From: Rhizobium sp. Q54 | Lineage (GTDB): Bacteria > Pseudomonadota > Alphaproteobacteria > Rhizobiales > Xanthobacteraceae | Length of the DNA: 64,000 nt | Reading direction: 5' to 3' | Assembly (NCBI GenBank): GCA_945870035.1 | Contig: CAMBQQ010000001.1 | Span: 23,809 to 87,808, forward strand | Shown here: piece after piece, positions 1-64,000 of the stretch | Numbering within the stretch: the stretch's first letter is position 1 | Layout: every line of letters starts with the position of its first letter | Made by a program: the position numbers and the translations under genes | The notes under the pieces: model-generated | The model's database searches: none | Seen by the model: the letters and a program-made list of their open reading frames with translations, nothing else | Told to the model about the DNA's origin: nothing

Positions 1-78
1 GCGATGCAGCATATATACAGGTGCAGGGAAGCGCCGAATCGGGGCTGCGAAGAAGAAATCGACTGAGGACATTCTGAT

Positions 79-666
79 ATGAGCGACTCCCTGCCCGGCG
101 GCGGCACCGTCCGCAAATTGTGGATCGGCGAGACCGACGCCTACCGCGACCACCTGCTCCGGCTTGACCGGGTCAGCCGGCACACGCGCTTTTCCGGCGC
201 GGTGTCCGACGACTTCATCGCCCGCCATGCCGCCACCGCGATCGGTATCGGCGTCGTGGTGCACGGCTTTTTCGTCGACGGCGTCATGCGCGGCGCCGCC
301 GAGCTGCGGCGCAATGGCGCCTCGCTGGGCGGCATTCTGTCGGACGGGGCGGAGGCCGCCTTCAGCATCGAACAGGAATGGCAGAGCCACGGCGTCGGCA
401 CGGTCTTGCTGGAGCGCACGCTGCTGAGCGCGCGCAACCGCGGCATCAAGCATCTGCGCATGGACTGCCTCGCCGACAACCGGCGCATGCAACAACTGGC
501 GCGCAAGTTCGAGGCCGACCTGAGTTTCGATTTCGGCAGCGTCGTCGGCGAAGTCGATCCGCCGCGCTCGACGCCTTTGTCGCTGATGCGCGAGGCGATG
601 GACGACGCGCACGGCGTCGCCGCCAAGATTTTCGAGGATCAGTCGCGGCTGTTCGGCACCGTCTAG
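79..666 (+). CDS. GNAT family N-acetyltransferase
   Basis: ORF with GNAT-like core (QEWQSHGVGTVLLERTLLSARNRGIKHLRMDCLADNRRM). Confidence 0.8.
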   Translation: MSDSLPGGGTVRKLWIGETDAYRDHLLRLDRVSRHTRFSGAVSDDFIARHAATAIGIGVVVHGFFVDGVMRGAAELRRNGASLGGILSDGAEAAFSIEQEWQSHGVGTVLLERTLLSARNRGIKHLRMDCLADNRRMQQLARKFEADLSFDFGSVVGEVDPPRSTPLSLMREAMDDAHGVAAKIFEDQSRLFGTV

Positions 667-1199
667 GCGCTGAGCGGATAGCGCGCTTCGGCGATGTAGG
701 GCCCGCCGCCGGTCGAGGCGCGCGACGAGAACAACACGAATTCGCTGACAGGGAACGGCGCGGTGCGGAAATAGCCGCGCGCCGACAGGTAATCCGCGAC
801 GTCAAGCGGCGAGCCGTGGCGCAGGCGGGCCAAAGTGACGTGCGGCGTGAACTTGCGCGGCTCCGGATCGAGGCCGATGCGCCGCATCAGGCGTTCCTGC
901 TCGGCCTGCAAGTCCGACAGCGCCGGCTGCGCCGCGACGCTGGCGACCACCGCGCGCGGTTTGTTGCCGCCGAAAGCGGAGAGGCCATCGAGATAAAGAT
1001 CGAAGGCGCCGCGCCGCATCTGGCCGAGGACATAGGCCGCCTCCCGCGCCACTGCGTCGTCGACATCGCCGATGAAACGCAAGGTGACATGATAGTTTTC
1101 GCGGTCGATCCAGCGCGCGCCGGGCAATCCGCCGCGCAAGCGGTCGAGCGCCTCGGCGACGCCGGACGGAATTTCAATCCCGGTGAAAAGACGCGGCAT
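663..1199 (-). CDS. thpR: RNA 2',3'-cyclic phosphodiesterase (ThpR/LigT, 2H phosphoesterase)
   Basis: Two HxT motifs: YHVTLRFIGDV and FTPHVTLARL. Confidence 0.85.
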   Translation of the reverse strand: MPRLFTGIEIPSGVAEALDRLRGGLPGARWIDRENYHVTLRFIGDVDDAVAREAAYVLGQMRRGAFDLYLDGLSAFGGNKPRAVVASVAAQPALSDLQAEQERLMRRIGLDPEPRKFTPHVTLARLRHGSPLDVADYLSARGYFRTAPFPVSEFVLFSSRASTGGGPYIAEARYPLSA

Positions 1200-1210
1200 G
1201 GCTGATGCTA

Positions 1211-1906
1211 TTACGACCCGCGCGCGGCGCGCACGCGGCCGATCAATTCCTCGACCTTCGGCATAATGCGCTCAACGATCACATCGATGCCGGCGGCGGT
1301 CGGGTGCAGGCCGTCGCGCTGGTTCAGCTTGGCATCGTTGGCGACGCCGTCGAGAAAGAACGGATACAGCACCGTGTCATAGGTTTTGGCGAGATCCGGA
1401 AAGATGCCGTCGAAATCGCGGACATAGTTGGGCCCCATGTTTCGCGGCGCATACATGCCGGCAATCAGCACGGCGATGTTGCGGTCCTTGAGTTTCTTGA
1501 GGATGCCGTCGAGCGCCTTGCGGGTGACCGCCGGATCGATGCCGCGCAGGGCGTCATTGGCGCCGAGTTCGAGGATCACCGCCTCAGTGCCGGGCGGCAC
1601 CGACCAGTCGACACGGCCAAGTCCACCCGACGCCGTGTCGCCCGACACCCCGGCATTGGTGATAGTGACCGCGATGCCCTTCGCCTCCAAAGCCTTCGCC
1701 AATTTGGCCGGAAAGGCTTCCGCCGCCGCCAGGTTGTAGCCAGCCGACAGCGAATCGCCGAGCACCACCATTTTCACCGGGGCATCCGCCGCGAATGCGC
1801 CCTGAGGCGCGATAACGCAGGCCATTGCCAGTAATAAAGCGATCAGCCGCTGGACCCGGGCGAAATTTTCCCCATATGACGGAAATCGTAAGCGGTGGAG
1901 ACTCAT
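1211..1906 (-). CDS. Arylesterase, SGNH/GDSL hydrolase (TesA-like), exported
   Basis: Signal peptide RLIALLLAMACVIAPQGAFA, GDSLSAGY block, GAND and DGLHP motifs; start trimmed to MSLHRLRF. Confidence 0.85.
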   Translation of the reverse strand: MSLHRLRFPSYGENFARVQRLIALLLAMACVIAPQGAFAADAPVKMVVLGDSLSAGYNLAAAEAFPAKLAKALEAKGIAVTITNAGVSGDTASGGLGRVDWSVPPGTEAVILELGANDALRGIDPAVTRKALDGILKKLKDRNIAVLIAGMYAPRNMGPNYVRDFDGIFPDLAKTYDTVLYPFFLDGVANDAKLNQRDGLHPTAAGIDVIVERIMPKVEELIGRVRAARGS

Positions 1907-2597
1907 GAAATCACCTTCCCAGCCTGAACCGGCCATTGCCTTGGCCGGCGTTAATTTGTCGCTCGGGCAGGGAGCCGCCCGCGTCCATATTCTCAAGGAC
2001 ATCCACCTCAATATAGGCAGCGGCGAGGCGATTGGCATGATCGGGCCGTCCGGCTCGGGCAAATCGACGCTGCTGATGGTGATGGCCGGGCTGGAACGCG
2101 CCGACGCCGGTTCGGTCTCGGTGGCCGGCGAAGAACTCGGACGTCTCGATGAGGACGCGCTGGCGCGCTTTCGCGGCCGCAATGTCGGCATCGTCTTTCA
2201 ATCCTTTCATCTGATCCCGACCATAACGGCGCTGGAAAACGTCGCGGTGCCGCTCGAGCTTGCCGGCGTCGCCGACGCCAATGAGCGGGCGCAGGCCGAA
2301 CTTGAAGCCGTCGGCCTCGGTCAACGCATCCATCACTATCCGGCGCAACTGTCCGGCGGCGAGCAGCAGCGTGTCGCAGTGGCGCGCGCTCTGGCGCCGA
2401 ACCCGGCGATCCTCGTGGCCGACGAGCCGACCGGAAATCTCGATGAAGACACCGGCAAGGCGATCGTCGATCTGCTGTTCGCCGGTCACGAAAAGCGCGG
2501 CACGACTTTGGTGCTGGTGACGCACGACCCGTCGCTGGCGAAAAGGTGTGGACGTGTCGTCCGCTTGCGCTCCGGCCATGTCCTGGACGCCGCATGA
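1905..2597 (+). CDS. ABC transporter ATP-binding protein (LolD/YbbA-like)
   Basis: Walker [10 protein letters not shown], signature [15 protein letters not shown], Walker [13 protein letters not shown]. Confidence 0.9.
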
Positions 2598-2648
2598 GGC
2601 AAATAGTTTCTCATTGTAGCGATGGCGTCGCGGCGCGCTCAGCCTGCT

Positions 2649-2750
2649 CCCTCCCCCCTTGTGGGGGAGGGTTGGGGAGGGGGGTGGAACATAACGCGCG
2701 CTCCTCGCCATTACCCCCCTCCCTGTCCCGCCCCCACAAGGGGGGAGGGA
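2649..2750. repeat. Large GC-rich inverted repeat in ABC ATPase/permease intergenic region
   Basis: TCCCTCCCCCCTTGTGGGGG... mirrored by ...CCCCCACAAGGGGGGAGGGA. Confidence 0.8.
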
Positions 2751-2772
2751 ACGACAATCGCGAGGCCAGGTC

Positions 2773-5355
2773 ATGCTGAACGCAAGCCCGGTATCGCCGG
2801 TTGCCGCGGAATCAAAACAGGCGTGGCTGCCCCTCCGCTACGCGCTGCGCGAGATGCGCGGGGGCCTCAGCGGCTTCTATGTCTTCATCGCTTGCATCGC
2901 GCTCGGCTCGATGGCCATTGCCGGTGTCGGCTCGCTCGCCGCCAGCCTCTCCGATGGCTTGTCGCGCGAAGGCCAGGTCATCCTCGGCGGCGATCTGTCG
3001 TTCACCTTGATCCAACGCGAAATCACCGACAGCGAAAAAAAGCTTCTGCAAAGCCGCGGCACGGTGTCGAGCGCGGCCACCTTGCGCGCCATGGCGCGCA
3101 GCGAAAGCGGAGAAGCAACTCTCGTCGAATTGAAAGCCGTCGATGACAACTATCCGCTGTACGGCACGGTCAAACTCGAACCGGCCGGACCGCTCACTGA
3201 GGCTTTGGCCGAGCGCACTGGCGCCTACGGCGCCGCCGCCGACCCGACCTTGATGGCGCGGCTCGGCATCCAACCAGGCGCACGCGTCACCATCGGCACC
3301 GCCACAATCGAAATTCGCGCCGCTTTGGCCAATGAGCCGGACAAGCTCGCCGGCGGCATCGGCTTCGGACCGCGCCTGCTGGTCAGCGAAGCGGCGTTAC
3401 GCGCCACAGGTCTGGTGCAGCCCGGCAGTCTGGTGCGCTGGATCTATCGCCTGCGCCTGCCGGCCAACGACTCAAGCGACGCGGCGGCGCTTGCCGTCAC
3501 CGCGCAGGCGCGCGCAACTTTGCCCGAGGCCGGCTGGGAAATTCGCAGCCGCACCAATGCCTCGCCGCAGCTCGAGCGCAACGTCAACCGCTTCACCCAA
3601 TTCCTCACCATTGTCGGCCTGACCGCCCTGCTGGTCGGCGGCGTCGGCGTCGGCAATGCGGTGAAGAGCCATCTCGACCGCCGGCGCGAAACCATCGCCA
3701 CGTTGAAGGCGCTGGGGGCGAGCGGCGCGCGCGTGTTCACGATCTACCTAACGCAGGTCTTGCTGCTGGCCGTGATCGGCGGCGCCATTGGCGCCATGCT
3801 GGGCGCGGCCCTGCCTTTCATCATCTCATGGACGTTCGGCGCCATCATTCCGCTGCCGCTGGCGCCGACCTTGCAGCCGGCCGAACTGATGCTGTCGATG
3901 CTCTATGGCTTGCTGACGGCGCTCGCTTTCGCGTTATGGCCGCTGGGACGCGCGCATGACGTGCCGGTCGGCGCGCTGTTCCGCGACGTCGTCGCGGCGC
4001 AGCCGAGCTGGCCGCGCCGCATTTACATCGCCGCGACCGCCGCCGCCGTGCTCGTCCTCGGCAGCGTCGCCATCCTGCTCGCCTATGACCGCCGCGTCGC
4101 GCTGATTTATGTCGGCGTCGCCGCCGCCGTCTTCCTGCTGCTGCGGCTGGTCGGCTCTCTGCTGATGACCATCGCGCGCCACGCGCCGCGCGTGCGCAAC
4201 ACCGGCCTGCGCATGGCCATCGCCAACATCCACCGCCCCGGCGCGCTGACGCCGACCATCGTGCTGTCGCTCGGCCTCGGCATCGCGCTGCTCGTCACCG
4301 TGATCGAGATCGACGCCAATCTGCGCGCGCAATTCGCAAACGAACTGCCGGCCAAGGCGCCGTCGTTCTATTTCCTCGACATCCCGGCCGACCAGGCCAA
4401 GCCGTTCGGCAATTTCGTCCGCGCCAAGGCGCCGGGCGCGAAGCTGGAAGAAGTGCCGATGCTGCGCGGCCGCATCGTCGCCGCCAACGGCATCCGCGCC
4501 GAAAACATCAAGCCGAAGGAGGAAGCCGCCTGGGTGCTGCAAAGCGACCGCGGCATCACCTATAGCGGCACGATTCCCGAAGGCTCGCGGCTGGTCGAGG
4601 GCGAATGGTGGAGCCCGGATTACACCGGAGAGCCTTTGGTGTCGTTCGAGAAACGCATCGCCGACGGCCTCGGCCTGAAAGTCGGCGATCCGGTCACCGT
4701 CAATGTGCTCGGCCGCGACATTACCGCCAAAATCGCCAACACGCGCACGGTCGACTGGCAAAACCTCGGCATCAATTTCGTCATGGTGTTTTCGCCGCAC
4801 GCCTTCGACGGCGCGCCGCACACGCATCTTGCGACGCTCACTTACGACGGCGGCGGCACGCCGGCGCAAGAATCGGCCGTCATCCGCGCGGTGGCGCAGG
4901 ATTATCCGATGGTCACCAGCGTGCGCGTCAAGGATGCGCTCGACGCCATTGGCGCCTTGATCGGCAATCTGGTGCTGGCGATTCGCGGCGCATCCGGGCT
5001 GACGCTACTGGTGGCGGCGCTTGTGCTGGGCGGCGCGCTCGCCGCCGGCCACCGGCACCGCGTCTATGACGCCGTCATCCTCAAGACCTTGGGCGCGACG
5101 CGGCTGCGCCTGCTGGGTGCCTATGCCATCGAATACATGCTGCTGGGACTGGCCACCGCCGTGTTCGGCGTGTTCGCCGGATCGGCGGCCAGTTGGCTCA
5201 TTGTGACAGAGCTGATGCACCTGAAGTTCGCCTGGCAGCCGGTGCCTGCACTGATGTCGACGGCCGCCGCGGTGCTGGTGACGGTCGGTTTGGGGCTCGC
5301 CGGAACGTTTTCGGCGCTGGGGCAGAAGCCGGCGCCGGTTCTGCGCAACCTGTAA
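2773..5355 (+). CDS. ABC transporter permease, FtsX-like (YbbP family)
   Basis: 860 aa multi-pass protein with two FtsX-like regions, directly after the ATPase gene. Confidence 0.88.
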   Translation: MLNASPVSPVAAESKQAWLPLRYALREMRGGLSGFYVFIACIALGSMAIAGVGSLAASLSDGLSREGQVILGGDLSFTLIQREITDSEKKLLQSRGTVSSAATLRAMARSESGEATLVELKAVDDNYPLYGTVKLEPAGPLTEALAERTGAYGAAADPTLMARLGIQPGARVTIGTATIEIRAALANEPDKLAGGIGFGPRLLVSEAALRATGLVQPGSLVRWIYRLRLPANDSSDAAALAVTAQARATLPEAGWEIRSRTNASPQLERNVNRFTQFLTIVGLTALLVGGVGVGNAVKSHLDRRRETIATLKALGASGARVFTIYLTQVLLLAVIGGAIGAMLGAALPFIISWTFGAIIPLPLAPTLQPAELMLSMLYGLLTALAFALWPLGRAHDVPVGALFRDVVAAQPSWPRRIYIAATAAAVLVLGSVAILLAYDRRVALIYVGVAAAVFLLLRLVGSLLMTIARHAPRVRNTGLRMAIANIHRPGALTPTIVLSLGLGIALLVTVIEIDANLRAQFANELPAKAPSFYFLDIPADQAKPFGNFVRAKAPGAKLEEVPMLRGRIVAANGIRAENIKPKEEAAWVLQSDRGITYSGTIPEGSRLVEGEWWSPDYTGEPLVSFEKRIADGLGLKVGDPVTVNVLGRDITAKIANTRTVDWQNLGINFVMVFSPHAFDGAPHTHLATLTYDGGGTPAQESAVIRAVAQDYPMVTSVRVKDALDAIGALIGNLVLAIRGASGLTLLVAALVLGGALAAGHRHRVYDAVILKTLGATRLRLLGAYAIEYMLLGLATAVFGVFAGSAASWLIVTELMHLKFAWQPVPALMSTAAAVLVTVGLGLAGTFSALGQKPAPVLRNL

Positions 5356-5607
5356 GGGCAGCCGTTTACCAGCGACATTCCGCCGCGCGGCCGGGCAATG
5401 TGCTGCTTTGCCGTCCTTTTTGAGCTATAATGGCGCTTCGCGCGATGGTTAAGGTTTCGCAATGAAGCCGGGTCATCATCAAGCCATATCTGGCGCACAG
5501 GCTCGCCAATCACTAGATTTGATCCACGAGCGCGACGGCAAAGGCCGGCGCGCCTGACGTGAACCGGTCTCCGAGACAGAGATCGGGGCCATAGAGAGGG
5601 AACTGAG

Positions 5608-6366
5608 ATGTCGGATTTCGACCGTAACGTAGCCGCCCGCGGCTTCGGCGCCGCCGGTTCGGCAGCCGCGATCGATGCAGGCCTGCGCGCCTACATGCTT
5701 CGTATCTATAACTACATGGCCGCCGGTGTTGCTATCACCGGCGTGGTCGCCTGGTTTACCTTCAACGCCGCCGTGGTTGATAGCTCGGCCGCGCAACTGG
5801 TGCTGACCGACTTCGGCCGGACGATCTACGGCGGCCCGCTGATGATCGCGCTGTTCCTCGGCACGCTCGGCATCGTGTTCTTCCTGAGCTTCCGCATCAA
5901 CAAGCTACAGGCATCGACGGCACTGATGCTGTTCATGGCCTATTCGGCCCTGCTCGGCTTGATGCTGTCGTCGGTGATGCTGACCTACACCGGTACGTCG
6001 ATCGCCCGCACCTTCTTCATCTCGGCGGCGTCGTTCGGCGCGTTGAGCCTGTACGGCTACACCACGCAGCGCGATCTCTCGCCGATCGGCTCGTTCCTGA
6101 TCATGGGCCTGTTCGGGCTTATCCTGGCGATGGTCGTCAACATTTTCCTGCAGAGCTCCGGCCTTGGCTTCGCCATCTCGGCGATCGGCGTTCTGATCTT
6201 CGCGGGCCTGACCGCCTGGGATACCCAGAAGATCAAGGAAATGTACGACAGCAACGATGACGGCACGGTCGCGGGCCGCAAGTCGGTGATGGGCGCGCTG
6301 ACGCTCTATCTCGACTTCATCAACCTGTTCCTGTTCATGCTGCGGTTCATGGGCGACCGCCGCTAA
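5608..6366 (+). CDS. Bax inhibitor-1/YccA family membrane protein
   Basis: Seven-TM-like protein with TAWDTQKIKEMY and C-terminal LYLDFINLFLFMLRFMGDRR. Confidence 0.92.
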   Translation: MSDFDRNVAARGFGAAGSAAAIDAGLRAYMLRIYNYMAAGVAITGVVAWFTFNAAVVDSSAAQLVLTDFGRTIYGGPLMIALFLGTLGIVFFLSFRINKLQASTALMLFMAYSALLGLMLSSVMLTYTGTSIARTFFISAASFGALSLYGYTTQRDLSPIGSFLIMGLFGLILAMVVNIFLQSSGLGFAISAIGVLIFAGLTAWDTQKIKEMYDSNDDGTVAGRKSVMGALTLYLDFINLFLFMLRFMGDRR

Positions 6367-6390
6367 CGCAGCCAGACAGGTGTGAGAGTT

Positions 6391-6425
6391 AAAGCGCCCC
6401 GGCTTGATGCCGGGGCGTTTTCTTT
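6391..6425 (+). terminator. Rho-independent terminator after BI-1 gene
   Basis: CGCCCCGGCTTGATGCCGGGGCG followed by TTTTCTTTTT. Confidence 0.8.
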
Positions 6426-6439
6426 TTAGTACGGTGCGC

Positions 6440-6955
6440 ATGAACATCCGCCCCACCACGCCCGCCGATATCCCCGCCATTACCCGCATTTACGCGCATG
6501 CGGTACTGCACGGCACCGCCACGTTCGAGCTGGAGCCGCCGGACGAGGCCGAGATGATGCGCCGCTTCGGGAAGCTGCGCGCCGGCAATTTTCCTTATGT
6601 CGTCGCCGAGATCGACGGCACGGTCGCCGGCTACGCCTATGCCGGTTTGTTTCGCGAGCGCCCCGCCTATCGCTTCACCGTCGAGGATTCGATCTACATC
6701 GCGCCGGAGATGCACCGCCGCGGCATCGGCCGCGCATTGCTGATGCGGCTGATCGCCGATACGGAAGCGGCCGGGTTCCGGCAGATGATGGCGGTTATCG
6801 GCGATTCGGCAAATACCGGCTCCATCGCGGTGCATCGCGCCTGCGGCTTCAAGGACGCCGGCGTCTACGACGCAGTCGGGTTCAAGTTCGGCCGCTGGCT
6901 CGACACCGTGCAGATGCAGCGGGCGCTGGGCGAGGGAAGCAGGACGGTGCCTTGA
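6440..6955 (+). CDS. GNAT family N-acetyltransferase (phosphinothricin acetyltransferase-like)
   Basis: MNIRPTTPADIPAITRIYAHAVLHGTATFE and HRRGIGRALLMRLI; start trimmed. Confidence 0.82.
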   Translation: MNIRPTTPADIPAITRIYAHAVLHGTATFELEPPDEAEMMRRFGKLRAGNFPYVVAEIDGTVAGYAYAGLFRERPAYRFTVEDSIYIAPEMHRRGIGRALLMRLIADTEAAGFRQMMAVIGDSANTGSIAVHRACGFKDAGVYDAVGFKFGRWLDTVQMQRALGEGSRTVP

Positions 6956-6976
6956 TCCTCTTGCCCCGGACGCGGT

Positions 6977-7026
6977 GCGTCACCATAAGCGCGTCTACGC
7001 GCGTCTTTGACGCGCTATGGTGACGC
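6977..7026. repeat. Palindromic dispersed repeat, family B copy 1
   Basis: GCGTCACCATAAGCGCGTC...GACGCGCTATGGTGACGC; core shared with 50880-50925. Confidence 0.85.
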
Positions 7027-7125
7027 GCCGCAGAGCCGGGGCCGTCGCGCGTTCAGAGCTTGGAACGGTCCCGGTTCTGCAGCGCACCGTTTCACGGTGC
7101 ACTGCGCCCGGGAAAAGAAGAAAGA

Positions 7126-7515
7126 TCAATCCCCCACCAGCGCCAGCGACTTGTCGATGACGCGGAGCACGCGGTCCAGTTCATGGCCGCGGCGCAGGAT
7201 CAGGCCGGTCGCCGAGATGACGCTGTAGGCGCCCTGCTTCTGCTCGAGCTTCGGATTTTTTTCGATGCGGTATAAAGGCACTTCCGACGAACGGCGGAAC
7301 ACCGAAAACACCGCGCGGTCTTTGAGAAAATCGATGGCGTAGTCGCGCCATTCGCCGGCGGCGACCATGCGGCCGTACAGGTCGAGGATGCGGTTGAGTT
7401 CGCGGCGATTGAAGGTGACCTGGTTCAGCAGATTGACGGGAGCGGCCGTGCTGCGCGCCGGGGAGCCGCCCCCGGGAAACTGGCTTGGGTTGATTTCGCC
7501 GGAACCGACACTCAT
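7126..7515 (-). CDS. DUF2794 domain-containing protein
   Basis: VTFNRRELNRILDLYGRMVAAGEWRDYAIDFLKDRAVFSVFRRSSEVPLYRIEKNPKL. Confidence 0.8.
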   Translation of the reverse strand: MSVGSGEINPSQFPGGGSPARSTAAPVNLLNQVTFNRRELNRILDLYGRMVAAGEWRDYAIDFLKDRAVFSVFRRSSEVPLYRIEKNPKLEQKQGAYSVISATGLILRRGHELDRVLRVIDKSLALVGD

Positions 7516-7699
7516 GCGGCGCCTCCTTTTCTCAGTTGGCGCAATGATCGCCCCGCCTGCCAGCCCCCGCAAGCCCTCGTTGCGGCAATTCTGGCCGCAA
7601 AAAGCGCCGAAATGGCGAGTTTTTGCGATCACGAACTCGTTAAGTGCCCCACAATAACGCCCTATTTCGGCCAATCGCCGGTCACGAGGCGTTGCGATA

Positions 7700-7863
7700 A
7701 ATCGATCGTTGCCTAAGGCCCGGTCCGGTTGATCTCCGGATTCCTCAGCCCCCCAGCCCCCCGGGGGTCGATCGACCGGGCCAACGGTAGCGTAGAGTTG
7801 AGTTAAGCGTTGGATTGAAATCCCCTAAGTCTTAGGGCCGGCTTGTCGCCGGCCGTTTTTTTT
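7700..7863 (+). ncRNA. Candidate structured small RNA ending at an orphan terminator
   Basis: Long stem 7707-7725 / 7774-7792 and a Rho-independent terminator at 7836-7863; no plus-strand CDS upstream to account for the terminator; 5' end not determined. Confidence 0.4.
7836..7863 (+). terminator. Rho-independent terminator
   Basis: GGCCGGC-TTGTC-GCCGGCC-G-T8. Confidence 0.85.
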
Positions 7864-7866
7864 GGT

Positions 7867-7976
7867 CCGTCATCCTGAGGTGCGAGCAGCATAGCTGCGA
7901 GCCTCGAAGGATGAACGGCCACAGGGGCCATCGCCCTTCGAGGCTCGACCTTCGGTCGAGCACCTCAGGGTGACGG
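7867..7976. repeat. Palindromic dispersed repeat, family C
   Basis: CCGTCATCCTGAGGTGC... mirrored by GCACCTCAGGGTGACGG; internal GAGCCTCGAAGG/CCTTCGAGGCTC. Confidence 0.85.
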
Positions 7977-7978
7977 AG

Positions 7979-8752
7979 TTACCGCAAGCGCGCCTGTGCG
8001 GCGCCGAGCATGACGCCGGGCTTCGCCGCGACGCCGCTCTGCAAGACGACCGCGACGCGGTCGATGTCGCCGAGCGTGGTGCTCTTGCCCGGCAAGTCGC
8101 TCAAGGGAATGCTGAAGGTTGCCGCCTTGCCGTTCCAGTCGCCGAGCTTGACCCAGCGCCGCACCACGTTGTGATAGGTCAAGGTGCGGCCGCTGTTCTC
8201 GCCGCGGCCAACCTCGACCGGCGCCGAGTCGGTAATCGGGCAAAGCCAAACCTCGGCGCTGTTGGCGTTGCCGTCGCTGCCGGCCGCCACCGTGACGGTG
8301 AGTTTTTCGTCGGCGACTTTCAGCGACACCGGCACCGACAGCGGCATCGACTGCGGCTTGGCGCTTTGCCGCGTCTGCGTAATGGCTTTTTCGATGGCCG
8401 CTTTGTCGCTGCCGAGAACATGCACGACGCCGTTGATCACCGCTTGCGGCGTATACACGTTGCGATCGCCACGGGCGCTGGAATAGGCGCGCTGCCGGTT
8501 GGTGTGGCCGTGCAAAGCCAACGTGTCCTTCCAGCCGAGATAATCCCAATAATCGACCGGCAGACTCAACGTCACCAATGTCGGATCCTTGGCAAGTTCA
8601 CCGAGCAGTTTGTCGGCCGCTGGGCAGGACGAGCAGCCCTGGCTGGTGAACAGCTCAATGACGGCGCGCGTCTCGCCGGCCTGCGCGGCGGGCGCTGCGG
8701 CAGAGGCGGCGCAAACAAGTGCCGCAACAAAGGTAAGCGCGCGATAATTCAT
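7979..8752 (-). CDS. DUF1223 domain-containing exported thioredoxin-like protein
   Basis: Signal peptide followed by AVIELFTSQGCSSCPAADKLLGELAK. Confidence 0.85.
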   Translation of the reverse strand: MNYRALTFVAALVCAASAAAPAAQAGETRAVIELFTSQGCSSCPAADKLLGELAKDPTLVTLSLPVDYWDYLGWKDTLALHGHTNRQRAYSSARGDRNVYTPQAVINGVVHVLGSDKAAIEKAITQTRQSAKPQSMPLSVPVSLKVADEKLTVTVAAGSDGNANSAEVWLCPITDSAPVEVGRGENSGRTLTYHNVVRRWVKLGDWNGKAATFSIPLSDLPGKSTTLGDIDRVAVVLQSGVAAKPGVMLGAAQARLR

Positions 8753-8863
8753 GCCGGTTCCATGGGCCCCCACCCAATGAACGCCATATAGAACGCATCG
8801 CCGATCACCCGCCACTCACTTCAAGGTGAGTGGCCTAACATGTTACGCACGCATGACGCGCGA

Positions 8864-11569
<2,706 letters not shown>

Positions 11570-11748
11570 GTCGGATGTTTCCATTCCCGGCTGGGACAAC
11601 GGCGCTGGCTCGACATAAGCTCTTGGTAGAAAACAGCTTTTTCTTAACCGAGAAACCTGGTGCCGAATTCCATTACGTAACGCCGCAAGTGCTGGCTTAT
11701 AAAGTCTTTTCGCGCGCAACGCCATCGTGACTAGGATGATTCCAAAGG

Positions 11749-12381
11749 ATGAGTACAGATTTGATCGAGCTTTCCGCGACGGACCTGGCGTGCGAGCGCG
11801 GCGGCCGATTGGTATTCAGCGGGCTCAACTTCGCCGTGAGCGCCGGTGAGGCTTTGGTCGTCACCGGGCGCAATGGCGCCGGCAAATCGACGCTGCTGCG
11901 CCTGATCGCCGGGCTGCTGCGCAAATCGGGCGGACGGCTCGACCTGACCGGCGGGGCCGCAGGGGCCGACGAAGCGACCACCGCCGAACAATCGCATTAT
12001 CTCGGCCATCTGGACGCGGTGAAGCCGGCGCTTTCGGTCGGCGAAAATCTGCGTTTCTGGACGACCTATCTGGGCGCGCCGCGCGGTGCGCCGATTCGCC
12101 CGGCGCTGGAGGCGGTCGATCTGGCCCAACTTTCCGATTTGCCGGCGGCCTATCTGTCGGCCGGGCAAAGGCGGCGGCTGTCGATTGCCCGATTGGTGGC
12201 CGTGCCGCGCCCGCTCTGGCTGCTCGATGAGCCGACCTCGGCGCTGGACACGCAATCGCAAGACCGGCTGGCAGCGCTGATGCGCAACCATCGCAGCCGA
12301 GGCGGCATGATCGTGGCGGCGGCGCATGGGCCGATTGGGCTGGATGATCCGCGTGAGTTGAAGTTGGGAGCGGTGACGTGA
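11749..12381 (+). CDS. ccmA: Heme ABC exporter ATP-binding protein
   Basis: GRNGAGKSTLLRLIAG, LSAGQRRRLSIARL, LLDEPTSALD; upstream of ccmB/ccmC. Confidence 0.92.
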   Translation: MSTDLIELSATDLACERGGRLVFSGLNFAVSAGEALVVTGRNGAGKSTLLRLIAGLLRKSGGRLDLTGGAAGADEATTAEQSHYLGHLDAVKPALSVGENLRFWTTYLGAPRGAPIRPALEAVDLAQLSDLPAAYLSAGQRRRLSIARLVAVPRPLWLLDEPTSALDTQSQDRLAALMRNHRSRGGMIVAAAHGPIGLDDPRELKLGAVT

Positions 12382-12407
12382 AGGATGTTCGCAGCCGTTG
12401 CACTTCC

Positions 12408-12606
12408 TTCACCTCTCCCCGCATAGCTCGCCGAACGGCGAGCGTTCGCTCGCCTATGCGGGGAGAGGTCGACATTCGAGCAACAGCGAGAATGGCGGGT
12501 GAGGGGACCTTGAGATTTGAGAACAAAGGAGAGGCCCCCTCACCCGGCCCGCCTTCGTTCTCGCTTCGGCGGGCCGACCTCTCCCCGCACGCGGGGAGAG
12601 GTGACG
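12408..12606. repeat. Composite palindromic repeat between ccmA and ccmB
   Basis: CCTCTCCCCGCATAG...CTATGCGGGGAGAGG hairpin plus a second CCTCTCCCCGCACGCGGGGAGAGG hairpin. Confidence 0.85.
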
Positions 12607-12619
12607 AGCGCAAATTGGG

Positions 12620-13297
12620 ATGCCGATTATGACCGCCTTTCTCGCCCTCCTCGGCCGCGACATGCGCCTCGCCGTCCGCGTCGGCGGCGGCGCGCTGATG
12701 GGCGCGCTGTTCTATTTCACCGTGGTCGCGATGATGCCTTTCGCCATCGGCCCGGACCTCAATCTGCTGGCGCGAATCGGCTCTGCCATCCTGTGGCTCG
12801 GCGCGCTGCTGGCGAGCCTGCTGGCGCTCGACCGGCTGTTCGCCACCGACCACGACGACGGCTCGCTCGATCTGCTGATGATGGGCGCCATGCCGCTTGA
12901 GCTGGCGGTTGCCGCCAAGGCCATCGCGCACTGGCTGACCACCGCTTTGCCGCTGATCGTCATCACGCCGGTGCTCGGCCTGATGCTCAATATCGAGATG
13001 TCGGCCATGGGCTGGGTGGCGCTGACGCTGCTCGCCGGCACGCCGGCGCTGACGTTCATCGGACTGATCGGCGCGGCCCTGGCCGTGACGTTGCGGCGCG
13101 GCGGCTTGTTGCTGGCGGTGCTGGTGCTGCCGCTGACGGTGCCGGTGCTGATCTTCGGCGTCGCCGCCGCCAATGCCGCCATTATCGGCCCCGCGCCGTT
13201 CGGCCCCCCTTTCACCATTCTTTGTGCGTTATCCTTGGCCAGTTTCGTCATCGGCCCTTTTGCCGCCGCGGCGGCCTTGCGGCAGGGACTGGAATGA
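12620..13297 (+). CDS. ccmB: Heme exporter protein CcmB
   Basis: Polytopic protein with LDRLFATDHDDGSLDLLMM; syntenic with ccmA and ccmC. Confidence 0.93.
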   Translation: MPIMTAFLALLGRDMRLAVRVGGGALMGALFYFTVVAMMPFAIGPDLNLLARIGSAILWLGALLASLLALDRLFATDHDDGSLDLLMMGAMPLELAVAAKAIAHWLTTALPLIVITPVLGLMLNIEMSAMGWVALTLLAGTPALTFIGLIGAALAVTLRRGGLLLAVLVLPLTVPVLIFGVAAANAAIIGPAPFGPPFTILCALSLASFVIGPFAAAAALRQGLE

Positions 13298-13310
13298 CTA
13301 GAAAGCCATC

Positions 13311-14036
13311 ATGGCTGTGATCGATCTCGCCAACCCGACGCGTTTTCTGACGCTGGTCAACCGCGTGCTGCCCTGGCTCGCCGGCGCGACGGCGCTGGTT
13401 TTTGCCTATGGGCTTTATCGCGTTGGCGGCGCGCCGGACGACTATCAGCAAGGCGCCACCGTCAAGATCATGTACCTGCACGTCCCCGGCGCCTGGCTCG
13501 GCATGATGGCCTGGGGCGTGATGACCGTCGCGGCGCTCGGTACTTTGGTGTGGCGGCACCCGCTGGCGGACGTCGCCGGCAAGGCGGCGGCGCCGGTCGG
13601 CGCGGCTTTTACCTTCATCTGCCTGGTGACCGGTGCACTCTGGGGCCGGCCGATGTGGGGCACCTACTGGGTGTGGGACGCGCGGCTGACCTCGGTGCTG
13701 GTGCTGTTTCTTTTGTATCTCGGCATGCTGGCGCTGTACTGGACCGCCGAAGATCCGAACCGCAGCGCGCGCGCCGCCGCCATCCTGGCGCTGGTCGGCG
13801 CCGTCAATATCCCGATCATCAAATTCTCGGTCGACTGGTGGAACACATTGCATCAGCCGGCATCGGTGGTGCGCATGGGCGGCGCGGCCATCGACGCGTC
13901 GATCCTGGTGCCCCTTCTGATCATGGCGCTGGCGTTCACGCTGTTGTTTTTCACGCTGCACTTCGCCGCCATGCGCAACGAGATATTGCGCCGGCGCGTG
14001 CGAAGCATGCGCATGATGCAGGCGCGCGGCGCATGA
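13311..14036 (+). CDS. ccmC: Heme exporter protein CcmC
   Basis: KIMYLHVPGAWLGMMAW and WGRPMWGTYWVWDARLTSVLVLFLLY (WWD motif). Confidence 0.96.
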   Translation: MAVIDLANPTRFLTLVNRVLPWLAGATALVFAYGLYRVGGAPDDYQQGATVKIMYLHVPGAWLGMMAWGVMTVAALGTLVWRHPLADVAGKAAAPVGAAFTFICLVTGALWGRPMWGTYWVWDARLTSVLVLFLLYLGMLALYWTAEDPNRSARAAAILALVGAVNIPIIKFSVDWWNTLHQPASVVRMGGAAIDASILVPLLIMALAFTLLFFTLHFAAMRNEILRRRVRSMRMMQARGA

Positions 14037-14049
14037 TCCCTCAACGTGT

Positions 14050-14077
14050 GAAGCGGTTTTCGGATAAGATCATGCGC
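14050..14077. repeat. Truncated half-copy of the GATCATGCGC palindromic repeat
   Basis: AAGCGGTTTTCGGATAAGATCATGCGC; its reverse complement resembles the left half of 30043-30091. Confidence 0.6.
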
Positions 14078-14091
14078 AAAGGAAAATGCGC

Positions 14092-14286
14092 ATGAGTCTC
14101 GGTCCGCACGCCGATTTCATCATCGCGTCTTATGCGGTGACCGCGCTGGTGGTCGTGGCGCTGATCGGCTGGATCGCGGCCGACTACGCCGCGCAGCGCC
14201 GCGTTCTCGGCGATCTCGAACAGCGCGGCGTGACCCGCCGGTCGCAACGCGGCAAAGATCACAAAGCTTTGGGTGACACGCCGTGA
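14092..14286 (+). CDS. ccmD: Heme exporter protein CcmD
   Basis: Short single-TM protein between ccmC and ccmG. Confidence 0.85.
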
Positions 14287-14870
14287 ACCCAACGCCGGAA
14301 CAAAGCACGCGCGGCAAGCGCAACCTGCTGGTGATGCTGCCGCTGGTCGCCTTTCTCGCGCTCGCCGGCCTGTTCCTGTACCGGCTCGGCACCGGCGATC
14401 CGTCCAGACTGCCGTCGGCGCTGATCGGACGGCAGGCGCCAGCGATCGACCTGCCGGCACTCGAAGGGCTAACCCGCGACGGCAAACCCGTGCCCGGACT
14501 GAGCAACGCGACATTCGCCGGCAAGGTGACTTTGGTGAATGTGTGGGCGTCGTGGTGCGTACCGTGTCACGACGAAGCGCCGCTGCTCGACCGGATGGCC
14601 AAGGACACGCGCTTCCAGATCGCCGGCATCAACTACAAGGATGCGCCCGACAATGCGCGGCGCTTCCTCAACCGCTACGGCAATCCGTTTAGCGCCGCCG
14701 GCGCCGACAGCAATGGCCGTGCCTCGATCGACTGGGGCGTCTATGGCGTACCGGAGACGTTTCTGATTGGCCGCGACGGCGCGATTGCCTACAAGCTGGT
14801 CGGGCCGATCACGGCGGAGAACCTGGCAAAGGTTCTGATGCCGGAGATCGAAAAGGCGCTGGCGCGTTAG
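14283..14870 (+). CDS. ccmG: Thiol:disulfide interchange protein, DsbE/CcmG family
   Basis: [21 protein letters not shown] anchor; ATGA overlap with ccmD. Confidence 0.94.
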
Positions 14871-14890
14871 TTAAAGCCGCGGCGAACGAT

Positions 14891-15319
14891 TTATCCGTCG
14901 TGCGGCGGATCGAGCGCCAATAAGGCCGTTTCCAATGCCGTTGCGCAGCGAATGAGATCGATCAAGAGTTGCGCATCGACTTCAGATCGGCCCTCATATT
15001 CCGCGAGATTGCGCGCGTCATGTGATTTGGCCAAAACCCGCCAAATCGAAGCATCCAAACCTGCCGTATGCGCGAGAGCCTGAAAGACCAGATAGCGGTT
15101 TTCGGAGCGATATCCGAGACGACGTAGCGCGGCCAAAGCAAGCGCGTGCGCCGCGTTGTAGGCCAAATCAAACCTGCTGTCGGGCGAAAGGGTTTCATTG
15201 CGCGAATCCGCTAGGCGGCTTCTGGCAGAACCGACCAATCCGTCAAATTCACTTCGTGTGGCCGCTTCAGTCTTGAGCTTTCCGATCTTTACGAGGTTGT
15301 CGAGTTCCTGCTTGTTCAT
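14891..15319 (-). CDS. HEPN domain protein, putative toxin partner of the adjacent MNT protein
   Basis: Small helical protein (SRFDLAYNAAHALALAALRRLGYRSE..., SHDARNLAEYEG), coding region overlaps the nucleotidyltransferase gene. Confidence 0.7.
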   Translation of the reverse strand: MNKQELDNLVKIGKLKTEAATRSEFDGLVGSARSRLADSRNETLSPDSRFDLAYNAAHALALAALRRLGYRSENRYLVFQALAHTAGLDASIWRVLAKSHDARNLAEYEGRSEVDAQLLIDLIRCATALETALLALDPPHDG

Positions 15320-15909
15320 GGGAGCAAATCGCTTTCCGAACCAAGAACAAATATTTTTGGCAGAGAGTTGATTTTAAAGGCGAAAGAATTCTTCTGGACC
15401 ACCTTTCGTCGCCAATCGGCTTTGGAAATAAAGCTTGGATTTATTGGCCGGCCCAGCGCGGCTTCTGCTTTTTGTAGCCCCGCGTAAATGTCTGAATAGG
15501 TTAAGTCATCTCCTACCACCATTAGATCGATATCGCTTCGTGCCGTGTCATTGCCTTTGGCTGTTGAGCCATAGACAAACGCGGCCTCGATCCTGTCAGC
15601 CATCGGCGCGAGGGATTCTTTTAATGGTTCAGCCAATCCCATTGTTTTTGCCACAAGACTTCGCAACTCGGCAAAAATCGGAGATTGATGATTGGCTTGG
15701 TAGTGCGTTTGATTGCCAACGCGCTTTACCATCACCAAGCCGCCACGCTGAAGCCGAGCCAGTTCGCGCCCTACCGCGCCGGTTCCGGAAGCAACGTTGT
15801 GAATGATCTCCGACGTATAAAAACTGCGTTCAGGCTGTCCGAATATCAGAGCCAAGACGCGCTGCTGCACTTTCGAGAACAAAGCCCCGGACAATCCATT
15901 TCCGTCCAT
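15316..15909 (-). CDS. Winged-helix plus minimal nucleotidyltransferase (MNT) protein, putative antitoxin
   Basis: N-terminal wHTH-like region, then GSTAKGNDTARSDIDLMVV matching GSx10DxD. Confidence 0.78.
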   Translation of the reverse strand: MDGNGLSGALFSKVQQRVLALIFGQPERSFYTSEIIHNVASGTGAVGRELARLQRGGLVMVKRVGNQTHYQANHQSPIFAELRSLVAKTMGLAEPLKESLAPMADRIEAAFVYGSTAKGNDTARSDIDLMVVGDDLTYSDIYAGLQKAEAALGRPINPSFISKADWRRKVVQKNSFAFKINSLPKIFVLGSESDLLP

Positions 15910-15918
15910 CTTAATATT

Positions 15919-16033
15919 CCCATTTTGGGTATAATACCACCCAATTTAAGTAGCGCAATCAGAAAAACTTCAAAATTCTTTAAATAATATCAATATTATA
16001 CCTATAATAGGTATTAACAAACCCATTATGGGT
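15919..16033. promoter_or_regulatory. AT-rich region with three operator-like palindromes upstream of the MNT-HEPN pair
   Basis: CCCATTTTGGG (15919-15929), TACCTATAATAGGTA (15999-16013), ACCCATTATGGGT (16021-16033); TATTAT -10-like box on minus strand. Confidence 0.5.
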
Positions 16034-16034
16034 A

Positions 16035-16597
16035 CTATTCTTTCGTCTCCACCGAATGCTTCATCAGCAGCGGATATTGCAGCGCGCCGAAAATGAAGGT
16101 GAGCGGCACGACGCCGAACAATTTGAAATTCACCCAGAAGTCCGTCGACTGCGTGCGCCAGACCACTTCGTTGACGACGGCGAGAAACACAAAGAAAAAC
16201 GCCCAGCGCCAGGTCAGCTTGCGCCAGCCCTCCTCGGTGAGATTGAACACCGAGTCGAACAGCATGCCGAGCAGCGGCTTGTTGAAGGCAAGGCCGAAGA
16301 ACAGCGCGCCGGCAAACAAGACATAGATGATGGTCGGCTTGAGCTTGATGAACAATTCGTCTTGCAGAACGATCGTCAGCCCGCCGAACACCAGCACGAT
16401 GACGGCCGTGACCAGAGGCATAACCTCAATGCGCTGCGTCAACACATAGGACACCGAAAGCGCCACCAGCACGGCGACCATGAAGGCGCCGGTTGCGGTG
16501 TAGATGCCGAATTTCGCATTGGCGGCAAAGAACAGGATCAGCGGGCCAATATCGAGCACCAGCTTGAGCGTCGGGTTAAGCTTTTTCTTTTCCGCCA
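16035..16597 (-). CDS. yciB: Inner membrane-spanning septation protein (YciB/IspZ)
   Basis: KLVLDIGPLILFFAANAKFGIYTATGAFM and NEVVWRTQSTDFWVNFKLFGVVPLTFIFGALQYPLL. Confidence 0.93.
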
Positions 16598-16602
16598 TCT
16601 TA

Positions 16603-17535
16603 CTAATCCTCAATTCCCACCACGGCCCGCGCGAAGTCGCGCGCGGTGAATGCCGCCAGATCGTCGAAGCCTTCGCCGACGCCGATGAAATGCACGGGCA
16701 ATTTGAAACGCTCGGCAATGGCAACAAGGATGCCGCCGCGCGCGGTGCCGTCGAGCTTGGTCATCACCAGGCCCGTCACGCCGGCGACCTTGCCGAAAAC
16801 CTCGACCTGGCTGAGCGCGTTCTGCCCCACCGTGGCGTCGAGCACCAGCAGCACCGCATGCGGCGCGGTCGGCTCGACCTTGCGCATGACGCGCACGATC
16901 TTTTCCAGTTCGCTCATTAACTCGGCGCGGTTCTGCAAACGTCCGGCGGTATCGACCAATACGATTTCCGTACCGTCGACTTTCGCCGCGGTGATCGCCT
17001 CGAATGCAAGACTCGCCGGATCGGAACCGGGCGTGCTCGCCTTCACGGTGGCGCCGGTGCGCGAGCCCCAGATTTTCAACTGCTCGATGGCCGCGGCGCG
17101 GAATGTGTCGCCGGCGACCAGCATCACCTTCTTGCCCTCGGCGCGGAACCTGGCAGCCATCTTGCCGATGGTCGTGGTCTTGCCGGAACCGTTGACGCCG
17201 GAGACGAGAATGACGAAGGGCGTCGCGGTGATTTCCAGGGGCCTGGCCACCGGCGTCAGCACCTTCTCGATTTCACCGGCAAGCAGCGTCCGCACCTCTT
17301 CCGGCGCGATGCCTTTCTCGTAGCGGCCCTGCTTCAGCAGCGACGAAATGCGCGCCGCGAAATCGACGCCCAGATCGGCGCGGATCAATTCATTTTCGAG
17401 GTCTTCCAGCGTATCGGCGTCGATCTTGCGCTTGACGATCAGATCGCTGATGGCGCCGCCAAGCGACGCCGACGTGCGCTTGAGGCCGCCGCTCAGGCGC
17501 TTCCACCAACTGGTTTTCTCTGTGCTGTCGCTCAT
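16603..17535 (-). CDS. ftsY: Signal recognition particle receptor FtsY
   Basis: [42 protein letters not shown]. Confidence 0.97.
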
Positions 17536-17579
17536 GTCGCGCCCGTGATACCCGTTTCGGGCATGATTGGTAAGATATT

Positions 17580-18311
17580 ATGACCCCCGACGAAATGCTC
17601 GGCCGCCTGCTGTACCGCGACGGGCTGATGCTGGTGATCGACAAGCCGGCCGGCCTGTCCGTGCATCGCGGCCCGAAGGGCGGCGACAGCCTGGAAGATT
17701 ATTTCGACGTGCTGCGCTTCGGCCTGCCGCGCATGCCGGCGCTCGCGCACCGGCTCGACAAGGACACCTCCGGCTGCCTGGTGCTCGGCCGCCACCGCAA
17801 GGCGCTGGCGCTGCTCGGCAAGCTGTTCAAGAACGGAAACATCGGCAAGATTTATTGGGCGGTGGTCGAGGGCGGCCCCGAAGCGGACGAAGGCCGCATC
17901 GATATTCCGCTCGCCAAGCTCGATGAAAATCGCGGCTGGTGGATGAAGCCCGATCCTGATGGCAAGCCGTCATCGACCTTGTGGAAGGTGATGGGGCGTG
18001 GCGACGGCAAGACCTGGCTGGCGCTGGAGCCGCTGACCGGGCGCACCCATCAACTGCGCGTGCACTGCGCCGAGATGGGCTTCCCGATTCTCGGCGACGC
18101 GATTTACGGCAGCGCGCCGCGCGCCGGCGGGCCGCCGCTGCATCTGCATGCGCGCGAAGTGGTGGTGCCGATTTCGAAGAACAAGCCGCCGGTCGTCACC
18201 ACCGCGCCGGCGCCGGCGCATATGCACGAGATGCTCAAAGCATGCGGATGGACAGGCGAGCCTCAAGCCGAACCGGTCGTGATGGCCGAGGCTAATACAA
18301 CATCGCCTTGA
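17580..18311 (+). CDS. RluA family pseudouridine synthase
   Basis: LVIDKPAGLSVHRGP, AHRLDKDTSGCLVLGR, GRTHQLRVHCAEMG. Confidence 0.94.
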   Translation: MTPDEMLGRLLYRDGLMLVIDKPAGLSVHRGPKGGDSLEDYFDVLRFGLPRMPALAHRLDKDTSGCLVLGRHRKALALLGKLFKNGNIGKIYWAVVEGGPEADEGRIDIPLAKLDENRGWWMKPDPDGKPSSTLWKVMGRGDGKTWLALEPLTGRTHQLRVHCAEMGFPILGDAIYGSAPRAGGPPLHLHAREVVVPISKNKPPVVTTAPAPAHMHEMLKACGWTGEPQAEPVVMAEANTTSP

Positions 18312-18915
18312 TGCGTTCGGGCGCGGCCTTGTCGTATTCCTCGCCGCCCATTTTGCCCTGGCTCACTTCGGCGACGATCGCGCCGGTCGACGGCAAACTC
18401 TCGCGCTCGATCTGCGTCGCCGGATCCCAAAGCTTCGAGCGCACGATCGCCTTCGAGCAATGGAAGAACACCGTGTCGATGTGAATGACCAGAACGCTGC
18501 GCGGCAATTTGCCGTTCACGGCGAAGCTTTGCATCAGGTCGGGATCGATCGAGATCGAGGCGCGGCCGTTCACCCGCAACGTCTCGCCGATGCCGGGGAT
18601 GAGAAACAACACGGCGATACGCGGATCGCGCAGGATGTTGCGAAAGCCATCGACGCGATTGTTGCCGGGCCGATCGGGAATGGCGAGCGTCCTGTCGTCG
18701 AGAATGCGCACGAAGCCCGCCGCGTCGCCTTTCGGCGAACAATCGAGCCCTTCCGGGCCGCCGGTGGCAATGGCGACGAAAGGCGCAGCCTCGATCAATT
18801 TGCGGTAGCTCGGGCTGAGATGGTCGATCTCCTTGGCGAGCGAAGGACCGTAGGGCTTGCCGTAGAGCGCCTCGAGCTGTTCGACGGTCGTGATCAGATG
18901 GTCGGTCCCGGCCAT
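18292..18915 (-). CDS. Pyridoxamine 5'-phosphate oxidase family protein (flavin-dependent)
   Basis: FVAIATGGPEGLDCSPKGDAAGFVRILDDRTLAIPDRPGNNRVDGFRNILRDPRIAVLFLIPG. Confidence 0.85.
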   Translation of the reverse strand: MAGTDHLITTVEQLEALYGKPYGPSLAKEIDHLSPSYRKLIEAAPFVAIATGGPEGLDCSPKGDAAGFVRILDDRTLAIPDRPGNNRVDGFRNILRDPRIAVLFLIPGIGETLRVNGRASISIDPDLMQSFAVNGKLPRSVLVIHIDTVFFHCSKAIVRSKLWDPATQIERESLPSTGAIVAEVSQGKMGGEEYDKAAPERIKAMLY

Positions 18916-18935
18916 TGGCGTAATTCCTTATTGTA

Positions 18936-20156
18936 TCAAGCCGCGATCAATTGCCGGCCGTCATGCGCGGCGATCGTCAAATCCAGCATAACACCCGGCG
19001 CGGCGGCAGTCGCGAGCCACACGGCAGTAAACTGTTCGGTGCGGCCGATGCCGCCGCGCTCGGTCAGCACCGTGCGCCGCGCGCCGATCTGCGATGCGAG
19101 ATGAGCGCGCAGTGCTGCCTCGCCCTTGCCGCGCAGGCGCTGCGCGCGCTCCTTGATAACGGCGCGGTCAAGCTGCGGCATACGCGCCGCCGGCGTGCCG
19201 GGGCGCGGCGAGAACGGAAACACATGAAGCTGCGTCAAGCCGCAGTCATCGACGAGGTCGAGCGAGCGCGCGAACATATCCTCGGACTCGGTCGGGAAGC
19301 CGGCGATGATATCGGCGCCGAATACGACATCGGGGCGCAGACGGCGCACGTCGTTGCAGAAACGAATGGCGTCAGCACGCGAATGCCGTCGCTTCATGCG
19401 CTTGAGGATCATGTCGTCGCCGGCCTGCAACGACAGATGCAAATGCGGCATCAAACGCGGCTCGTTGGAGATCGCGTCGAGCAGGTCGGCGTCAGCCTCG
19501 ACCGAATCGATGGAAGACAGCCGCAATCGCGCAATCTCGGGCACCTCGCGCAACAGCCGCTTGACCAAAGCGCCGAGTTTCAAGTCGCCATCGCGGTAGC
19601 TGGTAATATCGACGCCGGTCAACACGATCTCGCGGTAGCCGTTGCCGACCAAGCGGCGCGCCTGCGCCACCACGTCGTCTACCGGCAATGAGCGCGAATT
19701 GCCGCGCCCGAAAGGAATAATGCAGAAGGTGCAGCGATGGTCGCAGCCGTTCTGCACCTGCACGAAAGCGCGGGTATGGCCGTCGATAGCATCGACGCCA
19801 TGCGCGGCGAGCGTTTTCGCTGCCATGATGTCGCCGACGGCGACGCGCGCATCGCTGGCCCACGCGCGCGCATCGAGCTTCTCTTCATTGCCAAGGACGC
19901 GATCGACTTCCGGCATGGCGGCGAATGTCGCGGCCTCGGCCTGCGCCGCGCAGCCGGTGACGACGATGCGCACGTCGGGCCGTTCGCGCCTGATGCGGCG
20001 GATGTTCTGGCGCGCCTGCTTCACCGCTTCCGATGTCACCGCGCAGGTATTGACCACCACGGCATTGTCGAAACCTGCAGCGAACGCTTGCCGCCGGATC
20101 ACTTCCGACTCGGCAATGTTGAGCCGGCAGCCGAAGGTGACGATATCGACACTCAT
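18936..20156 (-). CDS. mtaB: tRNA (N6-L-threonylcarbamoyladenosine(37)-C(2))-methylthiotransferase
   Basis: TFGCRLNIAESE, NTCAVTSEAV, radical-SAM CDHRCTFCIIPFGRG; start trimmed to MSVDIVTFGC. Confidence 0.93.
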   Translation of the reverse strand: MSVDIVTFGCRLNIAESEVIRRQAFAAGFDNAVVVNTCAVTSEAVKQARQNIRRIRRERPDVRIVVTGCAAQAEAATFAAMPEVDRVLGNEEKLDARAWASDARVAVGDIMAAKTLAAHGVDAIDGHTRAFVQVQNGCDHRCTFCIIPFGRGNSRSLPVDDVVAQARRLVGNGYREIVLTGVDITSYRDGDLKLGALVKRLLREVPEIARLRLSSIDSVEADADLLDAISNEPRLMPHLHLSLQAGDDMILKRMKRRHSRADAIRFCNDVRRLRPDVVFGADIIAGFPTESEDMFARSLDLVDDCGLTQLHVFPFSPRPGTPAARMPQLDRAVIKERAQRLRGKGEAALRAHLASQIGARRTVLTERGGIGRTEQFTAVWLATAAAPGVMLDLTIAAHDGRQLIAA

Positions 20157-20173
20157 GCGACAATCTCCGCTTG

Positions 20174-20292
20174 CACCCTCCCCTGGAGGGGGAGGGTCGG
20201 ATCGCTGCAAGCGATCCGGGGTGGGGTGATCTTCAAAGTCACCCCCTCCCGGCGAGCTTCGCTCGCCGACCTCCCCCCTCCAGGGGGAGGTG
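20174..20292. repeat. Composite palindromic repeat between mtaB and dapF
   Basis: CACCCTCCCCTGGAGGGGGAGGG... mirrored by CCTCCCCCCTCCAGGGGGAGGTG; internal GGATCGCTGCAAGCGATCC and GGCGAGCTTCGCTCGCC hairpins. Confidence 0.85.
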
Positions 20293-20301
20293 AAGAAAAA
20301 A

Positions 20302-21186
20302 CTATGACGCTGCGACCTGTTCAAACAACTTCGGATCGAACGTCCCGTTGAACTCGAACGCCACCGGCCCGGTCATCAGCACATGATCGTCGGGCCGCCA
20401 TTCGATGGTCAGTTCGCCGCCCGGCAGCGTGATCCTGACCTTGCGTTCGGTACGCCTCAACCGCGCCGCCGCCACGGCGGTGGCGCAAGCGGCCGAGCCG
20501 CAGGCCTTGGTCAATCCCGCGCCGCGCTCCCAGGTGCGGATGACGATGTGCTCGCGATCCACAATATGCGCGAGCGTGATGTTGGCGCGGTCGGGAAAGA
20601 TCGGGTGGTTTTCCAACAGCGGCCCGAAGCGTTCGAGATCATAGGCGTAAGGGTCGTCGACCCAGAAGATCGCATGCGGGTTGCCCATGTTCACCACCGC
20701 CGGCGAATGCAGCAGGGGCTTGTCGATCGGCCCGATCTGCAATTCGATGGCGCGCGTGTCGCGGAACTCCTCGGCCAGCGGAATTTCGTTCCAGGCAAAG
20801 CGGGGCTTGCCCATGTCGATGGTGAACAGGCCGTCGGCGCCTTTCCAGGCATTGAGAATGCCGGCTTTGGTCTCGAAGGTGAGCGCATCCTTGCCATTCC
20901 CAGCCGACACGATCGAGGCGACGCAGCGCATGCCGTTGCCGCAGGCGCCGGCTTCGGAGCCGTCGCTGTTGTAGATGCGGATGAACGCCTCGGTGCCCGG
21001 CGAGCGCGGCGGGTAGAGCGCCATCAACTGGTCGTAGGGCGCGCCCTCGGGAGAGGCCACCGCCCGCGCCTCGTCGGCGGCAATCGCGGCCGGCCTCTCA
21101 CCGGCAGAATCACGCAGATCGACGACGACAATTTCATTGCCGGCGCCGTTCATCTTGACGAAAGGTCGATTGGCGAGCACGCCCAT
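20302..21186 (-). CDS. dapF: Diaminopimelate epimerase
   Basis: [42 protein letters not shown]. Confidence 0.95.
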
Positions 21187-21331
21187 AATAAAGATCGCCG
21201 GTTGGCGGTTATCCCGGCTTCTGCCCGGGTTCCGCCGTTTTATATGGCGAATAATCGCCGATTGGCCATAGCCATGATAAAAAGGCAGATATGCCGGCGA
21301 ATCGCGGCGCTGCCGCGGGAGTTCGGAGCCT

Positions 21332-21922
21332 ATGATGTCACTTTCGCGCATATGCCTGGCGGTGCCGGTCGCCTTATTCATGGCGCTCGGAAGCAACGCC
21401 GCGCTGGCGCAAAGCGCGCCGCCCGCCGGCCCGCCGGTGCCGTCGCAGCTCCAAGCGGGCGACGCCTTTGGCGAAACCGTAACGCTGCCGGACCGCACCA
21501 TCGTTTACATGAAGGGCCAGACCAACTGGGATGTCGCCTTCGACACGCTCAAGGATACGTTCAAGTCGCTGGCCGAGTATCTCGACAAGCAGGCGCTCAA
21601 GCCGACCGGCCCGCTGATCACGATCTACACCGAGACCGACGATCGCGGCTTCTCGTTCCAGGCGGCGGCGCCGATCGCCGCCGCGCCGGCCAATCCGCCC
21701 AAGGGCGACATTGCCATCGCTGTCGCGCCGGGCGGCAAGGCACTCAAGTTCGTGCACCGCGGCTCATACGACTCGATGGATTCCACCTATGAGGCCATCA
21801 CCAATTACCTCGACGACAAGCAGCTTGAAGCCAAGGACCTGTTCATCGAGGAATACCTCACCGATCCGGTGAAAACCGATCCGAACAATCTCATCATCAA
21901 CGTGTTTGTCCCCATCAAATGA
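21332..21922 (+). CDS. Exported GyrI-like/effector-binding-domain protein
   Basis: Signal peptide ([27 protein letters not shown]) and GyrI-like C-terminal half. Confidence 0.65.
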
Positions 21923-22605
21923 AGACCCCAATGCGCAACCTCATTCTCTGTGTCGCAGCCGCGGCCTTTTTCGCCGGGCCGGCGCTCGCCGCCGACAAGC
22001 TGCTGACCGTCACCGGCGACGCGACCGTCAACGTCGCGCCCGACACCGCGGTGATCCGCATTGGCGTCACCACCACCGCCAAGACGGCGCGCGAAGCCAG
22101 CGAAGGCAATGCCCGCCAGGCCACCGCGGTGCTGGCCGCGATCAAGGAGTCCGGCATCGGCGACCGCGACGTGCAGACATCGCGCCTGTCGCTGCAACCG
22201 CAATACGATCAAAGCAAAGCCGGCCCCGCGCGGCTGCTTGGCTTTCAGGTGACCAACCAGCTCACGGTGAAATTTCACGACATCGCCAAGCTGCCGGGCT
22301 TCCTCGACCGGGCCATTGCCGCCGGCGCCAACGAAATGTCCGGCATCGAATTCATCGTCTCCGAACAGTCCAAATTGCTCGATCAGGCCCGCGACGACGC
22401 CGTCGCCGATGCCCGCCGCAAGGCCGAGCTTTATGCCAAGGCGGCCGGCGTCAAGGTCGGCCAGGTGGTGACCATCTCCGAAGAGGGCCCCAACGGACCG
22501 CCGCGCCCGATGGTGCAGGCGATGCGGGCCGGCGCCGTGCCGGTCGCCCCCGGGGAACAGACCCTGCGCGCCTCCGTCACCGTCAGTTTCGCGATAATCC
22601 CTTGA
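21919..22605 (+). CDS. SIMPL (DUF541) domain-containing exported protein
   Basis: LLTVTGDATVNVAPDTAVIRIGVTT, YDQSKAGPARLLGFQVTNQL, ASVTVSFAI; ATGA overlap with upstream gene. Confidence 0.87.
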   Translation: MKTPMRNLILCVAAAAFFAGPALAADKLLTVTGDATVNVAPDTAVIRIGVTTTAKTAREASEGNARQATAVLAAIKESGIGDRDVQTSRLSLQPQYDQSKAGPARLLGFQVTNQLTVKFHDIAKLPGFLDRAIAAGANEMSGIEFIVSEQSKLLDQARDDAVADARRKAELYAKAAGVKVGQVVTISEEGPNGPPRPMVQAMRAGAVPVAPGEQTLRASVTVSFAIIP

Positions 22606-22626
22606 TATTGAAGGATATTGTCTGCC

Positions 22627-22654
22627 TTGACTTAAAAGGCCCCGGCCCCTAGGT
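22627..22654 (+). promoter_or_regulatory. Candidate sigma70-type promoter upstream of ffh
   Basis: TTGACT-N16-CTAGGT. Confidence 0.4.
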
Positions 22655-22779
22655 TCGCCGCACTTAATCGCTACGAGACAAAAGACCGACCCGCCGCCCG
22701 GCCCTTAGAGACCGGAGGCCACCGCCCGACAGCGCAATGCGCCCTCGGGCGTTATGTTGTTCGTGCTTTAGGGAACTCG

Positions 22780-24348
22780 ATGTTCGACAATCTGTCGGAA
22801 AAATTAGGCGGCATTCTCGACAAGCTCACCCGCCGCGGTGCGCTGCGCGAAGCCGACGTCGACGAGGCGATGCGCGAAGTTCGCCGCGCGCTGCTGGAAG
22901 CCGACGTCGCGCTCGATGTCGCGAAGGCTTTTGTCGACAACGTCAAGAAGCAGGCGGTCGGCGTCGAGGTCGTCAAGTCGGTCACGCCCGGCCAGATGGT
23001 CGTCAAGATCGTTCACGACCAACTCGTCGCCACTTTGGGCGCCGAAGCGCAGGCGATCGATCTTCATGCCGCGCCGCCGGTCGCCATCATGATGGTCGGC
23101 CTGCAAGGCTCCGGCAAAACCACCACCACCGCCAAGCTGGCGCTGCGCCTGACGCAGCGGCAGAAGAAAAAAGTTCTGATGGCCTCGCTCGACGTGCGCC
23201 GTCCGGCCGCCATGGAGCAACTCGCGGTGCTCGGCCGCGACACGCAGATCGATACGCTGCCGGTCGTCGCCGGCCAGTTGCCGCCGCAGATCGCGACGCG
23301 CGCGCTCGCCGCGGCGCGCCTCGGCGGCTACGACGTCGTGCTGCTCGACACCGCCGGCCGCACCACACTCGACGACGAGATGATGAACGAGGCGGCCGCG
23401 GTCAAGAAAGCCGCCAATCCGCATGAAGTGCTGTTGGTCGCCGACAGTCTGACGGGCCAGGACGCCGTCAATCTGGCGCGCGCCTTCGACGAACGCGTCG
23501 GCTTGACCGGCATCGTGCTGACCCGCGTCGATGGCGACGGCCGCGGCGGCGCGGCTTTGTCGATGCGCGCCGTCACCAACAAGCCGATCAAGCTGATCGG
23601 CACCGGCGAAAAGATGGACGCGCTGGAGGAATTCGACCCGGCGCGCATCGCCGGCCGCATTCTCGGCATGGGCGACATCGTCGCGCTGGTGGAAAAAGCC
23701 TCCGCCAATATCGACGCCGAAAAGGCGATGCGCGTCGCCGAGAAGATGCGCAAGGGCGCATTCGATCTGTCCGACATGCGCGAGCAATTGATGCAGATGG
23801 CGTCGATGGGCGGCATTGGCGGCCTGATGGGCATGATGCCCGGCGTCGCCAAGATGAAGAATCAGATCGCCAATGCCGGCATCGACGACAAGGTGTTGAA
23901 GCGTCAGGTCGCCATCATCGACTCAATGACGCCGCAGGAACGCCGCAACCCGGACCTGCTCAAGAACAGCCGCAAGAAGCGCATCGCCGCCGGCTCCGGC
24001 ACATCGCCCGAGCAGATCAACAAGCTTCTGAAAATGCATCGCGGCATGGCCGACATGATGAAGGCCATGGGCAAAGGCAAGCGCGGACCGATGGCGGGCC
24101 TCGGCCAGATGATGGGTTTCGGCGCTGGCGGCGCGGGCGCCATGCCCTCTCCGGAGCAGATGGCCGAGATGGCCAAGAAAATGCCGGGCGGACAATTGCC
24201 GCCGGGCTTTCCGGGCGCAGGCAGCGCCGGGGGACTTCCGCCCACCATGCCGGGGCTGCCGCCAACCATGCCGGGGCTGCCGGGCTTGGGCACACCCGGA
24301 AAATTCCCAGGCATTCAAGGTCTGCCCGGCTTCGGCAAAAAGAAATAA
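22780..24348 (+). CDS. ffh: Signal recognition particle protein Ffh
   Basis: MFDNLSEKLGGILDKLTRRGAL, GLQGSGKTTTTAKLALRL, DTAGRTTLDDEMM, Met-rich M domain. Confidence 0.98.
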   Translation: MFDNLSEKLGGILDKLTRRGALREADVDEAMREVRRALLEADVALDVAKAFVDNVKKQAVGVEVVKSVTPGQMVVKIVHDQLVATLGAEAQAIDLHAAPPVAIMMVGLQGSGKTTTTAKLALRLTQRQKKKVLMASLDVRRPAAMEQLAVLGRDTQIDTLPVVAGQLPPQIATRALAAARLGGYDVVLLDTAGRTTLDDEMMNEAAAVKKAANPHEVLLVADSLTGQDAVNLARAFDERVGLTGIVLTRVDGDGRGGAALSMRAVTNKPIKLIGTGEKMDALEEFDPARIAGRILGMGDIVALVEKASANIDAEKAMRVAEKMRKGAFDLSDMREQLMQMASMGGIGGLMGMMPGVAKMKNQIANAGIDDKVLKRQVAIIDSMTPQERRNPDLLKNSRKKRIAAGSGTSPEQINKLLKMHRGMADMMKAMGKGKRGPMAGLGQMMGFGAGGAGAMPSPEQMAEMAKKMPGGQLPPGFPGAGSAGGLPPTMPGLPPTMPGLPGLGTPGKFPGIQGLPGFGKKK

Positions 24349-24408
24349 CCGCTTTCGACTTCAACTTAACTCAAACGATCAACTCAAAGTTCAACAAAGG
24401 AAACTACA

Positions 24409-24831
24409 ATGTCTCTCGTTATCCGCATGGCTCGCGCCGGCACCAAGAAGCGCCCATTCTATCACATCGTGCTCGCCGACTCGCGTTCGCCGCGCGATGG
24501 CCGCTTCATCGAGCGTCTCGGCTACTACAATCCGCTGCTGCCGAAGGACAAGGAAGAGCGCCTCAAGCTCGACCTCGACAAGGTCAAGGCGTGGATGGTC
24601 AAGGGCGCGCAGCCGTCCGATCGCGTCAGCCGCTTTCTCGATGCCGCCGGCGTGTTGAAGCGCGAGAAGCGCAACAACCCGACCAAGGCCGTGCCGCGCA
24701 AGGAGCGCAAGGCGCTGAAGGAAGAAGCGCTGAAGGTGAAGGAAGCCGCCGCCGCCGAAGCCAAGGCCGCAGCGCAAGCCAAGGCCAACGAAAAGGCGGC
24801 CGCCGACAAGGCCGCTGCCGCCGCGAAGTAG
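24409..24831 (+). CDS. rpsP: 30S ribosomal protein S16
   Basis: [40 protein letters not shown]. Confidence 0.98.
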
Positions 24832-25386
24832 TTGCGACCGACCGTGGCTCGCGACACCAGCAAGTCACCGGCTCCCTCACCGGGAAACAAAGTCCGCGTC
24901 GCCCGTATCGGGGCGCCGCATGGCGTGCGGGGCGAACTCAAGCTGTGGTCGTTCACCGGCGACCCGGCGGCGGTCGCCGATTACGGCCCGCTGGAATCAG
25001 AAGACGGCAAACGCCGTTTTGAAATCGAGACAATGCGCCCGGCGAAAGATCATTTCATCGTGCGCATTGCCGGTGTCGCCGACCGCGACGCGGCGGCGAA
25101 GCTCACCAACATCGACCTGTTCGTGCCGCGCGAGCGGCTGCCGGCCATCGATGAAGACGACACTTACTATCATGCCGACCTGATTGGACTGGCCGCCGTC
25201 ACGCCGGAAGGCGTTGCGCTAGGCCACGTCACCGCGCTGCATAACTTCGGCGCCGGCGACCTGATCGAGATTGCCACGGCGCAAGGCGGCGAGCCGCTGC
25301 TGCTGCCGTTCACCGACGCCATCGTGCCGGAAGTCGACATCGCGGCGAAGAAAGTCGTCGTCGTGCTGCCGAGTGTGACGGAGTAG
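24832..25386 (+). CDS. rimM: Ribosome maturation factor RimM
   Basis: [55 protein letters not shown]; start uncertain (TTG 24832 or GTG 24844). Confidence 0.95.
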
Positions 25387-25392
25387 CCCGGT

Positions 25393-26094
25393 ATGTGGCG
25401 CGCATCGGTGCTGACCATTTTTCCGGAGATGTTTCCAGGGCCGCTCGGCGTCAGCCTCGCCGGCCGGGCGCTCAGCGCCGGACTGTGGTCGCTGGAGGCC
25501 ATCGACATCCGCGCGCACGCCATCGACAAGCACGGCACCGTCGATGACACGCCGGCCGGCGGCGGCCCCGGCATGGTGATGAAGGCCGACGTGCTGGCAA
25601 AGGCGCTCGACAGCATTCGCGCTGACCCTCGCCCCCGCCTGCTGATGAGCGCGCGTGGCGCGCCGCTGACGCAAGCCCGCGTCGTCCAACTCGCCAAAGG
25701 CGACGGCGCCGTCATCCTGTGCGGCCGCTTCGAGGGCATCGACGAACGGCTGATCGCGGCGCGCGGCCTGGAAGAAGTCTCGATCGGCGACTTCGTCCTG
25801 TCCGGAGGCGAAACCGCGGCGCTGACCCTGCTGGACGCCTGCGTCCGGCTCATTCCCGGCGTCATGGGCAAGGAGGCCTCCGGGGTCGAGGAGAGCTTCT
25901 CCGACGGCCTGTTGGAATACCCGCAATACACCCGCCCCGCCGTATTTGAGGGGGGGCCGATCCCGGACATCCTGACTTCCGGCGACCACGGCAAGGTCGC
26001 CAAATGGCGCCTTTCCGAGGCCGAAAGACTGACCAAAGAGCGCCGTCCGGACCTCTGGGCGGCCTATTTGGCGCGGAAAAAGCCCACGTTTTGA
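25393..26094 (+). CDS. trmD: tRNA (guanosine(37)-N1)-methyltransferase
   Basis: [56 protein letters not shown]. Confidence 0.98.
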
Positions 26095-26194
26095 TGGGTG
26101 ACAACTTCGCCTAAGTGTACTAGAAGCTCGCCAACCCATTCAGACCAAGCATGACCGCGCGCCGGTTGCTGGCGCCGCCGAGGAGATTTGAGCC

Positions 26195-26617
26195 ATGAAC
26201 CTGATCGCACAGCTCGACAAAGAGCAGATGGAAAAACTGTCCGCCGGCAAGACCATGCCGGACTTCGGCCCCGGCGACACCGTGCTGGTGAACGTCAAGG
26301 TCAAGGAAGGCGACAAGAGCCGCATCCAGGCCTACGAAGGCGTTTGCATCGGCCGCCACGGCGCCGGCATCAGCCAGAACTTCACCGTCCGCAAGATTTC
26401 GTATGGCGAAGGCGTCGAACGCGTGTTCCCGCTGTTCGCGCCGATGATCGACTCGGTGAAGGTCGTGCGCCGCGGCAAGGTGCGCCGCGCCAAGCTGTAT
26501 TATCTGCGCGGTCTGCGCGGCAAGGCTGCCCGCATCGAGGCGGAAACGACCCAGAACCCGGGCGCCGTTGCCAAGGAAGCCGCCCGCGAAGCTGCCAAGA
26601 CGGCCGCCACCAAGTAG
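26195..26617 (+). CDS. rplS: 50S ribosomal protein L19
   Basis: [59 protein letters not shown]. Confidence 0.98.
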
Positions 26618-26644
26618 GCGCAGCGATTGACCAAGACTGCTTCA

Positions 26645-26668
26645 AGGGGCCGGCGTTCGGCCCCTTTT
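26645..26668 (+). terminator. Rho-independent terminator after rplS
   Basis: AAGGGGCCGGCGTTCGGCCCCTTTT. Confidence 0.75.
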
Positions 26669-26697
26669 GCATGTCTGCTGCCTTGCGCGCCATTTCG

Positions 26698-26726
26698 TTG
26701 TCGGAACCATTCCAATCGACTATATA
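26698..26726 (+). promoter_or_regulatory. Candidate promoter upstream of leuC
   Basis: TTGTCG-N17-TATATA. Confidence 0.45.
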
Positions 26727-26732
26727 GCCCCC

Positions 26733-26828
26733 ATGGTTTCCAAGGCTTGCCGCATCATCCTCGCCGACCACACCCGCCTGCCCTGGCGGTTTTTTGGCCG
26801 GCTGACGGCTGTCCAGGCCGGACTCTGA
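26733..26828 (+). CDS. Possible leaderless 31-codon upstream ORF in the leuC 5' region
   Basis: ATG lies 6 nt after the TATATA box; MVSKACRIILADHTRLPWRFFGRLTAVQAGL*. Confidence 0.25.
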   Translation: MVSKACRIILADHTRLPWRFFGRLTAVQAGL

Positions 26829-26906
26829 TCGTTTGCCGCCGGCACAAAGCCGGACGCCTGCGAACCGCTTTTCCCTTTTCGACTTTGCACAAGGTTATCC
26901 TTAGTC

Positions 26907-28310
26907 ATGAAACCGCGCACCCTCTACGACAAATTGTGGGACGATCATCTGGTCGACGAACAGCCGGACGGCACCGCGCTGCTTTATATCGACCGCCACA
27001 TCGTCCACGAGGTCACCTCGCCGCAAGCCTTCGAAGGCCTGCGCATGGCGGGGCGCAAAGTGCATGCACCGGAAAAAACACTGGCCGTGGTCGATCACAA
27101 CGTTCCGACATCGGACCGTTCGCTGCCCAACCCCGATCCGGAAAGCACCATCCAGATTGAAGCGCTGGCGCAGAACGCACGCGACTTCGGCCTCACTTAT
27201 TTCGACGAGTTCGATAAGCGCCAGGGCATCTGTCACATCATCGGGCCTGAGCAGGGCTTCACGCTGCCGGGCACGACAATCGTCTGCGGCGACAGCCACA
27301 CCGCGACGCATGGCGCCTTCGGCGCGCTCGCCTACGGCATCGGCACATCCGAAGTCGAGCATGTGCTGGCGACGCAAACCTTGATCCAGAAGAAGTCGAT
27401 GAACATGCGCGCCGTGGTCGATGGCGTGCTGCCGGAAGGCGTGACGTCGAAGGACATCATCCTCGCCATCATCGGCGAGATCGGCACCGCCGGCGGCACC
27501 GGCTACGCGCTGGAATATGCCGGCGAGGCGATCCGCTCGCTGTCGGTCGAAGGCCGCATGACGGTGTGCAACATGTCGGTTGAAGGCGGCGCCAAGGCCG
27601 GCTTCATCGCGCCCGACGAGAAGATCTACACCTATCTCAAGGGCCGGCCGATGGCGCCCAAGGGCGAGGCCTGGGACCAGGCCATGCGCTATTGGGAAAC
27701 CCTGCACTCCGACGACGGCGCGCATTTCGACCGCGAAATCAGGCTCGATGCCGCCGCGCTGCCGCCCATCGTCACCTGGGGCACCAGCCCCGAACAGGTC
27801 GCCTCGATCTCGGGCCGCGTCCCGGTCCTGGCGGAAATCGCCGACGAAAAGAAGCGCATCGCGGCCGAGCGTTCGCTCGGTTACATGGGCCTCAAGGGCG
27901 GCGAGAAGATCACCGACATCAAGCTCGACCGCATCTTCATCGGCTCCTGCACCAATGGCCGCATCGAAGATTTGCGCGCGGTCGCCAAGATCGCCGAAGG
28001 CAAGACCGTCAACGGCAATGTCTATGCGATGATCGTGCCGGGCTCCGGCCTCGTCAAGGAACAGGCGGAAGCCGAAGGCCTCGACAAGATCTTCAAGGCC
28101 GCCGGCTTCGACTGGCGCGAGCCGGGCTGCTCGATGTGCCTCGCGATGAACCCGGACAAGCTGAAGCCGGAAGAGCGTTGCGCCTCGACCTCGAACCGCA
28201 ACTTCGAAGGCCGTCAGGGCTACAAAGGCCGCACCCATCTGGTGTCGCCGGCGATGGCGGCGGCGGCGGCGATCGCCGGGCACTTTGTCGATGTGAGAGA
28301 GTGGAAGTGA
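26907..28310 (+). CDS. leuC: 3-isopropylmalate dehydratase large subunit
   Basis: [58 protein letters not shown]. Confidence 0.98.
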
Positions 28311-28334
28311 CGCTCAGACGTCCGTGAATAATCA

Positions 28335-28367
28335 AAAGGCCCGCAAGTTTGCGGGCCTTTTTTTGTT
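28335..28367 (+). terminator. Rho-independent terminator after leuC
   Basis: AAAAGGCCCGCAAGTTTGCGGGCCTTTTTTTG. Confidence 0.85.
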
Positions 28368-28380
28368 ATCCTCCGAGCCG

Positions 28381-29538
28381 ATGAAAAAGCCCGCCGCACC
28401 TATCAATGTCTCCAACACCGCCGCCCGCCGCATCTGGCTGCGGGCGCAGCGGCTGGACCGGCGTGTGCCGTTCGGCGAAGGCCCCGCCGCGGTCGCCAAA
28501 GCCGTTGCGCATCTCGGCTACGTGCAGATCGACACCATCAATGTCATCGAGCGCAGCCATCACCACATTCTGTTCTCGCGCATGCCCGCCTATCGCCGCG
28601 ACGATTTGCGAACGGCGCAGAGCATCGACAAAACCGTGTTCGAATACTGGACGCATGCGCTGGCTTATGTGCCGACGCACGACATTGGCTTCTTCGTCTC
28701 GGACATGAAGCATTACCGGCGCGAACCCGGCGGCTGGTTCGGCTCCGTGAAACCGGAAGACACCCGCAAGGTGATGCGGCTGGCGCGGAAAGGCCCGCTG
28801 TCGATCCGCGATATCGACGACGACGAGCTGCGCGAGAAGGACCACGAATGGGCCAGCCGCAAGCCATCGAAGCGGGCGTTGCAGCTCGGCTTCTATCAAG
28901 GTCATCTCGCGGTGTCGGCACGCACCGGCATGCTCAAGACCTATGATCTGCTGCTGCGGCACTTCGGCTGGGACAGGCTGCCGAAGGCGGCGACGGCATC
29001 CGAGACGACGGTCTACTTGCTTGATCGCGCTTTGCGCTCACAGGGCATCGTCAGCCTCGATTCAATTTGCCATCTCTATGCGTCGGCGAAACCTGCGGTG
29101 CGCAAGGTGATCGACGCGCGCATGCGGCGCGGCGAGCTTGTCGCGGTGGCGCTCGAGGGCACCGGCAAGCAGGAGCATTGGGCGGCGCCCGCGACTCTTG
29201 ACGACACCGGCGAAGGCGAACGCGGGCTGGTGCACATCCTGTCGCCGTTCGATCCGCTCATCATCCAGCGCAAACGAACCAATGTGTTCTTCGGCTACGA
29301 TCACCGCTTCGAAGCCTATGTGCCGAAGGAAAAACGCAAGCTCGGCTACTTCGCGCTGCCGGTGCTGGTGGACGACACGATCGTCGCCGCGCTCGACCTC
29401 AAGACCGACCGCCAGCGGCGCAAGGTGCTGATCCAGAAATGGACATGGCTCGGCCCCAGGACCGCGCCGCGCAAGGAACTGAAGCGGCGGATCGAGGAAG
29501 AGCTCGGGCGGTTTGAGAGGTTTCAGCTCGGGGATTAA
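28381..29538 (+). CDS. YcaQ/AlkZ-like winged-helix DNA glycosylase (HTH_42 family)
   Basis: AVAHLGYVQIDTINVIERSHHHILFSRM and LLSPFDPLI-type block (HILSPFDPLIIQRKRTNVFFGYDHRFEAYVPKEKR). Confidence 0.85.
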   Translation: MKKPAAPINVSNTAARRIWLRAQRLDRRVPFGEGPAAVAKAVAHLGYVQIDTINVIERSHHHILFSRMPAYRRDDLRTAQSIDKTVFEYWTHALAYVPTHDIGFFVSDMKHYRREPGGWFGSVKPEDTRKVMRLARKGPLSIRDIDDDELREKDHEWASRKPSKRALQLGFYQGHLAVSARTGMLKTYDLLLRHFGWDRLPKAATASETTVYLLDRALRSQGIVSLDSICHLYASAKPAVRKVIDARMRRGELVAVALEGTGKQEHWAAPATLDDTGEGERGLVHILSPFDPLIIQRKRTNVFFGYDHRFEAYVPKEKRKLGYFALPVLVDDTIVAALDLKTDRQRRKVLIQKWTWLGPRTAPRKELKRRIEEELGRFERFQLGD

Positions 29539-29542
29539 GGGG

Positions 29543-29806
29543 TTATTCCCACCAGCAGGTCGTCTGCGGCACGATCACGGTGCCGCTGACACGATATTCC
29601 TGCACCAGCCGCGCGCGGCATTCGCGCCGCGCGTCGGGGCTCAAGCGATAACGGCGCGGCTGGATGACGACGCGCGGCCGCGTCCTCGTCGTTGCATCTT
29701 CGGAGGAACGGACGCCGGACTGGGCTTGCGCCGGCGCGGCCACCGTCAGCATTGAGAACACGGCGACCGCGGAAAGGGAAATCGCGCCGAGAACCTTGCG
29801 CGTCAT
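29543..29806 (-). CDS. Small exported hypothetical protein
   Basis: Signal peptide MTRKVLGAISLSAVAVFSMLTVAAPAQAQ. Confidence 0.55.
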   Translation of the reverse strand: MTRKVLGAISLSAVAVFSMLTVAAPAQAQSGVRSSEDATTRTRPRVVIQPRRYRLSPDARRECRARLVQEYRVSGTVIVPQTTCWWE

Positions 29807-29807
29807 A

Positions 29808-30023
29808 TCAACGCCACTGCGACGCCAAGCGGCGATGGCTCGACTGGCTGGTGGTGCGCTGCTGGCGCGGCGCGGACGCCTGCGCGTAATGGCTGCGATA
29901 GTTCGAACTGGAATAGGACACCTTGCTGCGCGGCTCGTTGCAGCCGAAAAATTCGGCCGACGCCGGCGCAACGCCAGCGATCAGCACCGCCGCGACCGCC
30001 AAAAGTCCAAGTACCTTCGCCAT
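29808..30023 (-). CDS. Small exported hypothetical protein
   Basis: Signal peptide MAKVLGLLAVAAVLIAGVAPASA; adjacent to the next small exported ORF. Confidence 0.55.
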   Translation of the reverse strand: MAKVLGLLAVAAVLIAGVAPASAEFFGCNEPRSKVSYSSSNYRSHYAQASAPRQQRTTSQSSHRRLASQWR

Positions 30024-30042
30024 AGCCGGCCCCAATTTGCTC

Positions 30043-30091
30043 GCGCATGATCTAATCCGAAAACCGGTGCCCACTTTTCGGGATCATGCGC
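30043..30091. repeat. Palindromic dispersed repeat, family D (ACCGGTGCCCACTT loop)
   Basis: GCGCATGATC...CCGAAAACCGGTGCCCACTTTTCGG...GATCATGCGC. Confidence 0.85.
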
Positions 30092-30173
30092 CGCCTTAAA
30101 GGTTAACGGTCGCCCATTTCGATTGTTCCGTCAACCGCTTGGTTGCCGGCGCAACCTCGCCTACAACCGGCAA

Positions 30174-30602
30174 ATGAGCGATTTTGGCGACGATCCGCTA
30201 GCCTGGCGCGGGGTTCCCGCCCCGTCTTTGGCCGATATCGAGGCTTTGGCGGCCGAGGCTTACGCGCGGCTGCCGGAACGCTTCCGCGGCCTGTGCGAAG
30301 GCCTGGTCATCAAGGTCGATGACTTCCCGTCCGAGGAAGTGCTGGAGACCATGCAGGCCGAGACCGAATTCGATCTCCTCGGCCTGTTTCAAGGGGTTGG
30401 CCTTCCGTTCCAGCCGTCGAGCGGACAGACGGGCCAGATGCCGAACATGATCTGGCTCTACCGCCGCCCGATCCTGGACTATTGGGCCGAGCACGAGGAA
30501 GCGCTGGGGACCATCGTCACCCATGTCCTCGTGCACGAGATCGGCCACCATTTCGGGCTGTCGGACGACGACATCGAGGCCATCGAAGCGGCCGCGGACT
30601 AA
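30174..30602 (+). CDS. Metallopeptidase family protein (HExxH zincin)
   Basis: VLVHEIGHHFGLSDDDIEAIE. Confidence 0.85.
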   Translation: MSDFGDDPLAWRGVPAPSLADIEALAAEAYARLPERFRGLCEGLVIKVDDFPSEEVLETMQAETEFDLLGLFQGVGLPFQPSSGQTGQMPNMIWLYRRPILDYWAEHEEALGTIVTHVLVHEIGHHFGLSDDDIEAIEAAAD

Positions 30603-31589
30603 CTACAGCTTGCCCTTGACACCGAGCGACACGACCATCGTGTAGTTCGACATGCCGGCGGCGTCACCCGTTGTGCGGGTGGTCGTGCCGGTCGAATAGT
30701 CGGTCGCCACGCTCGGGCCTTTCGCCTCGAAATACTGCTGGTATTCGTAGCGCCCAAACAGCGTGATGCGATCGTTCAGCGCATAGTTCAGCGCCGCGTC
30801 GACGCCGACCATCTTCACCTTGGAAAACTCGTCGGTGAACAGAGTGGTGCGCAAAACGTGGTCGTCGCGGTCGCTGCCCTGGCCCCAGAGGCTGCCGATC
30901 ACCGAGCCGTCGAACGACCAGCGCCCGAAGCCCAGCGTGGTGCCGAGACCCAGATAGGGCGTGTACATCCATTGCTCGTATTTGATGACCGTCTGTCCCG
31001 GCGCGAAGTTGCCGACATCGTTGCGGAAGCCGCCGCCGCTCGAATAGGTGAAGCTGCCGCCCTTCGCTGTCCAGGCGACGTTGAAGCGCCTGAAGCCGGC
31101 AATTGCTTCCAGGCCGCCCCGGTCGGCAATCCGCATCGATGGCAGCGACAAAAAGCGCACGGCCACCCGCGCGTCGATCATCGAGGCATGGTCGAGCGTG
31201 GTGTCGTCGTGGTGCGAATGGTCGGTCCAGTCCTGGGTCGGCGTCCCCAGCCAGTCGAAGTCGTCGATCGTGTTGACGGAGGTGGCCGGCATCCAGCCGC
31301 TGAGCTTGAAGGTCATCCACGGCCGCGGATTGAAGGCAATCGCGCCGCCGATCACGCCGGCCTTGTTGATCTTCCGGTACAGCTTGCTGACGGTTTGGCC
31401 TGTCGCTGGATTGAGGACCAGTTCGGTCGATTCGCCCGACAGATAGCCGCCATAGACCTCGACCGAAAAGGCATCCCCGAAAGCCTGGATGCCCGAATTT
31501 TTCCTGGAAACAGACTGGGCTTCCGCCCCGCTAATACTGAAAAGTATCGATACGCACGCGACCGCACAAATTTGTGCCCGCGGTGTCAT
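30603..31589 (-). CDS. Omptin-like outer membrane protease
   Basis: IDDFDWLGTPTQDWTDHSHHDDTTLDHA, GGSFTYSSGGGFRNDVGNF, SDRDDHVLRTTLF and C-terminal beta-strand layout resemble OmpT. Confidence 0.75.
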   Translation of the reverse strand: MTPRAQICAVACVSILFSISGAEAQSVSRKNSGIQAFGDAFSVEVYGGYLSGESTELVLNPATGQTVSKLYRKINKAGVIGGAIAFNPRPWMTFKLSGWMPATSVNTIDDFDWLGTPTQDWTDHSHHDDTTLDHASMIDARVAVRFLSLPSMRIADRGGLEAIAGFRRFNVAWTAKGGSFTYSSGGGFRNDVGNFAPGQTVIKYEQWMYTPYLGLGTTLGFGRWSFDGSVIGSLWGQGSDRDDHVLRTTLFTDEFSKVKMVGVDAALNYALNDRITLFGRYEYQQYFEAKGPSVATDYSTGTTTRTTGDAAGMSNYTMVVSLGVKGKL

Positions 31590-31825
31590 TCCTGCCTCGC
31601 CTGATGTTGGAGCCCCCGAATCAACCCAAAGGAGCTTCGTGCCGCGACCTTTAAGACTTTATTACCCATAAAATCCGACGATCGGCGGCGGCCCGGCCCT
31701 CCGTCCCGGCATGCCCGGGCGGCGTCCGGCGCGGTTGACCGGCTTCCCGGAGGCCTTAAAAGGGGTGGAAATACAGCCGCCGAACGCAGCGCTTTGGCAC
31801 TTTGGCGATCCGGGAGCACGAGACC

Positions 31826-32431
31826 ATGGAAAAATTCGATCATCTGGAAGGCGTCGCCGCCCCGTTGCGGATCATCAATGTCGACACCGACATGATCATC
31901 CCCAAGCAGTACCTCAAGACGATCAAGCGCACCGGCTTAGGCAAGGGCCTGTTCTCCGAGCAGCGCTACCTGGACGACGGCGCGGAAAACCCGGATTTCG
32001 TGCTCAACAAGCCGGCCTATCGCAAATCGAAAATTCTGGTTGCCGGCGACAATTTCGGCTGCGGCTCGTCGCGCGAACACGCGCCGTGGGCGCTGATGGA
32101 TTTCGGCATCCGCTGCGTGATCTCGACCTCGTTCGGCGACATTTTCTACAACAACTGCTTCAAGAACGGCGTGCTGCCGATCCGCGTGTCCCCGGAGGAC
32201 CTTGAGAAGCTGTTCGACGATGCCGAGCGCGGCGCCAATTCGACGCTGTCGATCGATCTGGAGAAACAGGAAATTCGCGGGCCGGACGGCGGCGTCGTCA
32301 AGTTCGAGATCGACGCGCACCGCAAGCATTGCATGCTCAACGGCCTGGACGATATCGGCCTGACCAAGCAGAAGGCCGACAAGATCGTCAGCTACGAGGC
32401 GAAAGCGCAGGCGGCGCGGCCCTGGGCTTAG
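31826..32431 (+). CDS. leuD: 3-isopropylmalate dehydratase small subunit
   Basis: [46 protein letters not shown]. Confidence 0.97.
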
Positions 32432-32458
32432 TTCGGCTTCTACCGACGGAAATAGAAA

Positions 32459-32500
32459 ACGGCCGCAACTGGCAAAACCGGTTGCGGCCGTTCTTGTTTC
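32459..32500 (+). terminator. Terminator-like hairpin after leuD
   Basis: CGGCCGCAACTGGCAAAACCGGTTGCGGCCG followed by TTCTTGTTT. Confidence 0.7.
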
Positions 32501-32512
32501 CGGGCCGGAAGG

Positions 32513-34594
32513 TTAGAACTCTTTCCAGTCGGCTTCGCTGCTGACGGCGCTGGCAAGGTCAGCCTGCATCTTCTTGACCGGCCCGCCGCTATTGCCGCCG
32601 GCGGTCTGCTTCATTTGAACGACAGGACGCTGTTTTGCAGCAGCCGGCCCGCGTGACGGCGCGGCATAGACCTTCGGTTTTTCCGCCTTTTCGAAGACGC
32701 GCTGTGTCTCCTGGCTTTCATGGCCGATCTGGAAGAAGGCGACCTGCTCGTCCATCGCCTTGGCCTGATGTTCGAGCGTCTTGGCGGTGGCGGCGTTTTC
32801 CTCGACCAGCGCGGAGTTCTGCTGGGTGACTTCGTCCATCTGCGTCAGCGCCTTGTTGATCTGCTCGATGCCAGTGGCCTGTTCGATCGAGGCATTGGCA
32901 ATGTCGGAGACGATGGCCGCGACGCCCTTGATCGCTTCGACAATCTCGGTGAGCGATTGGCCGGCGCGGCTGACCAGTTCGACGCCATCCTTGACCTGAC
33001 CGTTCGAATTGGTGATCAGATCCTTGATGTCCTTGGCCGCCTGCGACGAGCGCTGGGCCAGGCTACGAACTTCCGAGGCGACGACTGCGAAGCCACGGCC
33101 GGCTTCACCGGCGCGCGCCGCTTCGACCGCCGCGTTGAGCGCCAGCAGGTTGGTCTGGCGGGCGATTTCGTCGATGACGCCGATGATGTCGGAGATCTTG
33201 CGCGACGAGTCTTCGATCTTCGCCATGGCTTCGACCGCCTTGGCGACCACCTGGCCGCCGCGATCCGCGACGTCGCGGGTGGCGGTTGCCGACTGGCTGG
33301 CCTGCTGGGCGTTCTCGGCGTTCTTCTTCACCGTCGCGGACAACTCTTCCATCGCCGCCGAGGTTTCTTCCAGGCTGGCGGCCTGTTCCTCGGTGCGCTG
33401 CGACAGATCGGTGGTCGAGGTCGAGATTTCCGCCGAGGCGTTGGTCACTTCGCGGCCCGAGGCCTTGATCTCGCCGATCGTCTGACTGACCTTTTCGGAC
33501 ATCTGGGCGACCGCGGCGGCAATGAGCCCCACCTCGTCCTTGCGGCCGAGGCCCGGCACTTCAATCGAGAAGTTGCCGCTGGCAATCGTTTCCAACGGCG
33601 CGACAAGCGCCGTGATCGGCTTGGCGATGCCGCGGCCGATCAGCCAGGCGAGAACGGAGCCGATGACAAGTCCGCCGATCGCCATCATCAGGATAAGAAA
33701 CTCGACGCTGGCGATGAGGCTCTCAGCCGCATGCTCTTCTTCTGCCGCCAGTTTCGAGACGGCGGACTTGATGTCACCGGCCGCCGCCGCGATCTGTGCG
33801 CCAATCTTGCTCATATCGCCGTTGAGCAGCGATTCGATCTCATGCGCGTCGTGCGAGGCTTTGACATAGGCTTCGGCATATTTTTCTGTCAGCACTTTGA
33901 GTTCGTCATAATACTTGCGGGCATCGCTGCCTTTGGTTGCGCCATCGAGCCCGGTCATGACCTGCTTCAGGTTGGCTATTGCCTTGGTGGCAGCCTCGGC
34001 GGCTACGTTGTCGTGACGTGCCAGCACTTTCTCGACGTTGAGTCGCGCCTGCATTGCGACAACCGCGCCTTCGCCCGCAAGCACGGCGGCGTTGCTGTTA
34101 CCGGCCTTGGCGGATAGCGCTTGGATCTCCTGGAAATCGGCACGCAATTTCGAACCAACCGGGTCGATGACTTCTTTGATCAGTTTCGACTGGTCCTGCC
34201 GGTAAGCAGCCATCTTTTCGAAGGCTTGTTTCCACGCCGCGGCTTGCTTTCCGACCTCCGCCATCTTCTGCTTGCGCTCGGGATTGACGATTGCCGTCTC
34301 GGCGGTCTGGATCGATTCCGCCAGCGTGGTCAATCCTTTTCGCGCCCCGTCAAGAAAGCTCTGCTCGCCGGCCAAACCATATTCGCGCGCCTGCCAGCGC
34401 ACGAACAGGAAGTTCTGGTCCACTGTGGCCGCGAGGCCGCTGTTCGACGTTTGGCGGGCGAAGGTACGGAAGCCGCCATCGACCTTTTCAAACGCGAGAT
34501 ACGCAACGCTCGATATCACCGCCATGATGGCGAGGATGCAAGCGAAGCCGATGGCTATCTTGGTAGCAATATTGCGGTCGTTGAAGATGCGCAT
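32513..34594 (-). CDS. Methyl-accepting chemotaxis protein with helical periplasmic (HBM-like) sensor, HAMP and signalling domains
   Basis: N-terminal TM, about 250-aa helical region, second [43 protein letters not shown]. Confidence 0.95.
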
Positions 34595-34646
34595 TGTTCC
34601 GTGCCCTGGGGTTGATTGTTTGGCGATGATCTGGAGAGTTTGAGGA

Positions 34647-35441
34647 TTAGTTCGATTCAATCAGGAAGCGGCGGTTGCGGCTTTGCACCGGCCGCGCATT
34701 GTTGGGGAACAGCTGGGCGAACTGCCTGATCTGATCCGATGAAGCCTCGATGGGCTCTCTGAACACCGTCCAGGTCAGACCTTCGGAACACGGCGGCGTC
34801 GTCAGCGAGCCCATGTAGCGGAAGTAGCTGTTCGACTTGGGAAGCAAGGCGGCAGTGTCGATTGATCCGCTGGCGCGCTTCTCCGGACCTTCAACCATCG
34901 GCATCGCATCGAAGATCGTCTGCAACGCAGCGTTCTTGGCGCCAGGCTTGACGAACACGCCGACCACGGCAAGGTCGCCGGCGGCTGACTTGTGCACGAA
35001 GTGGCACTCGAGATCGAATGGCTTGCCGGCCAGCAGATGCTCGCTCGGGTGATGGAAATGAAACTGCAACAGGTCATATTTGGCCGCGCCGATCATGCAC
35101 GATGAGCCGGCATCTGCATTGACCTGAATGGTGTGGCCGTTGTTGACGATGCGCAGCGCCAGCGGCTTGTAATCGAGCGCAACCGCGGCCGCCTCGCCTT
35201 TCATGGCGCTGGTAAGGTCGATCGGCGTCTGCTCCAGCCCGAGCTGACACACTTTAAAGTCCGGTTGCAGTTCGCCCCAATGTTCGGCGCCGGTTTTACC
35301 GGCGTAGCTCCAGTGCGGCGCTGCGTGTGCCCCGGGACCGGCCGCGTGCGTCGATTCGGAGGCTCCGACAACTCTTGCAGCCAGGCAGCAAGCACAGCCA
35401 AGAGTCGCGGTGCGGAGAAAATGACGTCGATTGAGAGTCAT
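34647..35441 (-). CDS. Exported alpha-class carbonic anhydrase
   Basis: Tat-like signal [24 protein letters not shown] and ECHFVHK (zinc-binding His positions), [13 protein letters not shown]. Confidence 0.92.
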
Positions 35442-35476
35442 GGAATGTCTCGCTCTTGATGCGCAGGAGTGGAATC

Positions 35477-36037
35477 TCAGTGTTCGACAGCGCCATCGCC
35501 GGCCGACAGCAGATTCGGCAGATCGATCAGCGCGATCATTACGTTGTCATGGGTAACCAGGCCGGACAGGAAGTCCGTCTGCTCGCCATGACCGGTACGC
35601 GGCACTTTTTGGATTTGGGCGGCATCGACCGAGACGATGTCGAGGACGCGATCGCCGATCAGCCCGACCTGGCGGCCGCCGATCTGAACGATGATAACGA
35701 TATGGAGCGGCGTGGTTTCGGTCAGGCCTTGGCCGAAGCGGCAGCGCAGATCGACGATCGGCACAATGGAGCCGCGCAGATTAAGTACGCCACGGACATA
35801 TTCCGGTTGCTTGGGCAGATGGGTGACGTCCGACCAGCCTTTGATCTCGCGGACCGCCATGATGTCGACGCCATACTGGTCGTTGCCGATGGCGAAGCTG
35901 ATAAACTCGGTGCGCGAAACATGGGTTCGCCCGGAGGCGTCCGGCGCGCCCGCGATGCGGTCTGCGCCCTCGGCCATTTCTGAAAGGGGTGGCTGACCGG
36001 AAAGCTGGCTCGTCGCTTGAACGGCAATCTCGCTCAT
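35477..36037 (-). CDS. cheW: Chemotaxis protein CheW
   Basis: EFISFAIGNDQYGVDIMAVREIKGWSDVTHLPKQPEYVRGVLNLRGSIVPIVDLRCRFG. Confidence 0.95.
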   Translation of the reverse strand: MSEIAVQATSQLSGQPPLSEMAEGADRIAGAPDASGRTHVSRTEFISFAIGNDQYGVDIMAVREIKGWSDVTHLPKQPEYVRGVLNLRGSIVPIVDLRCRFGQGLTETTPLHIVIIVQIGGRQVGLIGDRVLDIVSVDAAQIQKVPRTGHGEQTDFLSGLVTHDNVMIALIDLPNLLSAGDGAVEH

Positions 36038-36238
36038 GGGTGGCTCCGTTGGCTGCACCCCCGCACCTGCGGGGGGTACAAACAGAGTGCATGCCGGCGC
36101 GAAATCGCCTTGGAATCAGCCTGCCGTCTGTTTACGGATACCCAAATACCCCGATGGAACTTAAGTCGGTCTCTAAATACCTAATAATCTAGATTAAGCT
36201 TTGCCGGTTTTTTAACCGCGTTCAGGCGATCGCAAAAT

Positions 36239-36508
36239 CTACAACTCGATCTTGTTGTAGATCGTAATATTCAGGCCGATTTTTTCGCTCGATAGCGCGA
36301 CCGCGGTGGTGATGGTTTCGTGGCCTTCGATGAGGCCAGAAGCAATTGCCGCGCGGACTGCCTTTTCGATCTCGGACTGCGCCGTGAAGCTCGCGGCTTT
36401 CAGGAAACGATCGACCGCCGCTTTCAAGGCTTTATCGCCCAGAACCGTCTTGCTGCCGGACTCCGCCTGTTTTCCCGCCGGGACTGCCTTTTTTCCAGAG
36501 ACTACCAT
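36239..36508 (-). CDS. Small conserved hypothetical protein (DUF6494-like)
   Basis: ASFTAQSEIEKAVRAAIASGLIEGHETITTAVALSSEKIGLNITIYNKIEL. Confidence 0.5.
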   Translation of the reverse strand: MVVSGKKAVPAGKQAESGSKTVLGDKALKAAVDRFLKAASFTAQSEIEKAVRAAIASGLIEGHETITTAVALSSEKIGLNITIYNKIEL

Positions 36509-36693
36509 ATTTCACATTTCTGGTCTGCGACCACGCTATTCTTAAAACGCGGTGCGGCAAACAGCATAGTTAAATTGCGCCACCTAGTTAATAGCGGCCG
36601 GGCTTATCGCCGGAATCGGTCGGCGTTATCTAAACATATAAGTTTCACTTTGCCCCGCCGCCATCCGCACTATGATCGAAGCCGCATAGACCC

Positions 36694-36703
36694 GGGGGGG
36701 GGG
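36694..36703. repeat. 10-bp poly-G tract upstream of the bactofilin gene
   Basis: CCCGGGGGGGGGGAAG. Confidence 0.9.
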
Positions 36704-36768
36704 AAGTCACGCTCCGAATTGTGCCGCTGGGCTCGGACCGATCAACCATCGACGAACAGGAGTAGGCG

Positions 36769-37338
36769 TTGAGTTATTTTTCGCAGTCAAAAAGTGGCGA
36801 CACCAAGAACGACACCAAGAACGTCAACGCCGGCCCGGCCGACGTAAAGTTCGACGCACCGGCGCGTAAATCCGCGCCGTCGCAGGAGATCGTTTCAACG
36901 CTCGGACCCGGCCTGTTGATTACCGGCAATGTCGTCTCGACCGGCGCGGTGCAGATTCACGGCCGCGTCATCGGCGACATCCACGCCGCGCGCCTGCTGA
37001 TCAGCAAGGGCGCCGTGGTCGAAGGCAAGGTTACCGCGCAGGAAGCGGTGATCGACGGCACCTTCAAGGGCACCATTTACGGCAACAGCGTCAAGCTTCA
37101 AGCCACCGCCGTCGTCGACGGCGAAATCTTCAAGCAGTCGCTGGTCATCGAACAGAACGCGCAGTTCGAGGGCGTGTCGCGCCGGCTCGAAACGCCGGTC
37201 GAAGCGCCGACCGACGATCTGGTCAGCGGCCGCGCCCGCGCGCCGATCGTCGCTTTGGTTCCGGAAGCGCCGCCTCATACCAATGGCAATGGCGGCTACG
37301 TCAACGGCTCGCATGAAGGCCAGCCTGCCGCCTACTAA
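36769..37338 (+). CDS. Bactofilin (polymer-forming cytoskeletal protein)
   Basis: GPGLLITGNVVSTGAVQIHGRVIGDIHAARLLISKGAVVEGKVTAQEAVIDGTFKGTIYGNSVKLQATAVVDGEI; TTG start. Confidence 0.92.
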   Translation: MSYFSQSKSGDTKNDTKNVNAGPADVKFDAPARKSAPSQEIVSTLGPGLLITGNVVSTGAVQIHGRVIGDIHAARLLISKGAVVEGKVTAQEAVIDGTFKGTIYGNSVKLQATAVVDGEIFKQSLVIEQNAQFEGVSRRLETPVEAPTDDLVSGRARAPIVALVPEAPPHTNGNGGYVNGSHEGQPAAY

Positions 37339-37360
37339 GTTGCAGATACGCGGCGAAACA

Positions 37361-37393
37361 AAAGGCGCGGGCCTTGAGGTCCGCGCCTTTTGC
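37361..37393 (+). terminator. Rho-independent terminator after bactofilin gene
   Basis: AAAAGGCGCGGGCCTTGAGGTCCGCGCCTTTTGCG. Confidence 0.7.
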
Positions 37394-37412
37394 GTTTCAA
37401 CCGCCGTGCTCC

Positions 37413-38294
37413 TCAAGCGGCCTTGGCCGCGATCGCTTCGGCGATCATCACCGTGCGCCGCGCCATGTCGGCATGCAGCCGCTCGACCATGCGGCCGTCG
37501 ATCGACACCACGCCCTTGGATTTGTTCTCCGGCAATTCGAACGCCGCGATCATGGTGCGCGCCCATGCCACTTCGTCATCGGACGGCGAGAACGCCGTAT
37601 TGCACGGACCGATCTGGTTGGGGTGAATGAGCGTCTTGCCGTCGAAGCCGAATTCGACGCCCTGCTTGCATTCGGCGATAAAGCCTTCGGCATTGCCGAG
37701 ATCGTTATAGACGCCGTCGAGAACCTCGACGCCATGAATGCGCGCGGCGGCAATACAGGCCGACAACCACGGCAGCATTGGCGCGCGGCCGGGAACGAGA
37801 CGGGCGCGGGTATCCTTGGCGAGATCGTTGGTGCCCATGACGAAACCAGACAGCCGCGTTTCGGAATCCCGCGCCGCGGCGGCAATCGGCAGAATGTTGA
37901 AAATGGCGAGCGGCGTCTCGATCATCGCCCAGATACGGGTCTTCACCGGCGTGTGCATGTCGAGCAGGCGGCGGCCGATCATCTCGAGCGTATCGGGACT
38001 GGACACTTTCGGGATCAGGATGGCGTCCGGCCCGGCCTGCGCGGCGGCGGCCAGATCGTCGGCATGCCACGGCGTGTCGACGGCATTGACGCGGATGAAC
38101 ACTTCGCGCGAACCGAAACCGCCGGCTTTGACGACATCGGTAACCTGCTGGCGCGCCGCTTCCTTGGCGTCCGGCGCGACCGAATCTTCAAGGTCGAGAA
38201 TGATGCCGTCGGCGGGGAGAGTCTTGGCCTTTTCCAGCGCGCGGGCGTTGGAGCCGGGCATGTAGAGAACGCTGCGGCGCGGACGAATGGTCAT
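37413..38294 (-). CDS. HpcH/HpaI aldolase / citrate lyase family CoA ester lyase (malyl-CoA lyase-like)
   Basis: RRSVLYMPGSNARALEKAKTLPADGIILDLEDSVAPDAKEAAR, GKTLIHPNQI. Confidence 0.9.
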   Translation of the reverse strand: MTIRPRRSVLYMPGSNARALEKAKTLPADGIILDLEDSVAPDAKEAARQQVTDVVKAGGFGSREVFIRVNAVDTPWHADDLAAAAQAGPDAILIPKVSSPDTLEMIGRRLLDMHTPVKTRIWAMIETPLAIFNILPIAAAARDSETRLSGFVMGTNDLAKDTRARLVPGRAPMLPWLSACIAAARIHGVEVLDGVYNDLGNAEGFIAECKQGVEFGFDGKTLIHPNQIGPCNTAFSPSDDEVAWARTMIAAFELPENKSKGVVSIDGRMVERLHADMARRTVMIAEAIAAKAA

Positions 38295-38377
38295 GTGAAA
38301 AACTCCCTGTCGGTCACAGCCTAGTCCGACAGCAATCCGCATGCCAGTATTTGAACGATGCTTGCGGGCCTAGAGCC

Positions 38378-40009
38378 TCAGCGCGCGCCGACCGTATAGC
38401 GCCCGGGATATTGCGGCGGGCCGCCGGTCGATTCGCCCGGCTTGAGAATCTTGTAGAGCTGGAAGCGGTCGCCATCGGCCACCAGTCGCAAACGGCCAGG
38501 GTCGGGATTGGGCGCGTCGTCCTCGGTGAACAGGACGTAAAGATAATCGAACTTGGTCCAGTTCATCCAGAATGCCGGCGTGGCCGGCGTCGGATGATCG
38601 GCGGCGACGATCAATTGCGCGACCGAAGGCGGCGTGCCGTCATGCAGGTCGGCGTAGTCGGCATATTTCGGCTTGACATGCAGCACCTGCTTGCCGGGCA
38701 CGGTGAACACCGTGGTCACCAGCGCCGAACGTTCGATGGTGGCAATGCAGGCGGCATGAACGAGGCCGAGGTCGCGCACATCGTCGCCGTTCGACCGGTC
38801 GGCATAGGAAACGAAAACCTTCGAGCCCGGCACGATGCGCTTGACCGACGAACGGAACTGACTGGTCGAGTCCGACAGCTGCGTCCAGTTGTAGTCGATC
38901 TCGATCAGCCGCCCGGCGATCAGCACGACGAGAATGACCATGAAGCCGCGGCGCACCAGGCGGCGGCGCAATTCCAGATCGCCGCAGGCGAACAAAATGA
39001 AGGCGACGCCGATCGGCACGCGCTGATCGGTCATGTAGGTGTCGAACATCACACGCGGCAGCACCAGATAAATCACCGTGCCGACCGCCATGGCGACGAA
39101 CACCAGCGGATGAAACCGCAGCACGCGGTGCCGCACGGCCCAGACCAGCGCCGCCACCATCACGCTGATCAACGCAAACGCCGTGATGTCGGAATAGTTG
39201 GCGACGATATACATCAAGCCGTCGATCTTGCCGCCTTGGTCCCAGTAGATGCCGGAGGCGAGTCCCATGGTCGGGCTGGCAGCGAGCAGCGGCGCGGCGG
39301 CGAGGAACGGCATGCCGCTGGCGACGAAATCGGCGATGCGCAGCGGCCACGGCTCGCCGCGGCGTTCCCACAGCCGCAACAATTCGAACGACAGAATGCC
39401 GATGCCGTAAATGCCGAGCGCTGAGAGATGGCAGAAAAACAGCACCACCACGCACGCCGCCGACAGAACGATGCGAATCGGCCAGACGCGTTCGCGTACC
39501 GCGATCCAGCCGGCAAGCGCCCACAGCGCGACGCCGATGCCGAAAATGTAGTTCATCAGGCCGACGAGAAAGACGTAGTTGTACAGAAGCGGGATGGCGA
39601 ACAGCGGCATCGCCGACCAGCGGCCGACCAGCGCGCGATTGAGCGCCAGCGTGCCCGAAATGATCAGCGCGAACATCGTCACCATGTAGACCTGGCCGGC
39701 CACATAGATGTTCATGACCTGCGCCAGCGCCGGCACGATGATGTCCATGGTCAGGTTCGGGATGACCTGCCAGTTGACCTCGTAGAATTCGGCGAGCTTC
39801 GGGTTCTTCGCCAGCGTGGCGATCACCTGCATGCGCGACAGGTGATTGACGTAATCCGACAGCGGCGGCAGCGGATGGGTCCAGATCGGGATCGAGATCA
39901 GCAGCGTGAACGCCGCGAACAGGACACCGATCTGCAGCCCTGTGAATCCGTGTGATCGGAAGCGCGGCGCGGCAGGTTCCGACACGATCGGCTTGGCAGG
40001 AGAGAGCAT
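38378..40009 (-). CDS. Polytopic membrane protein of unknown function (GT-C-like topology)
   Basis: 543 aa with multiple predicted TM segments and soluble C-terminal region. Confidence 0.6.
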   Translation of the reverse strand: MLSPAKPIVSEPAAPRFRSHGFTGLQIGVLFAAFTLLISIPIWTHPLPPLSDYVNHLSRMQVIATLAKNPKLAEFYEVNWQVIPNLTMDIIVPALAQVMNIYVAGQVYMVTMFALIISGTLALNRALVGRWSAMPLFAIPLLYNYVFLVGLMNYIFGIGVALWALAGWIAVRERVWPIRIVLSAACVVVLFFCHLSALGIYGIGILSFELLRLWERRGEPWPLRIADFVASGMPFLAAAPLLAASPTMGLASGIYWDQGGKIDGLMYIVANYSDITAFALISVMVAALVWAVRHRVLRFHPLVFVAMAVGTVIYLVLPRVMFDTYMTDQRVPIGVAFILFACGDLELRRRLVRRGFMVILVVLIAGRLIEIDYNWTQLSDSTSQFRSSVKRIVPGSKVFVSYADRSNGDDVRDLGLVHAACIATIERSALVTTVFTVPGKQVLHVKPKYADYADLHDGTPPSVAQLIVAADHPTPATPAFWMNWTKFDYLYVLFTEDDAPNPDPGRLRLVADGDRFQLYKILKPGESTGGPPQYPGRYTVGAR

Positions 40010-40243
40010 TCAATGACCCGGATTGGCCTTATCAATCGGCGATTCGACCTGAACATGTGATGAACACGGGTCTAGCGCGCCATAAGTTACCGCGCCGTGA
40101 CCGCGCCGGATAAGCCTGAAGGAAGGGCCTTTCCGTGCCTTCGGCGGATCTCCACAGTTCCCGTCCGGCATGGGCCGGGCATGCCGCTTGCTTCGCTTCC
40201 ACCGGTTAGGGATAAGGAACCGGACACACCGGACCCGAGAAAC

Positions 40244-40909
40244 ATGACCTTTCCGCAACGACTGATCGACGGCTACAACGCCTTTGCCGAGGGCCGGTTG
40301 ATCGACGAGCAGAACCGCTATCGCGAGCTGGCCGAGGCCGGCCAGTCGCCGGAAATCATGGTCGTCGGCTGCTGCGACTCCCGTGTTTCGCCGGAGGTTA
40401 TTTTCGATGCGCGGCCGGGCGAGTTGTTTGTCGTGCGCAACGTCGCCAATATCATTCCGCCCTACTCGCCGGACGGCCAGGCGCACGGCGTCTCGGCCGC
40501 GCTCGAATTCGCCATCGCGGCGCTGAAGATCAAGCACATCGTCGTACTCGGTCACGCGCGCTGCGGCGGCGTCAAGGCCTTCGCCGAGTATGCCGAGCCG
40601 CTGTCGCCCGGCGATTTCATCGGCAAATGGATGCAGCTGATGGCGCCGGCCGCCGACAAGGTCGGGCCGCGCGGCGCGCTGTCGGCGATGGATTATCTCA
40701 CCAAGCTCGAGCAGGCCAATGTCGTCAACAGCCTCGACAATCTGCTGACCTTTCCGCGTATCGCCAAATTGATCGAGCGCGGCGCGATAGAAACGCACGG
40801 CGCTTATTTCGGCGTCGCAAGCGGCGAACTTTACGTGATGGGCGAACGCGGCAAACCGTTTGCCCGCGTCGCGGCGAAGGGTCCGGCGTTCCAGACGCCA
40901 AGGTTTTAG
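40244..40909 (+). CDS. Beta-class carbonic anhydrase
   Basis: VVGCCDSRVSPEVIF and VLGHARCGGVKAF zinc-binding motifs; start trimmed to MTFPQRLIDGY. Confidence 0.95.
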   Translation: MTFPQRLIDGYNAFAEGRLIDEQNRYRELAEAGQSPEIMVVGCCDSRVSPEVIFDARPGELFVVRNVANIIPPYSPDGQAHGVSAALEFAIAALKIKHIVVLGHARCGGVKAFAEYAEPLSPGDFIGKWMQLMAPAADKVGPRGALSAMDYLTKLEQANVVNSLDNLLTFPRIAKLIERGAIETHGAYFGVASGELYVMGERGKPFARVAAKGPAFQTPRF

Positions 40910-40917
40910 CTGCGCTT

Positions 40918-41063
40918 CTTATCCCTCCCCGGCTACGGGGAGGGTGGACGCGAGCGCTTGCGAGCGGCCGGGTGGGGCGGCGTTCGATGTTTATCGCCAG
41001 CTAACCCCCACCCGACTCCGCGCTTCGCGCGGAGCCACCCTCCCCCTGCGGGGGAGGGATAAG
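40918..41063. repeat. Composite palindromic repeat between carbonic anhydrase gene and asd
   Basis: CTTATCCCTCCCC ... GGGGAGGGATAAG perfect termini with internal hairpins. Confidence 0.85.
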
Positions 41064-41071
41064 AAAGGCCG

Positions 41072-42106
41072 TTACGCCGCTTTGCGCTTGGCCTGGATCA
41101 GCTTGCGGTTGATCAGGCTCTCGGCGATCTGGATCGTGTTGAGCGCCGCGCCTTTGCGCAGATTGTCCGACACCACCCACATCTCAATGCCGTGCTCGAC
41201 CGTGGGATCGGTGCGGATGCGGCTGATATAGGTCGCGTCCTCGCCGGCGCTTTCATACGGCGTCGCGTAGCCGCCCGGCTCGCGCTTGTCGATGACAAGA
41301 CAGCCCGGCGCGCTGCGCAGGATGTCGCGCGCCTCGTCGTCCGAGATCGGATTTTCAAACTCGATGTTGACGGCTTCCGAATGGCCGACGAACACCGGCA
41401 CGCGCACGCAAGTCGCGGTCAGCTTGATTTTGGGATCAAGAATCTTCTTGGTCTCCATCATCATCTTCCACTCTTCCTTGGTGTAGCCGTCTTCCATGAA
41501 CACATCGATCTGCGGAATGACGTTGAAGGCGATGCGCTTGGGAAACTTCTTGGTGACGATTTCGCCGACCGTGTAGACCGCCTTGGTCTGCTGAAAGAGT
41601 TCGTCCATCGCGTCCTTGCCGGCGCCGGACACGGACTGATACGTCGCAACAACGACGCGCTTGATCTTGGCGTGATCGTGCAGCGGCTTGAGCGCGACGA
41701 CGAGCTGCGCGGTCGAGCAGTTCGGGTTGGCGATGATGCCCTTCTTGCGGAAGCCTGACAGCGCATCGGCGTTCACTTCCGGCACCACCAGCGGCACGTC
41801 CGGGTCCATGCGCCAGGCCGACGAATTGTCGATCACCACGGCGCCGGCCGCCGCGATCTTCGGCGACCATTCAAGCGACACCGAACCGCCGGCCGACATC
41901 AGGCAGATGTCGACGTCGGAGAAGTCATAGTGGTCGAGCGCTTTGACCTTGAGAGTCTTGTCGCCATACGAACATTCCTGGCCCACGCTTTTGCGCGAGG
42001 CGAGCGCGACGACTTCGTCGGCCGGGAATTTGCGTTCGTCCAGGATGTTGAGCATTTCGCGCCCGACATTGCCGGTAGCGCCCACCACGGCGACCTTGTA
42101 ACCCAT
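41072..42106 (-). CDS. asd: Aspartate-semialdehyde dehydrogenase
   Basis: MGYKVAVVGATGNVGREMLNIL, IIANPNCSTAQLVVALKPLHD. Confidence 0.97.
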   Translation of the reverse strand: MGYKVAVVGATGNVGREMLNILDERKFPADEVVALASRKSVGQECSYGDKTLKVKALDHYDFSDVDICLMSAGGSVSLEWSPKIAAAGAVVIDNSSAWRMDPDVPLVVPEVNADALSGFRKKGIIANPNCSTAQLVVALKPLHDHAKIKRVVVATYQSVSGAGKDAMDELFQQTKAVYTVGEIVTKKFPKRIAFNVIPQIDVFMEDGYTKEEWKMMMETKKILDPKIKLTATCVRVPVFVGHSEAVNIEFENPISDDEARDILRSAPGCLVIDKREPGGYATPYESAGEDATYISRIRTDPTVEHGIEMWVVSDNLRKGAALNTIQIAESLINRKLIQAKRKAA

Positions 42107-42263
42107 TGTTAACTCTCCGAAATAATTCCCGGCCTGAGGCTCACGCAAGACAACCGGGCAGCAGCGCTTCTAGGCGAGAATGGCGCCGATGACAACGGCG
42201 ACGGCGGCATTCCGGGCAAATCGCGCCCAAAATGGCGCCCGCGAGCTGCCAAAGGGAGCGGTC

Positions 42264-43031
42264 ATGCACCCGGCTTTGCATTCCTGGCGCGAGGAATTGC
42301 CCGCCCATTTTGTGCGGGCTTTGGCTTATGTGGGTGGGCTGGCTGCGCTTTCCATGGCCGCGGCGCATTTGTTTCAATCGCCGCCGTTGACCGATGACAT
42401 CAAGCCCATTCATCGATCGGCCTGGATCGAGATCGAGCGGCCGTTTCCGGCCTTTGCGCTGTCGATTCCGGAGGCGGCGGGCGAGCCATCGACCTACACC
42501 ATTCGCCGCCATGGCCAAGGCAATGGCCGCAAGGACATCCTCAGCCTCGGCGATCCGGATGGCCTGACGCCCTATTTGCAGGTCGAGATTTACCGTCCCG
42601 GCAGCGAGCCGGTGACGACGGGCGGGCCGGATACGGTCATCGCCGACGGCGCGGCGGCGCTCGGCCCGGTGATGCGGTCAGTGGACGAGCCGCTGATCAG
42701 CAAATTTGGGTCGCTCGACATCGTCAGTTTCAACACATCCGTCGGCGCGCCGCGCCATTGCCTCGGCTTTGTCCGCGCCTATGACGATCCGAACCTGCGA
42801 ATTTCGGGTTGGTTCTGCCAAGGAGCGGTAAAGGACGGCGATTTCGTGCCGCGCGGCACTTTGGCCTGCGCGCTCGACCGGCTGACCTTGCTCGCCGCCG
42901 GCAGCGAGCCGAAAGTCGGCGCGTTGTTTGCCCAGGCCGAACTCAACCGCAGCTTTTGCGGGCAGCGCGAGCCGCTGCTGGCGCCGACGCCAAAACATCG
43001 CGCATTGTGGAAGGCGGCCGAAGCGCGCTGA
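42264..43031 (+). CDS. Membrane-anchored hypothetical protein
   Basis: ORF with N-terminal TM (VRALAYVGGLAALSMAAAHLF); start could be at 42180. Confidence 0.55.
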   Translation: MHPALHSWREELPAHFVRALAYVGGLAALSMAAAHLFQSPPLTDDIKPIHRSAWIEIERPFPAFALSIPEAAGEPSTYTIRRHGQGNGRKDILSLGDPDGLTPYLQVEIYRPGSEPVTTGGPDTVIADGAAALGPVMRSVDEPLISKFGSLDIVSFNTSVGAPRHCLGFVRAYDDPNLRISGWFCQGAVKDGDFVPRGTLACALDRLTLLAAGSEPKVGALFAQAELNRSFCGQREPLLAPTPKHRALWKAAEAR

Positions 43032-44165
43032 TCAGCCGATGCTGACCGTAATGCGATGCATCGGATTGCCGCCATAGCCATGCGGATTCCAGTGCGTGAC
43101 CGCATAAGGCTGGCTGACGCCGCGCGCATCGGTGGCGCGCGCCATGATTTCGAAATAACCGTCCGACGGAAATTCCATACGCGCGGTCCAGCGCTGCCAG
43201 TCATGCGGATTTCTCAGTGCCGCCAGATCCGCCGGCCGCCAGGTCGCGCCGCCATCGGTGGAAAGATCGACGCGCGCCACGCGATGATCGCCGGCCCAGG
43301 CCGCACCGCGCAGATCGATCGCGCGCGTGCCGGCCGCGAACCGCGCCGCATCGGCCGGGCGGGTGATGATCGAGCGCACCGGCATCGATTCCAGATCGGC
43401 CAGATTGGAAAGATCGGCGGGCGCGCCAGGCTTCATCGGCTTCACCGGCACGCGGTAACTTTCGCCGCCCATGCCGGGACCGTCGTGATAACGGTCGCGG
43501 ATCCAGATTCGCGTCAGCCATTTGGTCGAGATCGACGCCGGCCAGCCGGGGACCACCAGCCGCAACGGAAAGCCGTGCAACAGCGGCAAAGGTTCGCCGT
43601 TGATCGCCCAGGCGATCATGTTGCTGTCATCGAGAAGCTTCTTGATCGGAACGCCTCGCGACATTGTCGGCTTCTTGTTGCTGCCGGAGACGAGCGGATC
43701 GACGCCGTAATGACCGCTGAATACCGCGCTCGGCTTGAGCCGCGCAGCGTCGAGCACATCAGCCAGACGAACGCCGGTCCATTCCGCGCAGCCGGCGCCG
43801 CCGTGCGTCCACTGCACGCCTTTGGCGCGTGGTGAAAAAAACGCGCGGCCATTGCCGCCGCATTCGATCAGCAACCGGCGCGTTACCGGTTTGAAATTGG
43901 CTTTCAGCTCGGCCAGCGACAGCGACAGCGGCTCTTCGACTTCGCCATCGATTGTAAGCTTCCATTGTTCGGGGCGGCGCGTGCGCTCCGGCAGCAAGCC
44001 GTTATTGCGAATAAAAAATCTGGCCGTCGGCGTGGTGTCGTCGTCGAGCAGGCTTTCCGGCGTTTCCGCGACCAGCGGACGATCGCCAATAACGACCAGC
44101 CCGGCGGCTTTGCCGCGCATGGCTTGAGTTTTCTTGGGAGCGCGGGGAGCCTGTTTCTTTCGCAC
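43032..44165 (-). CDS. Sulfite oxidase-like molybdopterin oxidoreductase without recognisable Tat signal
   Basis: LLIECGGNGRAFFSPRAKGVQWTHGGAGCAEWTGVRLADVL and C-terminal dimerisation-like domain. Confidence 0.87.
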   Translation of the reverse strand: MRKKQAPRAPKKTQAMRGKAAGLVVIGDRPLVAETPESLLDDDTTPTARFFIRNNGLLPERTRRPEQWKLTIDGEVEEPLSLSLAELKANFKPVTRRLLIECGGNGRAFFSPRAKGVQWTHGGAGCAEWTGVRLADVLDAARLKPSAVFSGHYGVDPLVSGSNKKPTMSRGVPIKKLLDDSNMIAWAINGEPLPLLHGFPLRLVVPGWPASISTKWLTRIWIRDRYHDGPGMGGESYRVPVKPMKPGAPADLSNLADLESMPVRSIITRPADAARFAAGTRAIDLRGAAWAGDHRVARVDLSTDGGATWRPADLAALRNPHDWQRWTARMEFPSDGYFEIMARATDARGVSQPYAVTHWNPHGYGGNPMHRITVSIG

Positions 44166-44216
44166 GCGCTTCGTCTAGCAGCTTCCGCGCAAATCAAACA
44201 AGGCGGCGCGTAGCGC

Positions 44217-44576
44217 TCATTGGTTGAGAAACGGATTCTGCCAGCCGCCCGGCGCCCCGCGCGCGCTCGGCGGATAGGTGGTCTCGAGATAGTTCAGCAC
44301 CGTCTCGCGATCCTTGGCATCGAGCGCCGGCATGCCGTGCTTTTGCGTCATCAGCACGAGGGTCTCCTCCCACTGCCGGCGGCTGAAGCCTTGCTGCGCC
44401 ACCAGCTTGAAATTGTGACAGGCTGTGCATGTATAAAAAGTATCGTCACGGCCGGCGCCGGCTGGAAATTCCTCCGGACTTTCCTCGCGCGGCGTGAACG
44501 TTTTCGGCTGCGCCATCGCCGTCACGGCGCAGGCCAAAAGGCCTGCGCCGGTCAATAGAGACAAGATATACCGCAT
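44217..44576 (-). CDS. Exported c-type cytochrome (SorB-like)
   Basis: Signal peptide plus CTACHNFKLVAQQGFSRRQWEETLVLM. Confidence 0.82.
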   Translation of the reverse strand: MRYILSLLTGAGLLACAVTAMAQPKTFTPREESPEEFPAGAGRDDTFYTCTACHNFKLVAQQGFSRRQWEETLVLMTQKHGMPALDAKDRETVLNYLETTYPPSARGAPGGWQNPFLNQ

Positions 44577-44581
44577 GCTGC

Positions 44582-45928
44582 CTACGCGATCAGCACGGCG
44601 ATGCGGTGCATGGTGTTGCCGCCATACCCGCTTGGGTTCCAGTTCGGCGGCGTATGCGGCTGCATACGGCCGTTCGAATCCATCGCGCGCGCCCAGATTT
44701 CGTAATAGCCGTCGCGCGGCAACTTCACGGCCGCGGTCCAGCGCTGCCAGTCGTATTTATTCTTCGGCTTTTCCAGCTTGGTCGGCTGCCAGGTCATGCC
44801 GTAGTCGGTCGAGACATCGACCCGCCGCACCGTCAGATCGCCGGCCCAGGATGCGCCGCGCAACTTCACCTCGCGCGTGCCGGCAGCCAGCTTTGCGCCG
44901 TTCGCCGGGCTGGTGATGATCGAGCGCACCGGCATCGATTCGAGAATCTTGAAATTCTTCGGATCGGCCTTTGAACCCGGCACCATCGGATTGATGGTGA
45001 GGCGATAGGACGTGCCGGTCATGCCCGGCCCGTCGTGCTCCTTGTCGCGGATGACGATTTTGGTCAGCCACTTCTGCGAGGCCGAGCCCGCCCAGCCCGG
45101 ATAAATCAGCCGCACCGGACCGCCGTGAATGTTCGGCAAGGGCTGGCCGTTCATGCCCCAGACGATCATCGAATCGGGATCCATTGCCTTGGCGATACGC
45201 ACGCCGCGCGACAGTGTCGGCTTGCTGGCGTCGCCCGACAGATGCAGGTCGGACGAATAATGCGCGGTGTAGATGCCCGCCGGCTTGACCCCCACCGTCT
45301 TCAACACGTCGGCGAGCCGCACGCCGGTCCATTCGGCGCAGCCGGCGCCGCCATTGGTCCATTGGTTGCCGCTGGCCGGCGGCGAGAAGAACGAGCGGCC
45401 ATTGCCGCCGCATTCCAGCACCATGCGCCGCGTCTGCGCTTTGTATTTCGATTTGAGCTCGCCGAGCGTGATCTCGAGCGGCTTGTTGACCTCGCCTTCG
45501 ATGACGAATTTCCACTTGTCCGGATCCTTGGTTTCCTCAGGGATCTGGCCGTTATTGCGGATATAGAATTTCTCGTAAGGCGTGGTGTCGTCGTCGAGCA
45601 GGTGCTCGGGCGTTTCCGCCACCAGCGGCCGCTCGCCGATCACCGACAGTTTGTCGCTCTTGCCGGGGAAGTTGAGGGGGATCGGGCCCTTTTTGGCCGC
45701 GGGCGCTGGCGGCGTGCCTTGCGCCATCGCCGCCGGGATCAGCCCGCCCGGCATGTTGGCGGCAAAGGGAATGGCCCCGCCCACCGCCGCGCTCATCGCG
45801 GCAAGTCCGGCGCCACCGAGAAAGCCGCGGCGGTTCGGTTCGGTCACACGGCCGAAAACCTCGGCATCGGCCCGTTGCGGGTCGTCGCGATAGAGCTCCT
45901 CGATTGATCGCTCGATTTTTTCCGACAT
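44582..45928 (-). CDS. Sulfite oxidase (SorA-like) with Tat signal
   Basis: NRRGFLGGAGLAAMSAAVGG, MVLECGGNGRSFFSPPASGNQWTNGGAGCAEWTGVRLADVL. Confidence 0.9.
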   Translation of the reverse strand: MSEKIERSIEELYRDDPQRADAEVFGRVTEPNRRGFLGGAGLAAMSAAVGGAIPFAANMPGGLIPAAMAQGTPPAPAAKKGPIPLNFPGKSDKLSVIGERPLVAETPEHLLDDDTTPYEKFYIRNNGQIPEETKDPDKWKFVIEGEVNKPLEITLGELKSKYKAQTRRMVLECGGNGRSFFSPPASGNQWTNGGAGCAEWTGVRLADVLKTVGVKPAGIYTAHYSSDLHLSGDASKPTLSRGVRIAKAMDPDSMIVWGMNGQPLPNIHGGPVRLIYPGWAGSASQKWLTKIVIRDKEHDGPGMTGTSYRLTINPMVPGSKADPKNFKILESMPVRSIITSPANGAKLAAGTREVKLRGASWAGDLTVRRVDVSTDYGMTWQPTKLEKPKNKYDWQRWTAAVKLPRDGYYEIWARAMDSNGRMQPHTPPNWNPSGYGGNTMHRIAVLIA

Positions 45929-46010
45929 TTGTTTCTCTCCCTCACCGCTCGCGGCGGCTTATGTGTACCTGTGGCCCACGCCACGGCACTTGGGAGAAGA
46001 AACGGATCAG

Positions 46011-46026
46011 CCCGGCGTTTTATTCC
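46011..46026 (-). promoter_or_regulatory. Candidate ECF-type promoter core upstream of the sulfite oxidase gene
   Basis: Minus strand GGAAT-AAAACGCCGGGCTGATC-CGTT; -35 at 46022-46026 and -10 near 46011-46014 flank a roughly 17-nt spacer as read on the minus strand. Confidence 0.4.
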
Positions 46027-46027
46027 A

Positions 46028-46747
46028 TCAGCCGGTACAGGGCGGCGCCTGAAGGCTGGCTTCGCGCAAGCGCGTTTCCATGTCCCGCTGTTCGCCGCGT
46101 CGCGTGGCGGCTTGCGCCGCCGCAGCGACCGCATCGAAACGACCCGCCGGCATGCCGAAGGCGACCAGCTCATAGGCCAGATCAGCCACCGTCCACGCCG
46201 CGCGGCTGGTGCCGCCGGTCGGCGCCATTGCGACAAGCGCCGGGCGCACCCGAAGTTCAAGCCGGCAACCTCGAGGGCCACGATAGGCGGCGACCAGGAC
46301 AGAGGCGTCGCCTAGCCGTTCGACTTCGCCGCCGACCAAAGTGAGCCCGGCATGGGTCAGATCGGGAATGACCGGCGCGACCGGCAGCGCGGCAAGCGTC
46401 ACGAACGGCGCGATGTCTGGTCGGGAAACCTGATCAGGTTGCGAATGCGGATAGAACGTCACGATGCCGAGCAGAAAAATTGCGGCGGCGGCCGCCGCCC
46501 ATCCGGCCAGCGGTGGCGTCCGGCGTTTCGGGCGACCGCCTGAAATATCGATACCGGAAGCCGGCGCCTGTTCGGCGGAATCGACAATACAGGCCTTCAA
46601 CCGCGCCAAGGTCGCATGCGCCTGCGCCAAATCCCGGCCGGCGGCGATCGAATCGGCCAGCGCGGCATGCTCGGCCGGCGGCAATTCGCCGTCGATCAGG
46701 GCATTGAGACGCTGCACGGCGTCGCCATTCTTGCGATCGGTGTCCAT
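46028..46747 (-). CDS. Anti-sigma factor (single TM, zinc-finger-less N-terminal domain)
   Basis: QRLNALIDGELPPAEHAALADSIAAGRDLAQAHA, one TM (LAGWAAAAAAIFLLGIVTFY); start adjacent to sigma gene stop. Confidence 0.8.
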   Translation of the reverse strand: MDTDRKNGDAVQRLNALIDGELPPAEHAALADSIAAGRDLAQAHATLARLKACIVDSAEQAPASGIDISGGRPKRRTPPLAGWAAAAAAIFLLGIVTFYPHSQPDQVSRPDIAPFVTLAALPVAPVIPDLTHAGLTLVGGEVERLGDASVLVAAYRGPRGCRLELRVRPALVAMAPTGGTSRAAWTVADLAYELVAFGMPAGRFDAVAAAAQAATRRGEQRDMETRLREASLQAPPCTG

Positions 46748-47251
46748 TTACTTCAATTGGCTCGACTTCAGGGGCCGCACAGAACTCGCCTCGATGGCCG
46801 CCAGCAGCGCCATCCGTGCGCGGGTGATACGGCTCATAATGGTGCCGATGGGGACGTTCAGAACATTGGCGGCCTCGGCGTAGCTGAAACCGGCAATGTC
46901 GATCAAGGCGATAATTTCCCGATGCGGCGGCGCGACATTCGCCAGACCCTGCTCGACGGTAATCTTGGCGATGCAGGCATTGTCGAAACGCCAAAGATCG
47001 ACCGCGGGTTCGGCGTCGAGCGGCTCCGGCCGCTTGCGCCGCAGTTCGTCGAGCGCCGCGTTTCGCACAATCTTGAACATCCAGGCCCTATAGGCCGGCG
47101 CCGTGTCCGGCACGCGCCGGGCGCCGAGCGCGCACGCGACCGCTTCCTGCACCAGGTCGCGCGCGGTATCAGCATTGCCGACGATGGTGCGGGCGAAGGC
47201 CACCAGCCGCGGCAGCAGCGCCGGCAGCGCGAAATGTATGTCCGGCGGCAT
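46748..47251 (-). CDS. ECF-type RNA polymerase sigma factor
   Basis: LPRLVAFARTIVGNADTARDLVQEAVACAL, AWMFKIVRNAALDELRR, FSYAEAANVLNVPIGTIMSRITRARMAL. Confidence 0.92.
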   Translation of the reverse strand: MPPDIHFALPALLPRLVAFARTIVGNADTARDLVQEAVACALGARRVPDTAPAYRAWMFKIVRNAALDELRRKRPEPLDAEPAVDLWRFDNACIAKITVEQGLANVAPPHREIIALIDIAGFSYAEAANVLNVPIGTIMSRITRARMALLAAIEASSVRPLKSSQLK

Positions 47252-47487
47252 GTCTCCCCAGCTGGCCTCCCCAAGCCTGTTTGCAGTCTTTTGACGACTA
47301 TCGGATCGGGACGTCGCCAATGCAACGGGCAAATCTTGCGTCCGAGCTGCCGGCCTTCCCCAGGAACCAACCGGGGCCGTTCTTTCTTAACGATTCGCGG
47401 GTGACTGTTGCCGGATTGGCCTATGTTCTTGGGCCGAAGCCCGCTAGACTGCGCTGCAACATTGAATCACCGGTTGGGGACTTTCTC

Positions 47488-47871
47488 ATGCGCCTGAAAT
47501 TCGTTGCCGCGACGTTGGCTGCCTTAGGCACTTTGGGCACTTTGGGCACCTTGGCCCTTATGGCCGCGCCGGCCCAAGCCCAGTCGAGCGAACGGCGCAT
47601 CACGTCGAACGCGCGCGGCCACACGGTTTTCACCAGCCGCGACGAAGACGGTCGCACCCGCACCCGCGTCATCATCCAGCGCCGCTCCTATCTCGATCCG
47701 GGCACCGAAGTGCTGCCGGGCAGCCGCCGCGACAGCGATTACGCGACGTCGCTGGCCAACAACCGGGCATCCAGCGTCCTCAACAACACGGTGGGTGGCA
47801 GTAATCAGTCGCCGCTGCCGCAGCCGAACGAACTGGGCTACGGCAAGAACGCTCCGTTCCTGCGCTTCTGA
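47488..47871 (+). CDS. Exported hypothetical protein
   Basis: Signal peptide MRLKFVAATLAALGTLGTLGTLALMAAPAQAQ. Confidence 0.6.
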   Translation: MRLKFVAATLAALGTLGTLGTLALMAAPAQAQSSERRITSNARGHTVFTSRDEDGRTRTRVIIQRRSYLDPGTEVLPGSRRDSDYATSLANNRASSVLNNTVGGSNQSPLPQPNELGYGKNAPFLRF

Positions 47872-47892
47872 TCGCAGCCAAAATCTCAAATA

Positions 47893-47926
47893 AAAACGCG
47901 GCCCACCGGGCCGCGTTTTTTTATGC
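47893..47926 (+). terminator. Rho-independent terminator
   Basis: AAAAACGCGGCCCACCGGGCCGCGTTTTTTT. Confidence 0.85.
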
Positions 47927-47938
47927 AAGCGCGGCGGT

Positions 47939-49051
47939 CTAGGCCGAAAGCTTTTCCATCTCCGCCAGAATTGCCGAGCCCATGTCCGCGGTGCTGACGC
48001 TCTTTTCGCCGGGCGCGGCGATGTCGCCGGTGCGGATGCCCTTGTCGAGCGTGGCGGCAATCGCGGCATCGATCATGTCGGCCTGCTTGCCCATGTCGAA
48101 CGAATAGCGCAGCGCCATGCCGAACGAAGCAATCATGGCGATCGGATTGGCCAGGCCCTTCCCGGCAATATCCGGCGCCGAACCGTGCACCGGCTCATAC
48201 AGCGCCTTGCGCTTGCGGGTTTTCGGATCGACTTCGCCGAGCGACGCCGAGGCCAACATGCCAAGCGAACCGGTCAGCATCGCCGCAATGTCCGACAGCA
48301 TGTCGCCGAACAGATTGTCGGTCACGATGACGTCGAACTGCTTCGGATTGCGCACCAACTGCATGCCGCCTGAATCGGCGAGCTGATGCTCGAGCGTCAC
48401 GTCCTTGAATTCGCGCGCATGCAGCGCCGTGATGACTTCGTTCCACAACAGGCCCGACTTCATGACGTTGCGCTTTTCCATCGACGTCACCTTGTTGCGG
48501 CGCTTGCGCGCCAGCTCGAAGGCGACGCGGCCGATACGCTCGATCTCGTAGGTGTCGTAGACCTGGGTATCGATGGCACGCTTCTGGCCGTTGCCGAGAT
48601 CGGTGATGGTCTTGGGCTCGCCAAAATAAACGCCGCCGGTCAGCTCGCGCAAAATCATGATGTCGAGACCTTCGACCAGTTCGCGCTTGAGCGAGGAGGC
48701 ATCGGCCAATGCCGGATAGGTCACCGCCGGACGCAGATTGGCGTACAGCGCCAGATCCTTGCGCAGGCGCAGCAGGCCGGCTTCCGGGCGCACGTCGTAG
48801 GGCACCTTGTCCCATTGCGGGCCGCCGACCGAGCCGAAGATTACGGCGTCCGCCGCCTTGGCCTTTTCCATGGTCGCATCGGTGATCGACACCTTGTGTG
48901 CGTCGTAGCAGGCGCCGCCGACCAGGCCTTCCTCGAAGGTGAATCGGTCTGGGCCGGTTTTGTTGAAGAAGTCGATGACGCGCTTTACCTCGGCCATGAC
49001 CTCAGGGCCGATGCCGTCGCCGGGGAGCAGAAGGAGATTGTGGGTGGCCAT
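47939..49051 (-). CDS. leuB: 3-isopropylmalate dehydrogenase
   Basis: [63 protein letters not shown]. Confidence 0.97.
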
Positions 49052-49147
49052 GGACTTCCTCGCCGTTTTTAAACTCGCGCGGAGTGCTAAAGCGCCGCGC
49101 CCGGAATGGCAAGATGCCCGGACCTCTCGCTACTGCCCGGCGAATGG

Positions 49148-49660
49148 CTAAATCGGCTTTTCGTTTTGGCGGGGCAGCGTCGATCGGGCTCCGGGGGTGC
49201 CTTTGATCACGCTCAGGGAGCCGTCCGCTTCGAGCACCGCGGCTTCGATCTCGTCCAGATCGGCTATGCCTTGAGCGCGCGCCGCGGAGATCACTTCCTC
49301 TTCCGTGACCCGTTCACGACGCATCGCGCCGGTCAGGAATTTCCCCTGATAGAACAGCAGAGCGGGGTTCGATTTGACGATTTTTTCCGCAGCCCTCCAG
49401 CGCACCGAAATAAATGCGACAATGAATTGCAGCCCGCACAGCAACAGCAGCGCTGCCAAACCCTCGATGAGCTTGATGTCCTTGCTGACAATGACCGTTG
49501 CAAGCGTAGAGCCAAGCGCGACCGTGACGATCAGGTCGAACGCGTTCATTTTCGACAGCGTTCGCTTGCCGAAAATGCGGATGTAAATGACGAGAATGAC
49601 GTAGGCCGCCGAGCCCACCACCGCGATACGAACAAGGCTGAACCAGTTCTCAAAAAACAT
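49148..49660 (-). CDS. DUF421 domain-containing membrane protein (YetF-like)
   Basis: VYIRIFGKRTLSKMNAFDLIVTVALGSTLATVI and KSNPALLFYQGKFL. Confidence 0.9.
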   Translation of the reverse strand: MFFENWFSLVRIAVVGSAAYVILVIYIRIFGKRTLSKMNAFDLIVTVALGSTLATVIVSKDIKLIEGLAALLLLCGLQFIVAFISVRWRAAEKIVKSNPALLFYQGKFLTGAMRRERVTEEEVISAARAQGIADLDEIEAAVLEADGSLSVIKGTPGARSTLPRQNEKPI

Positions 49661-49806
49661 TTGCGGATCCGCCTGAAAGTTATTTCATAGGCAACGAAAA
49701 GATGCTGCAACCGTTCCGCTGGACCGCCCGCGACAGGGCGTCCATCGGCACATGGCTGCAAATGGTGTATGCTGACGCAGGCCGGCTTCGACAGCGACGG
49801 GGATTG

Positions 49807-50859
49807 ATGGTGACCAAGACAAACAGCGGTAATTTTTTCGAGGATTTCAAGCTCGGCCAGGTGATCCGCCACGCCACCCCGCGCACCGTCACTTCAGGCG
49901 ACGTCGCGGTCTATAATGGACTGTTCGGGCCGCGCTTCGCGGTGCAGTCGGCCGACAGTTTCGCGGAAAAGGCCGGCTATGCCCGCGCACCGCTCGACGA
50001 CCTGCTGGTGTTTCATGTCGTCTTCGGCAAGACCGTGCCCGATATCTCGCTCAATGCCATTGCCAATCTCGGCTATGCCGACTGCCATTTTCTGAAACCG
50101 GTTTATCCCGGCGCCACGCTGAGCGCGGTATCGGAAGTCATCGGCCTCAAGGAGAACTCGAACAAGAAGACCGGTATCGTCTATGTGCGGTCGCGCGGGC
50201 TGGATCAGGATGGCGCCACTGTGCTCGATTATGTGCGCTGGGTGATGGTGAAGAAGCGCGACGAGAACGCGCCGGCGCCGCCGGAAGTCGTGCCAACCTT
50301 GCCTGACAGCGCCGAAGTCGGATCGCTCGGCAATGGCTGTCCGATCATCAATAACGCGGGCTACGACGTCGAATTGTCCGGCAGCCCCTTCCGGCACGGC
50401 GATTACAAAGTCGGCGAAAAGATCGATCATCTCGTCGGCATCACCGTCGAGGATGCCGAACACATGATCGCGACGCGGCTTTATCAAAACACCGCGCGAA
50501 TCCATTTCGACCACTTCACCGAACGCAAAGGCCGCTTCGGCCAGCGCCTGATCTACGGCGGCCACGCGATCTCGCTGGCGCGGGCGCTGTCGTTCAACGG
50601 CCTCGGCAATGCGTTTCACATCGCCGCCATCAATGGCGGGCGGCATGTGGCGCCGTTGATGGCCGGCGCGACCGTGTTTGCCTGGTCCGAGATTCTGGAA
50701 TCGGCCGAATTGCATGGCCGTGAGGATGTCGGTGCGCTGCGCATCCGAACCGTCGCGACCAAGGACATGCCGTGCGACGGCTTCCCCTACAAGATCGGCA
50801 AGGAATACGACCCGGCGGTTATTCTCGATCTGGATTACTGGGTGCTGATGCCGCGGTAG
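49807..50859 (+). CDS. MaoC-family dehydratase, mesaconyl-CoA hydratase-like
   Basis: NFFEDFKLGQVIRHATPRTVTSGDVAVYNGLFGPRFAVQSAD; two hot-dog domains. Confidence 0.8.
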   Translation: MVTKTNSGNFFEDFKLGQVIRHATPRTVTSGDVAVYNGLFGPRFAVQSADSFAEKAGYARAPLDDLLVFHVVFGKTVPDISLNAIANLGYADCHFLKPVYPGATLSAVSEVIGLKENSNKKTGIVYVRSRGLDQDGATVLDYVRWVMVKKRDENAPAPPEVVPTLPDSAEVGSLGNGCPIINNAGYDVELSGSPFRHGDYKVGEKIDHLVGITVEDAEHMIATRLYQNTARIHFDHFTERKGRFGQRLIYGGHAISLARALSFNGLGNAFHIAAINGGRHVAPLMAGATVFAWSEILESAELHGREDVGALRIRTVATKDMPCDGFPYKIGKEYDPAVILDLDYWVLMPR

Positions 50860-50866
50860 GCTCCTT

Positions 50867-51001
50867 GTCATTCCGGGACGGCGCACATAAGCGCGTCTAC
50901 GCGCGTCTTCGACGCGCTATGCGCCGGGCCCGGAATCCAGAGCCACATACCTTGCCGCCACTGGATTCCGGGTTCGCGCTTTCAGCGCGCCCCGGAATGA
51001 C
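50867..51001. repeat. Composite palindromic repeat including family B copy 2
   Basis: Outer GTCATTCCGGG/CCCGGAATGAC; 50880-50925 GGCGCACATAAGCGCGTC...GACGCGCTATGCGCC; CCGGAATCCAG/CTGGATTCCGG. Confidence 0.85.
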
Positions 51002-51005
51002 GAAG

Positions 51006-51893
51006 TCACACCACCGCCCGCAAGTGATCCACCAGCTGCCGCGCATAGGGCGGCAGGGCGTTATAATCGCGCACGCAGATCGACAGATTGCGCACCGCCC
51101 ACGAATCGGTGAGATCGACGGCACGGATGGCCATGGTCTTGGCCGCCCATCGCGCCGTGGTCAGCGGCACCACGCCGACGCCGACATGATTTTCGACCAT
51201 GCGGCAGACCGCGTCGAACGAGCGCAACTGCACGCGCAGGCGCAATGGCCGGCCGATGCGGTTGGCCTTGTCGGCAAGAAAGCGCTGGATCGCGCTGGCG
51301 CGATCGATGCCGACGAAATTGTAATCCAGCGTTTCGGCGAAACTGACGCTGTCGCGCTTGGCCAGTTCATGCCCTCCCGCCACCACCAGCACGAAGCGGT
51401 CGCTGCGAAACGGATAGGTCGTCAGATTGCCGGCATCGACGGTGCCGGCGACGATGCCGATATCGCCGACGCCTTCGGCGATGAGGCCGACGATTTCATC
51501 CGAAAGCCGCTCCTCGATATCGACGCTGACATTCGGGTGTCCGGCAAGAAAGCTGCCGAGCGCCTCTGGCAGAAACTCGGTCAGTGAATTGGTGTTGGAC
51601 AGCACCCGCACCTGTCCGGCCTGGCCGCCGGCATAGACGCCGAGATCTTCCTGGAGCCGTTCGGACTGCTCGAGAATGGTCCGCGCATGGGCCAGCAAGG
51701 TGCGGCCGGCCTGAGTCGGCGTCACGCCCTGGCGGCCGCGCACCAGAAGCTCGGCCCCGAAGGCCAGCTCGAGCTTGCGGATGCGGGTCGATGCGGCGGC
51801 CAGCGCCAGATTGAGCCTTTCCGCGCCGTGCGTAATGCTGCCGGCCTCGACAATGTGCCGGAACAGGTTGAGGTCGGTAAAATCGAACCGCAT
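51006..51893 (-). CDS. LysR family transcriptional regulator
   Basis: N-terminal LysR HTH (DLNLFRHIVEAGSITHGAERLNLALAAASTRIRKLELAFGAELLVRGRQGVTPTQAG). Confidence 0.93.
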   Translation of the reverse strand: MRFDFTDLNLFRHIVEAGSITHGAERLNLALAAASTRIRKLELAFGAELLVRGRQGVTPTQAGRTLLAHARTILEQSERLQEDLGVYAGGQAGQVRVLSNTNSLTEFLPEALGSFLAGHPNVSVDIEERLSDEIVGLIAEGVGDIGIVAGTVDAGNLTTYPFRSDRFVLVVAGGHELAKRDSVSFAETLDYNFVGIDRASAIQRFLADKANRIGRPLRLRVQLRSFDAVCRMVENHVGVGVVPLTTARWAAKTMAIRAVDLTDSWAVRNLSICVRDYNALPPYARQLVDHLRAVV

Positions 51894-52119
51894 GGCGGGA
51901 CCCTGCTACCCTTCTTAATTGGCGAAGGAAGGCTACGTAAACCACATATTGATCAAGCATTTTACAACGTTTAGTTTCGCCTTTGAAGAAGTTATATTTG
52001 GTCCCATTCGAAAGTCGTGGTGCTGCAACCCTCTGGTGCGTTGCGGTAACCGCGTAGTTTGGCTACCAACCGGCCGCGACCGCCGACAGAGTTCCGGTGG
52101 TGCGATGTGGAGAATGACG

Positions 52120-52545
52120 ATGGCCGAGCTTAAGGCTGAACCGACCGCGGGCGGGCGTCCGCGACCCATTTCCCCGCATCTGCAAATTTACCGGCCGATG
52201 CTGACGATGGTGATGTCGATCGTGCATCGCATCACCGGCGCAGCGCTTTACTTCGGCACGCTGCTGCTCGCCTGGTGGCTGGTCTCGGCGGCCTCCGGCC
52301 CCACCGCTTACGCCAATGTCGAATGGTTCATGGGCACGCTGATCGGCCGCGTCGTGCTGTTCGGCTACACTTGGTCGCTGCTGCATCACATGCTCGGCGG
52401 CATCCGCCATCTGATCTGGGACACGTTGCATGGCCTTGAGCCGGCGGATCGCGAAATGCTCACCATCGCCAATCTGGTCGGCTCGATCGCGCTCACCGTC
52501 GTGGTCTGGGTCGTCGGCTATCTCGCCATGGGAGGCCCGCGATGA
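52120..52545 (+). CDS. sdhC: Succinate dehydrogenase cytochrome b556 subunit
   Basis: RPRPISPHLQIYRPMLTMVMSIVHRITGAALY; HHMLGGIRHLIWD. Confidence 0.95.
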   Translation: MAELKAEPTAGGRPRPISPHLQIYRPMLTMVMSIVHRITGAALYFGTLLLAWWLVSAASGPTAYANVEWFMGTLIGRVVLFGYTWSLLHHMLGGIRHLIWDTLHGLEPADREMLTIANLVGSIALTVVVWVVGYLAMGGPR

Positions 52546-52940
52546 TCGGCCAGCGCCCCAACGAAATGCGCACCGCCGCCCGCCGCGTCCGCGGCATGGG
52601 CGCCGCGCGCTCCGGCACCACTCACTTCTGGCATCAGCGCGTCACGTCGGTGGCCGGCGTCTTACTGACGGTCGCGCTGATCGTCATCGTCGTCGCACTG
52701 CTTGGGCGCAGTCACGCCGCCGTGGTGCAGATCCTCGGCTCGCCGCTGGTCGCCATCATCATGCTGCTGTTCATCCTGAACAGCGCCTATCACATGTGGA
52801 TCGGCATGCAGGAGATCATCCTCGATTACCTGCACGACGATAAATTCAAATTCTTGAGTCTGCTGGCGAACACATTCTTTTGCGTCGCTGTAGGCCTGGC
52901 TTCCGCCTTCGCCATTCTCAAGCTTTCGTTCGGAGTCTAA
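52542..52940 (+). CDS. sdhD: Succinate dehydrogenase membrane anchor subunit
   Basis: Three-TM protein between sdhC and sdh[16 protein letters not shown]. Confidence 0.94.
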
Positions 52941-52944
52941 GGCC

Positions 52945-54780
52945 ATGGCGTCAACAAACGGCAAAGCAAACGGCGGCCCCGCTGTCGGCGGCAAGGCCTA
53001 CCCGATCGAGGACCACAGCTACGACGTCGTGGTTGTCGGCGCCGGCGGCGCGGGCTTGCGCGCTGTCGTCGGCTGCTCGGAAGCGGGACTGCGCACCGCC
53101 TGCATCACCAAGGTCTTCCCGACCCGCTCGCACACTGTCGCGGCGCAAGGCGGCATTGCCGCCGCGCTCGGCAATATGGGCGAGGACGACTGGAAGTGGC
53201 ATATGTACGACACCGTCAAAGGCGCCGACTGGCTCGGCGACCAGGACACGATCGAATATATGTGCCGCAACGCGCCGGCCGCCGTGTACGAGCTTGAGCA
53301 CTGGGGCATGCCGTTCTCGCGCCGCGAGGAAGACGGCAAGATTTATCAGCGCCCGTTCGGCGGCATGACCACACATTACGGCAAGGGCACCGCGCAGCGC
53401 ACCTGCGCCGCCGCCGACCGCACCGGCCACGCCATGCTGCACACGATGTACGGCCAGGCGCTCAAGCATAATGCCGAGTTCTACATCGAGTATTTCGCGC
53501 TCGACATGATCATGGACGAGACCGGCCGCTGCCGCGGCGTCATCGCGCTCAACATGGACGACGGCACGCTGCATCGCTTCACGTCGAACATGACCATCAT
53601 GGCGACCGGCGGCTATGGCCGCACCTATTTCTCCTGCACCTCGGCGCATATCTGCACCGGCGACGGCAACGCCATGGTGCTGCGCGCCGGGTTGCCGTTG
53701 CAGGACATGGAGTTCGTGCAATTCCACCCGACCGGCATCTATCCGGCCGGTTGCCTGATCACCGAAGGCTCGCGCGGCGAAGGCGGCTATCTGGTCAATT
53801 CCGAAGGCGAGCGCTTCATGGAGCGCTACGCGCCATCGGCCAAGGACCTCGCCTCACGCGACGTCGTTTCGCGCTCGATGACCATCGAAATCCGCGAAGG
53901 CCGCGGCGTCGGCAAGGAAAAGGACCACATTTTCCTGCATCTCGATCATCTCGATCCGGCCATTCTGCATGAGCGTCTGCCCGGCATTTCCGAGACCGCG
54001 CGCATTTTCGCCGGCGTCGATATCACCCGCGAGCCGATCCCGGTGCTGCCGACCGTGCACTACAACATGGGTGGCATTGCCACGAACTATCACGGCGAGG
54101 CGCTGACCAAGAAGGACGGCAACCCTGACACCGTGATCCCCGGCCTGATGGCGATCGGCGAAGCGGCTTGCGTCTCGGTGCATGGCGCCAACCGCCTCGG
54201 CTCGAACTCGCTGATCGATCTCGTCGTGTTCGGCCGCGCCGCCGCCCTGCGTTGCGCGGAACTGCTGACGCCCGGTGAAAAGCAGCCCGAACTGCCGAAG
54301 GACTCGGCCGACAAGGCGCTCGCCCGCCTCGACCACTTCCGTTACGCATCCGGCGGTACACCGACCGCGCAGCTTCGCCTGAAGATGCAGAAAGTGATGC
54401 AGAGCAATTGCGCCGTGTTCCGCACCGGCGAAATTCTCGAGGAAGGTCACCAGTTGATCCACCAGGTGTATGGCGGCATGACCGATATCGGCGTGTCCGA
54501 TCGCTCGCTGGTGTGGAATTCGGACCTGATCGAAACGCTGGAACTGGACAATCTTATTTCGCAGGCCGTCGTCACCATGGACTCGGCGCGCAACCGCACC
54601 GAAAGCCGCGGCGGCCACGCCCGCGAGGATTATCCGGACCGCGACGACAAGGAATGGATGAAGCACACTTTGGCGTGGATCGACACCAAGGGCGACGTGA
54701 AGATCGACTACCGTCCGGTGCACACCTACACGCTGACCAACGACGTTTCGTATATCGAACCCAAAGCCCGGGTGTACTAA
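52945..54780 (+). CDS. sdhA: Succinate dehydrogenase flavoprotein subunit
   Basis: [49 protein letters not shown]. Confidence 0.99.
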
Positions 54781-54781
54781 G

Positions 54782-55561
54782 ATGGTCGAAATCACGCTGC
54801 CGAAGAACTCCAAGGTCACCGAAGGCAAGACCTGGCCGCGCACGTCGCACGCCACCAACCTGACCGAGTTCAAGATCTACCGCTGGAATCCGGATGACGG
54901 CGCCAATCCGCACATCGACACTTATTATGTCGATCGCGACAATTGCGGCCCGATGGTTCTCGACGCGCTGATCTGGATCAAGAACAACGTCGACCCGACG
55001 CTGACGTTTCGCCGCTCCTGCCGCGAGGGCGTCTGCGGCTCCTGCGCGATGAACATCGACGGCACCAACACGCTCGCCTGCACCAAGGCGATCGACGACA
55101 ACAAGACGCCGCTCAAGGTCTATCCGCTGCCGCACCAGCCGGTGGTCAAGGATCTGGTGCCGGACCTGAAGAACTTCTACGCGCAATACGCCTCGATCGA
55201 GCCATGGCTGCACACCGTGTCGCCGACGCCTGAAAAGGAATGGAAGCAGAGCCACGAGGACCGCAGCAAGCTCGACGGCATGTACGAATGCATCCTGTGC
55301 GCCTGCTGCTCGACCTCATGCCCGAGCTATTGGTGGAATTCGGATCGTTATCTCGGCCCCGCCGCTTTGTTGCAGGCCAATCGCTGGGTGCAGGATTCGC
55401 GCGATGAGGCGACCGGCGAGCGGCTCGACAATCTCGAGGACCCGTTCCGGCTGTACCGGTGCCACACCATCATGAACTGCTCCAAGGCCTGCCCGAAGGG
55501 GCTCAATCCGGCCAAGGAAATCGCCACGCTGAAGAAGGCGCTGGTCGACAGGCAAGTCTGA
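54782..55561 (+). CDS. sdhB: Succinate dehydrogenase iron-sulfur subunit
   Basis: [43 protein letters not shown]. Confidence 0.99.
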
Positions 55562-55603
55562 TTTGCAAGTCTGATTTGCAAGTCTAATTTGCAGGTCTGA
55601 TCG
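55552..55603. repeat. 13-bp tandem repeat (about 4 units) at the sdhB stop codon
   Basis: GCAAGTCTGATTT GCAAGTCTGATTT GCAAGTCTAATTT GCAGGTCTGATCG. Confidence 0.9.
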
Positions 55604-55696
55604 GGACAGCTTTTTCGCGATCTCAAATCGACATGGCGCGGGTGGCGCCAGCCGCCGTTATTGCCTAAGCTCCCGGAAATATTTTTTGGGAGGACA

Positions 55697-56692
55697 ATGA
55701 CGATGACGATGCGAATGACGGTCCGCAACCTGGGCCTTTCTCTTCTGGCCGCCGCGCTGCTGACCGGGGCCATCGGGCGCCCGGCTCAGGCGCAGAAATA
55801 TCCCGACCATCCGGTGAAGATCGTCCTTCCGCTCGGCGCTGGCGGCGTCGGCGACATCACCGCGCGCATTCTTGCCGATAAGCTCGGCGAGAAAATGGGC
55901 GAGCGCTTCGTCGTTGAGAACATGCCCGGAGCGGGCGGCATTACCGCGATGCGATCCGTCATTGCGTCCCCCGCCGACGGTTATACTTTGCTGCTGGGAA
56001 CCGGCGGCATTGCCAGTTCCATCCCGCTTTACAAGCAGTTTCCGGTCGACGTCCTGAAGGACCTGACGCCGGTTTCGTCGCTTGGCTATTTCGATTGCCT
56101 TCTGGTCACCAATGGCGAGTCCGAGTTCAAGACGCTGGCCGACTTCCTGAAGGCGGCCAAAGCCAGCCCCGGCAAGCTCAATATCGGCACCATCAGCGCC
56201 GGCGGCGTCCAGAACCTGACGGCGAACTACTTCAAGCAGGCGGCCGGTATCGACGTCGTCGTCGTTCCGTTCAAGACCACGCCGGAAGCGGTTGTCGCGC
56301 TGTTGCGCAACGACGTCCATATGGTGATCGATTTCTACGCCGCGCTCAAAGGCAACGTGGCCGACGGCAAGTTGAAGGCTGTCGCCTGGGCCGGACCGAC
56401 TCCGTCTCCGGCGCTGCCCGATGTAAAAACCGCGGCGTCGCAGGGTGTGAAAGGCTTTGAAGCCAATTCCTGGAACTCGATCTACGTCAAGGCGGGAACG
56501 CCGCCGGCCGTGATCGAAACGATCAACAAGGCGATGCGCGAAGTCCTGAGCGACGCCACCGTCAAGTCCAAATTGCTTGCCCTCGGCATCGACTCGAAGC
56601 CCAGCACGCCGGCCCAGATGGACGCGCAGATGCGCGGCGACATCAAGAAGTGGGCCGAGGTGATCGAGAAGGCCGGCATCGCAAAGCGCTAA
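55697..56692 (+). CDS. Tripartite tricarboxylate transporter substrate-binding protein (Bug/TctC family)
   Basis: Signal peptide; YPDHPVKIVLPLGAGGVGDITARILADKL, VENMPGAGGITAM. Confidence 0.93.
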   Translation: MTMTMRMTVRNLGLSLLAAALLTGAIGRPAQAQKYPDHPVKIVLPLGAGGVGDITARILADKLGEKMGERFVVENMPGAGGITAMRSVIASPADGYTLLLGTGGIASSIPLYKQFPVDVLKDLTPVSSLGYFDCLLVTNGESEFKTLADFLKAAKASPGKLNIGTISAGGVQNLTANYFKQAAGIDVVVVPFKTTPEAVVALLRNDVHMVIDFYAALKGNVADGKLKAVAWAGPTPSPALPDVKTAASQGVKGFEANSWNSIYVKAGTPPAVIETINKAMREVLSDATVKSKLLALGIDSKPSTPAQMDAQMRGDIKKWAEVIEKAGIAKR

Positions 56693-56723
56693 ACGGTCCA
56701 CCGCGCGATCGGAACATTCGTAC

Positions 56724-56759
56724 CGTCCTCACGTTGTTTTAGCCAACAACGTGAGGACG
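56724..56759 (+). promoter_or_regulatory. Perfect 15-bp hairpin sequestering the Shine-Dalgarno of the downstream gene
   Basis: CGTCCTCACGTTGTT-TTAGCC-AACAACGTGAGGACG, then TC-ATG at 56762. Confidence 0.7.
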
Positions 56760-56761
56760 TC

Positions 56762-57238
56762 ATGGCCGACAACGATACCGATCGCGTCTGGGAACTGACG
56801 AAGAAAATTCCGATCTGCATGCTGTCCACATGGACGGGAAAGGAATTGCGCGCCCGGCCGATGGATGCGCGCGCCCGGCCGGACGAAAACACCATTTATT
56901 TCCTGACCGACGCGCGGCACCACAAGGACGATGAGATCGCGCAGTATCCGCAGGTGATGCTGGCCTTCGCCGACACCGACTCGATGAAATTCTTGTCGCT
57001 GTCCGGCCGCGCCATCGTCAGCAACGACCGCGCCAAGATCAAGGAACTCTGGGAGCCGACCGCGCAGGCGTGGTGGAAGGACGAGAACGATCCCAACATC
57101 CGGGTCCTGAAGGTCACCCCGACCGAAGCGGAGTTCTGGGATGGTCCCGGCAAGGTTGTCAGCATGGTCAAAATGATGATGGCCGCCGCCACCGGCAGCC
57201 GCCCGAATATCGGCGAAAACCGCAAGGTTTCGATGTAA
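56762..57238 (+). CDS. Pyridoxamine 5'-phosphate oxidase family protein (general stress protein-like)
   Basis: DRVWELTKKIPICMLSTWTGKELRARPMDARARPDENTIYFLTDARHHKDDEI. Confidence 0.87.
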   Translation: MADNDTDRVWELTKKIPICMLSTWTGKELRARPMDARARPDENTIYFLTDARHHKDDEIAQYPQVMLAFADTDSMKFLSLSGRAIVSNDRAKIKELWEPTAQAWWKDENDPNIRVLKVTPTEAEFWDGPGKVVSMVKMMMAAATGSRPNIGENRKVSM

Positions 57239-57333
57239 TCGGCGCGATTCACACCGATAACCCTCTTCGCGAGGACAACCCGATCCGCAACTTATGCTTG
57301 CCTGAGTTGTATTGCTGACGCACTCTTAGCCTT

Positions 57334-58524
57334 GTGGGGGCTGAGGGTGTCGCGTTGCGTTGGGGCCGCGTTGGATCGGCGATTGTCTTCGTGCTGTTGG
57401 CCGGTGCCTGTGCGCCGGTCAGCCGGTTACCGGCATTGGACGAGAATGCCGTCGAGTCCGAACAGCGTCTTGAGCAGATTGCGCACATCCGCAAATACTA
57501 TGCCGAACTGCACCGCGTCGACACGGTCGCCTTCCGCATCCGCACAGCCAACCGGGCAGACTGCCACGGCTGGGAGTCGGCGCAGATCGGCCTGCATGCG
57601 GCAACGCCGCAGAGCCTGCCGCGCAAGTATCGCTCCTACTCGCGCGAAGCGCTCGATCTGACCTGGGCGCGGCCGACAGTCATCTCGGTGGTGGAGAATT
57701 CGCCGGCGTCAGAGGCCGGCATCGTCAGCGGTGACGAAATCATCGCGTTCAACGGCGAACTCATTCCGGTGACCGGCACCGCCGGCTGGATAGCCGGCTG
57801 GCTCAAGCATCACGGCGCAAGACCCTTGCAAGCGAACATTCGGCGCGACGGCGAAGACCGCACCGTGACCATCAACCCGGTGATGGGCTGCGCTATTCCG
57901 ATAAACTACGTGACCGACGACGTAGTGAACGCATCGACGGACGGCAAAAGGATCACCGTTCATTCTGCCTTCGTCACGCTGACCAAGACTGACGCCCAAC
58001 TCGCGCTTGTGATTGGTCATGAACTGGCGCACGCAAACCTCGGTCACATCGACAAAAGAATTTTCAACGCGGCACTCGGCTGGGTCGGCGGCACAGCAAT
58101 CGATGTCGGCATTCTCGCCGGCGGTATTTCCACAGGCGGCGCCTTTGGCAAGGAGTTCAAAAAAGCGGGGCTGCGCGCCTATAGCGTCAACTTCGAGCGC
58201 GAAGCCGATTATGTCGGTGCTTACTACGCCGCGCGCGCGGGTTACGACCTCAATGGCGTTGAAGAAGTCTGGCGCGCTGTCGGCCTATCGCATCCCGACT
58301 CTATTCGCCTTGCCAGCACTCACCCGATTACCGCAGTGCGTTTCGTGCAAATAAGAAAAGTCGCCGAGGAAATCGCCGACAAGCGCCGGCGCAATCTGCC
58401 GCTGGTGCCGGAATTGAAATTCATGCAGGCAGAAAGCGAGCCGGAGCCGCAAAGCGCCAACACCTCTGATTATGCGCATTCCTTGGAGAGACACAGCTTC
58501 TCCAGCTCCGGAAACGGCTTATAG
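57334..58524 (+). CDS. M48-family metallopeptidase with an N-terminal PDZ domain, probable lipoprotein
   Basis: LLAGAC lipobox-like; PDZ VVENSPASEAGIVSGDEIIAFNG; VIGHELAHANLGH and FEREADYVGAYYA. Confidence 0.83.
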   Translation: MGAEGVALRWGRVGSAIVFVLLAGACAPVSRLPALDENAVESEQRLEQIAHIRKYYAELHRVDTVAFRIRTANRADCHGWESAQIGLHAATPQSLPRKYRSYSREALDLTWARPTVISVVENSPASEAGIVSGDEIIAFNGELIPVTGTAGWIAGWLKHHGARPLQANIRRDGEDRTVTINPVMGCAIPINYVTDDVVNASTDGKRITVHSAFVTLTKTDAQLALVIGHELAHANLGHIDKRIFNAALGWVGGTAIDVGILAGGISTGGAFGKEFKKAGLRAYSVNFEREADYVGAYYAARAGYDLNGVEEVWRAVGLSHPDSIRLASTHPITAVRFVQIRKVAEEIADKRRRNLPLVPELKFMQAESEPEPQSANTSDYAHSLERHSFSSSGNGL

Positions 58525-58895
58525 GCGGCGTTGACGCACTGGTCCTTGGTCGCGGCGACAAACTGGTTCAGCCGCCCGGCATAGAATACCGCTATGTGAG
58601 TTGTGACCCCGGTGTACCGTTTTGCCGAGTCGCGCGAATTCTCCCGAACACAAACAACGTAACGCGGCTCACGGCCGACAGGCATCAGCGCCGGCTCGCT
58701 GATTGCAGCGTCTCGCACGTTGGTCGGATCGCCGAGCGTTTGTCTCAGAGTGTCGAGAATTTCCTGCTTGTAATTGACGGGAACGATATTGGGATCGGGC
58801 TCTTTCGGCTTGCCGAGGTATTCGTTGGCCCCGCAGCCCGCCACCGCCAGAGCAAAGGCGGCAGCAACAGCGATCCGCAGCACGCGTGTCGTCAT
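58470..58895 (-). CDS. Putative lipoprotein of unknown function
   Basis: MTTRVLRIAVAAAFALAVAGCGANEY lipobox; 3' end overlaps the convergent M48 gene. Confidence 0.65.
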   Translation of the reverse strand: MTTRVLRIAVAAAFALAVAGCGANEYLGKPKEPDPNIVPVNYKQEILDTLRQTLGDPTNVRDAAISEPALMPVGREPRYVVCVRENSRDSAKRYTGVTTHIAVFYAGRLNQFVAATKDQCVNAAYKPFPELEKLCLSKECA

Positions 58896-58924
58896 CGGAA
58901 ATCTCCCGGTCGAAAAGGCTTCTC

Positions 58925-60160
58925 TCAATCCTTCTTCAGCGTCCGCTTGCGCTGCGCCAGAGTACGCAGCCGCAACGCATTGAGTTTGATGAACCCTTGC
59001 GCATCCTTCTGGTCATAAGCGCCCTTGTCGTCCTCGAAGGTGACGAGCGTCGAGGAGTAGAGCGACGCCTTGCTCTCGCGCCCGGTGACGATGACATTGC
59101 CCTTGTAGAGCTTGAGCCGCACCTCGCCCTCGACCATCTCCTGCGATTTGTCGATCAGCGCCTGCAACATCTCGCGCTCGGGCGAGAACCAGAAGCCGTT
59201 GTAGATCAGCTCGGCGTAACGCGGCATCAGCTCGTCCTTGAGATGGCCGGCGCCGCGGTCGAGCGTGATCGATTCGATGGCGCGGTGCGCCACCAGCAGG
59301 ATCGAGCCGCCCGGCGTTTCATAGACGCCGCGCGACTTCATGCCGACGAAGCGGTTCTCGACCAGATCGAGCCGGCCGATGCCGTTGTCGTGGCCGAGCT
59401 GGTTGAGCCGCGCCAGGATCGACGCCGGCGACAGCACGACGCCGTCGATCGACACCGCATCGCCCTTGGCAAAACCGATGGTGACCGAGGTCGCCCGGTC
59501 GGGCGCCTCCATCGGCGAGATGGTGCGTTGATAGACGATCGGCGGCGCCTCAACGGCGGGATCTTCGAGAACCTTGCCTTCGGACGACGAATGCAAAAGA
59601 TTGGCGTCGACCGAGAACGGCGACTCGCCTTCCTTGTCCTTGGCGATCGTGATCTGGTGATCGCGCGCGAACTTCAGCAGTTCCTCGCGGCCCTTGAATT
59701 CCCACTCGCGCCACGGCGCGATGATCTTGATGCCGGGCTCGAGCGCATAATAGCCAAGCTCGAAGCGGACCTGATCGTTGCCCTTGCCGGTGGCGCCGTG
59801 ACAGACGGCATCGGCGCCGACCTTTCGCGCGATCTCGATCTGGCGCTTGGCGATCAAGGGCCGCGCGATCGAGGTGCCGAGCAGATACTGGCCTTCATAG
59901 ACGGTGTTGGCGCGAAACATCGGGAAGACGAAGTCGCGAACGAATTCCTCGCGCAGGTCGTCGATGAAAATGTTCTCCGGCTTGATGCCGGCGCGCAGCG
60001 CTTTTTCGCGCGCCGGGGTCAGCTCTTCGCCCTGGCCGAGATCGGCGGTGAAAGTGACGACCTCGCAGCCGTAAGTGGTTTGCAGCCACTTCAGAATGAT
60101 CGAGGTGTCGAGCCCGCCGGAATAGGCCAGCACCACCTTCTTCACATCGCCTTTATTCAT
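58925..60160 (-). CDS. argG: Argininosuccinate synthase
   Basis: [38 protein letters not shown]. Confidence 0.98.
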
Positions 60161-60321
60161 TGATCGCCCTTGAGAATTAGCCGGAATGCGGCCGAAAATC
60201 CGGTCGGACTATAGGCGGAGCAGCCTTGGGCGCAAGCGCGTCCGGCGTGCGGCCATGGTTGCAATCTGGCACTGTCGTCCCAGGGAATGCAATCTTTTGT
60301 TGTAGACGAAAATTCTCGCCC

Positions 60322-60441
60322 CGTGCCTATGAGATCGTGCCGGACAACGATCCGGCCGCGCTGTCGGGAGGATTGCGCGCACGTATACTCCACCAGGGCA
60401 AGCCGCTTGCCGGGTTGACCTTCGAGGTATCGAAGCCATGA
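60322..60441 (+). pseudogene. Possible 3' remnant of a DUF4198-like gene
   Basis: RAYEIVPDNDPAALSGGLRARILHQGKPLAGLTFEVSKP* resembles an internal DUF4198 segment; no complete ORF. Confidence 0.35.
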
Positions 60442-61547
60442 TGGCAAAGCTGGCGCAAAGGCTGGCACAAGTCCTGTTGCTTTGCCTGTTGTGGCCGGCA
60501 GCCGCGTCCGGCCACGAGATCGGCACCAGCAATGTCCGGCTGACATTGCACGACGACCGCACCTGGTCGGCCGAGATCGCCACCGCGCCGACGGCGCTCG
60601 CCAGCAAGATCGGCCCGCAAGCGGGCCAGCCGCGCGTCGCAGACCTGACCGCCGATATCGTCCGCACGCGGCTGAATGCAGCAACGCAGATCATCGCCGA
60701 CTATATCGAGGTGCGCTTCGACGGCGCGGTATCGCCGGTCCGCGTTTCGGTGGTGCAGGTCGAGATGCCCGCCGACAACGCCCTGCCCGCTTTTGTCGTT
60801 CTGCGCGCCGAAGGACCGGTTCCCGCCAATGCCAAAGTGGTCACATGGCGCTATGGCCTGGTCTATTCGACCTATGCGGTCGTCTTTGCCGAGGAGAGCG
60901 GCGGCAGCCCGGTGACGCAATGGCTCGATAGTGATGCCGAGAGCAAGCCGTTTGATATTCGCGGCAGCCGCCCGCCGCCGTCGCGGCTCGATATCGTCTT
61001 GCAATATCTAACGCTCGGCTTTGAGCATATCGTACCGGAAGGGCTCGACCATATCCTGTTTGTGCTCGGCATTTTCCTTTTGACGCCGCGGCTGAAGCCG
61101 ATCCTGGTGCAGGTTACCGCCTTCACTATCGCGCATTCGGTCACGCTCGGCCTCACGATGTACGGCGTGCTGTCGCTGCCGTCGCACATCGTCGAGCCGC
61201 TGATTTCGCTGTCGATCGCCTATGTCGCCATCGAGAACATCGTCACCTCGAGGCTGACGCCGTGGCGGCCGGTGCTGGTGTTCGGCTTCGGCCTCATTCA
61301 CGGCATGGGCTTTGCCGGCGCGCTCAGTGAGCTGCGTCTGCCGCGCGAGGAGATCATCCCGGCGCTGATCAGCTTCAATGTCGGCATTGAACTGGCGCAG
61401 CTCGCCGTGATCGCCGCCGCCTATTTCGCGGTGTCGTTCTGGGTCGGCGATAAATACTGGTACCGCGCCCGCGTCGTCATGCCGGTCTGCGCGGCCATCG
61501 CCGCCGCCGGCCTGTTCTGGACGGTGCAGCGAATACTGGAAACTTAG
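60438..61547 (+). CDS. HupE/UreJ family membrane protein
   Basis: YLTLGFEHIVPEGLDHILFVLGIFLL, TAFTIAHSVTLGLTMYGV, FGLIHGMGFAGALSE. Confidence 0.88.
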   Translation: MMAKLAQRLAQVLLLCLLWPAAASGHEIGTSNVRLTLHDDRTWSAEIATAPTALASKIGPQAGQPRVADLTADIVRTRLNAATQIIADYIEVRFDGAVSPVRVSVVQVEMPADNALPAFVVLRAEGPVPANAKVVTWRYGLVYSTYAVVFAEESGGSPVTQWLDSDAESKPFDIRGSRPPPSRLDIVLQYLTLGFEHIVPEGLDHILFVLGIFLLTPRLKPILVQVTAFTIAHSVTLGLTMYGVLSLPSHIVEPLISLSIAYVAIENIVTSRLTPWRPVLVFGFGLIHGMGFAGALSELRLPREEIIPALISFNVGIELAQLAVIAAAYFAVSFWVGDKYWYRARVVMPVCAAIAAAGLFWTVQRILET

Positions 61548-61867
61548 GCTGTCACATCCTCGTAGACATCGACATCGGCGGCACCGGCCAACATCGCCCG
61601 CCATCCGGTCAGGAAGGTGCGGATCATCGGATCGCTGGAGACCTTCTGGCGATTCATTTCCATCGCCGCATTGGCCTCGTATTCGATCTCGATGCAGAAT
61701 TGCGCCGGATCGTCGACATTCTGCAGGAAGCGAGGCTTGGTGCCGCCGAGGGCGCGATAGAACGGCGCCGAACTGCGCATCAGCATCAGCACCTGCGCCG
61801 GATCGCCGAGCGCCCGCATTTTCATTTGCAGCACGCGCCGCAGGGCTTTCTCCGCTTCCGCCATCAA
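61544..61867 (-). CDS. Hypothetical protein
   Basis: ORF filling the gap between convergent/divergent neighbours. Confidence 0.5.
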   Translation of the reverse strand: MMAEAEKALRRVLQMKMRALGDPAQVLMLMRSSAPFYRALGGTKPRFLQNVDDPAQFCIEIEYEANAAMEMNRQKVSSDPMIRTFLTGWRAMLAGAADVDVYEDVTA

Positions 61868-61991
61868 GAACCTCCGGTACGAGCCGCCTCAACCATGTCG
61901 GTTAATGTTACCGCGCAAACGCGCTACTGCGCCACCACGCGTTGCGATATTTCTGGTGCCCAGAGCTGAACTGTCACCATTGGGGCATTCG

Positions 61992-62828
61992 ATGTCAAAA
62001 GTTAACGCCAGTCTCGCCGCCGCCTTCGCCGGCGCCGTGCTGATCGCGGCCACGCCGGCGCTCGCCGCGCAGTGCAATCACAAAAGCGGCTTCACCGGCT
62101 TCCTCGCGGACTACAAGAAAGAAGCCGCCGCGCAGGGCATTTCCGCGCGCGGTCTCGCCGCGCTCGACGGCGTCACGCTCGACGAGGCGGTCATCGCCGC
62201 CGACCGCCGGCAGAAGGTTTTCAGCCAGACCTTCGAACAGTTTTCCGGCCGCATGATTTCGAAGAGCCGGCTCGCCATCGGCGAGCGGATGATGCTCACC
62301 CACGCCTCGATGCTGCAACGGATCGAAAAGCAGTATGGCGTGCCGGGCGCCGTCCTGGTGGCCATCTGGGGCCTGGAAACCGATTACGGCACCGTGCACG
62401 GCAAGCGCTCCATCGTGCGCTCGGTCGCCACTTTGGCCTATGACTGCCGCCGCTCCGAGAAATTCCACACCGAGTTGTATTCGGCGCTGCACATCATCGA
62501 CCGCGGCGACATGCCGGCCGCACAGATGGTCGGCGAATGGGCCGGCGAAATCGGCCAAACGCAGTTCCTGCCCAGCTCCTACGACAAGTATGCCGTCGAC
62601 TTCGACGGCAATGGCCGCCGCGACCTGGTCGGCAGCGTGCCGGATGTGCTCGCCTCGACCGCGAATTATCTCAAGGGCCATGGCTGGCAACGCGGCCAGG
62701 CTTGGGGTCCGGGCCAGCCGAACTTCGAGGCCATCAAGGCCTGGAACAAGGCCGAGGTTTACGCCAAAACCATCGCGCTGTTCGCCGAGAGGCTCAACGG
62801 CGGCAAAAGCAAACAAGCGAAAAACTGA
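61992..62828 (+). CDS. Lytic murein transglycosylase (MltB-like)
   Basis: VPGAVLVAIWGLETDYGTVHGKRSIVRSVATLAYDCRRSEKF, GEIGQTQFLPSSYDKYAVDFDGNGRRDL. Confidence 0.93.
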   Translation: MSKVNASLAAAFAGAVLIAATPALAAQCNHKSGFTGFLADYKKEAAAQGISARGLAALDGVTLDEAVIAADRRQKVFSQTFEQFSGRMISKSRLAIGERMMLTHASMLQRIEKQYGVPGAVLVAIWGLETDYGTVHGKRSIVRSVATLAYDCRRSEKFHTELYSALHIIDRGDMPAAQMVGEWAGEIGQTQFLPSSYDKYAVDFDGNGRRDLVGSVPDVLASTANYLKGHGWQRGQAWGPGQPNFEAIKAWNKAEVYAKTIALFAERLNGGKSKQAKN

Positions 62829-62847
62829 TCGCCGACGCATAGCGACG

Positions 62848-62880
62848 AAAAAACGCCGGGTTTACACCCGGCGTTTTTTT
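62848..62880 (+). terminator. Rho-independent terminator
   Basis: AAAAACGCCGGGTTTACACCCGGCGTTTTTTTT. Confidence 0.85.
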
Positions 62881-63714
62881 TCACCACCAGCCGCGGCGGC
62901 GGGCCATCTTTTCGTCGTCATCGCCTTCCAGCGCCGGACCGGCGATTTCGTTAGCGGCGCGATGGCCAAACCATCGCCATCGTCTGCGCGACCGCGCCAC
63001 GAAACGTTCGATGGCGCGCTCAGTGCCTTCGTCGGTCAAGCGCGTGCGCGGCCAGCGATAGATCAGCCCGTGCATCAGCCAGATGATGAGAAACGTGAAC
63101 ACGCCGGCGAAGATGACGTCGCTGAGGAAATGTCCGCCGGCCATCACCCGCATTGCCGCCATTGCGGTGCCGAGCGCCAGCGCCGCGCCGACGGCAACCA
63201 CACGCACGGGCGGTGGCGTCAGGACTGCCGGCGCGATGGTCCAGAACGCACCCGAGACGTCACCGGACACGAACGAACAATTGTTCGGGCAATCGCCGCG
63301 CGTGCTCCACCACGGTACGAAAGTCTCGGCTCCGTCGAACTGCTTGACGTCGATTGGCCGCGACCGGCCCCAATGATCCTTGAGCACGACATTGACGAGC
63401 AGGCCGGGCCCGAGCGCCATCGTCACAACCAAAAACAGAATGGCGCGGCCCGACAGCAGCATCTTGCGGCGCGGCAGGATCAGCTTCCAGGCCAGGGCCG
63501 CGAGCACAATGACGATGATCACCGTGCTGACCCACAGGCCGGCATCGCGCGCCATCATCAGCGGCGGGTAGATCCGCCAGGCAAACGCGTTGGTGCCTTC
63601 GACGTAATCGTGGAAATGCCGCGCCACGCGCAAATCGAGTTCCGGATAGAGCCCGAACAGCAGGCCGGTGACGGCGGCGATGCCGAGCGCGATCAGAAGG
63701 CCGGTGCGGTTCAT
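62881..63714 (-). CDS. Phosphatase PAP2 family membrane protein
   Basis: VVLKDHWGRSRP, CSFVSGDVSGAFW, RVMAGGHFLSDVIFAGVFTF. Confidence 0.92.
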   Translation of the reverse strand: MNRTGLLIALGIAAVTGLLFGLYPELDLRVARHFHDYVEGTNAFAWRIYPPLMMARDAGLWVSTVIIVIVLAALAWKLILPRRKMLLSGRAILFLVVTMALGPGLLVNVVLKDHWGRSRPIDVKQFDGAETFVPWWSTRGDCPNNCSFVSGDVSGAFWTIAPAVLTPPPVRVVAVGAALALGTAMAAMRVMAGGHFLSDVIFAGVFTFLIIWLMHGLIYRWPRTRLTDEGTERAIERFVARSRRRWRWFGHRAANEIAGPALEGDDDEKMARRRGWW

Positions 63715-63808
63715 ACTGGTCCCTAAAGAATGCGCGGGGTCTAGCCGACAGCGGCGCAATTGAAAAGCCAGCAACGGCAGGCGCGGCGATTTGACTTCTT
63801 ATTTTGAC

Positions 63809-63852
63809 GCGTTTTCTTCACGCGAACCGGTGCCCACTTCGCTTGAAAACGC
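63809..63852. repeat. Palindromic dispersed repeat related to family D
   Basis: GCGTTTTC...GCGAACCGGTGCCCACTTCGC...GAAAACGC. Confidence 0.75.
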
Positions 63853-63853
63853 T

Positions 63854-64000
63854 CTAGGGTCAGGACTCATTGATCACAGCCAGAAGATGACGACTGCAGC
63901 AATGCAGATTGCTGACATGAAGGTGTGGGCGCATCGGTCGTAACGGGTATGGATACGTCGCCAGTCTTTGAGCCTGCCGAACATATTCTCGATCCTGTGA
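63854..64000 (-). mobile_element. IS5-like insertion sequence, partial (continues past window end)
   Basis: Terminal CTAGGGTCAGGACTCATTGA; minus-strand C-terminus HRIENMFGRLKDWRRIHTRYDRCAHTFMSAICIAAVVIFWL* (63874-64000). Confidence 0.85.

Follow-up and report, generated by a model that had tools for sequence, protein, structure and literature searches.

The closest counterparts of the site described here come from phage T4. Long early transcripts of its gene e (lysozyme) hide the ribosome-binding site, while transcripts from the late promoter lack the 5′ strand of the structure and are translated, a 100-fold effect, and the leaders of soc, 49 and I-TevI are of the same kind (PMC3014915). RNA thermometers and translational riboswitches also sequester the Shine-Dalgarno sequence (SD) in a hairpin, but there one RNA refolds, whereas here the start site would decide. 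The promoter side of the comparison is provided by EcfG, the general stress sigma factor of Alphaproteobacteria, also called sigma-T or RpoE2, for which GGAAC-N16-CGTT is the consensus (PMC3892343, PMC7083833).

In a 64-kb window, the whole stretch of DNA analysed, a gene for a PNPOx-like protein is preceded by a hairpin that covers its SD and overlaps such a motif (Table 1). We consider it reasonably probable that this site combines an EcfG general-stress promoter with a hairpin that serves as a translation insulator. EcfG RNA polymerase would bind GGAAC-N16-CGTT and initiate in the hairpin loop or at its right edge. The resulting stress mRNA would include the SD but not the arm complementary to it, and would be translatable. 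RNA reading through from sdhB-tctC would have both arms, form a very stable 15-bp stem and hide the SD, and housekeeping transcription would yield no stress protein. We propose that the hairpin works like that of T4 gene e, without claiming common descent: both have an alternative-sigma promoter, putative in our case, in the 5′ strand of a hairpin and, as expected here, a short transcript without that strand. They differ in that the sigma factor is the phage late factor gp55 in T4 but EcfG, on a bacterial chromosome, here; in addition, our stem is longer. In the limited collection of literature that we searched, we found no description of an SD-sealing hairpin built on an EcfG promoter and no paper treating PhyR, EcfG and pyridoxamine together. 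For SD hairpins combined with general stress promoters or read-through RNA, the review of T4 (PMC3014915) was the only relevant source in that literature.

Table 1. Features of the PNPOx-like locus, in window coordinates
Feature	Position	Strand	Basis or remark
sdhB	54782..55561	+	directly upstream gene in most Pseudolabrys relatives
tctC/Bug-type gene	55700..56692	+	upstream, co-directional; proposed source of read-through RNA
Putative EcfG-type promoter, -35 element GGAAC	56711..56715	+	sequence; same placement in orthologues
Left arm of hairpin	56724..56738	+	overlaps promoter spacer and -10; expected to be missing from EcfG transcript
Putative EcfG-type promoter, -10 element CGTT	56732..56735	+	within left arm, 16 nt after -35; sequence, orthologues, published consensus
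Loop TTAGCC	56739-56744		
Expected transcription start window	56740..56747	+	5-12 nt after -10; S. meliloti distance range (PMC3616915)
Right arm of hairpin	56745..56759	+	
SD GAGGA	56753..56757	+	in right arm, fully paired; predicted to be sealed only in read-through RNA
PNPOx-like gene, PF16242 (Pyrid_ox_like)	56762..57238	+	158 aa

The hairpin and the promoter motif that runs into its left arm

The hairpin at 56724-56759 (CGTCCTCACGTTGTT-TTAGCC-AACAACGTGAGGACG) has 15 perfect pairs and is followed by TC and the ATG at 56762-56764. An earlier, sequence-only reading had reported a perfect 15-bp hairpin with GAGGA, fully paired, as the only evident SD, and both observations hold. The 2 nt that it placed between the hairpin and the ATG also stand, but its interval ran on into the start codon (56762), past 56759, the last position of the hairpin. 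No perfect stem in the window is longer, and in 20 equally long first-order Markov sequences the maximum was 13 pairs. The 111-nt hairpin region has a folding energy of -51.8 kcal/mol (z = -6.7), and none of 200 shuffles was equally stable. Since a G+C-rich stem with a U-tract is what defines an intrinsic terminator, this identity was ruled out: TCATGG follows the stem in place of a U-tract, as had been remarked before, and the hairpin is not among the terminator-like sites of the window. A repeat element was ruled out as well, the hairpin sequence being single-copy in the genome with its own reverse complement as the sole further match. From the stop codon of tctC at 56692 it is 18 nt to GGAAC and 32 nt to the stem, and no terminator-like site was found between this stop and the PNPOx-like gene.

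The motif GGAAC-N16-CGTT at 56711-56735, which the sequence-only reading had overlooked, runs into the left arm and is very probably an EcfG promoter. A lone match would mean little, because genome-wide the pattern GGAAC-N16/17-CGTT is no commoner than its backwards control (111 matches versus 135, an uninformative count); conservation is what counts. Among orthologues gathered from the genus, the family and named genomes, the exact motif was present at most 90 nt from the start in 82 of 105 distinct leaders, while the reversed motif was found in none and each of 20 shuffles gave zero. After refining the starts, enlarging the set to 131 distinct leaders and also accepting G at the first -10 base, the motif was found within 100 nt of the start in 115. 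Moreover, the genome encodes NepR, an adjoining PhyR-family regulator and an EcfG-like ECF sigma factor in one cluster. With GGAAC-N16/17-CGTT upstream of the gene and PhyR, NepR and EcfG encoded in the genome, the locus resembles the promoters of described EcfG regulons (PMC3892343, PMC7083833).

Promoter-to-start distances of 5-12 nt have been used for S. meliloti promoters, including those of RpoE2, its EcfG (PMC3616915). Applied here, this range would place the start of the EcfG transcript in the loop or no further than three bases into the right arm. A start at 56740-56747 would therefore leave the stress mRNA without the left arm, and, as both arms are present only in RNA from upstream, only read-through RNA would form the hairpin. 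The predicted probability that the SD is unpaired is 0.00 in an RNA beginning at 56600, taken as read-through, and goes from 0.77 to 0.28 in RNAs starting at 56740 to 56747, in some of which the SD is partly paired with downstream sequence. As for gene e, then, the SD is paired in the long RNA, and the position of the -10 element puts the promoter in the 5′ strand, with the start expected to follow from it. The sequence-only reading had suggested that translation may need the hairpin to open, and had named a start inside or downstream of the hairpin as telling against this; from the -10 element in the left arm, kept across orthologues, just such a start is expected. What stands of its view is that the SD would be sequestered in RNA entering from upstream, and not that the gene's own mRNA needs opening.

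SD sealing in relatives

The genomes of the same genus carry the name Pseudolabrys (family Xanthobacteraceae) in GTDB records. Among their orthologue leaders, the stem is present and a terminator absent in L003 (the window), L005, L006 and L009, while in L004, L007, L010 and L011 such a stem is missing and sdhB is followed by a strong intrinsic terminator. Despite its terminator, L004 still has a rather sealed SD. In the four hairpin leaders, the bases opposite the SD belong to the promoter spacer and lie 3-8 nt upstream of where the -10 element ends. Compensatory changes in relatives, which had been proposed as a check in the sequence-only reading, were found in L005, L006 and L009. For example, L003 closes its loop with T-A, L006 with C-G and L009 with A-T, and lower in the stem a T-A pair of L003 corresponds to G-C in L009; loop lengths vary widely among the hairpin leaders. 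In L005 and L009, the -35 element GGAAC also pairs with a GTTCC just before the start codon, and the stem is mostly promoter sequence. The gene tree of the 11 orthologues is mostly unresolved, and it does not separate sealed from terminated Pseudolabrys loci as two supported clades.

Beyond the genus, sealing was expressed as the energy cost of freeing the SD in read-through RNA, compared with 200 shuffles per leader that retained the -35, the -10, the SD and all downstream sequence. Of 111 leaders, 37 lay beyond the 95th percentile of their shuffles (mean z 1.1), versus 21 of 141 ordinary genes at the same loci (mean z 0.23; Fisher p 0.0008); for two thirds of the leaders, sealing was not significant. 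For RNA begun 7 nt past the -10, no excess was left (z 0.14); at 9 nt it was negative, and at 5 nt some persisted (z 0.48). When left and right halves were exchanged between 50 leader clusters, the mean opening energy fell to 3.76 kcal/mol from 5.35 kcal/mol in the native leaders, and the native mean was not reached in any of 5000 permutations; the complementarity is therefore specific.

Sealing was found in 27 of 62 leaders behind a co-directional, unterminated upstream gene and in 9 of 46 behind a divergent or terminated one. The association has p 0.005 or 0.016 at the cluster level and p 0.03 or 0.10, depending on the clustering threshold, with Pseudolabrys left out; as the upstream classes were assigned automatically, the leaders are related and the hypothesis arose from part of the same data, we take it as support rather than proof, and as modest once kinship is allowed for. 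The divergent loci L173, L185 and L037 are sealed too. For most Bradyrhizobium leaders, the bases that pair with the SD are situated 5-10 nt downstream of the -10, and part of the left arm may persist in their stress mRNA. We tentatively suggest, as a possibility held with less confidence than the insulator at the window's own site, that in Xanthobacteraceae and beyond the leaders of this EcfG-regulated gene have repeatedly evolved promoter-embedded, SD-sealing hairpins that replace terminators behind co-directional genes, as a translation-level insulator through which only the transcript of the gene's own sigma factor would be readable.

In the window's own genome, seven candidate genes preceded by the motif were drawn from the first 30 matches listed, too few for generalising; three of the seven leaders (L153, L150 and L139) showed mild SD sealing relative to shuffles (p 0.02-0.035), and none was comparable to the hairpin described here. 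SD-sealing hairpins of quite different sequence were seen at the same place in L127, L105, L115, L012 and L185, that of L127 being GTTGTCGCTCC-agcacaat-GGAGCGACAAC.

Alternative explanations and implications

The main rival is a plain EcfG promoter whose hairpin reflects chance complementarity, or constraints on the -10 and SD, and plays no role in translation. We regard it as unlikely, while giving it real weight: the promoter evidence would by itself account for conservation of the left-arm core, and significant sealing is missing in most promoter-bearing leaders. The shuffle, swap and ordinary-gene controls argue against it, as do the 15 perfect pairs, more than in any random sequence tried, and the retention of the stem in L005, L006 and L009 with compensatory changes. 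A 3′ hairpin of the sdhB-tctC mRNA, acting as an exonuclease block or processing mark, would suit a structure 32 nt past the tctC stop, where an intrinsic terminator was not found, and could coexist with the insulator as a side effect. It would leave unexplained both the exact placement over the SD and the recurrence of SD complementarity elsewhere, including behind other upstream genes, and we judge it improbable.

That the inverted repeat over the -10 is a DNA operator, bound by a dimeric protein that represses the EcfG promoter, strikes us as very improbable. The long dyad does span the -10 and the expected start site, but it is single-copy in the genome, and its SD-complementary part recurs in leaders of otherwise unrelated sequence. 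The distance between the arms also varies widely among relatives, which disfavours an operator of fixed spacing; a DNA operator had been one of the options in the sequence-only reading. Least credible of all is that the mRNA of the gene itself holds a switch controlling the SD, whether a thermometer, a riboswitch or a protein-opened hairpin. In favour of such a switch, any RNA begun upstream of the hairpin would have its SD buried, but the -10 element lies within the left arm, and Rfam covariance models gave no match to 56500-57000 up to E = 1. Opening by temperature, one of the options raised earlier, appears unlikely, as even 80 °C leaves the SD 99% paired (0.989) in the model, which shows no melting in the physiological range. 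Similarly, opening by ribosomes from tctC, another of these options, is unlikely because they would halt at its stop codon, 32 nt short of the stem.

If the EcfG promoter does act as a translation insulator, the sigma factor's choice of start site would decide both transcription and translatability, and a compact genome could do without a terminator between a strongly expressed operon and a stress gene placed immediately after it. The T4 mechanism would then extend to a bacterial general stress regulon. It would also be prudent to check the 5′ arm of a hairpin for a promoter before a buried SD is called a thermometer or a riboswitch.

Several further observations concern the genes themselves. 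The window's own genome has a second PNPOx-like gene (L032, G000:C13:51813-52283), 44% identical and without GGAAC-N16/17-CGTT upstream. One Pseudolabrys genome carries two tandem PNPOx-like genes (L008, G043:C120:1261-2275), of which the downstream copy is the closer match and is without an EcfG promoter of its own. Finally, a tandem repeat with a 13-bp unit (GCAAGTCTGATTT) present in 3.8 copies lies at 55552-55601, across the end of sdhB and just before tctC.
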